Assembly: GCF_026151205.1 (NCBI RefSeq)
Contig: NC_087075.1
Coordinates: 14,151,628-14,215,627, forward strand
Length of the DNA stretch: 64,000 nt
DNA from: Bolinopsis microptera
Taxonomy: Eukaryota > Ctenophora > Tentaculata > Lobata > Bolinopsidae
Reading direction: 5' to 3'
The notes under the pieces were generated by a model. That model had not been told where the DNA came from and did no database searches. It was given only the letters and a program-made list of their open reading frames with translations. Below are positions 1 through 64,000 of this stretch, piece by piece (the first letter of the stretch is position 1; each line of letters starts with the position of its first letter). The position numbers and the translations under genes are program-made.

Positions 1-318
1 CCAAACATTTATATTTATATCACGACTGTAAGTTGTAACATATATTCTGAAAAGTTTACTTGAAACATTCACACGAGAACAGCTATATATCCTAATACAT
101 TGTTTCTGTCTATCTTACATTCACAAAAACATGAAATTAAAATCTCCGACATCTGCCTTTTGTTTAAGCTACATCCTTCATAATGAGTAGTTCTCCCCAG
201 TGTCGTAATCGTTTTGATACTCATCTGGTATGTTTCCCGTATCTAACTTGTCTTTTGGTTACTTATAATCGATACGATTGTGGTTATTGTAAAATATGAA
301 GTGCACATTAGCATTAAA

Positions 319-850
319 AATGACCACCACCACATCATTTGGAAGTGTTTGTCAACACTAACAACCACCACCACATCATTTGGAAGTGTTTGTCAACACT
401 AACAACCACCACCACATCATTTCTCTGTGCATGTCAACACTAACAACCACCACCACATCATTTGTCTGTGCATGTCAACACTAACAACCACCACCACATC
501 ATTTGTCTGTGCATGTCAACACTAACAACCACCACCACATCATTTGTCTGTGCATGTCAACACTAACAACCACCACCACATCATTTGTCTGTGCATGTCA
601 ACACTAACAACCACCACCACATCATTTGTCTGTGTTTATCAACACTAACAACAACCACCACATCATTTGTCTGTGCATGTCAACACTAACAACCACCACC
701 ACATCATTTGTCTGTGCATGTCAACACTAACAACCACCACCACATCATTTGTCTGTGCATGTCAACACTAACAACCACCACCACATCATTTGTCTGTGTT
801 TGTCAACAATAACAACCACCACCACATCATTTGTTTGTGCATATCAGAAC
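319..850. repeat. 41-bp minisatellite, about 13 copies
   Basis: The unit has the core ACCACCACCACATCATTTG followed by TCTGTGCATGTCAACACTAA. Copies differ by a few bases, and the first two carry GGAAGTGTTTG in place of TCTGTGCATG. A shorter array of about four copies sits at the same place in the second duplication copy (3499-3676). There are no unique spacers, so this is a plain tandem repeat. Confidence 0.93.
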
Positions 851-2040
851 TAAAATTGCAAACGTTAAAGAGGGATCCCAATCAGCAGACTTTCAACAGG
901 AATTATTTTCCTACCGCTGACGTAATCTGATGCGAAAACCAACAACTCCTCATTCTACAATTACACGTATCCATCCTCGTATCAATTTATTTAACCATGA
1001 CAAGTTAGGAACGGCATTGTAACCTACAATTCGACTAATATAAGTCTTCAAATGTATATCGATATCCACTGAATCTGTTTATCATTAAAGACTAAGCTTA
1101 AACAAAAGTGCATACTGCTTAACTTCGACTACCCCGTATTCATTCCAAACCGCCCAGTGCAACCTCCCGTGAGGATCTGGATATTTATAGTAATACAATC
1201 GACTGAATGTTTCAGTAAACTTACTGCGGGGTTAAGGGTTTATCTGTCCGAATAGATTCAATAAAGAAATCTAGGTTCCCATGACCAATATAATTGAGAT
1301 GTCAAGAAGAATTAAGAATATACAACTTTTTTAAATGATAAAAGTAGTTTCTTGTCATTTGATCTGTCTAATGGTTTTCATTAATAGTTCATGTTCTGTT
1401 CAATATTACTTAAAATTTATTTCTTCAATTAGTTGTTTCATTGTTGCTCAAATTAAACATTAAAGAACGTTTACAGCGAATGTATGAAATATTTATGATA
1501 ACATAATCTTACAAACCATGCCCCGTACAAGTATGTCAATTTTACAATACCACTGAGTCTTACCAAATAAAACCATTTGTATTGGTACAGTTTATTAACT
1601 TAAAGATGGCCTGCTACGTCATGACTGTTGCAAAAGAAGGGGAGACAATATAACGTTTCCTTCTATAATTGTACGATCACGCGACCCTAGCACCTGTGCC
1701 ACCCACACCCCAACTCAAAACACGTGAAGAGTTTTTATCCAACGCGAAACAACTCCTGCGCCTCAGACGATTTTAGTCAGACACCATCATGCCGCGCGGC
1801 TTTTCAAACACTATTTAAAATATTCTCTGCGCGACTGACGGCATACATTAGAAGCTTTATTTTTATATTCACACGCAAACATGATAAAGGCAACCTTTCC
1901 ACTTCCTACCTCGTAGGGGCCAATAATGTAGAATGAAGAAACATTATTAATTATTTTTGCAAACATAAATTTAAACGATCGACAAAAGGTAATGCCTACG
2001 GTCGATGGAAATCTAGCGTCCGCTAACCGGCGCAATTCTT

Positions 2041-2550
2041 GTTAACTTTAAAACTAGCCTAATGCACAATTTATACCTATAGGAAGCAGAACTGAGCTCC
2101 ACAACCCAAGGCATGGCCCAACACCAGAGAATACTAAATCGCAAAATTGACGTTTTTATAAAATAATTCTTCAAAAAAGCACAAACTTCAATGACGAATA
2201 TCTTTATGAAGGAGCAAGCTAGAAAAACTTTCCGGTAGATTTTCAGAATGCTTGAACAATTATCTAAGATGAAAATTTCCTCAGATTTTGAATACAATTA
2301 CTTTTTAATGGTGTAAAATCATTTTAAAAAGTTATTACTTTGTCAAAAATCAAGTTTTAAAAACGGTTAACTTGATGACGTCATCAAGGGGTGTTCATGA
2401 CGTCAAATAATTTGTTTATAAATGTAAACTAAAGTGTAAACAATTATTTTCAAGACCTGTGGTCGGAAATGGCTGTATCTTTTATACTTTAGAATCTATG
2501 GACAATTAAACACAGGCTACAATTGACTGGCAAAGCGTTTATCCCTTAGG
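2041..2550 (+). repeat. Dispersed repeat R1, copy 1
   Basis: About 510 bp that recurs at 4011-4518 (in the duplication) and, on the opposite strand and more diverged, at 30496-30970. It contains TGACGTCA palindromes around 2374. The match to all three copies stops at the same motif, CAAAGCGTTT, which suggests a true element end. No coding capacity is recognised. It may be a non-autonomous transposon or the tail of a retroelement. Confidence 0.75.
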
Positions 2551-2635
2551 CTCTTACTAAATCGCTCGCCCAAAAATTTCACGTGACTTTGGTTTTTTTG
2601 GTTTTGCAGCCGTACAAAACGGTTTTACATAAACT

Positions 2636-2718
2636 CTAATCCCAACCCTAACCCTAACCATAACCCCGAAGCTATCCATAATCTTAACCACAACCCTAAC
2701 CCTAACCCGAGCCCGAAA
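2636..2718. repeat. Degenerate CCCTAA-like stretch
   Basis: Several CCCTAACCCTAA-like runs are interrupted by CCATAACCCCGAAG and similar variants. This resembles a degenerate interstitial copy of the common animal telomere repeat (TTAGGG)n, but it is short and impure, so it may simply be an AC-rich simple repeat. Confidence 0.4.
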
Positions 2719-3179
2719 TAATCGAATTCACGTTTTACTAGCCTGTCACGTGACCAAAACGGTTTTTTGCCCATAACTCTCCAGGGAAGCATTTTTAATC
2801 ATCACTCTACTTCAGGCAACACAACACAGTCTACTTCTCCAACAACTAACGATTAGGGGATTCAAACAACTACAAATTAATCCACAAGCTTACATCTACA
2901 TCTTCTACATCATCAGGGGGTAGCATCCTCATTACTACTTAGCTCACCAAAACCATCTGAAACTGGATATTGACTACTCACACTAACCTTTCATTTCATA
3001 CTTTCATCATCATAAACAGTGTCAAACACCGCACCATACGTTGTACTATTACACACTAGCCTCAACTAAAATTCAACGAACGCAACATTCAAACCTACTA
3101 CAGGCATATATATAATATATTTGGGGCTGTACTAATAATAGGTCATGGAAGCCTACTTTTCCCACAAGCAGATAATTAC

Positions 3180-4518
3180 CCAAACATTTATATTTATATC
3201 ACGACTGTAAGTTGTAACATATATTCTGAAAAGTTTACTTGAAACATTCACACGAGAACAGCTATATATCCTAATACATTGTTTCTGTCTATCTTACATT
3301 CACAAAAACATGAAATTAAAATCTCCGACATCTGCCTTTTGTTTAAGCTACATCCTTCATAATGAGTAGTTCTCCCCAGTGTCGTAATCGTTTTGATACT
3401 CATCTGGTATGTTTCCCGTATCTAACTTGTCTTTTGGTTACTTATAATCGATACGATTGTGGTTATTGTAAAATATGAAGTGCACATTAGCATTAAAAAT
3501 GACCACCACCACATCATTTGGGAGTGTTTGTCAACACTAACAACCACCACCACATCATTTGGAAGTGTTTGTCAACACTAACAACCACCACCACATCATT
3601 TCTCTGTGCATGTCAACACTAACAACCACCACCACATCATTTGTCTGTGCATGTCAACACTAACAACCACCACCACACCCCAACTCAAAACACGTGAAGA
3701 GTTTTTATCCAACGCGAAACAACTCCTGCGCCTCAGACGATTTTAGTCGGACACCATCATGCCGCGCGGCTTTTCAAACACTATTTAAAATATTCTCTGC
3801 GCGACTGACGGCATACATTAGAAGCTTTATTTTTATATTCACACGCAAACATGATAAAGGCAACCTTTCCACTTCCTACCTCGTAGGGGCCAATAATGTA
3901 GAATGAAGAAACATTATTAATTATTTTTGCAAACATAAATTTAAACGATCGACAAAAGGTAATGCCTACGGTCGATGGAAATCTAGCGTCCGCTAACCGG
4001 CGCAATTCTTGTTAACTTTAAAACTAGCCTAATGCACAATTTATACCTATAGGAAGCAGAACTGAGCTCCACAACCCAAGGCATGGCCCAACACCAGAGA
4101 ATACTAAATCGCAAAATTGACGTTTTTATAAAATAATTCTTCAAAAAAGCACAAACTTCAATGACGAATATCTTTATGAAGGAGCAAGCTAGAAAAACTT
4201 TCCGGTAGATTTTCAGAATGCTTGAACAATTATCTAAGATGAAAATTTCCTCAGATTTTGAATACAATTACTTTTTAATGGTGTAAAATCATTTTAAAAA
4301 GTTATTACTTTGTCAAAAATCAAGTTTTAAAAACGGTTAACTTGATGACGTCATCAAGGGGTGTTCATGACGTCAAATAATTTGTTTATAAATGTAAACT
4401 AAAGTGTAAACAATTATTTTCAAGACCTGTGGTCGGAAATGGCTGTATCTTTTATACTTTAGAATCTATGGACAATTAAACACAGGCTACAATTGACTGG
4501 CAAAGCGTTTTCTGCTCA
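3180..4518. repeat. Segmental direct duplication, copy 2 (deleted form)
   Basis: Near-identical to copy 1 but about 1 kb shorter. At 3675 the minisatellite joins directly to sequence that in copy 1 lies at about 1698, at a shared CCACACCCCAAC-like motif, which fits a microhomology deletion. The match ends at 4518 with CAAAGCGTTT, the end of repeat R1. Confidence 0.85.
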
Positions 4519-5986
4519 CTGTCACTGTATGAATCCGTTAAAGACAGTAGACGGTTTAGGGCTAATAGTCCTGTTTTGAAAGTTGGCTTTGGTCCAAGAT
4601 TGGCTCACAGAATAGACTCGGATGCGGTACAATACACCCCTAGAAAATGATCCATGAAAGCATTGAGAAACCCATTTTGCAAGTTTAATTTTAGTTTTTA
4701 GCTTCAGGTTTGAAATGCAAAGAACATTGTCCAGGATGAAAATAAGACTGCAATTAGGTTTACGTCACAAGAAATTTGATATAGAATTGCTTGCTTTCTA
4801 CTCTTAGTAAGAATACAGTTTGAGACTTGCTTCAGCTTTGGTTGTTATCAGTCAAAATCTTAGGAAATAATTTAAGGAACTTAGCGGGAGTTCGTATTAC
4901 ATAAAATAACAAATAGTAGCCGGATCAACACTTACTATATATTACAAAATACCATTATGAGAAGAAAAGGAGGAAAAACTAAAATATGTAACTATAATTA
5001 TAGTTTAATATAGTGTGTTCCAATGCTCTTAGTTAGGTGACATTTATTCTGAAATATTTTGTGTGGTTTTATCTATGAATTAATAGATCGGGATTCTGAG
5101 GTGACATTTGAGGCAGCTAGAATTGACAATAGCTTCCAGCATTGACCCATATAATCCAAATAGCTGTCACATGTCAATATAATTTTTTTTCTCATCAGAA
5201 TCAGAATCCGTTACCTGCAGCAATAAATTTGAGACACAGGAATTTGAAAAACAGGAACAATTTCTTTTTAAAGTTAAACCAAATTAATATTCAAAATTAT
5301 AAAAATGGTTTGCGATTACGTTACAGAACTTTCGAAATAATTGTATTAAAAGAACTAACTAATTTCAATAGCCAAGTTTAACAAAGTCTTGTAATCATCC
5401 AAGAAAAAATTTCAATAAAAAATTTTATTCAATTTTCGCTATAATTAAAATCTTTGTCAATTTGTTATTAGGTTTTTTCACAAAGCCCTTGCTATTGCTA
5501 GTTTCTGAAGAGATTGACTTTGCCAGTGCCTAAGCTCATCTCATTGCTCCTTTTCAACGATCAGTGGCTTTCTGAGTGTCTTTCTGAGGGTCTTTCTGAG
5601 TGTTTTTGAGTGTCTTCCTTCTCAGCTTAACTTAACCTGATCATATATGACGTGTAAATTTTGAATTAAGAGTTGGTTATTTTTCTTCCTGTGCAAGAAC
5701 AAAACGATGTCCAATTAGTTATTAATGACTACCTGTTGTTAGCTTGCAGAATCTTCAGCCACAAACAATTGAATACTTAAGTTAGTGATAACTTAATGTA
5801 ACAGACTTAATTTTGAAAACAGCTTCGGAATTATCTCCTTGTTCTCTTTTCCTTGCATTATCTTATCTCACATCGGGATGTTTACATGGGAAATTAGTTT
5901 AGTATGAATTGAATCTAATTCAGTTGATATTTACTGAAAGTAAAACTAAGTAGTTAGTAAGTTTAAAGGATATTATATTGAACAAT
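4519..5986. other. No gene seen
   Basis: AT-rich unique sequence. Short open frames, such as 5142-5381 (+), have no recognisable domain or signal. A small repeated TTTCTGAG.GTCTTTCTGAG motif lies near 5570-5620. Confidence 0.6.
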
Positions 5987-6271
5987 TCACCCTAACCACG
6001 TCCCATAGGTTCCGTGTGAATAGTTCTCAGGTATTATCAAATATTTTATGCTAAATATAAGATGCAAACAGTGAGATAAAGAGAAAAAAATCAAACTTCC
6101 AATTAAAGAAAATATCAAAAATGGACCTAGTATATTACACGAAGGTGGTACCACACGAGAGAGAAGGACATCTTCAACAAGTAACAGTCCTTCTCCTACG
6201 TTTAAGGTGACTTCTCGGGCAGCTGAAAGTAACACTGGTACATTCATTACTGGCAGTGGAGGTTCCATGGT
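5987..6271 (-). CDS. Possible exon with one membrane segment (hypothetical)
   Basis: An open frame reads from a possible AG acceptor just upstream of the ATG at 6268 down to 5987. Its second half contains a hydrophobic stretch (GPFLIFSLIGSLIFFSLSHC) that could span a membrane, after a proline- and valine-rich lead. I do not recognise the family, and no matching neighbour exon was found. It could be a terminal transmembrane exon of an unseen gene or chance. It is kept only because the hydrophobic segment is well formed. Confidence 0.18.
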   Translation of the reverse strand, partial: TMEPPLPVMNVPVLLSAAREVTLNVGEGLLLVEDVLLSRVVPPSCNILGPFLIFSLIGSLIFFSLSHCLHLIFSIKYLIIPENYSHGTYGTWLG

Positions 6272-6309
6272 AACTGCGCCAGTTCTTGTACATAGCCAAG
6301 TGAGCAGCG

Positions 6310-6930
6310 GGCTGAAATAATTATAAAAATAAAATATAAATTGTGTATTTATTGCATATTTTTGGTAATTTATGCATTACGCATATAATTCCAATGGACA
6401 ATCAGATAATTTTTTATTCTGGATGATTCACCTTTTTAGTTCTAGGTATTATTGATTTTTAAAACATCTCTCATACGAGAATATACCAATATCGAAGAAT
6501 AGTAACCTTTTTTGCCGAAAATAGCGATTTCGGCCACCGACGTTATTCCACTGGGACTAAATATCTGTTAGTTTGACACATCACGTATTTACGTTCGGTC
6601 TTCGGAGGAAAGGGATGATCACAGGGGGTACATCGTATAATCATGTGAGCTGGGAATCTGGCACATTTTTCAGAGTCTTTCTCATCTGGAAATATCGCAT
6701 TCACTGCAGTTCCTTCATCAGCGGCAAGTTCCATTTGAACTGGTTAGTTTCATATTCGGGTTAAACTCGATTAATACTAACACAGTAGATATCTTTTAGT
6801 GTTATTCCATCCACAGTTCACCGTCCTTGCCAGGTGTTCTTTGTGCTATAGTTGAGTGCTTAGATACCGATTAAAGCCAGTGCCTGTGTGTAGGGTAGTG
6901 CATCTTTAGACTCCGCATTCTGGATTGTTT
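6310..6930. other. No gene seen
   Basis: AT-rich spacer. Two overlapping open frames on opposite strands at 6543-6764 have no recognisable features, and at most one could be real. Confidence 0.5.
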
Positions 6931-6939
6931 TATTGCCGT

Positions 6940-7122
6940 ATGGGATTGTCATTTATCGCTCTGATCCTCTTGCACTGCTCATCACAGGTGGAAGTGGACA
7001 GGCTAAGAACAAGTGAGCTGTGTACTGTAACATATATTGACATTGTCGATTATTCTGTTGGCGAAACCAAGGGTTATCAGTGCTCAGTGTGTATTAAAAA
7101 GAGGTTCAGAGTGGCTGTTTGA
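6940..7122 (+). CDS. Possible small secreted peptide or signal-peptide exon
   Basis: The ATG at 6940 opens a 60-codon frame starting MGLSFIALILLHCSSQV, a good signal-peptide shape. A short mature part with three cysteines (ELC, QCSVC) and a basic tail (KKRFR) follows. CAG|GTGGAAG at the end of the signal sequence could instead be a splice donor, making this a first exon. I do not recognise the product. Signal-like hydrophobic runs arise by chance in AT-rich DNA, so support is weak. Confidence 0.25.
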   Translation: MGLSFIALILLHCSSQVEVDRLRTSELCTVTYIDIVDYSVGETKGYQCSVCIKKRFRVAV

Positions 7123-8472
7123 TATGAGCGAAATATTTGAAAGTTTTTGAATTAACTTCTAATTCCAGCTGTGACTAGTTAAGCATGGATTGAGTAATAT
7201 AACCGTAGGTAACGAGGGTACAAAAAACAAGACTTGGTTTTACTAAAGAATTAGGCTACGTTTATTGAGCGTAGACACCCCTAAACTCAAAAAACCTAGT
7301 TTTCTACCAAGACTTCCGTTCTTGTATTATGATATTATAACCAACTAGTTTTGATCTTAAGAAAAAAAGGGTGGACTGGCATTTTATAGTGTTGAAATGG
7401 GGTGTTTAGGGTCCTAGTGAGTGTGAGACAGATCATAGCAAGAACACGACAATTTGAACATCAGGTTTAGAGCGAGTACACCAAGAGGCAAGATTCCAAG
7501 TATGCTGGTAGATAATATACAAGTATAACTATAGAATGATGGGAACACATTTGTAGGTACCACCCGTATTCACACTCAGGACTGCGTTCAGTCATTTTCC
7601 GATACAAGAATGGGGAGGGTTCTATAAACAAAAAAAAACAAACAACAAATATATTATGTGGGAATTGGGTAGATAATAACGGGGGCATTATCGCACTTCT
7701 CATTACCCTAGTGACAGGGTAAATCCATTATATCGTTGGCAGCGGCTCAGGTGCAAATTTAAAAATTGGTCAGTATTAACCGTGTTATTTTTATATGTAA
7801 GCTATGCAGCGCGCAATGAGGGGACTTTATGACGTCACGAGGCACAGCATATTAATGCAATAACACGCGTTACACCGTACGATAGAGAGTTGGTTCTTTC
7901 GGCGATACGATTCTTTACCAGTTTGACACAGCTGATTTAAATCTTAGCAAATTGGAGACTACATATTTTTCAGTTAATGGTCCTTTAACGTGTTAGTATA
8001 TGTAGCGGGGTTGTGTTATAAAAGTAGGGATCCTGCCGGCCATTGATTCAATCGACTATCTCAGGATGGGGTAAGTCGGGGGGGGGGGGGGGGGGTTAAG
8101 CGCCCATTAGCTGGGCTCGGGAGAGTTCCACAACAATCCCCACATCAGCATAACCTTGTTACTAACATCAAGAGTCACAGCCAGGACTCATGCTTGTGTT
8201 GTGTTAAAATGGTGAGCGTATAATTTTAGGTAGTCTAGTGCATTATGTAGATTAAGAGCTCTCAACCCAGAGCTATAGAGCCTACCCTTATGGTTATTAA
8301 TCTTTAACTTGATGTCATCGCTGAGAAGGGGGCAGGGTCACAAACTACATAAAAGTCAATTGTGTTCTGTTAAATGGAGAGATTGGGACTTTTCACATGT
8401 TATGACGCAGACTAGGGGGAGGGAGTTGGAAAAGCTTTTGTAAGAGGGAAACATTGATCTCATGATTGTGAA
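7123..8472. other. Spacer with a poly-G run, no gene seen
   Basis: No convincing coding sequence. A run of about 18 G at 8078-8095 is flanked by unique DNA. Its length is likely to vary or be mis-assembled. Confidence 0.55.
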
Positions 8473-8473
8473 G

Positions 8474-8608
<135 letters not shown>

Positions 8609-8772
8609 ATACGACAATGTTATTGGTTATGCGTGTTTTCAGATATAATAGGCGGGTGTGGTGCGGAGTCAACAAGGGTTAATTTCTATAACGATTTAAA
8701 TAAAAATGGAAAGCGAAGACGGGTCACGGGAGTGATTTGTCATACGTTGTATGTTGTATGACCCACCGCGCT

Positions 8773-8890
8773 TACCTGGGGACCCCAGGCTATCATGTTC
8801 ATAAACATAAAAAATAAACATAGTAAATAAAGATTCGGCGGAATGACAGGCTGAGCGCCGCCCAGTAAGCCGCGCACGAAGTGCGCGGCT
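8773..8890 (+). repeat. Short hairpin repeat R2, copy 1
   Basis: It begins TACCTGGGGACCCCAGG, which contains the perfect palindrome CCTGGGGACCCCAGG, and runs to CGCCGCCCAGTAA at 8868. A perfect 10-bp stem with a GAA loop follows immediately (8868-8890). Related copies lie at 9054-9129 and, more diverged, at 38330-38413. It looks like a small structured dispersed element, possibly SINE- or MITE-derived. Confidence 0.65.
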
Positions 8891-9053
8891 CCCCCTGTAT
8901 CGTCAGGACGATAAAGTGAAACGACCGTGGGGGTCGCAACGTGATACAAGAAGTGATGAGGTGTAATAGTCGGTGTTCAGACCTTATGATCATGGAATGT
9001 GGTGCCTCATGGCTAATAATGACTTAATTATCCACAAGAAATAACTGATTATT

Positions 9054-9129
9054 TACCTGAGGACCCCAGGCTATTATGTTCATTAACATAAAGATTTGGC
9101 GGAATGACAGGCTGAGCGCGGCCCAGTAA
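9054..9129 (+). repeat. Short hairpin repeat R2, copy 2
   Basis: Same order of motifs as copy 1 (GGACCCCAGGCTAT, ATGTTCAT, GGCGGAATGACAGGCTGAGC, CCCAGTAA). It lacks about 20 AT-rich bases from the middle and the terminal GC hairpin. Confidence 0.65.
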
Positions 9130-10404
9130 CTGATTATGAAATTATTGTTTAAGAAACTATTGGGTCACCTAATGCGGGTTTTGACTCAGCGGGTAATTAC
9201 TCCTACCCTTTTTAAACTACCCTTATCATATACGGGTACAGTGTTACACTAGTATATGATATAGTTTGAAGACACGCTTCAGTACTGAGATATTCAATCT
9301 ACTTCCTACCTGTGTAATCACTGCTAACTCTCGAGAGGAACCTAGTACATAGTGCACACTTCAGGTTAATTCTTTGATTTACAACTCTTTATCATCGTTG
9401 GCATTTTTAAAACCTTTCTGTATTATTTTCAAAATTGTATTACACGAGTTATTCTCATATTTCGTTAAAACTGTTATTTAATGTTCGCATTTGTATTGCA
9501 TGATATTCAATCACAAAATGATTAACCTGCTCATAATCATATCAGTGCTTGTATCAGTGCTCCGTGAGTAACAAGATGTTATATTTTAGGTACTATACTC
9601 AGGTCAGCGATCAAGCAGCGTATTCCAATTTCTTTCTAAATTAGAAATAGAACAACATCGTTTTTGGATATCAAGGTAAGAATATGTATGTTTACTAGCA
9701 CTTGGCTGTTTTACAAGATCTTGAAGTTGATATTCCAATATAAGTCTTGAATTTAGACTAATAGTCATCCCTATTATACGGCTCCTCATTCTCCATCCTA
9801 AACAATAATTTAAAATATTCCACCCCGCACATCAGTAGTCCAATCTTATTAAAAAATGATCTACATTGCTCGCAATAATTGATAATATTGATAATAATAA
9901 TTAATATGACAGGATATTATACATTTTAGGTACCAGATTCCGGTCAGAGATAACTGATTAAGCTGCGTTTCTGATATTTTCGTACTGAAGATCAACATTC
10001 ATCCTCAATATTAAAGTATGTACTCCCCAGTCCACCCCTCACAACTCCCCTTAATTTTTTTATTTTTCATTTGAAAATTCAATTAATTATTATATTATCA
10101 AGCGTTACATTTCAGCCATGCAGAATTACAATGACATATTTTGATATACTAATTGATAAATGGTACTGCAATATAAGTTGCTTAATGTTTGGCCGGATGA
10201 CAACTAACGAGAAAAATAAACTTGATTACATAATAATTAATTCGGCGGAACCAACACATAGCAAGAGCCACATTAACGTTGGGGTCGTCAAGATCAAAAT
10301 CAAACTCGTACTTTATCCTGAAAACCTGGTGCCTCATCTCATTTACAAATTATGATTACTTATAATAGTTTCATTTATCTCAGAATATCTAAATTTACTG
10401 AACA
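9130..10404. other. Upstream region of the NERD-helicase gene, no gene seen
   Basis: AT-rich. A diverged direct repeat occurs near 9588-9650 and 9918-9975 (both contain ATTTTAGGTAC followed by GGTCAG and AAGC.GCGT). A 94-codon frame at 10071-10355 has no recognisable domain and ends just before the gene. I see no TATA box that I would assign. Confidence 0.5.
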
Positions 10405-10868
10405 ATGGACAACTATGTAAAGAACGGAAAAGAAATATTTCTCAAGTTCTGCACCCCTGATGACAAACGACCCATTATGCTGCCGAGAGCTCCAGATCAG
10501 ACGTATATAGACAGGTACCCGGAGAGTAGTGACTTCAGAGACGAACGACAACGTCAGTCTGATTATGAGGCTGAAGTCATGGTGTATAGGGCTTTAGAGA
10601 AATTTCCGGACAATAAGATCGTCGTTCTCCATAACTTTGAATTCACGCACCACCAATACCGTTTGTGTGATCAGAGTCATTTGTGGAACAAAAAGACGTG
10701 CAAAGGGTGCAAGAATTTTTTGAATAAGGAAGGAGAATGTGATTTTTTAATTTTATGTCCAGACTGCATTATTATAATCGAAGTTAAGAACATGCCTCAC
10801 ATTTATAATGCGGTCGACAAGGAAAAACACTTCAAGGTATTATTTGGTACGTTCTCAAAATCAGTTGA
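10405..10868 (+). pseudogene. NERD-domain / SF1 helicase-like gene, 5' part (split by a transposon)
   Basis: The 5' part of an intronless gene. Residues 1-154 carry a NERD (nuclease-related) domain: a helix with YEAEVMVYRAL (53-63), then GECDFLIL (110-117) and IIIIEVKN (122-129). D113, E126 and K128 are in the positions expected for the restriction-endonuclease-like active site. Two CxxC-like cysteine pairs (88-102, 113-121 region) may bind a metal. After residue 154 the frame runs into the 10869-14600 transposon and stops within a few codons. Taking out the insertion and one copy of the flanking TGA joins it in frame to the 3' part at 14604, giving 704 codons. NERD domains joined to helicases are known in bacteria and some eukaryotes and are thought to process DNA. 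The role here is unknown. As sequenced, this allele should make only a truncated NERD protein. Confidence 0.82.
10866..10868. repeat. TGA target-site duplication (left)
   Basis: TGA precedes the left inverted repeat (element begins TAGTTAGGGCAAG at 10869) and recurs directly after the right inverted repeat at 14601-14603. Keeping one copy restores the reading frame of the host gene. Confidence 0.75.
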
Positions 10869-11250
10869 TAGTTAGGGCAAGAGTTGATTTTTCTGTGAAC
10901 AAATTCGTAACAAAGGTTTGTCTACTGGAATGTGTTGTCCATAGTCCCAGGAACCACCAAAAAAAACCGTCCAGCTGAAACTTTTGGGCAAAAATTTTTA
11001 TAGTCATTTTTCTCCAGGAACCCATACGCCCCACCCCTAATATTGGTTATTCGGCTCCCGAAGGTCTTGAGATCTCCATAGGGGGTGCAAAATGACCGCA
11101 ATGGCCACATTATTGCAGGCGAATGATAGTTTCAGAACGATTGGGGCTTTATTTTTCGAAATAAATGGAATTTTTCGAAATTTTTCTCAATTTTATTGAA
11201 ATTTCGAAAAAAATACACCAAATTATTTTTAACGCTTATTTCAAATCTTA
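10869..11250 (+). repeat. Left terminal inverted repeat of the 3.73 kb element
   Basis: Reverse complement of 14210-14600 with only a few differences, mainly near the outer end, where the right arm has about 20 extra or changed bases (AACAGC...). The inner part is AT-rich with repeated TTTCGAAA-type motifs. A 62-codon frame is present in each arm but is simply the shared repeat. Confidence 0.9.
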
Positions 11251-11302
11251 CTCGGGAAATAACTTCAATTAACAAATATCAAGGTTAACTAACAAACAAC
11301 AG

Positions 11303-11786
11303 ATTATTGACCAACCCCCAGACAGCTATTCGACGGTACATGCTACTCTGGTTGAATGTCTTAAGTTATCCTACAGTGAGCCGATAATAATCACATTCGA
11401 TTTGCCATTGTGGAATAAGCCACCCGAATAGTACTGGAAACTGGGATGCCTATTGTGGTCAGGGTTGGGGGCTTCCACACTCTCACGAGTTTTCTTGGCT
11501 GCATAGGCTATATAATGGCAGACTCGGGTTTAGAGGAGCTCATCAAACTCGTGTATCCTGGAGACGTCACGCATATATCGGATGGAGGATCTTACTATAA
11601 AGCGTTGAGAGCCCACTTTCTGATCGACGCCGCTCTTTGTTGTTTCATTATAGAGGAAGAAGTTTACGACGAGGAACTAGTAGACTTGGAAGGTTACATC
11701 AACAAATGTGTGAACGAAAATATAGGTGTTAACTTTAAGACTAAATCTATTCAGGATCTATCAGAGAAAATAACTCTGCTTCTAAA

Positions 11787-11818
<32 letters not shown>

Positions 11819-11830
11819 TCATGTTTTTTT
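11303..11830 (+). pseudogene. Broken gene of an uncharacterised invertebrate family, middle part
   Basis: From a possible acceptor (CAACAG at 11297-11302) the frame reads a conserved-looking stretch (YSTVHATL near 11324, ITFDLPLWNK near 11391). It loses one base near 11418 and continues one frame over with VVRVGGFHTLTSFLGCIGYI and SGLEEL (11455-11550). From memory, this 'RLGGFH..MSFLG.IG.IM..SGLEEL' block occurs in large uncharacterised proteins of hydrozoans, corals and arthropods, which end in a cysteine-rich motif like the one at 13945. The frame is lost in a poly-G run at 11788. The middle of the protein is missing, apparently replaced by low-complexity DNA. Function unknown; its place between TIRs suggests it is transposon-borne. 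Confidence 0.6.
11788..11817. repeat. Poly-G run, about 30 nt
   Basis: An uninterrupted G run that ends the readable part of the transposon gene. Next to it, repeats of GGACAAAAAC and the complement GTCCGTTTTTGTCC make a short inverted repeat (11826-11920). Confidence 0.95.
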
Positions 11831-11949
11831 GTCCGTTTTTGTCCGTTTGGCAGCCATATTTTCAAAACGGACAAAAAATAAAGCGGACAAAAACGGTCAA
11901 AAACGGACAAAAACGGACAAAAAATAACAAAAATTGAAATAACATTTAG

Positions 11950-12899
11950 ATGCTTCCTCCTCTTCCTCCTCCTCCTCCTCTTCCACCGCCTCAGTCATCC
12001 TCCTCAGTCCTCCTCCTCCTCCTGAGTCCTCCTCCTGGGTCCTCCTCCTGAGTCCTCCTCCTCCTCCTCTTCATCCTCCTCCTCTTCATCCTCCTCCTCT
12101 TCCTCCTCAGTCCTCAGTCCTTCTCCTCAGTCCTCCTCCTCAGTCCTCATCCTTCTCCTCAGTCCTCTTCAGTCCTCCTCCTCAGTCCTCCCCTCAGTCC
12201 CCCTCCTCCTCCTTCTATTCAGTCCTCCTCCTCATCCTCCTCAGTTCTCCTCAGTCCTCCTCCTTCTCAGTCCTCCTGAGTCCTCCTCCTGAGTCCTCCT
12301 CCTCCTCCCCCTCCCTCTCAGTCATCCTCCTCAGCCATCCTCCTCAGTCCTCCTCCTCTGCAGTCCTCATCATCCTCCTCAGTCCTCCTCCTCCTGGGTC
12401 CTCCTCCTCCTCTTCATCCTCCTCCTCTTCCTCCTCAGTCCTCAGTCCTTCTCCTCAGTTCTCCTCCTCATCCTTCTCGTCAGTCCTCCTCATCCTCAGT
12501 CCTCCCCCAGTCCCCCTCCTCCTCCTATTCAGTCCTCCTCCTCCTCCTCCTCAGTTCTCCTCCTTCTCATTCCTCCTTCTGAGTCCTCCTCATTCCTCCT
12601 TCTGAGTCCTCCTCATTCCTCCTTCTGAGTCCTCCTCCTCCTTTTTCTCCTGAGTCTTCCTCCTGGGTCCTCTTTCTCCTCCTCCTCCTCCTCCCTCTCA
12701 GTCATCCTCCTCAGTCATCCTCCTCAGCCATCCTCCTCAGCCATCCTCCTCCGCGATCCTCCTCAGCGATCCTCCTCAGTACTCCTCAGTCCTCCTCCTT
12801 CTCAGTCCTCCTCAGTCATCCTTCTCCTCCTCCTCCTCCTGGGGGGACAAAAACGGACAAAAACGGACAACAAAATAACAAAAATGGAAATAATATTTA

Positions 12900-12931
<32 letters not shown>

Positions 12932-13942
12932 CTCCTCCTCCTCTTCCCCTCCTCCTCCTCCTCCTCCTCCTCCTCCTCCTCCTCCTCCTCCTCCTCCTCC
13001 TCAGTCATCCTCCTCCTCCTCCTGAGTCCTCCTCCTGGGTCCTCCTCCTGGGACCTCCTCCTCTTAGGTCCACCTCCTCTTCATCCTCCTCCTCTTCCTC
13101 CTCAGTCCTCAGTCCTCCTCCTCAGCTCAGTTCTCCTTCTCAGTCCTCCTCCTCATCCTTTTCCTCAGTCCTCCTCCTCCTCAGTCCTGCCCAGTCCCCC
13201 TCCTCCTCCTATTCACTCCTCCTCCTCCTCCTCCTCCTCCTCCTCCTCCTCCTCCTCCTCCTCCTCCTCCTCAGTCCTCCTCCTCCTCAGTCCTCCTCCT
13301 TCTCAGTCCTCCTCCTCCTCCTCAGTCCTCCTCCTACTCAGTCATCCTCCTCAGTCCTCCTCCTCCTCCTCCTGGGTCCTCCTCCTGGGTCTTCCTGATC
13401 CTCCTCAGTCCTCTTCCTCCTCCCCTCCTCAGTCCTTCTTTTACTCCTCCTCGTCCTCAACAGTCCTCCTTCTCCCCAGTCCTCCTCCTCCTCCTGGGGC
13501 CTTTTCCTGGGTCCTCCTCCAGGGTCCTCATCCTCCTGGTTCCTCCTCCTCCTGCTTCTCCTCCTCAGTCCTTCTCCTCTTCCTCCTCCTCCTCAGTCTT
13601 CCTCATATTCCTCAGTCCTCCCCCAGTCACCCTCCTCCTCAGTCCTCCCCCAGTCACCCTCCTCCTCATCCTCATCCTCCTCATCAGTCCTCCTTCGCCT
13701 TCTCAGTCCTCCTCTTCAGTCCTCCTCCTCCTCCTTTTCCTGGTTCCTCCTCCTCAGTCCGCATTCTCCTCCACAGTCCTTCTCAGTCCTTCTCCCAGTC
13801 ACCCTCTTCCTCATCCTCCTCATCAGTCCTCCTTCTCTCTAGTCCTCCTCCTCAGTCCTCCTCCTCCTCCTCCTGGGTTCTCCTCCTGGATCCCTCTTCT
13901 CCTCCTCAGTCCTTCTCCTCCTCCTCCTCAGTTATCCTCCTC
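11950..13942 (+). repeat. 2 kb pyrimidine-rich CTC/CCT expansion in two blocks
   Basis: Almost pure C+T with CTCCTC and CTCAGTC motifs. It forms two blocks of about 1 kb, each starting with the same leader (ACGGACAAAAA.. then AACATTTAGATGCTTCCTCC at 11941 and AATATTTAGATGCTTCCTCC at 12890), so the expansion itself was duplicated. Long frames reading Ser/Pro/Leu on + or Glu/Arg on - are composition artefacts. Such tracts can form triplex (H-DNA) structures. Confidence 0.93.
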
Positions 13943-13944
13943 AT

Positions 13945-14118
13945 ATGAACCTTATATGTTGTAACTGTTCTGTCGATGTGGAACAGGCCTGTTTGACTTT
14001 CAGATGTTCATGTAGGAAATATGGCTTCAATTGTTTGCCAGCTTGTGGACGATGCCATGGTATGAACTGCACAAACATTAGACATGATGAACCTGAAGAA
14101 CAAGCGAATTTTGATTAA
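13945..14118 (+). pseudogene. C-terminal cysteine-rich motif of the same transposon gene
   Basis: A 57-codon frame right after the CTC tract. It has the pattern C-x2-C-x8-C-x4-C-x-C-x6-C-x4-C-x2-C-x4-C with the words RCSCRKYGFNC, ACGRCHG and NCTN, then an acidic end. This matches the cysteine-rich tail (similar in spirit to tesmin/TSO1 CXC zinc motifs) that I recall at the end of the uncharacterised invertebrate proteins whose middle block lies at 11303-11830. The two parts are probably the 5' and 3' remains of one gene with an internal deletion. An ATG at 13945 lets it read alone, but I doubt it is made as a separate protein. Confidence 0.55.
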
Positions 14119-14209
14119 TATTAACTGTGTATTAATAATTGTCATGGTACTTACTGAGAATACACATTTTAGATTAACTGTATTTGTTATTTGTAGATAA
14201 GTTTTTAAA

Positions 14210-14600
14210 TAGATTTGAAATAAGCGTTAAAAATAATTTGGTGTTTTTTTTTCGAAATTTCAATAAAATTGAGAAAAAATTCGAAAAATTCCATTTATTT
14301 CGAAAAATAAAGCTCCAATCGTTCTGAAACTATCATTCGCCTGCCATAATGTGGCCATTGCGGTCATTTTGCACCCCCTATGGAGATCTCAAGACCTTCG
14401 GGAGCCGAATAACCAATATTAGGGGTGGGGCGTATGGGTTCCTGGAGAAAAATGACTATAAAAATTTTTGCCCAAAAGTTTCAGCTGGACGGTTTTTTTT
14501 GGTGGTTCCTGGGACTATGGACAACACATTCCTGTAGACAAACCTTTGTTACGAATTTGTTCACAGATTGACCCATAAACAGCAATTCTTGCCCTAACTA
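14210..14600 (-). repeat. Right terminal inverted repeat of the 3.73 kb element
   Basis: Inverted partner of 10869-11250, ending CTTGCCCTAACTA at 14600, followed by the TGA duplication at 14601-14603. Confidence 0.9.
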
Positions 14601-14603
14601 TGA

Positions 14604-16254
14604 GCAGAGAAAGAAGATAGAATCTCTGATTCAATGTATAGAAAAGGACACAACTATCCGTCAGTTCACTGCGTATCCTAATTTCAGTAAACAATTTAAA
14701 GGACAGTTCCAGGCTAGTGAAGATACAAAACTTCAGCTAAGCGATTCAGAATTATCTACTGTGATATTCCATGAGGACATTGTCGACGAGGACTTATCCA
14801 GCGATGACATCTCATCAGACGAGGACTTATCAAGTTTTGGTTCTTGGTGGAATAACAACGCAACAATAGCTCAAGATACAAGAATTAATCATGATGCCTT
14901 TCAGAAAGTTAGAAATATGTTACTTGCTATCTGGGCTACCGATAAAAACTGCGATCAATCGAAATGTAGTTTAGCAAACTGCATATTAAACATTGATGAA
15001 CGGCTAAAATCAGGAAAATTTACATTTTTACCAAAAAAAGGGAAGAATTGTGTACAGAATCCTGGAGTTGTAACAGCCCCTGATGTTATCAGAAACTTCG
15101 TTAAAGTGGAGAACCTGACACTAGAACAATATGAAGCGTTCGAATCAAGCGAGAATCTGTTGTGGATTAATGGACCCGCAGGGGCGGGGAAAAGTGTAAT
15201 ACTTTGCGGAGGAATAATAAAACTTGTACAACTTAATGAGGACAATAAAGTTGTGTTATTCAAATTGGGCGGTGATGGTAACAACTGTCAACTTTATCAG
15301 CGTGCATTAAAGAATGCTGATGTAGAATATCAAGAGACCAGCATGTCTGACGTCACAGAACTAGTTACTCCTATATCAGAGAGTGAGTGTAAAGTTATCA
15401 TCGTAGAGATAACATACGACGATGTACAAAAGTTAACAGATACAATCAGTGATGTAACCAACTGTCACATTTTCATCGATGATATACAGGAGTTATTATA
15501 TTACAGCGAAACTGAGGAGTGTAGTGTGCTGATGGACAAGTTGGTATTATTAGAGTGCTCTGTCAGGGTTGCATGTGACATGGCACAGGGTCATTTGAGT
15601 TTGAGTAAACAGGGAGTTATTGACACACTAAGAATGATAAATGACAAACTATCATCCACTCAGTTGGGACGTTTATCAATGAGCCTTAGAAATACATGTG
15701 ATTTATCTGACATCTTATGTGTAATACGAGAACAATTAAGAGAATTATATTCAGAAATACCTGATGTATTAGATATGATTTTACCTATACAATTACAAGG
15801 ACATTTTATACACGGTACATTACCTGTCATACATGTGTTTCATGATTTCAATGTTACTAGTATTATGCATGTATTTAATAATGAGCTTGATAGATTATGT
15901 GATGAATTAAATTATTCTGATATAGGTATAGTACCTACTAATGTCACCAATAGGGCAATGTCACAAGTTGAGGACAGTGTTAATATGAGATGTGGTAACA
16001 CTGGTAGTAAGATTGCAGTGTGTAACAGTGGGGCTAGTTATTCTGCTCAGTGGCCAGCTGTAATAGTACTGTACAGAGTGGGGCACAGGGAGGAGGATGA
16101 CCTGACTCGACTTTACTTAGCGTTATCCAGAGCACGTGTTTACTGCTCTGTTGTTATATTCCCATTTAGGGAGGGTGAAACATTAGACGATTCACCTCAC
16201 ATCTTACGTTTGTTAGATAAACTGTGTAACTTTGCTCGTATTATACGGCATTAA
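14604..16254 (+). pseudogene. NERD-domain / SF1 helicase-like gene, 3' part
   Basis: Continues the gene begun at 10405, in frame once the transposon is removed. In joined numbering, an acidic serine-rich linker lies near 217-233, LTLEQYEAFE near 327-336, the Walker A loop GPAGAGKS at 345-352, a Walker B-like IFIDDIQEL at 444-452, then SAQWPAVIVLY and LALSRARVYC (about 659-668). These last two resemble motifs V and VI of UvrD/Rep-type superfamily-1 helicases. The frame is open to the stop at 16252-16254 with no other lesion, so the disruption looks recent. No intron is needed. With the N-terminal NERD domain this is a nuclease-helicase fusion. The substrate is unknown. A role in DNA repair or in defence against foreign DNA is inference only. 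Confidence 0.8.
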
Positions 16255-16380
16255 ATTTTATATTACTGTGTAATAACGTTGGTGGGTGACGAGTTCAATT
16301 TTTCAGAAACAAGTATACACAAGCCTTTAATGTGTGGCTATTGATTTCATATGAAATAATTGACGATTTTCGAAATTTTG

Positions 16381-16454
16381 ACCCAACCGGGATTCGAACT
16401 CGCAACCTCCGGGTTAAAGGCCCAAGACTATCAACCGATTACGCCACTGATGCG
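16381..16454 (-). other. tRNA-like sequence (pseudogene or SINE head)
   Basis: On the minus strand it has a B-box-like GAGTTCGAATCCCGG, an A-box-like AGTGGCGTAATCGGTTGA, and an anticodon arm with a good stem (TTGGG/CCCGG) around a TTT triplet. The acceptor ends pair poorly, base 33 is C instead of T, and the T stem has mismatches. It is therefore unlikely to be a working tRNA-Lys and is more likely a tRNA-derived SINE head or pseudogene. Confidence 0.5.
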
Positions 16455-16751
16455 ACATTTGTACAAATATATTAAGCTAGCAATTATGACTTGCAGATAA
16501 TTTCACCCACTAACCTAAGTATTACTATTATTTAATTGTGTTTCCTTTTTGATTTATTGCTAAATATTACAGTGTTTTGTATCGAAATGTTTTATACAAT
16601 AATATAAATGAGCCAGAATGAACATAGTAATTATATTTGTCATTCGTGGTTTGGAAACAGCAAAATTACCCCAAAATATGAAGAATGTCAAAAAGTAAAA
16701 ACGGGACCACTACTCTGCCTAATAAACTATTGACTATTAATATAATTTGTT
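16455..16751. other. AT-rich spacer, no gene seen
   Basis: Lies between the NERD-helicase gene and the Merlin element. No coding or structured signal seen. Confidence 0.5.
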
Positions 16752-16769
16752 GGCAACTAGAACGAACAC

Positions 16770-17022
16770 CGATGGGACATTAAGACAACATTAAGACACA
16801 TTAAGACAACAATAAGACAACATTAAGACACCAATAAGACACATTAACACAAAAATAAGACAACATTAAGACACCAATAAGACAACATTAAGACAACATT
16901 AACGCAACAAACACCAATAAGACAACAAACGATAAGACAACATTAAGACAACATTAAGGCATCATTAAGGCAACATTAAGGCAACATTAAAGCAACAAAT
17001 TCGTTTAAGACAACAAATTATG
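16770..17022 (+). repeat. Left subterminal array of TTAAGACAAC (10-bp unit)
   Basis: About 20 degenerate copies of ACATTAAGACA / CAATAAGACA. The inverted counterpart fills the right arm (18735-19617). Because they sit just inside both ends, the arrays may be transposase-binding sites, or simply replication-slippage expansions of the TIR. Confidence 0.88.
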
Positions 17023-17189
17023 TATAACAGTATAACACTATTTCTTCGAATATATTTTACTTTGTCAAATTATATTTTACTTCATCAACTGAGTTAGAGT
17101 AATACGAAATTGTGACTTAAACTCTGAAAATGAAATAATTAGGTCTCATTATTTATCAGGTAATACAAATTTACAGAGCAATAAATTAA

Positions 17190-18119
17190 TCAAAAATTCT
17201 TCTGAATAGGGCTGGGATATCTTGGTTGAAGGCTTTCCTCTCTTGTCAGTCCGTATCGCTTACACCACATAAATTCTGACAGGGCTACAGTCATGGCTGC
17301 TGAATCCGTTCGGGTACGACCGGTTCCTCTTCTCATGTGGTTCTTAGCGTGGAACCACATCCCTTCGCAGCTGTTGGTGTGAACACCAGTGACCGGGTCC
17401 ACAAATCCTCGACTATGGTTGACAACTTGATGAGGAAATCCGCGGTGTTGCAGGGCGTTATAACCTTTCCACTTGTCGGTGAGAATAGTTGTACCCGGTA
17501 GAACGTGCTCCTTGATGAGTGTGATTAGGGTGTTGTGATCGGGTCGATTGCCGGTACACTCCACTAAGAAGCATTCGCCAGTAGTCCTACAGAACCCACC
17601 CAGCACCCATTTTCCGACTACACGTCGACCTCTGTTATATTTTCGTTTACCGAATTTGGATTCGTCAATCTCCACTATACAGCCGACCCCACCAATCTTT
17701 CTACGTGCACCGTTGTCGAACAGGTCTTCAAGCATGCAATTTCGGATCGAGGAGAAGATGGACCGTACACAGCCGGTGCTGATGGTTATGATCCGTGCTA
17801 CGTCGCAGACGCTCAGTCGGTTGCAGAACAGCCAGATGATGTGGAGGAATACGGAGAAGGGTAGCTTGCGTTTGTGGAGGATACTCCCGGTTCTCACTGA
17901 GCAGAAGTGGTCGATGTCTGAAGAAGTGTCTGAACACTGCCAGCAGTAGCCGTCTGTGTACTTGCTCGTTGGGTATTTCTTCAAGGTCATAAAGTTGTTG
18001 CACTCTTCACAAGTTTGGAAAGGTCTCAGCATTCCGATATTCAAGCAGTACTGTAGACATTCCGTTTCCGATGATAGTGATCCGCGTCTTAACTCTTCGT
18101 AGGAGGGAAGGGAGTTCAT
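17190..18119 (-). CDS. Merlin (IS1016/ISXO2-like) DDE transposase
   Basis: A 309-codon intact frame starting at the ATG on 18119. Residues 37-62 hold two CxxC pairs (C37/C40, C59/C62), a zinc-ribbon typical of this family. A helical DNA-binding part follows (about 80-135). The catalytic core has D152 in VEIDESKFGKRK, D215 in ILTDKWKGY and E252 in NSCEGMWFHAKN, the DDE triad that cuts and joins DNA. GGFCRTTGECF and GVHTNSCEG are hallmark words of ISXO2-like transposases. Length is normal for the family, and there is no stop, frameshift or intron. The terminal inverted repeats at 16752 and 19634 bound it. TATACTATTTG-type AT-rich sequence about 40 bases upstream (near 18163) may serve as promoter. 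Confidence 0.92.
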   Translation of the reverse strand: MNSLPSYEELRRGSLSSETECLQYCLNIGMLRPFQTCEECNNFMTLKKYPTSKYTDGYCWQCSDTSSDIDHFCSVRTGSILHKRKLPFSVFLHIIWLFCNRLSVCDVARIITISTGCVRSIFSSIRNCMLEDLFDNGARRKIGGVGCIVEIDESKFGKRKYNRGRRVVGKWVLGGFCRTTGECFLVECTGNRPDHNTLITLIKEHVLPGTTILTDKWKGYNALQHRGFPHQVVNHSRGFVDPVTGVHTNSCEGMWFHAKNHMRRGTGRTRTDSAAMTVALSEFMWCKRYGLTREESLQPRYPSPIQKNF

Positions 18120-18169
18120 GTTGTATCGTTAGATAAAGTGTTGGTTTGATGGCCTCTTTTTATACTATT

Positions 18170-18475
18170 TGTCACGTGAGCAGAACACGACCATCGGCCT
18201 CATTAATACCACACGATCTAATCATGACGTGAATTGTTCGATTAATACCACATTCCATAAGAACACGAACAACGGCCCTCATTAATACCACACGATCTGG
18301 TCATGACGTGAACTGTTCGATTAATACCACATTCCATAAGAACACGAACAACGGCCCTCATTAATACCACACGATCTGGTCATGACGTGAACTGTTCGAT
18401 TAATACCACATTCCATAAGAACACGAACAACGGCCCTCATTAATACCACACGATCTGGTCATGACGTGAACTGTA
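18170..18475. repeat. 79-bp tandem repeat inside the Merlin element
   Basis: Nearly four copies of a unit containing GAACACGAACAACGGCC, CATTAATACCACACGATC, GGTCATGACGTGAACTG and TTCGATTAATACCAC. The first copy is the most diverged. It lies just upstream of the transposase start, where it could affect expression. Confidence 0.9.
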
Positions 18476-18734
18476 CAATTACAAGCTGCGATCTGAGAAT
18501 CGCTAACAAGATGTTACATTATTATCTGAGGTGATTCGACATGTGATGCATCGTAAAAAGTTGAGTGAGCCAGATGTCATTTAAAGTCACGTGAGCCATG
18601 GTGGCTAGCAGTCCAAAGTATCTTAACAGATAATTTCAAAAATCTGTGTGTGTAATAATCCTACCCTTTTTAACTGCGGCAATGAAATCCCGGCCGTATA
18701 TTACATATTCTAAACATTTTTTTGCATTAATGTA

Positions 18735-19617
18735 GTCTTAAACGAGTTTGTTGTCTTAATGTTGTTTTTAAAGAATTTGTTGTTTTAATGTTGTCTTAAA
18801 TGAGTTTGTTGTCTTAATGTTGTCTTAATGTTGTCTTAATGTTGTCTTAATTGAGTTTGTTGTCTTAATGTTGTCTTAATGTTGTCTTAATGTTGTCTTA
18901 ATGTTGTCTTAATGTTGTCTTAATATTTGATCCTATTGTGTTGTCTTATCGGTGTTTGTTGTCTTAATCTTGTCTTATTGTTGTCTTATTGTTGCCTTAA
19001 TGTTGTCTTAATGTTGTCTTAATGTTGTCTTAATGTTGTCTTAATGTTTGCTTTAATGTTGCCTTAATGTTGTCTTAATGTTGTCTTAATGTTGTCTTAA
19101 TGTTGTCTTAATGTTGTCTTATCGTTTGTTGTCTTATTGGTGTTTGTTGCGTTAACGTTGTCTTATTGTTGTCTTAATGTTGTCTTAATGTTGTCTTATT
19201 GTTGTCTTAATGTTGTCTTAATGTTGTCTTAATGTCCCATCGGTGTTCGTACAAGTTGTCTTAATGTTGTCTTAATGTTGTCTTAATGTTGTCTTAATAT
19301 TTGATCCTATTGTGTTGTCTTATCGGTGTTTGTTGTCTTAATCTTGTCTTATTGTTGTCTTATTGTTGCCTTAATGTTGTCTTAATGTTGTCTTAATGTT
19401 GTCTTAATGTTGTCTTAATGTTTGCTTTAATGTTGCCTTAATGTTGTCTTAATGTTGTCTTAATGTTGTCTTAATGTTGTCTTAATGTTGTCTTATCGTT
19501 TGTTGTCTTATTGGTGTTTGTTGCGTTAACGTTGTCTTATTGTTGTCTTAATGTTGTCTTAATGTTGTCTTATTGTTGTCTTAATGTTGTCTTAATGTTG
19601 TCTTAATGTCCCATCGG
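18735..19617 (-). repeat. Right subterminal array with an internal tandem duplication
   Basis: Dozens of TTGTCTTAATG units, the inverted form of the left array. A block of about 368 bp (roughly 18893-19260) is repeated at 19261-19628 with the same internal variants (GATCCTATTGTG, TGTTGCGTTAACG). The first block already ends in the terminal motif CCCATCGGTGTTCGTACAAG at 19235, so the element carries two copies of its right end. Confidence 0.88.
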
Positions 19618-19634
19618 TGTTCGTACAAGTTGCC

Positions 19635-20605
19635 TTTTAATGACGTAATCAACAGCCAATATTGATGTATTTATTCTGAATCTGAATACATTGTAAAAGA
19701 TTTGATCTCTATTCACAATTCATGACGTTTGAAGGAAATTAATGCAATGAGCGCAATTTCGGCAACTTTTTTTTCTTTTTTACCCTCTAGAATAATAACA
19801 ATTTGACAGTATTTTAATTTTTAAATAGAACGACTTCTCCCTGGAGCAGAAAAATCGAGTTGTCAGTTGTTGAAATTAGCTCCAACTACAAGCGGCAATT
19901 TCTTTGAAGTTGGAGTCTGTCAATTGGATATTTGCCAAAGCTTAACTTCCTCAGTAAGAATATTATGCGGCGAAGTTTCTGATATTCAGATATGATTATT
20001 ATTTTACCTGGCACGCCAGTCTCAATGCGCAACGCCCTTTTCGACGCGAGCTAATTCTCGTATTAAGTGACTGTGACGTGAGAGGAGCGAGTAATAGAAT
20101 TAGACTAGCAAGCTAGGTAAATTATTATTTTAAGCTAATCGACTCACATTAAACATATCGGTATCCAAATTCAATGCATTCAGCATTAAGTTTAATCAAC
20201 AATCATCACCAATTCATTGATCGTATGATCAACCCGATGGGTCAATTAAATGCTCGGCATCGGTCAATTGATTATAATCCGTATTTCAATAGTATTAGTA
20301 GTCTAGCTAGCTCCAGTAAGCTAATAGTACTCATAGTCATTATTTTTTGACACTTGATACTGACTGTTAGTGCAAGTGTTAGTGTTACTCAACAATCTCG
20401 AATATTCGGCGGATAAAGTCAAAGAGGTTGGCGCCGTCGATCCAGTATTAGTAACGATACAATTATTATTGACCGCAGATAATACATTTTGTGTGACTAA
20501 AATATTATCCTAAACGTTGACCTAAGCTCAATAATCGTTATGAAAATTGAATATGCATGTACGTATGATTCTTTTGTTCTAAGTCAAACTTTTCGAACAA
20601 AAAAT
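19635..20605. other. Spacer with an imperfect inverted repeat, no gene seen
   Basis: AT-rich. At about 19993-20133, ATTATTATTTTACCTGGCA and an inverted CTAGGTAAATTATTATTTTA enclose about 100 bp, possibly a small degraded MITE. Otherwise nothing recognised. Confidence 0.4.
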
Positions 20606-20609
20606 ACTA

Positions 20610-21025
20610 GCCAGGTAGCGTAGTTGGTTGATCATCGGATTTGTAATCGTAAGATTGCGAGTTCGAAACCCACTGCCTGCCTAGTCGTGGGGTGAGCGTC
20701 GTTGACGCTCTGCTAAGGATCCCGAGTGGTCTATGTAGCCCCACGGTTCATAAAGCCGAATGCTCGAGAAATCGGGTGTGAGGGTTAAATGAGGAGCTGT
20801 GCTTGATCAACACAGCGAAGCCTCGGGCGAAGAAAGTGTGGTATAGTGCTTTAACCGTTGATGGCCTTAGGAACGATCCTTCGGCTTCTTGTAAAGCTCT
20901 TCCTTGAAAGTGCTGGTTTACATTGTAATGCAGGTAATGCCGAAGTAAAATAACAAAGGTGGTCGACTCATTCGATGGCCTTGTTGCGTCGCAACGAATC
21001 CTCATAAGATAAGATAAGATAAGCT
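20610..21025 (+). mobile_element. tRNA-derived SINE
   Basis: The head (20610-20682) is tRNA-like: AGGTAGCGTAGTTGGTTGA matches an A box and GCGAGTTCGAAACCC a B box, with weak acceptor and anticodon stems. A body of about 310 bp without coding sense follows. It ends in the short tandem tail ATAAGATAAGATAAGATAAG (about 21003-21024). Head, body and simple 3' tail are the classic SINE layout. The tail suggests mobilisation by a partner LINE ending in the same short repeat. A diverged piece of the same body (CAAAGG.GGTCGA..ATTCGATG) appears near 60614. Confidence 0.75.
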
Positions 21026-21872
21026 TCCCAATTTTACTCGTTGGATTCGAGAAGGTAAAACAAAAACGTTGAGTAGTGAAGCAATTTGAAAAAACTGCTG
21101 GTGTCGTTAATTTGTTTATTTTCGGAGCTGGCTGCTGCAGGTAATATCTGATGGGGTTGGCGGCCGGGTGGGTCTAATTCACACTATAAACTTATAAAAA
21201 AGTCACAGAACCTAAAACATCTGACATAATAATATTATACATATTACAATTCACACTTCCGAATTTGATGAGCGTGGCCACCAAATGTCATTTGGAAAGT
21301 AAGAAAGTTGGCAATCTGGTTTCTTATGAGAGTTAAACAAACTTGATTCCAGTTATCTATCTATCCCTTTATAGAAGTATGGTAATTTAATTATGCATCA
21401 GAGAGTAACAAACTAACATTAGAACAACAGCATTCTCTGAGACTAAGATATTTGGCAGCCGTAATATCAACAGTAATTTAAAGATGTTTGTAATTTTTGT
21501 TTAAAAAATCTGTCATTTGATCATGATTTACCCAAACATAATTTATAATTATATACTAAATGCAATCTTACACCTTGGACTTTTTTATAAACCAATATTA
21601 TTATTAACATAATATTATATGCACAATATATATATATATTATATGCGCAATATGCTAAGTTTACGATACTGCTGAAGCAACACATAATCAAATAATCAGT
21701 AACCCGGCACTATGACATAATATTGAATTACGACATCCGTGACCCTCCCTTGTACCCCTACCCGCTGAAGATTCAATTGACGTATTAAACGTATCCCTCC
21801 TCTGTAGAAATTAGGGTGGAAGCTGCGTGTGTAGGGTGACGCAGCAAGCTCTAGCGATATCATACAGCCCGG
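21026..21872. other. AT-rich spacer, no gene seen
   Basis: Contains a short TA-rich stretch near 21625-21650. No coding or repeat feature recognised. Confidence 0.5.
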
Positions 21873-21880
21873 TATATAAA
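21873..21880 (+). promoter_or_regulatory. TATA box of the acidic-repeat secreted-protein gene
   Basis: TATATAAA lies 71 bp before the chosen ATG at 21944. Transcription starting about 30 bp downstream would give a 5' leader of about 40 nt. The spacing is normal for an animal core promoter. Confidence 0.6.
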
Positions 21881-21943
21881 TAATATCCAAACTACGGGAG
21901 GGATGTAATTAGAGAAGGTTTGTCAGACCCACAGGAATTTAGA

Positions 21944-24336
21944 ATGTTGCTTGATATTTCGTTGAGTTTGTTTGCGCTCCTCTGTCTTTGTGAGAGTGGT
22001 CATTATACCCTCGAGAATAAGACAGGTGATGGCAGTCTTGGAGCTGATGGCAGCCTCGGGAATATGGTGTTTCCGGAGGGAGCAGGTCTGGAGAGCTTGT
22101 CACTGATTATTGAACGGGCAAATCAATCCTTCATTAGGATGAAATCCATATCTACTGAGGCGGACAAAGCTGCCTCAGAAATGGAAGAGCTGATTAATAT
22201 CCTGCAGAAATTCCGTGTTAAGGATGGAAGTACCGGTGTAGCTACTCCTACAGAGTCTGATTATCCTTCAACACAGTTACCCCCTGAGGAAGATGTTACC
22301 TCTTCAGGACAACTTCCTGAGTCGACTACAGATGAATCAGAAGAGGAAGCAGAGGATGAAAACTATTCAGAGTCTGATTATCCTTCAACCCAGCTACCCC
22401 TTGAAGAAGATGTTAGCTCTTCAGTGCAACTTCCTGAGTCAACTACAGATGAATCAGAAGAGGAAGCAGAGGATGAAAATAATGGAGAGTCTGATTATCC
22501 TTCAACCCAGCTACCCCTTGAAGAAGATGTTAGCTCTTCAGGGCAACTTCCTGAGTCGACTACAGATGAATCAGAAGAGGAAGCAGAGGATGAAAATAAT
22601 GGAGAGTCTGATTATCCTTCAACCCAGCTACCCCTTGAAGAAGATGTTAGCTCTTCAGTGCAACTTCCTGAGTCGACTACAGATGAATCAGAAGAGGAAG
22701 CTGAGGATGAAAATTATTCAGAGTCTGATTATCCTTCAACCCAGCTACCCCTTGAAGAAGATATTACCTCTTCAGGACAACTTCCTGAGTCGACTACAGA
22801 TGAATCAGAAGAGGAAGCAGAGGATGAAAATGATGGAGAATCTGATTATCCTTCAACCCAGCTACCCCCTGAGGAAGATGTTAGCTCTTCAGGGCAACTT
22901 CCTGAGTCGACTACAGATGAATCAGAAGAGGAAGCAGAGGATGAAAATAATGGAGAGTCTGATTATCCTTCAACCCAGCTACCCCTTGAAGAAGATGTTA
23001 GCTCTTCAGTGCAACTTCCTGAGTCGACTACAGATGAATCAGAAGAGGAAGCAGAGGATACAAATTATTCAGAGTCTGATTATCCTTCAACCCAGCTACC
23101 CCTTGAAGAAGATATTACCTCTTCAGGACAACTTCCTGAGTCGACTACAGATGAATCAGAAGAGGAAGCTGAGGATGGAACCCCCTACACAACCCGCCCC
23201 GAAGGATCAACCGAACCGCTAACTGTGTTCCCAGAAGCGGATGATCAAGCGCTACCGTTTAACTGCCATTATAATTTTACCAGCCAACAAATCCCCGGAA
23301 ATCCTAAATCAACTTGTGCTACTTGGTTGTTAGATAACTATCATAAACATAAAGAGGGTTGGAGATCTTGTCACGATGCTGATTATCATCGTTATGATGA
23401 AAGTGGGTTGTTTGAAAAAAGTAAGTTACTTTTTTAGTTGTTATGAATGTTATCTACCTTCATTTTTTTTGGATTTGCGTTTGAAAATTGTTATGTTCAT
23501 GGAAATATTAGTTTAAAACATGGACATAAGATTGAGTATATAAAATAAAAGCTTAGTGATCGATTCCTCCTTCAGTACTTGTTTCAAATAATTTAAAATA
23601 TTTCAAATTTTTTTAAACGATCTAATTTTGAAATTATTTCAGCAACGTGTTCCGACTACACCAGTCAATGTGGAAGTGATCAGACGGACAAGGCATGCTG
23701 TGCAATGGTGTTATGTGAGATTCAAAGAGTTACCTTTTTTTATCAAGGGCCCAATAAAAAAATAGAAGAAGCTGAGGAAGACGAGGAGGGAACTGAACCT
23801 GAGGAGGGACCCCATGATTTAGCTACGGGTGCTTGCCAGGATCGATATCATCATAATCTTGATAACGCCTGCGTCAAATGGATGTTTGAACACTATCATT
23901 TGGTCAAGACTCGGTTTCGTTGGCAGAGGTGCTCGGAGTTTGACTACAGTAAACATAGTAAAAGTAAGTTACAAGAATACTGTTTTAAACACGTAGTAAA
24001 GCTTTGTAATTAGAATGAAAATGTGATTAAGTTAAGTCGTTAAAAGTTTAAGGACATTAACAACTTTGTTTAAATCTTTAATTCAATTTCTGGCTTGTCT
24101 GTAACCTTCTTGATATTGTTTGTACTGGGGTTTCACTACGTTACGTCTGAATTTCAGCTTGCTCCTCAGCTCTAAAAACTGTGTTTAACATTTTTCTCTT
24201 CTCAGAGGGGTGCGGTAAGCTGAAAAGACAGTGCGAAAAAGCTGAAGCGAAGAAGCAGAGCTCTGCAAACGAACTCTGCTGTGCGTCCATAAACTGCTAC
24301 GGTAGGAGGAGGCATTTTCTGAGACTGAGCGGTTGA
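21944..24336 (+). CDS. Secreted acidic-repeat protein with two eight-cysteine domains (3 exons)
   Basis: Model: exons 21944-23420, 23643-23963 and 24206-24336 (642 aa), both introns phase 1, donors GTAAGT, acceptors TTTCAG and TCTCAG. I chose the ATG at 21944 because it opens a clean signal peptide (MLLDISLSLFALLCLC); the frame is open a little further upstream without an ATG. Residues 60-90 are helical. Residues 104-415 are eight 39-aa repeats rich in Asp, Glu, Ser and Thr (SDYPSTQLP, SEEEAEDE), likely glycosylated and extended. Two copies follow of a domain with eight cysteines (about 439-516 and 555-629), ordered C, C, C, [intron], C, C, CC, C, and separated by an acidic linker (KKIEEAEEDEEG). 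The intron cuts both copies at the same place, so they arose by duplicating an exon pair. I do not recognise the domain. Secretion is inferred from the signal peptide and lack of a membrane segment. AATAAA at 24523 could end the transcript. Confidence 0.78.
22254..23178 (+). repeat. 117-bp coding tandem repeat, 8 copies
   Basis: Each unit encodes 39 residues. Variants at three sites (V/ITSSG, VSSSG, VSSSV; tails NYS, NNG, NDG) recur with a period of three units: copies 3-5 match 6-8 better than their neighbours, which indicates a higher-order duplication. The frame is kept in every copy. A second open frame through the array (22293-23222) is a by-product of the repeat length being divisible by three. 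Confidence 0.92.
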
Positions 24337-24362
24337 AGAACTTGATAACTCGTGACGGCATC

Positions 24363-24450
24363 ACATTTCATATGACGTCATATCTTTTCACCTGACGTCA
24401 TATCTCATCACGTGACGTCACTTCTATTCACATGACCTCATCACACCCAT
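24363..24450. repeat. Four spaced TGACGTCA-type palindromes
   Basis: ATGACGTCATAT, CTGACGTCATAT, GTGACGTCACTT and ATGACCTCATCA follow each other at about 22-bp spacing in the 3' region of the preceding gene. TGACGTCA is the CREB/ATF site, but a decayed short tandem repeat is the simpler explanation. Confidence 0.55.
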
Positions 24451-24539
24451 ATGGACATTATTGTGGACGATAAAAAGATTTGGGATTTTTATATTTTGTT
24501 GTCGAATGTTGAGGAAGCAGAAAATAAACTTGAGAGGGC

Positions 24540-25930
24540 TCTGATATCAAATGATTGTCAAATCAATTAGCTGATTCCCTGGTTTATCTTATAATTAAAA
24601 CGGACATGAATTGTGAATGGACACATTTGGCAGATTTAACTGTTATCATTATCTTTAGCCAGCCGGCCTTTACTCCTTCCTCTTCTCATTTTCTGGACAG
24701 CCGAACTGGTAATTCATAATCTGGAGATAATATTATTTATAGACTTATTATTATAGAATGTTAACATAATATAATACCCTGTTACAAACTTATTGTTTTT
24801 ATCTTCTCGAAGTTTCTCTTTATAGGGTAGCTCAATTTCAGTATTACATACTTTTCACAGTTGACTCGTTAGGATTCATGTGAGAGTATTTCATCTGTTA
24901 TCTCGAACTTTTAACATTTTGTTAAATGAAATAATTATCAGTTTTAAATGTAACAGCTCGCAAACTGCAATGTTTTCCCAATTCTGCAGTAAATTTTACG
25001 GTGTCGATATGTCTTTCACGATGGTTCATTGCAGGTGAACATTGTGTCCTTATTAGATTTAAGCTTCAGGAATAAAATATGAGATAAATAACGTTGTTCG
25101 TTAATTTAATTACCAATTGAGCCGAGGTTGTATTTTTAGAAAAACACTGACTGAACGGTACGCCTTGTTTGGAGTGCTGGTAATTTGTGTTCTTGAATCA
25201 TGAGTTTAAATTAATCAAACTTTAATTATTGTTCAGATCTTTATGTATTGTATATTTATCCGCGGATGTATACGCTGTTTCTGATTTAATGTGAAAAACG
25301 CGATTATTATTCATGAAAGACGTAAATATATGATAAAAGTGCAGCATTTTAGAAATCAAATTATCCATCAACCTCAAACATAAAATTTCATGGATATTGT
25401 CAATCCTCTAAAACGTACTCCGAATTGTAATAATATTTTACCACACGTTTTAATGGAAAACACATACATTCGGAAGGCCCACTGATAAAAATGCTACAGA
25501 ACGAAATTAACGTGAACTATAAATTAGCTCAACTTTATACTATAACGTACTTACAACTAAACATATTAACAGAATCCAATTTTTGGAACGCTTATTAGGT
25601 ACACTGCAATCGGGTTGGGGCTTATTGCGCTGTCGGACCGGAAACATCCGGCCATCCGGGTATCGATCAATATCATGTTTCCGGAATTTGCCGAATGTTT
25701 ATGAACCGGGAACGGTTGTTGAGAGAAAAAGGAAATTAAGACTGCCAGAAATCGACGTAGATTTTCCTTTTCCTTCCTGGCCTCAACTATAATTAGTATT
25801 ACATATTAAAATTATAAAAATACAAGTTGTCTTATCAGTTAATTGCTTTTGCGTCGGTTTAAACAGCTCTCACTGTGTAGCAGATAATATACTCGTGTAT
25901 ATTAAACTGGCCCTGCGTGTACATTGTACA
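24540..25930. other. AT-rich spacer, no gene seen
   Basis: No convincing coding sequence. A 69-codon frame at 25583-25792 lacks an ATG start and has no recognisable domain; it may be leader sequence of the LINE fragment that follows. Confidence 0.45.
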
Positions 25931-25932
25931 TC

Positions 25933-26828
25933 ATGGTTAACAAATACTTGGAGAATCTTGACAATGAAATAGCGTTGAATTACTCTACACTCAAATTCAG
26001 ATCAATGTATGCTGAACAGATTTTGGGTGCTCAGATTATGCTACTCAACGATATGCGTCAAGCGGCAGGTGTTCAGAAATCCAATGTGTTACGTAAAGAA
26101 ACGCTCAACAAGCCTCAGATCACCAAGGCTACGCTGTGTGATTGGATGGAAACTTTTATCGACATTCTCGACAGTTATTGTTCACCGCTGTTGTTTTCAG
26201 CCACCAAACTACAAGATGAAATCGACCAACTGAAGGACGAAAAGATTGCAGATCAGAACACTGTGATTAAACTGCAAGGACAATTGCTTGAGAAGAAAAG
26301 TGAAGATTTGACCTCTGTTCAGACGACAGTGAAAAGCGAACTCAAAGCCTGGTCGTCAGTTGTGAAGAATTCATGCAGCAAGGCGCTAGCGCCTAAGAAA
26401 ATGAAAGCTGCTCTGAAACGTGCCTCCGAGGAAGAGGATCGTAGTCAAAATCTGGTCATCTACGGTCTACCAGAAAAGAGTGAAGAAATCCTGGAAAAGA
26501 GAGTGCTTGAGGTACTAGAAAACATAGATGAGAAACCTCGAATCGTTTCTTGCTGTAGGATGGGGAGAACTGTATCAGATGGAGGACCAGCCGTTAAACC
26601 TATCAAGTTCACTCTCAGCGCCTCAGATCATGTGCGGCAAGTGTTGAGCAAAGCGAGAAAACTAAGAGAAGTGGAGGGGTATGACTCAGTATCAGCCCCG
26701 ACCGATCAGCCGAGCAGAGAGCTGCCTTCAGGAAGTTAGTTCTTGAAGTTAAGCAGAAACGGGAATTGGAGCCTCAGCGAGTTCATGTTATAAGGAACAA
26801 TAAGATCGTAAGCTCCGAGAAGGACTGA
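25933..26828 (+). pseudogene. LINE ORF1-like protein, frameshifted remnant
   Basis: ATG at 25933. The first 90 residues are unrecognised. A coiled coil (KLQDEIDQLKDEK...KLQGQLLEKK, about 97-130) follows, then EEEDRSQNLVIYGLPE, EKRVLEVLENIDEKPRI and RMGRT. These are typical of the RNA-binding ORF1 of non-LTR retrotransposons in invertebrates. One base is missing near 26697, and the expected C-terminus (AEQRAAFRKLV...) continues one frame over to a stop at 26826-26828. No reverse transcriptase follows, so this is an orphan fragment. The clade cannot be told from ORF1 alone. Confidence 0.7.
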
Positions 26829-27294
26829 TGGGATATGATTTTTTATCAACATATTATTTGATTGATTTTCATTTACCAGGGACTAGGCTTGTGCGGTGTG
26901 GTTTCGACTACAATTTTACTGCGTTCTGGTTTCCCTTTGAAATTTACATACATCTGTCCTTTAGAGATCGCTATCAGTTATATTTTGATTTTATTTTGCG
27001 CCACATGTTATATTGTATGTAAATTTTGAAAAGATTTTCATAAAAAATACGGAAATGTAATATTTTTCGTTTAATTTATCAAGGAAAAATATTCTGATTC
27101 AAATGAACAGAAGGATTTCCGCATTCTGCCGTATAATAATATGACCTAATTACAAATGGGATGTCCCCAGGTCAGTCCATTAACATTGGACAAAGATAAT
27201 GTTGATGGGTATTGGGTATGAAACAGAATATGTTACTGGAATGGCACAACTATCGATAAAATAATTTGGAATCTTAGCTTTAAGTTAAAGTTAC
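26829..27294. other. AT-rich spacer, no gene seen
   Basis: A 64-codon aromatic-rich frame (26828-27022) has no recognisable domain and is probably chance. Confidence 0.45.
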
Positions 27295-27537
27295 GTTATC
27301 GGACGTTATCCGACCAGATAAAACTTTGAACGGACATAACTTTGAACGAACATTAAAATGAACGCTTGAAGACATGTATTTAATTTAACTATTATTTATA
27401 CATATAGGTATATATGCCTATATAGATTTATTATAGGTATATATACCTTTTCTGACTTTACTTGAACGGACTTAACAATGAACGCTAGGGCCTCCAGCGT
27501 CCAATAAATGTCCGTTCAAATAAAGTCCGGTAAGGTA
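27295..27537. repeat. MITE-like element with GAACGGACATT motifs
   Basis: Inverted ends share TTTGAACGGACAT and ATGAACGCTA..: TTTGAACGGACATAAC on the left, and AATGAACGCTAGGGCC with TGTCCGTTCAAATAAAGTCC on the right. The middle has paired TAGGTATATA repeats. Related pieces lie at 36495-36590, 55405-55440 and 58388-58432, so this is a dispersed family. Confidence 0.5.
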
Positions 27538-27690
27538 TTATACATTACAAATTAATTAAATTACTGGACGGTCCTTGCACGGTTATTATAATTATGTATA
27601 ATCCGGTCAAGGAGTCGAGTCACTTTCTTGGACCAGTCAAGTAATCAGTTTTAATTCAAATAATTTTAAAGTTGGTCCAGCACAAGTTCC

Positions 27691-36962
<9,272 letters not shown>

Positions 36963-36999
36963 CGAGCTATCGTATAAGTAATGAATCCTCCTATACACG

Positions 37000-38329
37000 A
37001 AAACATAAATTAACGATCAGAAAAAGAGTAAAATTCAATTCACGATGGTAGCAGGTAGTACTACTGCTATAAGTGCATTCAATGCAATATTAAGCAAAAT
37101 AACAAAAAGTTTACTTTGTCAGGCAGCCACCTCGAATGCTAGCTTTTGTACAATCACGAAAAGTTGCCCGCTAAATTTAGAGCCCCCTAGCTCTGTTGTC
37201 GCTCGAACGTGACCAACGAGCGCACAGCAACAGATCATGCGGCAGTCACGTGTTAGTGCAAGCCAATGAGCGCGTAGTCACGTACTGTTAGTCATAGTGC
37301 AAGCCAATGAGCGCACATAGCTTTATCATTGGACACAAGCATCGGTAAAGTTTACCGATGCTTGTGTCCAATGATATTCGGTTTTCTTGTTTACAGGTCA
37401 CATGACTGATGAGCGTGTTCTTAACGCCCGATTCCCTACTTTGTTCTTTAAGACCTTATATGCTCATTGTTCAGGCACGAGAATGAAAACAATTTGTCCG
37501 TTTCCATTGAAAACATATAACATTCAAGCACGGTAGTCAGTACTCAGGTTAACATTTTGACACGAAGTGATACTGATATCATTACACTCTCATTATAACA
37601 GTTATTTTATATAATAAGCTATCATCATGATACAAATATCGTGCCAAGGTTTCTTCTAAGACATGCTACAGAATAGCAAAGCCTGCTTGAAGTGGAGCTT
37701 TACCCATAGTTGAAATTCAACATCTAGCGCTAAATGAGCACTATTTGACGCTAATTAGCGATAACAGATAACTCACTGAGGGTGATATTGAGCTGAGTTG
37801 GAGCTCATGATTTCTTTTAAAAAATTTGTGGCAACTTTGCTAGATAACAAGTTTTGAAGAGTATGTAGAGAACAAAATACCAGCAGATGAGATTGCCAAT
37901 AAAAGGAGGAGACAAATGAGAGAAGGCATTACGAGAATAGAAGACAGAAATATGACATTTGATTTTACTGAATTGTATTCCACTATGCTTATCTTTTTTG
38001 AGCGCATCCATCATCTGAACGAACCTTATGTTCAAGGTTATAAATATAACGTTATATCTATCATCTCCAGTATTGCATTATATGCAGTTTTGTAAAGATT
38101 TTTCTGGTGCCCCCTTAGTATATAGTAAATTTTGACCAATTCCTAATAGTAATTATTCCTTTCGAGTGATTATATTAATAGAAAGTGATCGATTTATTGT
38201 AAGATTATTGTACGTCTTTTGTTTTTCAGAATCCATGGCATCGAAATCTTATATTGGATTCATCGAACATAAAGAAAAATTAGAATACAACTCTTATAAC
38301 TTTATAAGAAAACTAAGCATTCTTTGACT
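37000..38329. other. Upstream spacer with a perfect palindrome, no gene seen
   Basis: Contains two near copies of AGTGCAAGCCAATGAGCGC (near 37256 and 37298) and the palindrome at 37324-37376. A possible minus-strand 72-codon frame at 37817-38035 has no recognisable domain. Confidence 0.5.
37324..37376. repeat. 53-bp perfect palindrome (26-bp arms, 1-nt centre)
   Basis: TATCATTGGACACAAGCATC and the following six bases are mirrored exactly on the other strand around the G at 37350. It could extrude a cruciform. No repeat family was recognised. Confidence 0.92.
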
Positions 38330-38413
38330 TACCTGGGGACCTCAGGAGTTTATGTTCATAAACGATTGAAGATAATATGGCCGAATGACCGGCCGATCAG
38401 CGCTATCCAGTAA
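38330..38413 (+). repeat. Short hairpin repeat R2, diverged copy
   Basis: Shares TACCTGGGGACC.CAGG, TATGTTCATAAAC, GGC.GAATGACCGGC and ATCCAGTAA in order with the copies at 8773 and 9054, about 29 kb away. Confidence 0.55.
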
Positions 38414-38789
38414 ATTACTATAAGTATAAGTATAACTTGTATTCTTTGACTCGTCCGCATCCAAACTTAACCTTAAATTGGACGTAACCTAACCGGCCAC
38501 ATTTGCTAGATTGTGATTTACACCCCATCCCATCTAATTGACCTCACTTATTGGTCACTTCTCAAAAACTCTGTCAAAACTTTGAAATTTCGGCCCCTAA
38601 AGAAACGGTAGAAGAGGTTCTATTTAAAACATTTTTCAAACTGTCTCCTTTTATATTTTGATGGTTTTCCGTTTCTCCAAGTTTTCTGCAGAATTGTAAA
38701 CTCAATATAAATACTTTTTTGCGTAAAATAGCCAACATCCTTCTGTGGGATAATTTCCCCAAGCTCTGCCTTAAATCGAGTGGACTAAA

Positions 38790-39884
38790 CTGTTATATTC
38801 TAGCTCTGATTGCTGAGTACTGCAGTTTGATTTGACTAAGCCTTGAGATGGCATTGGGACTGATTAATGTGATCAATGTCATAATAAATTTTAATGCAAC
38901 AATTATCGTGACCAGTATGAATCTATAGGATTTCTGATGACTTAAAAATTCTTCTATGAAGAAAGATAAGACTATAACATAAGCGTGGTGCTCTAACAGA
39001 GAGTTAAGATGCACTAAAGTACAGACAGGGCAGATACCCACAAATATGTATTCCTGATAATATCAAGGTACAGGTTAACTTCCAGCTGAGATAACCATGT
39101 GGTTTCCTGCAACAAATCACAAACTGACTGTCTACAAGTTCGTTACAGCGTACTGGCTAACAGGTACCACAGCAATAAAAGTTAGTAGTAGTCCCCCAGG
39201 CTAAGTACTGACTTGGGGGACTATTTCACTTTTCTCAACGCCACAATTATTCACAATACTACTGTGTTAACATCTTTACTGGCGTGTGGTGATTTTAAGG
39301 GAGTGTACAAGTACAAGCAGTTGACCAACAAACTAGAAAAAAAATTTGGCGGCCAAATTTTTAAAAGGCCTTACTCAAAATTCTGTCCCAAAACTTAAGG
39401 TCATAAAACAATTCTACGTTGATTCTGAAAATTTCATGAAAAAATATTGAAACCCTATTGAGTTCTATTATTTTGAGCGGAGTCAGAGATATGGGCGATT
39501 TTGTTCATTTTTTGCGATTATTTGAACACAGAATCCACAGTTATAGGTAGATATTGAGCTGACAATCATAGAGAATGTGTAGTTTAGACTTACCTTTCAT
39601 ATAAAGTTGGTTTCATTAAAAATATTGATATTTGACCAATTTATGGGCCAAATTCGATCAAATTACTAATTTGATCGAATTTAATTAGGTGCGTATGCCC
39701 AAATATGGTCATATGGTTTTGGGCACGTTCAGGATATTTGGCTAAATTAGGCCTAATTTGGACCAAATATGGGTGTGGCTGCCCTGCGGGCACCGTTAGG
39801 CGGTTGGGGTCCGGGACCCCCTCAAAAGTTTGGTCACAAGTCCTAGTTTTATTGGTCAATTGCTATCTCGAAACCAAGTTTCAC

Positions 39885-39920
<36 letters not shown>

Positions 39921-40380
39921 TTAAGCTCGAAAATATCATAATTTAGATGGTCGTAGTTCATACTGATGCAGTACAGCAATTCGTTTTCAATGATTATAAT
40001 TAATATCAAAGATTTCGTTGCTGTAGTCATGCGCGTGTTATATGAAATTGTTGTAAGTTTTGAACTCAGTAAAAATATCCATATTGCAAAAGATTCCTTG
40101 ATTGTCATCGAATCTGACAGATTCATGATCATGGCACTCCTTTACAAAGTAACAAATTATGATTTAAGACGTCTCACAAACTTAACATTTTGATGTTAAT
40201 ACTAAACAGTATAAATTATTCAATCTATAGACTACATTTTATAATATATATGTTTAACGTGTCCGGATCACGGACCAGTGCCGGAACAAGAGACCTTAGT
40301 ATCCTATCCTCTAATTTTACTATTAAACTATTACAATGCTACTGATCAAGAAGAATAATCTGCAGGGAGGTGCCCAAAAT
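38790..40380. repeat. Duplicated region upstream of the lectin gene, copy 1
   Basis: Two blocks, about 38820-39310 and 39930-40345, match 43240-43690 and 43965-45105 in the same order and orientation (for example GACTATAACATAAGCGTGGTGC; GACAGATTCATGATC). Copy 1 has extra material between the blocks (39310-39930), including a poly-C run. Confidence 0.75.
39889..39920. repeat. Poly-C run, about 32 nt
   Basis: An uninterrupted C run. Frames that read it as poly-Pro or poly-Gly are artefacts. Confidence 0.95.
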
Positions 40381-40540
40381 CACGCAATGTCCACGCGTTA
40401 CTCCCTACTTCTAACTTTCACGCGTTACTCTCAACTCCTAACTTCCTAAGACTGTGACTCCATTACTTAAAAGATCTGACTAGCTGTCCAGATCAGTCGG
40501 CCAGTAATATTTATTAAATCGATATCTCAACCGAGTCACT

Positions 40541-42081
40541 ATGTTACGTTTTATCCTCTCTGTATTATCGGTATTTGTTGCCTGTCCAGGGTTTACTACC
40601 GCAGCCAGCGACACCAAGAGCGATAAAGCTCTTAAATTTGCTTATGATCAAAATGCTTACATATCTTACAGTCCCAAAGTTAACTCACTGGCAGAAAAGT
40701 TTTCTGTTTGTGTGTGGGTCCGCAAGTTCCAATCTGGAAATACTCCTATAGCGTTCGCGTATAATGGTTGGGAACTAGCGTTGGGAGACAGTGGCTACTA
40801 CAACATGCTGTTCAGTACCCAAATTAATCTGGCCAGCAAGTTCCCCACTGACAATACTTGGTATCTGTACTGCTCAACCTGGAGCCTAGCTTCTAGAACC
40901 TTCCGTGTGTACGTGAACGGGCAACAAGTAGGGACCAGGACAACAACCTCCGGGAGAAGGCTGCAGACAGGCGGAACATTAACCTTGGGGAATTATGGAA
41001 CAAATAACGGGCACCATTTTGGAGGCATGCTTTTTAACTTTAATATGTACTCTAAAGAACTGACGGCTACAGAAGTAGCTGCCCTGTCTTCAGGTGGATT
41101 TTGTGCAGAGATTCCTGAGCAGTTGGAAGAGTACCGGGTAATAAAGTGGGAAGACATTCTCAAACTGAGCAGATCTGGTACTGTGTTGGATATAGACACC
41201 AGATGTGCTGCATTTGTTGAACTACCAATAACTCGGAAAAAGCTGGAATTGGCCGTGAGAGAAAAAAGTTCTCTGGAACTATCCTTAAACAAAACGAGGA
41301 CAGATCTACTCGAAGTTCAAGAACGCTTCAACTCTACCCAGGAGGAACTAGTTGGGGTACAAGAACGCTTCAACTCTACCCATGAGGAGTTAGTTGGGGT
41401 CAGGAGGGAGCTTGGAGCAACAGAGGGGGATTTAAATGAAACGAAGAGCGACCTTCAAGAAACAAAGTTGGAACTTAGGAATCTCACGGAGTCTAAATGT
41501 GCGCTAAAGAAAGGGAATTTGACAAAGTGGGATATGTTCTATTCGCCCGAGTACTATAATAAAACCTTCACTCACACTCTCTACCAACAACTCACCTCGA
41601 CATGGGATTCAATTAGCAGTAAGATGCAATTAATATTTACATAAATTAGTCAACGTTTTTTCATATTTTGTTGCAATTGAAATGAAATTCGTATTAAGGA
41701 AATTTATTTTGCATGCTTGATACTAATAAACCAGTAACATACATATTTGTCCATTTCGTTTGATAAAACTTTATTATTACAGTTTACGAGTACAATTAGT
41801 AAGACAACTAGAGCACAATAATAGTAATCAAAATTTACAACCACTCAATACGACATATGTATGTTCGATACCATAAAATTCTTGCAATTTATTTAACTCG
41901 ATCAAAATATCAACATATTTTAAACGAATTGATACCAGATCGACAGTACTGTTAGTAAACGAGTTTTAACTTCTCCTCTTATTCAGATCGACTGTTTGGG
42001 ATGACGATTACTGACAAGGTAATCGAGCTGATAAAAGATCTGGATGACGATCAGATCGATCACTGCGGAGAATTATCATAA
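40541..42081 (+). CDS. Secreted LamG/pentraxin-like lectin with coiled coil (2 exons)
   Basis: Exons 40541-41618 and 41987-42081 (390 aa). The donor GTAAGA and acceptor TCTCCTCTTATTCAG are strong, and the phase-1 join stays open to a stop at 42079-42081. Without splicing, the frame would end at 41644. Residues 1-22 are a signal peptide (MLRFILSVLSVFVACPGFTT). About 30-190 form a concanavalin-A-like LamG/pentraxin domain: VCVWVRKF, WELALGDSGYYN, WYLYCSTWS, RVYVNGQQVGT, TLTLGNYGTNNGHHFGGMLF, and ATEVAAL near the end. About 225-325 form a coiled coil that includes a tandem 14-residue repeat (VQERFNSTQEELVG / VQERFNSTHEELVG) and several N-x-S/T sites. Such proteins usually form trimers or larger oligomers that bind glycans or lipids outside the cell; that role is inferred. 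AATAAA at 42428 could end the transcript. Confidence 0.8.
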
Positions 42082-42433
42082 AGCCTTGCTACCAAGATTA
42101 TGTAAGTTACTCATCACACTTACTTATTGAATATTGTTTCAATTTCAAATGGCAAATCAAGCAGATTCAGTAGCTATCTTAAATTGAAATGTGTCGTTCG
42201 ACTTTTCACTTTTGTAACATAATTTCAAATCAGGTGCTACCGGAGAGGAAATACACTAAACTATGCTGACGCGTCACGCGAATGACAGCTGCATATACTG
42301 ACGTTGAGAACCTACCCTAATTGAGAACGAGACGAAGCGAAATTATCCCGACCTTCCAATGCTGATCAAAATCTACTTCAACAACGGAGATAAGTTTACG
42401 GATACCTTGTTATGGACATGAATTGCAAATAAA

Positions 42434-43194
42434 CTGGAAGCACACTGGACCCACTTAAAATTATCAATCTTAATTTTAAACAGTAAAACTTGGTTGTTGA
42501 TACCAAGTATAATTTGAAACATTTGATATTATCTATACAGTATGAGTATTTAAGAAGTAGTACCTATGACATGTAGTATTCGTTGATGGACGATGATTTT
42601 AAGGACGCTAGGAAATTACTTTCATTTGCTCATCTCCATTTAAAAAAAAAAAGAAAAAAAGTTTTATACTGCATTATTGCAACAAAGGATGCTGTAACTT
42701 TTATCACTATATTTTGGTAATCATGGTACTTAACTTTGGTTTGGCTCATGGCTGTTTAATTAGTCTGTTAAGATGAAACATACCAAATCAATGAATTAGA
42801 TTTAAAATGTTACCTTTAACCTTGCCTCATACATTATTAAAAGCATACTTGAATTATGTATAAGTGAATTTATTGTAAATTTGTTGTAATTGTATCGACA
42901 ATCTAATATGAACTCTGAAGTTATTGTATTGTACGTGAATATATCAATTCTTACCGGTATTAACTTAAATTTTAGTGATTTAAATCACAATCTCTAATTT
43001 GATGTTTCATTTCTAACTTTCTGCTTTGGTCATTGGACAGACATCCAGTCAAAATTTTGAATGCCAAAATATCAAACATTTCAAAAATAGAACATATGAT
43101 TGACTAGCGTACATTTTAATATCTGTCAACCAAATTATCACCAGGATAGATTGATAAATTCCTTGAACCAGTGGTGGTAGTAAGTCATACCAGA
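42434..43194. other. AT-rich spacer downstream of the lectin gene, no gene seen
   Basis: Includes a short A-rich run near 42642-42659. No coding sequence or repeat recognised. Confidence 0.5.
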
Positions 43195-45130
43195 AAGAAT
43201 TATTTCAATTGGGCACTCAGTGACTGAGCTATTATAAGGCCAACTTATGCGCCTTGAGATGACATTGGGACTGGTTAATGTGATCATTGTCATAATAAAT
43301 TTGAATGCAACAATAATGGTGACCGGAATGAATCTATAGGATTTCTGATGACTTAAAAATTCTTCTATGAAGAAAGATAAGAATATAACATAAGCGTGGT
43401 GCTCTAACAGAGAGTTAGGATGCACTAAAGTACTGTAGACAGGGCAGATACCCACAAATATGTATTCCTGATAATATTAAGGTACAGGTTAACTTCCAGC
43501 TGAGATAACCATGTGGTTTCCTGCAACAAATCACAAACTGACTGTCTACAAGTTCGTTACAGCGTACTGGCTAACAGGTACCACAGCAATAGAAGTTAGT
43601 AGTTAGTAGAATATTTCAATTTTCTCAACCCCACAATTATTAACAATATTACTGTGTTACCATCTTTACTGGCGTGAGGTGAGTGTACAACTACAAGTAC
43701 AAGTACGATTAATGATGGGATTTGCTGCTAGTCTAATAAACCGACAAACAAAAGACCACAACTTCTTCTTAAGTGCATATCGAGGGCTATAACCCTTGTT
43801 AAGACGGAGTTAATTTTAAGAAGGTAAATTTTGTGACCACAATTTCTGATCAAAATGTTACGTGGTAATTTGAGCTAACGAGAATACTATTTTTTATTGC
43901 CGTCGACTCAGTAGATTTACCTTTTACTTTAGTCTTGTGTATGTTATTTTAAATTTGAAGCTCAAAATTATCATAATTTAGATGGTCGCATATAGTTAAT
44001 AGTACATACTGAAACAGTACAGAAATTCGATGCCAGTGATTATAATTAATATCAAAGATTTTGTTGCTGCGTAATCGTTTGAGAGATCATTTAATCGTGC
44101 GCAAATCCTAAATAGTCAAGTGCATGTTATATAAAACTGTTGTAAGTTTCGAGCATTATTAAAAATATCCATTGTTGTAATATGGTATTTAGAGATATCT
44201 TTTAGGATATCTTAGTTTAGCATAACGTTTAAGGGACGTAGAATTTAGTATGTGTTTCCGGGTATTATATAATAACCAATGTTTTTATATGTTCGTATTT
44301 GGGAGTTACACATTTTGAGTGTAAGTCGGTTGGCTGGCAGAACTACTGTCAGACTAACTGTCTGTAACGAGCCGTCCGCTCACTTTGCACCTGACTAACA
44401 GCCAGACCTGTGGTTGGTCCTCGCGGACGCAGGGTGACTGCTAGTGGAGTGCTCATTGGCGAGACTGCGAGTCACGTGGTGCAGGCAGATGCGTTGTGCC
44501 GTCACGCAGTGTGGCGTGACGAGTTTTTAGAGTATACCGGGAGAGCCGGATGTGGAGAGCTCACTTCTTAGTTGCCCCTTAATCATTTTAAGGGATTCAA
44601 ATTGACGGTAGCCAGTCTAACTGAGCACTACCATTTGTGATTAGTCACGTCAATTGATTGGAGCGAACACTTGGAAGTTTTTATCTGTTGACGTTCACTT
44701 TGTATTACTTTTCCATTTATTTAATTCTCATTTTTAGTTACTCGTTTCATTTCTATTACACGGTACGCCCTGCCGTTCGTGCCACGTGACTAGAGCTTGA
44801 CTAGCATACACTAAATACCAAGAAACGCGGTTTTCTATACATATTGAAAAAGATTCCTTGATTGTCATCGAATCTGACAGATTCATGATCTTGTCATTCC
44901 TTTACAAAGTAAAAATTATGAGTTTAGACGTCTCACAAACTTAACATTTTTTTTGTTAATACTAAACAGTATATTCAATCTATAGACTATATCTTATAAA
45001 ATATATGTTTAACATGTCTGGATCACGGACCAGTGCCGGAACAGGATACCTTAGTATCCTATTCTCTAACTTTACTGTTCAACTATTGCAATACAACTGG
45101 CCAAGAAGAATAATCTATGCCCAAAAACCC
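43195..45130. repeat. Duplicated region, copy 2 (without the lectin gene)
   Basis: Matches the upstream region of the lectin gene and ends near 45105, just where the lectin promoter and coding part would follow. The second block is interrupted by a 669-bp insertion (44173-44841). Confidence 0.75.
44173..44841 (+). mobile_element. 669-bp insertion, possible solo LTR
   Basis: Copy 1 reads AAAATATCCATATTGC at 40073-40088 with no gap. Copy 2 has 669 bp inserted there. The inserted piece starts TGTTGTAATATGG and ends CTATACA, the TG..CA ends of an LTR. The bases beside it (TCCAT / TACAT) could be a 5-bp target duplication with one change. No inner retrotransposon genes are present. It is GC-richer than its surroundings in the middle. 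Confidence 0.5.
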
Positions 45131-45666
45131 AACCCGGCCATTCATAGACACGTAGATTTTGTGTTATCTTCAAATCTCGAAATTTGTAAGAAGATAACCA
45201 CTATTTACCACTTTTAACCATTGGAATCTCCGCTAATAAAACGACTTCTGATTGTCGTAGAAGGTTATAGATTGAACCGTTGTGTTTATAACATAAGAGA
45301 GAACAAATTTTATTCGCCAACCTTTGGATTAAATAATTAATTAATCAAATTATTTAAAATATCCAAAAATTTTAAAAATTATTTTCGATTCTAAAATAGT
45401 TTTAAAATTGCATAACACGAATAATTAACAATTTTTCATTTAATTGATTGGGAAATCGACGCTGCACTTAATTTAACCATGTATACTAGTTACTTATGAG
45501 TCCTCAGCTGGGCACATTGGTGCAATTGTCCTGACATTTTTGAGGCAGGTTGAAATCACATGTATTCATGCTTTTTGCATGAACAGGCATGGCCACAACT
45601 GACTTTAAACAGTTGCAACTGATGTTTTGGGAATGAGCTTTATCGGAGCTGTATCAATAAGAGTGG

Positions 45667-46091
45667 TCAACTGGTACATGTGATCCTTTGTTCCTCTTCC
45701 ATCCCCAGCTTATCGGATCTAGTTATTGTCAATCCCACGCCTGCAAGCTGATGGTAAACACGATAAGAAGGTTGTTCAGCTGCCCCAAGATGTTGGAGGG
45801 AGCTGTTCGCACTTGATGTCTGTTGTTGAAGATTTACGACTTCTGTTTCAAGTACCGAAAGTCTGGCTTCATTAGTCAATGATCTCGATTTTGATGAAAT
45901 CAGCTGCGCATCATAAGGTCTCCGACATGCTTTGGTAAGCTGGTGTAGAATTTGCCGCGAATTTCAAAAAAGCTATATATTACACTTTCATCGATAGATG
46001 CAATCGTTCTGAATAGCCGATCCTTACCAACTCCGTTGAGTCTTGTAATCAACATAATCGTTGTTTGCGAACATGCTGTCAAACTGCACAT
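45667..46091 (-). pseudogene. Unrecognised broken frame inside the 2.6 kb element
   Basis: Two minus-strand frames run end to end with a frame change near 45900. The first (from 46091) contains NGVGKDRLFRTIASIDESV and EIRGKFYTSLPKHVGDLMMR, which read like real protein. The second (to 45667) contains RLSVLETEVVNLQQQ, a short coiled coil. Together they resemble the C-terminal part of one protein. I do not recognise the family. Location inside inverted ends suggests a transposon protein. Confidence 0.4.
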
Positions 46092-46499
46092 TGCAAAAGG
46101 CCATTATATTCGGAATATGAGATGAATTCTGAAAAGATGCCGGCGAAACAGATGAAATTGACGTAGTATCAAGAAAATTAGATTATTATAGTTAGCGAAA
46201 TTGATCTGGTAAATCAATGATTTCCTAATCGATAACCATGCGACCAGGGTGCTAGATTACCGTAATTGGGCTTCTGCTCGATCCTATAGGGGGAATCTAG
46301 TGCACTAAGCTTCGGAGGAAAACAATAACCACTTCACGTTGCACTGCCACCTCCTACTAAAGGCCCTTTGGGGGTATTGAAATTAATTAAAGCAGTGTAT
46401 TTTTGACGCTGATTTCGGAAAATCGAATGCCCCAAGACGTAGGGTAAAAATGCCTAACGTATGTGTACTATTACCACCTCCCCCCTCCCCGCACACAAT

Positions 46500-46807
46500 A
46501 ACTTACCCTGCCAGAACCCGGAACTTGAGGATTTATCATTTGTGCGATCTTCTAGGTTACAGAATGGACATTTGTTTAAACTGTGTTCGTGAACTAAGAA
46601 TGGTTCTGCCTCTGTTACAACCGGTTCATCTTCATTAGCCGTAAGATTCTTTGGATCTGGTATATGGTCACTGCTTGCATTAACAAACAATAGACGTTCA
46701 CTCCTGAGCGGGAATCGGTCAGGACGTTGTACTTTGCCGTTAATTTTGTTCTGGACCAGGGGTTCGTTGATCCAATCTGTTGGTGCGGGACGGTTTTGAT
46801 TAATCAT
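46500..46807 (-). CDS. Unrecognised exon with a CxxC motif, inside the 2.6 kb element
   Basis: The ATG at 46807 opens a frame with RPAPTDWINEP, an acidic stretch (ANEDEPVVTEAEPF) and NKCPFCNLEDR, and reaches a good donor (GGTAAGTT) near 46500. A separate exon-like stretch upstream on the same strand, 46919-47017 (EELIPVNSFKRRMIDKVNLY, phase 1-1), may belong to the same gene, but the phases of the two do not obviously fit. Function unknown. Confidence 0.3.
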
Positions 46808-48187
46808 TACAGAGTATGAAAGGCTTCAGGACTGTATCTATCGTTTTCAAATTTGCTGGGCATAGTTTAAAAGTTAGTGCACTTAACTATAAGATAACTT
46901 AGTTAATAGTACCTGGGGACAGCAAACCCTTTCCATATTTCATTCCATACAAATTTACTTTGTCAATCATTCGCCTCTTAAAGCTATTCACCGGAATTAA
47001 CTCCTCATTTGCTGGTAAATTAAACACTTGTATTGGTTAAGAATGCATCTAGTCGCGCTCGCCGCTGACATCAAATTAAAAGACTAAATCAACGGTTATA
47101 ACAAAACATATTACTTATTATTGTATATTTGTTTGACTGTTACTTAATAGAAGCAGCACGCCGTTTTAGTCTTCAGGCACACGATGTGTTCTGCTGTTGT
47201 CAAAATATTAACTATTTCGAGTGATGTCAGTCCTCGATTCTTGGCAGATTTCAACTTTTTACGGGTAGAGTCGTAACATAAAGCAAAAGTGAAGCTTACA
47301 ACTTCCGAAACGATAAACTGTCAATCATGAGTTATTTAAGATCGTAGGATTCAGTTTCTCTTGTTTAAACTAACCAGTTCAACAATCCTAGTTAAGCACA
47401 ATACTAAGTCGATATTATATGATGTTCAAATATTTATTAGCTATAGCATCGTACAAATTTCGACGTTTATTCCATTGATCTGGATCTCTTTTATCTGTTA
47501 TCTAATCTATGTAGACGGTGTTTGTTCTATTATTCAAGTTAAATATTACATTTTACCGTTTTATCGTCACGGCAAGATTTTTGGTTAAAATTTATATTTT
47601 TGAAATTTTTAAAACAATTTTACTTATTATATAATTAATTAATTGATTATTATATAATAAAAGGTTGGCAAATAAAAAGATGTTTCTCTAATGTTGTTGA
47701 ACACATCGGTTCAATCTAGAACTTCTACGACATTCAGAAGTGTTTTATTAGCGGCGGATCCAATGTGGGAATAAAAGTGGTAAATAGTCCAAGTCCAAAA
47801 TATTGAAAGTGAAATTTTCAAAAGTTTTATAAAAAATTAGGTCATTGTTCGTGTAATGTATTGTGCAAAATTGTTATAAAAAAATTTTTTGATATATTTG
47901 AAAATTTACCGGTGATTCGGAATCAGCGTCCAAAAATACACCGATCTAGATCAGTTTCATGCCCAAAGGGCCTTTTCACAAGAATTTTCTTAAAATTTGG
48001 GCGAGCGATTTAGTAGGAGCGGTTAACTGCAGCCGTTTCAAAAAACAATTTGTTTTGGTATTCATTGTAAATGTTTTTTGTTTTTTCGTGCGATGCGCGC
48101 GCTCCCTCGTTAATATGTAATAATAGGTGACAAATAGCAAAATAATTTGATTCACAATTAATGTAAAAGTAATCTTGTTTCCCGTCG

Positions 48188-48544
48188 CACAGGGGGGGCT
48201 GAAACCAGGTTTTCGATCAAATGCTGCCATTTGTAGTCAAACGTCGCCAACAGTTGCTCTCGTCCAATGAAATCGCTGCATTTTGCAAGTCAGTATGCAT
48301 AATTGAATTACATATATTCATATATATGCGGAGCTTGGCTTGTAGCGCGATGCACTACTGGGTCGCGCGCGCATCAAATATGCTTCTCGCAACCACAGAT
48401 CGGCGAGATGCGAAGGATTGACATCTTAAATCAAAAGCTTGGCTTACATAATGCAGCGATTTCATTGGACGAGAGCAACTTTTGGCGACGTTTGACTACA
48501 CATGGCAGCGTTTGATCGAAAACCTGGTTTCAGTTCCCCCTGTG
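48188..48544. mobile_element. 357-bp MITE with about 95-bp inverted ends
   Basis: The outer parts mirror each other (CTGAAACCAGGTTTTCGATC against GATCGAAAACCTGGTTTCAG; ATTTCATTGGACGAGAGCAAC against its complement). The element starts CACAGGGGG and ends CCCCCTGTG. GTCG lies directly outside both ends (48184-48187 and 48545-48548), which looks like a 4-bp target duplication. No coding capacity. Confidence 0.82.
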
Positions 48545-48548
48545 GTCG

Positions 48549-50850
48549 GGCGTTGTTAGGTAGGGGTATAGTGAATTGAGGGTAAACTGGTTTGCAATAT
48601 CTCAGGTTTGCAATATCTCAGGTTTGCAATATCTAACGGCCTGTATTATAATTATAGTAATTTATAGAATAGTTTTACTAAAAGACTGGTAGTCGGTCTA
48701 GACTGGTAGTCAGATTAGTTTTGAAGTCTTTATCGGTAGGGTTGCAATGTCCCACGGCGTGAAGCTGTAGTTAGTATTTTAAGCCGTTGTAAATTAGTAG
48801 TTATTTGGAATTGTGACGTTCCCGGTGGGAAAAGTAGTGGCTTGAAGATTGTTAAAGTTTCAAATTTATTAGAACTTATAGTTAAAAGAATACTTACAAT
48901 TATTTTAACAGCATTGATTTTTGATTATTGTGTTGACGAACTAGCCGAGGTGTTACAAGAGTGCCATGAGAATCAACTCCCCCTTCAACTCCCCAAAGAC
49001 CTGTCAACCAGCAGTCTACAAAAAGGGAAGCTCGCCTGCTGCTCGCTGCCTTCCGCCTTTCGCCTTCTGCATTCACCTGTTCCTATCATGGCCCGGGGTC
49101 TTGCTCTGCTGTATCCGTTCTCTCTCCACATGTTACTCATTTCTATTATAGATTCCTCGCACTACTAGTACTACCTGTTCCCGATAGATCCTTCCAGAAT
49201 TAGGCTATGGAGTTCCTTTCCTGAGGTAAAAATCTTACGTAAACCTTAATCCATCGTTCATAATCATAGCACTTTTCCACTTGTTAACGTTGACGATTGT
49301 AGTATTATAGTTATTTCCTGTGTACTAATTATTAGTTCTAATAGTTATTGGTTTCCAGGCAATATGACGGTGATACCCAACCCACTTGCTCTGCCTGTCC
49401 TCACCTAAGCTCCACCAGTCGTATTGCTTCGTAAGTTTATTACGTCTTCATTAAGAGGTTCCTACGATAGATTTTCCCTTAATTTAACTTAATCAATCTG
49501 AATATTGTCACTACTTAAACGCTCCGTACTTATAATTATCTTACTTCAGATTGATTCCCCCCTCCTTCCTCGAGAACCGTTCGTCACTATGTTAGATCCT
49601 CGGATGACCATGCAAGATGGTTCAGTTCTAGTTGACATTCCACTATATGAAAAGACCAGATCGCCACTTTATATTCTTATTCCTTGGTTAGTAAATTATA
49701 CTTATAGTGATTCTAGTTCGTAAGTTATCTAGAAGTAGGAAATTAATACCTATATTCCGTATAATTAGTGTGGTCTATTAAATTTGTATTGATATATGAT
49801 CTCTTCAGAGAGAGAGAGAGAGAACCGGAACAGCGACCTCGTGAATCATCCTATTTAATCGCTTCACCCTCGCCACATTCGCTACTACTTCAATTATTGG
49901 GGTAAATGGACATTAAGACTAAGTTATGAGATATGAGAGTTAAATTAATATTGTAGTCCTATTTAACCCAATTATTTTACAACCCTTTATTAATTTGTTT
50001 TAATTGGTTATCTTCCAGATATAAATTCACCTAAAATTCTGAATCCATAATTACAATAGAAATTACTGTCCTAAAATTGTATCTGTACAAAGAGAGTTTG
50101 GGTTTGGACTGTGCCCTGAGTGAGTCTCAAACCGGGAGGTATTCCATAATATCGGAACCTGAATTTCCATACTCTAGTTAAAAGGAGCCCATTATACGTA
50201 GTTAAATTAATGTCATCTAAATTTAATGAAATATAATAAATAAATAATCTCTGGAAGTCATGGAAAATTGGAGCATTAAATAGGCCGTTAAGTAAGTTGT
50301 CGTGCTGAAACCCGAGTACGCCTCTTAACAGGCGTCGAATCTGAATTGCGAGCGTGCTTGATTCACGATGTCAATCCTTCATCTAGTCTTTCGCATCTCG
50401 GCGAGGCGCGCCAAGTGGTACCAGGTACGGTACTTGATTGACAATGTCAATCCATCGAGATCGTTTCTCTGCGAGAATGCTAGTTTGCGCGGCGCGTCGA
50501 AGCGGCGAAGTCCTCCAAGTACGGTGCATTTCGTCAATCTAACGATGGTTATTGATTTCACATAGCCGGATGTGTATACGCGTACTGCGTTACGCGCTTG
50601 TTTCACAAATAGAATTTGCCGCCTTCGGCGCGATCGCGCGCTACTGCAAGCGAGAGGCCGAGAGGGCTCTCGTTAGAGCAAGTTATTGATTTACCAAATG
50701 ATTTATGTAATGAGCGCCATTAGTTGGCACAACATTTTTGTCTCTGATTTTGATAATTTTGGTACCAAAAGTTGCCTTTAAGACGTAAGTGTGAATAATC
50801 AAATTCACCGTGTAGCACAATAATTTATTTTGAGTTAAGCTAAGTTTAAC
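48549..50850. other. Repeat-poor region with exon-like stretches, no gene assigned
   Basis: Holds a triple 16-bp repeat GGTTTGCAATATCTCA (48592-48637) and a short (AG)n (49809-49824). Two stretches have good splice borders: 49359-49430 (TTTCCAG..GTAAGT) and 49551-49690 (CTTCAG..GTTAGT, reading VTMLDPRMTMQDGSVLVDI). Their open frames do not join in phase, so I assign no gene. Confidence 0.4.
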
Positions 50851-51020
50851 TGCACACAGGAGGACTATAGTGCAAAGAAATTGCTGCTAACTGCTGCTCA
50901 AGCTGCTGCTCACTGTACTGCTGCTGTCGCGCGCGCGCCCATAGCAGCAGTGAGCAGCAGTGAGCAGCAGTGAGCAACAGTTGGCATCAGTTTCTTTGCA
51001 CTATAGTCCTCATGTGTGCA
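50851..51020. mobile_element. 170-bp hairpin MITE
   Basis: TGCACACAGGAGGACTATAG and TGCAAAGAAA at the left are mirrored at the right end (TTTCTTTGCA, CTATAGTCCTCATGTGTGCA) with one mismatch over 30 bp. The interior is a GCTGCT / AGCAGC-rich stretch that can also fold back on itself around CGCGCGCGCG. No clear target duplication. Confidence 0.75.
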
Positions 51021-51244
51021 GCCGTCCCAAAAAAATACAAAATATGGCGCAGTTTATATCTCCGCCAAAAGCAAATTTGTAAGCACTCACGCGCATTATA
51101 TCAAAATGTGATTTTAAATTTTCGCATTGGATGGTTGCACATTGGATGGTTGCTATGCCGCGCCCCAGCGCCCTGCAGCATTACAATATTTATTCCTTCA
51201 ATTGAGACCTTCGGCCCGCATTTAAGCTACTCGTCTGATACCTT

Positions 51245-51925
51245 TATTTTTTAACAGCTTATTTTTAAAACATTTGATCAATTATTCTATCTTATTTTGT
51301 TCCATTTTAAACTGTACGATCAGTTGTGAATTTGTTTAATACATTTGAGTTTACAGTTGCAGTGCACTTCATCAGACTAGAATTTCAGTTGACTAATGTT
51401 TTCTTCTCTTAAATCAGCTTATTGTTTAACATTTTATTAATTATTCTGTCTTATTTTGTTCCATTTTAAACTGTACGATTAATTGTGAGTGTGTTTTATA
51501 TACATTTGAGTTCATAGTTGTGAACTTTATTTCCAGTATTTTATGTGACAGAGATTAGTTAAGGTAAAAGTGTGTCAAACAGTATATATACATTCAATTA
51601 ACGCAAGTGATGCAATTGGCAGAGCACAATCAAATTAAGTGTTGCAATTGGCAGAGCACAATTCATTGCTACCAATAATTTTTTCAAAATTTTTTTAACA
51701 AAACACATGATCTACTCCATTATAGGGGCAGGGATGAGGTTGTATGAGACTTCTGATAGCTGAATCTCACGTTTGGTGTCCACCTTCTTTCCTCGGTACC
51801 CTCGTAGAGCAATAAGAGTTGTTCAACTAATATTTGCTTCTCCTAAATCAGCTTATTTTTAACATGTGATCAATTATTCTGTCTTGTTTTGTTCCATTTT
51901 AAACTGTACGATCAGTTGTGTATGA
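51245..51925. repeat. Three spaced copies of an approximately 110-bp AT-rich repeat
   Basis: AACAGCTTATTTTTAAAACA, TTGATCAATTATTCT, TTTTGTTCCATTTTAAACTG and TACGATCAGTTGTG recur at about 51255, 51414 and 51848, with unrelated spacers between. They lie just upstream of the 79-bp satellite. Confidence 0.75.
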
Positions 51926-53190
51926 AAATTATAATGATTGTCACGAGATGTTTGATCTAGTTATTAGAGTTGAGCTAATTCTAGTCCTTGTTATGACAGT
52001 ATTAACACTGTAATAGTTGTCACGAGATGTTTGATCTAGTTGTAAGAGTTAAGCTATTCCTAGTCCTTGATATGACAGTATTAAAACTGTAATAATTGTC
52101 ACGAGATGTTTGATATAGTTATTAGAGTTGAGCTATTCCTAGTCCTTGTTATGACAGTATTAAAACTGTAATAGTTGTCACGAGATGTTTGATCTAGTTA
52201 TTAGAGTTGAGCTATTCCTAGTCCTTGCTATGACAGTATTAAAACTAAAATATTTGTCACGAGGTGTTTGAGCGAGTTGTTAGAGTTGAGCTATTCCTAG
52301 TCCTTGTTATGACAGTATTAAAACTGACAATAATTGTCACAAGATGTTTGATCTAGTTGTTAGAGTTGAGCTATTCCTAGTCCTTGTTATGACAGTATTA
52401 AAACTGTAATAGTTGTCACGAGATGTTTGATCTAGTTATTAGAGTTGAGCTATTCCTAGTCCTTGCTATGACAGTATTAAAACTACAATAGTTGTCACGA
52501 GATGTTTGATCTAGTTGTTAGAGTTGAGCTATTCCTAGTCCTTGTTATGACAGTATTTAAACTGTAATAATTGTCACAAGATGTTTGATCTAGTTGTTAG
52601 AGTTGAGCTATTCCTAGTCCTTGCTATGACAGTATTAAAACTACAATAGTTGTCACGAGATGTTTGATCTAGTTGTTAGAGTTGAGCTATTCCTAGTCCT
52701 TGCTATGAAAGTATTTAAACTGTAATAATTGTCACGAGGTGTTTGAGCTAGTTGTTAGAATTCAGCTATTCCTAGTCCTTGATATGACAGTATCAAAACT
52801 ACAATAGTTGTCACGAGATGTTTGATCTAGTTGTTAGAGTTGAGATATTCCTAGTCCTTGATATGACAGTATTAAAACTGTAATAATTGTCACGAGGTGT
52901 TTGAGCTAGTTGTTAGAATTCAGCTATTCCTAGTCCTTGTTATGACAGTATTAAAACTGTAATAATTGTCACGAGATGTTTGATCTAGTTGTTAGAGTTG
53001 AGCTATTCCTAGTCCTTGCTATGACAGTATTAAAACTACAATAGTTGTCACGAGATGTTTGATCTAGTTGTTAGAGTTGAGCTATTCCTAGTCACTAGTC
53101 CTTGCTATGAAAGTATTTAAACTGTAATAATTGTCACGAGGTGTTTGAGCTAGTTGTTAGAATTCAGCTATTCCTAGTCCTTGTTATGTA
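51925..53190. repeat. 79-bp satellite, about 16 copies
   Basis: The unit holds GTCACGAGATGTTTGATC, TAGTTGTTAGAGTTGAGC, TATTCCTAGTCCTTG and TATGACAGTATTAAAACT. Copies differ by scattered substitutions and a variant GTCACGAGGTGTTTGAGC, which appears in at least four copies. No spacer or coding sense. Confidence 0.95.
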
Positions 53191-54350
53191 TAATATCTTC
53201 TCCCATGCTATTAATGTGCCAAGTTCGATTTCGGTTTCTTGCACTTTACTTATATGTAATATTTTTCTTCCTATAAACTCAAAACTGGTATGTTAGGAAG
53301 CAAAAGAGGCTGTTTAATGTAACTTCAGGAAGGCGCGACTGTGAAAATAGTTGAGAAAACTACGCGCATTAATGCTAAAATGTGATGCTTTTGGCGGGGA
53401 TATAAACTGCGCCAAAAAATATGTCTTGATATTCGTTGACAATTGTTAATGGTCTGGCTCGGCGCGCGCTATTTCGTAGCACTTGCCATCGGGCAACATT
53501 TCGAGAAGAAAGCGGCGCGCGCTACTTCGAAGAAATTTAGACGAGTACAGAGTAACATTAAACATCCGTCAGGATATTCGTTGTAAATGTTTTTGTTTTT
53601 GTGCGCGCTCCCTCGTTAATAAGTGAGTACAAATTGTTTACAACCTACCAGGACGCGCGCCGAGTTGGACTCGTCGACGGTCCAATATATGGAACAGATA
53701 TTTTACGAGTATCACCCGTTAAGTATCACCCGTTAAAGTACAAATAGCAAAAATAATGTTATTCAAAATTAATGTAAAAATTAATTGACGATGTCAGCTC
53801 GGCGAGGCACAGTAACGCATGCATGAAATAAAAGTTAATAAGATAATTGATAATGTTTTTGATACATTTTTAAAAATTACTGACAATTAAATTGATAAGC
53901 ATTGATTAATGTTGGTGGGGAAATATTTATTATATATTTTTTTCACATAGTGCGATGATATTTTGTAAACGTGTGCACGCGGTTGTCACGACGTGATAGT
54001 CTGATACAACAAGTATTCACTATTCACATGTTATTGAACTGTGAACAGGATATAGTTAATTGACGATCGCGATGTCAATTCATCGCAGCTCGCCGAGGCA
54101 CAGTAGCGCATTTCGTTAATTGACGATGTCAATTCATGGCAGCTCGGCGCGGCACAGTAGCGCATCTCACCGATGTCGCTGTGAGAAGCCTCATTGAGTG
54201 CGCGGCGCGGCACAGTAACGCATCGCGCTACAATTACAACGCATTTCGCCGATCTAGCGAGTGTGTCGCTGTGAAAAGCTCATTGAGTGCGCGGCCTCAT
54301 TGAGTGCGCGGCGCGGCACAGTAACGCATCGCGCTACAAAGGATATAGGT
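53191..54350. repeat. Mixed GC-rich repeat fragments
   Basis: Contains TGTGCGCGCTCCCTCGTTAAT (also at 48085-48112) and direct repeats of GCGCGGCACAGTA.CGCAT with CATTGAGTGCGCGG (54060-54340). It seems to be a patchwork of older elements. No gene seen. Confidence 0.55.
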
Positions 54351-55464
54351 GCTGTTAAATATGGCTGCAATTACAATTTACTAATTATGCAGGCAAGCGG
54401 ATCCAAATCATAAAATATGTATCTTTAGGCCCCAATTTTGCATGCCAGGACCATTTCAGATCAATATAAGATCAAGATGTCTCAATATCACTAATAGTAT
54501 TGGAAATATATTATTTTCAGTGGCGTAACAAAGGGCCCGGCCGCCAACTCCGCTGTGTGGAGGGGGGGGGCGCAATCTTAGGGGGGGGGGGGGGAATCGG
54601 CGTTTGAATGTACTGTGGGACAATTTGGAAAAAACTTAACTACGGTACTACTACTAGCAAAACTGCGTGCTTTGCTCTAGAAACACACTTTTTTTTTAAT
54701 TCACCGGCGTATCCGCGTATCGTCTAAAATCATATAATTTGTTCAATTTTAGGGAAGGACGCCAAAAGGGGAAAGGGCGCCAACTTGTAGGTTTATAACC
54801 TACCAGGACGCGCACGACGGTCCTTTGAAACAAATATTTTACGAGTATCACCCGTTAAGCGCCAACAGGGGGGGGGGGGGGGGGTAGGGTGGATGGTTTT
54901 TTAATCGTATTTATGGAATTGTTACCGTTGTAAAACTTACATTATGACAGTTCAGATGGCGAAAGTTTTATCGAAAATGGACCTGTCATTGTTCTGGAAA
55001 TAACAATAATAAACAATAATATCTATGACCAATTTAACCATATTAAGAAATGTGGTCGGTGATCCAGTATTGAGCATATGTGCAACTGTGTGAGTTCAGT
55101 ATTCTAATTGCCCCCTTCAAGCAGCTAAGGTGCGTCTTACTAGCAGTCATGTGACCGAGATCACGTGATAACACCTTTAACTAACTTATTGCCCTGAGGA
55201 TCAATTGGTACAATGTGTATTGAGGTAAATTGGTCGGGGTATGTTTTATTATATAATATCAGTATTTACACTGAAACATTCAATAGCTTTCCTTAGCTGT
55301 TGGAACAGTGAAAGACCAAAATATTAGATGTTAACCCTGAGCAAATTGTAGCTTGTAGTTGTACATTTAATATAATCAATAATACTACATACTACCTTGT
55401 CGGACTTTATTTAAACGGACTTTAGTTCATAGTTGGATGCTATAAGCCCAAGTTTACAGTTTAC

Positions 55465-56770
55465 ACTGCACAGAATACTCTATAGTAACACGGTACACTG
55501 CACAGAATACTCTATAGTAACACGGTACACTGCACAGAATACTCTATAGTAGCACGGTACACTGCACAGAATACTCTATAGAAACACGGTACACTGCACA
55601 GAATACTCTATTGTAACACGGTACACTGCACAGAATACTCTATAGTAACACGGTACACTGCACAGAATACTCTATAGTAACACGGTACACTGCACAGAAT
55701 ACTCTATAGTAACACGGTACATTGCACAGAATACTCTATAGTAACACGGTACACTGCACAGAATATTCTATAGTAACACGGTACACTGCACAGAATACTC
55801 TACAGTAACACGGTACATTGCACAGAATACTCTATAGTAACACGGTACACTGCACAGAATACTCTATAGTAACACGGTACACTGCACAGAATACTCTATA
55901 GTAACACGGTACACTGCACAGAATACTCTATAGTAACACGGTACATTGCACAGAATACTCTATAGTAACACGGTACACTGCACAGAATATTCTATAGTAA
56001 CACGGTACACTGCACAGAATACTCTATAGTAACATGGTACACTGCACAGAATACTCTACAGTAACACGGTACACTGCACAGAATACTCTATAGTAACACG
56101 GTACACTGCACAGAATACTCTATAGTAACACGGTACACTGCACAGAATACTCTATAGTAACACGGTACACTGCACAGAATACTCTATAGTAACACGGTAC
56201 ACTGCACAGAATACTCTATAGTAACACGGTACACTGCACAGAATACTCTATAGTAACACGGTACACTGCACAGAATACTCTATAGTAACACGGTACACTG
56301 CACAGAATACTCTATAGTAACACGGTACACTGCACAGAATACTCTATAGTAACACGGTACACTGCACAGAATACTCTATAGTAACACGGTACATTGCACA
56401 GAATACTCTATAGTAACACGGTACACTGCACAGAATACTCTAAAGTAACACGGTACACTGCACAGAATACTCTATAGTAACACGGTACACTGCACAGAAT
56501 ACTCTATAGTAACACGGTACACTGCACAGAATACTCTATAGTAACACGGTACATTGTACAGAATACTCTATAGTAACACGGTACACTGCACAGAATACTC
56601 TATAGAAACACGGTACACTGCACAGAATACTCTATAATAACACGGTACACTGCACAGAATACTCTATAGTAACACGGTACATTGCACAGAATACTCTATA
56701 GTAACACGGTACACTGCACAGAATACTCTATAGTAACACGGTACACTGCACAGAATACTCTATAGTAACA
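55465..56770. repeat. 32-bp satellite, about 41 copies
   Basis: The unit is ACTGCACAGAATACTC followed by TATAGTAACACGGTAC. Very uniform, with scattered single-base variants (TATTCT, CTACAG, GGTACATTG) that recur in several copies, a sign of recent spread. It lies directly inside the left arm of the 4.06 kb element. Confidence 0.97.
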
Positions 56771-56948
56771 GCCAGTCTGGACTGTGGTGCTGACTCTCAA
56801 AAGGTAAGTTGCAGTTTAACAAAATCATTAAAATGTTCTGAATGTTGCCACGTGAACATTATCAAACGAAACAGCACCAGGATCCAAGAGTCTGATCTGT
56901 ATTGTTTTGGTAAAACGGGAATAAGCACTGAAAATTGGTCGTCAACAT

Positions 56949-57267
56949 GGTTAATATCGTAACCACCCAGGTGCAATTAGCAAGTGTATCCCTACCTCCT
57001 GCTCCTGTGCTACACAGAGCAACCCACTCCACTTCCTCTACTGAACCAGAAGACAGAGAGGTGGAGTTCATCTTCTCTTCATCCGGATATAATCAGGTGT
57101 CACTTCAAATACTTGGGATTTGTTTGTTATTACTAATGTTTGGGATTATCAATGTTGTTGTAATTATCAAACTAAAGTTCGTCAAACCATTTCTAGAATC
57201 TTTAAATTGGATGTTAGACTTGATACAATTCAGAATAATTCGTCATTCGTGTTCTGCTATTGAGTAA
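56949..57267 (+). CDS. Possible small single-pass membrane protein in the 4.06 kb element
   Basis: The ATG at 56949 opens about 105 codons: a Ser/Thr/Pro-rich lead (LASVSLPPAPVL, THSTSSTEPED), then one strong hydrophobic span (ILGICLLLLMFGIINVVVII) and a basic tail (KLKFVKPF) to the stop. It is not recognised. It could be a terminal exon of a captured gene rather than a complete one. No transcription signals are evident. Confidence 0.3.
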
Positions 57268-58360
57268 CATTTGAGTGAACGTTCTACGATTAATCTCGAT
57301 TACTCTATTTTCCCAACCATCTACCCATAAGTAATTCTATGCCGTTTCAATCAGTAAATTTTACTAGGCTCCCGTAAGTGTGTATTGTATATCCAATTAC
57401 CTTCTCCTGTGCCCCATTTTGTCGCATAAATGGTTCAATTGTCCAATATACCCCTATCCGATTCCTCATTCCAGATTCCAACTTTAGCGATTTTACCTCG
57501 TTGTCATTTCGATATTGAGTTAGATGTCTTGGTACTGACTAGTGATCACCACTAACCCAATCATTAATAAGGCACTAGTAGACGATGTATTTAGTAAATT
57601 ATCCGTCAGAAGCTCTCACTAAACATCGTTTTTGGATAAATAATTTTAGATAACATTAATCTGGAAAGCGATACACTATTATTGTGACACGTGACCAATT
57701 GGCTTGCTGTATAGTATCAGCTCATCTAACCCCAGAATCACTGTTACATACTGTATGAGTATCAGAGTTATTATAGACGTAGCTGTTGGTGATTTACAGT
57801 GAAAGTTCAGATAATCGATCCTGAAATCATGCTTTAAATTGGATTGGTTTCTTAGCAACTGCTAAGGTTAATATAATTTCACACTGTTTCTTAGTGTATG
57901 GCATAAGTTATATCACGTTGTAAATTACTAAATTACTGTTAATTAATTTAGTTACCCTGGAAGTCTGACCTCTATATTTCTTAAACCAGCAAAGCCAAAC
58001 CAACTTAAATTACCTCAAGACTCGATTATTTAATCCTTGCAGACACGCAGAATCATCCACATCATCTAATTTCTTCTGGTGTCCGGGACTAACAACTCTA
58101 GAATGTAGTTTTAAGGGCCCAACATCTGTCTTGGGAGTAGAGTTGTTCGCTTCCCTTATCTTCTCCACTTCTTGTACAACATGCACAGAACACTGTTCGG
58201 ATATTGTACACAATATAGTCAAACTGTACGGAGATTGTACCTAATATAGTCACACTGTTCGGAGATTGTAAAACGTCTGCCCGAGAATTAGGTTTAAAAT
58301 ACTCTAAGGTGAACCTTTCTCCGAGATCTGGTTTTAAAACGGTACGAGATAAATTTCTGC
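57268..58360. other. Interior of the 4.06 kb element, mostly non-coding
   Basis: A minus-strand frame at 58010-58222 reads EKIREANNSTPKTDVGPLKL and could be an exon (it ends before GAG|GTAATT). It is not recognised. TTGTACACAATAT and repeated TCACACTGTTCGGAGATTGTA motifs lie next to it. Confidence 0.3.
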
Positions 58361-60701
58361 GGTAAATTGTAAACTTGGGCTTCTAGCATCCAACTATGAA
58401 CTAAAGTCCGTTTAAATAAAGTCCGACAAGGTAGTATGTAGTATTATTGATTATATTAAATGTACAACTACAAGCTACAATTTGCTCAGGGTTAACATCT
58501 AATATTTTGGTCTTTCACTGTTCCAACAGCTAAGGAAAGCTATTGAATGTTTCAGTGTAAATACTGATATTATATAATAAAACATACCCCGACCAATTTA
58601 CCTCAATACACATTGTACCAATTGATCCTCAGGGCAATAAGTTAGTTAAAGGTGTTATCACGTGATCTCGGTCACATGACTGCTAGTAAGACGCACCTTA
58701 GCTGCTTGAAGGGGGCAATTAGAATACTGAACTCACACAGTTGCACATATGCTCAATACTGGATCACCGACCACATTTCTTAATATGGTTAAATTGGTCA
58801 TAGATATTATTGTTTATTATTGTTATTTCCAGAACAATGACAGGTCCATTTTCGATAAAACTTTCGCCATCTGAACTGTCATAATGTAAGTTTTACAACG
58901 GTAACAATTCCATAAATACGATTAAAAAACCATCCACCCTAGGGGGGGGGGGGGGGGCGCTTTTTCAGCGGGGGCGCCAACAGGCAACGTTACGCAGTGT
59001 GTGATGTAGTTCTTTTCAAGTGAGTTTCAAAATGCCTTATCAAAATCATATTTAAGTCACTGTGAATAACGGTTTTGGTATTTAACTTTAATATGGCACA
59101 TTTTGATTTATAAGTTTGAGTGCTTCATTATGGTTATCTCCGATGGTAATCTCTGATTCTTCGGGTTTGTGATTATTGTTTGGAATTGGATTGGGTAAGG
59201 GTTTATATAAAACCGTTTTTTGTTGACAACTTCTTATATTATTATATTATATTAATTTTTATTTTGACTTAAAATACCCAATCGATTTCTCGGGACAATT
59301 AACAATCAAATGTTGTCACGTGAGTGTAGAGTGATTAATCATCATCCACGTGAGGCCGAAGTAAGGTAACTGTACGCAGTGCCTAGTTCCGGTTTCTGTG
59401 TTAAGCTGTCTATGACTTCATCTAGAACTGCAATAATGGAGTTAACATACCTAGCAGTAATAACAAGGTCACATACAAAAGGAAACGAAACTCGATTATA
59501 GTTCATACGCTGTCTGTTTTATAGTATAATTATAAACAAACTAACAAGGAACCAATAATTGGTTTGGAGCTCTCGCGCTTTCATATTTCGTTACTGGTTC
59601 CCTAGATAACTGCTAGCTCTTCTCGTGATTGGTGAGTGGTGACGAGTTTTTACTTTTAGCTACCAGTACCGATGAAGACACATTTTACTCCTTGATTGAT
59701 CTTCTCGCTTGTTTTTCACAGTTCGAAATAATTTTTCCCGCAAGTATTGTATCTTTATATACACAGGTTGAGAAATTCCAAAACTTCCTCTGGACCATTC
59801 AACTCATCACATACTAGGCTAAAGACAGCCTATTCGTTTCCTTTATCTGTGAATTTCGTTTTCTTTATCTGTACAATTATTTAATATTTTCTGAGTTTCT
59901 CAACTGCCCTAAATTCTACCTTTTCTTTGTATCCAGATGAATCAATTGTTCAATTATATCTTTATGTACTTGACTAGTGACAGTGTAACCCGTGCCTACA
60001 GGTAACGTTACGCCACTTTACACCAAAAACGTTTTTGCCGGGATTCGGAATTTTACTACTCCAACAATTTGGAAAAAACTTAACTACGGTACTAGCAAAA
60101 CTGCGTGCTTTGCTCTAGAAACACACATTTTTAGAGATTTTACCGGCGTATCGTCTAAAATCATCTAATTTGTTCAATTTTAGGGATGGGCGGTAAGGGT
60201 TTATGTAAAAGTAAAACCGTTTTTTTATTAACAGCTTCTTAATTTTATTTTATTTTGACTTAAAATACCCAATCGATTTCTCGGGATCGGACGATTAACA
60301 ATCAAATGTCGTATAAACGCGATTTATTTAATTTCATTTTAAATTGTTAATGTTGGCACTGAGTTTACTGTTTTACAGTTTTATTTACAATTTAATTACC
60401 AGTCTGTAGGACTAGGCTTGCCGATTGTGCACTATCAGCAGACGACGCCACCCACAATTATACAGATATTCATATACTAACACTGTAATATAATACTGAT
60501 ATAGTCCTACTCCTGTAGACTGCAGATGACTAATGGAGACTGCAGATGACTAATGGAAATTCTTTGCTGGACTGGAGAGTGGAGTATGAATAAGGCAACA
60601 GCGATGCTGCAAAGGCGGTCGAACTATTCGATGACCCAGTAAAGGAATCTACGAATCTCTCCAAAGTATCCAAGGTAAGTATGACCTAATAGTTATTGTA
60701 C

Positions 60702-61026
60702 AGGTTGAGGTAATAAACACATACCTTTGCTGTGACTCAAGGCAAATTACATACGACCTTTTGATTGTGGAATTCGATTAAAAGTTCCTTTGGGATCCTT
60801 GCACAGCTCTTAATATTGTTTCTGCGGAACACTCTTGGCTTCTCAATACTCCTTCCGCGGAACGAAAAGTCTAACTGATAGTGCTGATTAGTGCACCGGC
60901 CCTGCTAGGTTCAAGCAGGAACTGTTACTTTCCTCCTTGAACTCATAGTTACCTCCTCAGGCATCCTGACGTTACCTCTTCGGTTATCTCCGATTATTCG
61001 GGTTTGTGGTTATGATATTGGTTTGG
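60702..61026 (+). repeat. Inverted repeat arm, left
   Basis: Reverse complement of 63669-64000 with few differences (for example TTCCGCGGAACGAAAAGTC against its complement). The right arm runs off the window, so the full arm length and any element end are not visible. Confidence 0.88.
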
Positions 61027-61075
61027 ATTGGGGTAATAGTTTATGTAAAACTGTTTTTTATTAACAGAATATGGC

Positions 61076-63668
61076 TGCGATTACAACTCACTAATCATTG
61101 AGGCAAGCGGATCCAAATCATAAAATATGTATCTTTTGGGTCAGGAAATTCGAAGAAAATATAGGAAAGGAATGTATGCCTTGCTCGGATATTAAATTAT
61201 GAAAGTATGTGGATTGTGGAATCCATTTATCAAAGTAAGTATTTTTCATTAGTCGCCTATTCTAGTCCGTACTTAATTAGATTTTAGCAAATTTTCATCT
61301 CACATACGAATCACAAAATATGATAGAAGGTATTCAGTTTTGCTGACGCGTATTACGTTTTGTCTTTTATTGAAATAAATGTGTGGGGCCTACCACGTTA
61401 TAATTTAAAGAAGTTGAATAATATTGATCATGCAATAAACGCCGCCCAGGTTTATAATTTATAAACTCGGCCCAATTTCACAGTACTGTCGTCTCTTGCA
61501 GTCTTGTCAATGCCATCTTTGAGGTGAAAATGAGTAACGTCAACGAGGTCAAGTAGACGTTTCGTGTATCGAGGCACTGTCGCGGCACTGTCGAGGCACT
61601 CTCGTGGCACTCTTGTGGCACTGTCGAGGCGCTGTCGTAACACTGTCGTGGCACTCTTGTGGCACTCTCCAGTCTCCAGTCACTGTCAAACTTTAAAATG
61701 AATATTCACTACCTTTTGCTTAGCAATTACTTGATAGTCGCTAATTTTGAAATATCTCCAACTGTAAAGGTCACAGAAGGATCCAGTTATAGCTAAGATT
61801 TTTATTGTTGTTTTATGTGTATTCATTTATTGCTTGTTTAATTTGTTTTTTTTTGTTAAATTTATGATTATTTGTATCTGAGATTCTGTGATTAATTTAT
61901 TTTGTTGATTGTAATATTATTGTGATATTGCATGATTTATTGTAAATATAATATATGTTTCAGAATTATGTAATGTAACGCGAACGTGATGAAAATATTT
62001 TAAACGATATTATTATCTTCAGGCCCCAACTTTGCATGCCAGGACCATTTCAGATCAATATAAGATCAAGATGTCTCAATATCACTAATAGTATTGGAAA
62101 TATATTATTTTCAGTGGCGTAACGAAGGGCCCGGCCGCCGACTCCGCTGTGTGGAGGGGGGGGGGCGGGGGCGCAATCTTAGGGGGGGGGGGAATCGTCG
62201 TTTGAATGTGGGACAATTTGGAAAAAACTTAACTACGGTACTACTACTAGCAAAACTGCGTGCTTTGCTCTAGAAACACACTTTTTTTAAATTCACCGGC
62301 GTATCCGCGTATCGTCTAAAATCATATAATTTGTTCAATTTTAGGGAAGGACGCCAAAAGGGGAAAGGGCGCCAACTTGTAGGTTTATAACCTACCAGGA
62401 CGCGCACGACGGTCCTTTGAAACAAATATTTTACGAGTATCACCCGTTAAGCGCCAACAGGGGGGGGGGGGGCGCTTTTTCAGCGGGGGCGCCAACAGGC
62501 AACGTTACGCAGTGTGTGATGTAGTTCTTTTCAAGTGAGTTTCAAAATGCCTTATCAAAATCATATTTAAGTCACTGTGAATAACGGTTTTGGTATTATT
62601 AACTTTAATATGGCGCATTTTGATTTAAGTTTGAGTGCTTCATTATGGTTATCTCCGATGGTAATCTCTGATGCTTCGGGTTTGTGATTATTGTTTGGAA
62701 TTGGATTGGGTAAGGGTTTATATAAAACCGTTTTTTGTTGACAACTTCTTATATTATTATATTATATTAATTTTTATTTTATTTTGACTTAAAATACCCA
62801 ATCGATTTCTCGGGACAGTTAACAATCAAATGTTGTCACGTGAGTGTAGAGTGATTAATCATCATCCCCGTGAGGCCGAAGTAAGGTAACTGTACGCGGT
62901 GCCTAGTTCCGGTTTCTGTGTTAAGCTGTCTATGACTTCATCTAGAACTGCAATAATGGAGTTAACATACCTAGCAGTAATAACAAGGTCACATACAAAA
63001 GGAAACGAAACTCGATTATAGTTCATACGCTGTCTGTTTTATAGTATAAACAAACTAACAAGGAACCAATAATTGGTTTGGAGCTCTCGCGCTTTCATAT
63101 TTCGTTACTGGTTCCCTAGATAACTGCTAGCTCTTCTCGTGATTGGTGAGTGGTGACGAGTTTTTACTTTTAGCTACCAGTACCGATGAAGACACATTTT
63201 ACTCCTTGATTGATCTTCTCGCTTGTTTTTCACAGTTCGAAATAATTTTTCCCGCAAGTATTGTATCTTTATATACACAGGTTGAGAAATTCCAAAACTT
63301 CCTTTGGACCATTCAACTCATCACATACTAGGCTAAAGACAGCCTATTCGTTTCCTTTATCTGTGAATTTCGTTTTCTTTATCTGTACAATTATTTAATA
63401 TTTTCTGAGTTTCTCAACTGCCCTAAATTCTACCTTTTTTTTGTATCCAGATGAATCAATTGTTCAATTATATCTTTATGTACTTGACATGTGACAGTGT
63501 AACCCGTGCCTACAGGTAGCGTTACGCCACTTTACACCAACAACTTTTTTGCCGGGATTCGGAATTTGACTACTCCAACAATTTGGAAAAAACTTAACTA
63601 CGGTACTAGCAAAACTGCGTGCTTTGCTCTAGAAACACACATTTTTAGAGATTTTACCGGCGTATCGT
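61076..63668. repeat. Repeat block copy B (empty site for the 4.06 kb element)
   Basis: Matches copy A (54350-60170). It lacks the 4.06 kb element but has its own 878-bp insertion at 61136-62013. The direct comparison of the two copies defines both insertions. Confidence 0.8.
61136..62013. mobile_element. 878-bp insertion in copy B
   Basis: Copy A reads AATATGTATCTTTAGGCCCC at 54413-54432. Copy B has 878 bp between two TATCTT words (61130-61135 and 62014-62019), a likely 6-bp target duplication. The inserted DNA starts TTGGGTCAGG and ends AACGATATTA, with no inverted ends and no poly-A. It contains a short GAGGCACTGTCG-like tandem repeat (61568-61665). Class unknown. Confidence 0.6.
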
Positions 63669-64000
63669 CCAAACCAATATCATAACCACAAACCCGAAGA
63701 ATTGGAGAAAACCGAAGAGTTCACGTCAGGATGCCTCGCCCTCATTGTCTCAACTATGAGTTCAAGGAGGAAAGTAACAGTTCCTGCTTGAACCTAGCAG
63801 GGCCGGTACACTAATCAGCACTATCAGTTAGACTTTTCGTTCCGCGGAAGGAGTATTGAGAAGCCAAGAGTGTTCCGCAGAAACAATATTAAGAGCTGTG
63901 CAAGGATCTCAAAGGAACTTTTAATCGAATTCCACAATCAAAAGGTCGTATGTAATTTGCCTTGAGTCACAGCAAAGGTATGTGTTTATTACCTCAACCT
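63669..64000 (-). repeat. Inverted repeat arm, right (cut by the window end)
   Basis: Partner of 60702-61026. It begins CCAAACCAATATCATAACC and continues past the end of the window. Confidence 0.88.

Follow-up and report, generated by a model that had tools for sequence, protein, structure and literature searches.

A DNA transposon, probably of the AcademX type, within a NERD-nuclease/P-loop-NTPase gene of Bolinopsis microptera

A single gene interrupted by a transposon

The window (the whole 64,000-nucleotide stretch of Bolinopsis microptera DNA analyzed here) contains a DNA transposon that, with a probability of about 0.93, has inserted into one single gene for a NERD nuclease and P-loop NTPase. 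The interrupted gene is intronless and encodes a NERD nuclease domain at the N terminus and a P-loop NTPase region at the C terminus (Table 1). As it stands, the left frame starts with the ATG at 10405 and ends after 156 residues in a TAG (10873 to 10875) contributed by the element's end. The inverted ends and the TGA duplication described in the initial annotation are both present in the sequence, and so is the predicted continuity of the frames: once the element and one TGA are dropped, positions 10405 to 10868 join 14604 to 16254 without a shift, giving 704 codons plus a stop, with no internal stop.

Table 1. Features of the interrupted locus (window coordinates)
Feature	Position	Strand	Remarks
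Duplicated unit with its flanks: stretch that, apart from the insertions, is homologous to the paralogous copies	9259..16751	+	
Short dispersed repeat of about 235-243 bp, ending ~106 bp before the ATG	10056..10298	.	
NERD nuclease domain, 5' part of the interrupted gene (GECDFLI...IIEVKN stretch)	10405..10868	+	PF08378
TGA target-site duplication, left copy	10866..10868	.	Sequence; 3-bp duplications in other copies
Non-autonomous DNA transposon, probably AcademX, with TCC-rich interior	10869..14600	+	3732 bp
Left terminal inverted repeat	10869..11248	+	At least 40 scored genome matches
Transposon protein remnant, 113 codons searched	11446..11784	+	69% identical to a stretch of the 1342-residue frame at G000:C7
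Stretch replacing the middle of the transposon gene: poly-G, GTCCGTTTTT repeats, TCC-rich array	11787..13930	.	
Cysteine-rich C terminus of the transposon protein, remnant	13945..14118	+	65% identical to L071 residues 1124-1180
Right terminal inverted repeat	14211..14600	-	At least 60 right ends genome-wide
TGA target-site duplication, right copy	14601..14603	.	Sequence
P-loop NTPase, possibly SF1-helicase-like, 3' part of the gene (Walker A NGPAGAGKS)	14604..16254	+	Profile matches
Merlin-like transposon, transposase 17190-18119	16752..19634	-	PF12762, E 2e-12; inverted ends

The two halves are parts of one gene because the residues at the junction align in register and without a gap to all 19 paralogs fetched from the same genome. 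This alignment, with the element lying between the halves, bears out the proposal that a transposon splits one gene and excludes the case, envisaged in the initial annotation, of halves that match different full-length proteins: both belong to the same one. A coincidental arrangement of separate genes with compatible frames around a repeat is accordingly extremely improbable. Each half is indeed open by itself, and 40 of the 91 NERD stretches among the matches listed (a tally taken from the rows of the genome-wide NERD listing) lie in frames of fewer than 700 residues. However, the fetched paralogs refute this arrangement: in all of them the halves follow one another in the same order, and the junction is free of gaps. 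In addition, the nearest copies are 92 to 93% identical in DNA to the left half (93% for L004) and 91 to 97% identical to the right half, and the 3-bp duplication is exact. Insertion into one gene is far beyond chance, given the register of the paralogs at the join and the duplications in 22 copies of the element.

Some plant transposons are reported to be removed from transcripts like introns. Here, splicing from the GT at 10864 to the AG at 14603 to 14604 would excise the element in frame with the loss of two residues, so that the gene would still yield a nearly full-length protein. We regard such splicing as highly improbable: the donor, TCA/GTTGAT, looks poor by eye next to the usual consensus; 15 of the 19 fetched paralogs have frames of at least 698 residues that run without introns; and AATAAA/ATTAAA signals inside the element (at 11160, 11877, 14262, and 14306) could terminate transcripts there.

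Domains of the encoded protein

The left half matches the NERD profile (PF08378) with an E value of 5.7e-9 and 36.9 bits, above the gathering score of 22.1. When the halves are read together, the match extends over positions 2 to 95 of the 111 in the profile, versus 2 to 68 before, at a slightly lower score (35.5 versus 36.9 bits). For the right half, the best-scoring profile is NPHP3_N, a P-loop NTPase model (E value of 4.1e-5), which in the joined protein scores just over its cut-off (25.5 versus 24.8 bits). SLFN-g3_helicase (E value of 5.7e-4, 19.7 bits) and UvrD_C_2 (E value of 0.0098, 16.2 bits) stay below their curated cut-offs of 24 and 27.4, respectively; the right half thus does not reach the cut-offs for SF1 or Schlafen group 3 helicases in the profile search. 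At an E value of 0.01 or better, NPHP3_N matches 10 of 10 family members, SLFN-g3_helicase 9 of 10, and UvrD_C_2 2 of 10. In the initial label of the gene as a NERD-helicase, the NERD part therefore stands, whereas the helicase part draws weak support, its models being below cut-off and NPHP3_N the strongest. Among solved structures, the NTPase half has no convincing relative; the best matches are DotB (E values of 0.29 to 0.35) and PcrA (E value of 0.99).

The protein resembles known NERD (PF08378) proteins with a C-terminal helicase or NTPase in its NERD match above the gathering score, its Walker A motif, and its NTPase/helicase-like C-terminal part. In contrast to them, it is eukaryotic and intronless and comes from a genome with at least 91 NERD stretches (the window's own and 90 others listed).

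The gene family and its flanks

Stretches of the genome that match the right half number at least 104, counting the one in the window; the genome searches score the best candidates only, so all copy numbers are lower bounds. The next best assembly matches to the interrupted gene are paralogs at 87 to 89% protein identity. Its left half is closest to L004 and L017, and its right half and 3' flank are closest to L014 and L005 to L007. Because the halves have different closest paralogs, gene conversion may blur the dates.

Segmental duplication, with a unit several kilobases long, is the preferred explanation for the spread of the family and is suggested by three copies in which the 5' and 3' flanks are homologous, the outer limits of this homology differ, and no shared ends were found. 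The same comparisons (the window with C2 and C2 with C4) led us to reject the reading that the gene copies are themselves a mobile element. A bacterial source was also rejected, with one weak relative (26%, query residues 334 to 461) among 362 pattern-matched stretches, as was a viral one, with no relative among 88 such stretches in viral contigs; both scans were seeded with two short peptide patterns, and distant relatives may have escaped them. On this large family of NERD-NTPases, a literature search listed nothing direct.

Two further insertions flank the gene, a short repeat upstream and a Merlin-like transposon downstream. The repeat is absent from the compared paralogs (five in one comparison and nine in another). 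The Merlin-like element, which starts exactly at the end of homology to the C2 paralog, contains an IS1595-type DDE domain (47.8 bits versus a cut-off of 27). A passage in PMC10045372 gives the Merlin target duplication as 8 bp; no such duplication is seen at the ends read.

The inserted element

The ends of the element (10869 to 14600) are TAGTTAGGGCAAGA and TCTTGCCCTAACTA, and its terminal inverted repeats, about 380 to 390 bp long, show 95% identity across 390 alignment columns with gaps counted. The left repeat has at least 40 scored matches in the genome at 96 to 100%, a figure that covers the window's repeat itself and at least one right end; right ends number at least 60, with 55 of 60 exact over 35 bp. 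This family is young and recently active. Target duplications were measured in 22 copies with both flanks read, the window's copy included; copies with a known left end that were left out include L031 to L033, L041, L044 to L046, and L050. As measured, they are exact 3-bp repeats in 21 copies and 4 bp long in one. The target sequence in these copies is not fixed, and the termini are TAGTTAGGG.

The copy in the window has no capacity for the whole transposon protein and is non-autonomous. Judged by eye, its cysteine-rich remnant is almost the same as the C terminus of the C3 copy. A related open frame of 1342 residues, 1185 of which were read, is found at G000:C7. Single sequences and a two-member profile of the transposon protein retrieve nothing convincing from Pfam or PDB. 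A five-member profile of the nuclease region of this frame has Exonuclease 1 as its sole match in the PDB set up to an E value of 10, and this match is weak (E values of 0.018 to 0.077; 0.064 for the best stretch). In the related frames, the FDG, DAD/EAD, EDxD, and GCD motifs of the nuclease region are in register with Exonuclease 1, and one of the five profile members touches the Pfam domain 5_3_exonuc_N at an E value of 0.15. In the L071 frame, this region spans about residues 790 to 1010. No relatives of the transposon protein were found among 51 pattern-matched stretches in viral contigs.

The nuclease of AcademX transposons is of the XPG type. The Exo1/XPG-like nuclease region of the related 1342-residue frame makes AcademX the probable name for the element, and we consider this superfamily likely, going by the duplication lengths and the weak Exo1/XPG-like match. 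For AcademX, a section of PMC10045372 gives target duplications of 3 or 4 bp and a nuclease whose type it does not specify. The element shares with this lineage of Academ the 3- to 4-bp duplications, the inverted repeats, and, in its relatives, a possible nuclease region with a weak resemblance to Exo1/XPG, but the window copy differs in lacking most of the protein and in its poly-G/TCC interior. Membership in another superfamily with 3-bp duplications, e.g., a Harbinger-, Zator-, or CACTA-like one, is unlikely. Parts of PMC10045372 and PMC12730594 ascribe 3-bp duplications to these groups as well, and the nuclease match behind AcademX is weak; however, the termini, the unfixed target sequence in the 22 copies, and the Exo1/XPG-like active-site motifs argue against them, as does, as negative evidence only, the lack of a Pfam transposase profile match for the 1342-residue protein.

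Age of the insertion

The nearest copy of the element (nearest, that is, among the loci read for comparison, most of which reach one element end only) shows 7 differences in about 1,520 bases (914/919 and 601/604 identical), versus a synonymous divergence of 0.13 to 0.14 between the gene and the closest paralogs compared, L005 to L007. The insertion is therefore younger than the gene duplications, and the event can be called recent, as proposed initially, in relation to these duplications. Divergence between the inverted repeats of the element gives no date for the insertion: the differences recur in other copies and so predate it, which leaves the age argument to the nearest other copies. The 704 stop-free codons are weak evidence of youth; at a neutral divergence of ~3%, zero stops would, by computation, still be expected in 1 of 20 cases.

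In a dN/dS comparison of nine paralogs (L014, L002, and L017, which have stops or are truncated, were left out), the values against six close paralogs are 0.60 to 0.70 for the right half and 0.33 to 0.48 for the left half. The higher values of the right half may be due to relaxed constraint, or that half may just evolve faster. A long period of relaxed evolution in the interrupted gene was rejected, as its window-specific changes, 15 nonsynonymous to 11 synonymous, are similar in proportion to those of four further lineages (26:18, 25:16, 13:4, and 19:11).

Mechanism and consequences

In the proposed scenario, a cut-and-paste transposon whose young family is most likely AcademX inserted into codon 155 of one gene copy, with staggered cutting duplicating the TGA. 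As the window copy does not encode the complete transposon protein, it was presumably moved in trans by the protein of another copy. The in-frame stop in the first bases of the element leaves the locus with a 156-residue NERD-domain fragment and an orphaned NTPase half without a natural start. Loss of function at this locus is plausible from the sequence, and it would probably be buffered because the gene is one of a large family. The initial annotation described a clean knock-out; on this wording bear the NERD core still encoded at the locus and the 90 other NERD stretches listed. It is conceivable, but quite improbable, that the stop and polyadenylation signals of the element yield a NERD-only nuclease and that, in a family that may target mobile or viral DNA, this product acts either as a nuclease freed from its NTPase or in a dominant-negative manner.

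The target duplication, the premature stop from the element's end, and the intact paralogs are all as in other natural gene disruptions by cut-and-paste transposons, and nothing of principle sets this case apart. The event is of an ordinary kind and its mechanism is ordinary, but it is cleanly resolved. Here a young transposon has disrupted a single member of a large and rapidly changing family, whose intact paralogs serve as built-in empty sites. The locus also draws attention to a sizeable family of NERD-NTPases and to a recently active, probable AcademX family in the genome, neither of which changes the general view.

A transposon splits one NERD/P-loop NTPase gene

The initial annotation was right both in its observation and in its main interpretation, a gene split by a transposon. 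Removal of the element together with one TGA joins the two halves into 704 codons followed by a stop, as had been proposed; the present-day left frame is terminated at 10875 by a TAG that the element supplies. A NERD nuclease domain is encoded by the left half, which scores 36.9 bits with PF08378 (cut-off, 22.1). The right half contains a Walker A motif, and its strongest profile match, to the P-loop NTPase model NPHP3_N, is weak (24.3 bits for the right half alone and 25.5 bits for the joined protein; cut-off, 24.8). Helicase models scored below their cut-offs in profile searches with the right half and with the joined protein, so that the second part of the label "NERD-helicase" is weakly supported. 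Joining the halves extends the coverage of the NERD profile from positions 2 to 68 to positions 2 to 95 of 111 but lowers the score by 1.4 bits; taken alone, this is therefore a neutral test of the one-gene reading.

Features of the Bolinopsis microptera window (window positions)
Feature	Position	Length	Description
41-bp arrays	323-853 and 3502-3677		two arrays of a nearly identical 41-bp unit (ACCACCACCACATCATTTG...)
Dispersed repeat	~10056-10298	~235 bp	upstream of gene; without counterpart in the paralogs compared
Gene, left half	10405-10868 (+)		NERD domain
Target duplication	10866-10868 and 14601-14603		TGA on both sides of the element
Element	10869-14600	3,732 bp	DNA transposon; inverted ends TAGTTAGGGCAAGA...
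Gene, right half	14604-16254 (+)		Walker A motif
Merlin-like element	16752-19634		inverted ends; IS1595-type transposase at 17190-18119; absent from the paralogs compared
Repeat-containing frame	21920-23437		signal-like N terminus, then an acidic repeat of 117 bp (39 residues) in ~8 copies
Laminin_G_3 domain	40541-41644		in a secreted-looking protein (E 7.3e-20)

Searches of the host genome (264.65 Mb, 232 contigs; the window is C4:14151628-14215627) found at least 151 stretches matching the left half and at least 104 matching the right half, the latter including the window's own. In all 19 paralog loci excised for comparison (window's own not counted), no gap interrupts the alignment of the residues at the junction (KSV joined to EQRKKI, or variants of these). 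Fifteen of these loci have one frame of 698 to 836 residues without a stop, and the other four are broken or shortened away from the junction (L002, 654; L009, 524; L014, 547; and L017, 453). The nearest copies share 92 to 93% DNA identity with the left half (L004 and L017) and 91 to 97% with the right half (L014 and L005 to L007). Thus, the case that had been named as refuting a split gene, halves that match different proteins, is ruled out.

The inserted element

The left repeat of the element has at least 40 scored matches at 96 to 100% identity, a count that takes in the window's own repeat and one or more right ends. A 35-base pattern from the right end, with up to 3 mismatches allowed, has 60 matches (55 exact), and its reversed control has none. 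Among the 22 copies with both flanks measured (the window's, L022, and 20 more, i.e., 19 pairs and a copy on contig C3), the target duplication is 3 bp long in 21 and 4 bp (AATA) in one, with no fixed target sequence across them. These lengths match the 3 or 4 bp given for AcademX in PMC10045372, where AcademH has duplications of 9 or 10 bp and the difference is tied to the encoded nuclease and helicase. The element is probably an AcademX transposon.

The protein remnant at 11446-11784 shares 69% identity with a segment of a 1342-residue open frame on contig C7. Searches of Pfam, and phmmer searches against solved structures, found nothing convincing for this protein, nor did a 2-member profile. 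A profile built from five relatives in the genome matched Exonuclease 1 only, up to an E value of 10 among solved structures (four distinct sequences, E 0.018 to 0.077, ~190 residues); the FDG, DAD/EAD, EDxD, and GCD motifs line up in this match. Weak though specific, it points to an XPG/Rad2-type nuclease in relatives of the element.

The window copy, which is non-autonomous, still matches the related protein over 118 and 57 residues, with an additional weaker match (residues 291 to 358) that overlaps the 118-residue one; between the matches it has 31 bases of poly-G, GTCCGTTTTT repeats, and a TCC-rich array. This interior is shared by 3 of the 19 other protein-matched loci (L051, L053, and L055), so the swap of the coding interior for poly-G/TCC DNA would predate the window insertion; coding sequence continues in 12 loci, and four gave no reading. 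The C3 copy retains more of the transposon protein than the window's, in a broken frame.

Age of the insertion

The inverted repeats of the window copy differ by 8 mismatches and a 10-base gap (1 + 9 in a second alignment). These differences are also found in the left ends read from other copies and in the 55 exact right ends; they are therefore older than the insertion and give no date for it, and the initial argument for dating the event was wrong in form. Compared with the nearest copy read (L022/L051, contig C9), the window copy shows 4 differences in 918 bases, with one gap, on the left and 3 in 604 on the right, against a synonymous divergence of 0.13 to 0.14 between the broken gene and L005 to L007. 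The insertion is thus young relative to the gene duplications. The broken gene has no stops in 704 codons, which, under a simple model, limits neutral divergence since the insertion no more tightly than to ~3%. Its window-specific changes (15 nonsynonymous, 11 synonymous) resemble those of other lineages, and dN/dS against six close paralogs is higher in the right half (0.60 to 0.70) than in the left (0.33 to 0.48).

Genomic surroundings and the gene family

Within 9259-16751, compared with L004, L005, L014, and L017, the left half of the gene is nearer to one paralog group and the right half with the 3' flank is nearer to another, a possible sign of gene conversion.

The same region is homologous to a copy on contig C2, gene flanks included, and many gene copies are clustered (C2, 0.16 to 0.45 Mb; C12; C13, 8.0 Mb). 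Flank homology and clustering favor segmental duplication over retroposition as the way in which the copies spread.

Two further insertions mark this locus. The dispersed repeat is present in high copy number (630 first-look candidates; 40 scored, at 92 to 95% identity), and the Merlin-like element starts where homology to the C2 copy ends (16751). The inverted ends of the latter continue into 11-bp repeat arrays (ACATTAAGACA / TGTTGTCTTAA) around the transposase. Three insertions have hit the gene or its immediate surroundings, so it is probably dispensable; the insertion that splits it is a clean but ordinary event.

Genes combining NERD and P-loop NTPase domains form a large intronless family, clustered on several contigs. 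The genome contains at least 91 NERD stretches, all listed ones above the cut-off, and 51 of the 91 listed lie in frames of at least 700 residues. A limited literature search on NERD with helicase, Schlafen, sponge, gene-family expansion, and innate immunity found no account of this family. Three recent copies on C2 show pairwise dN/dS above 1 (1.13 to 1.45), and the NERD/NTPase family may represent an immune-type expansion.
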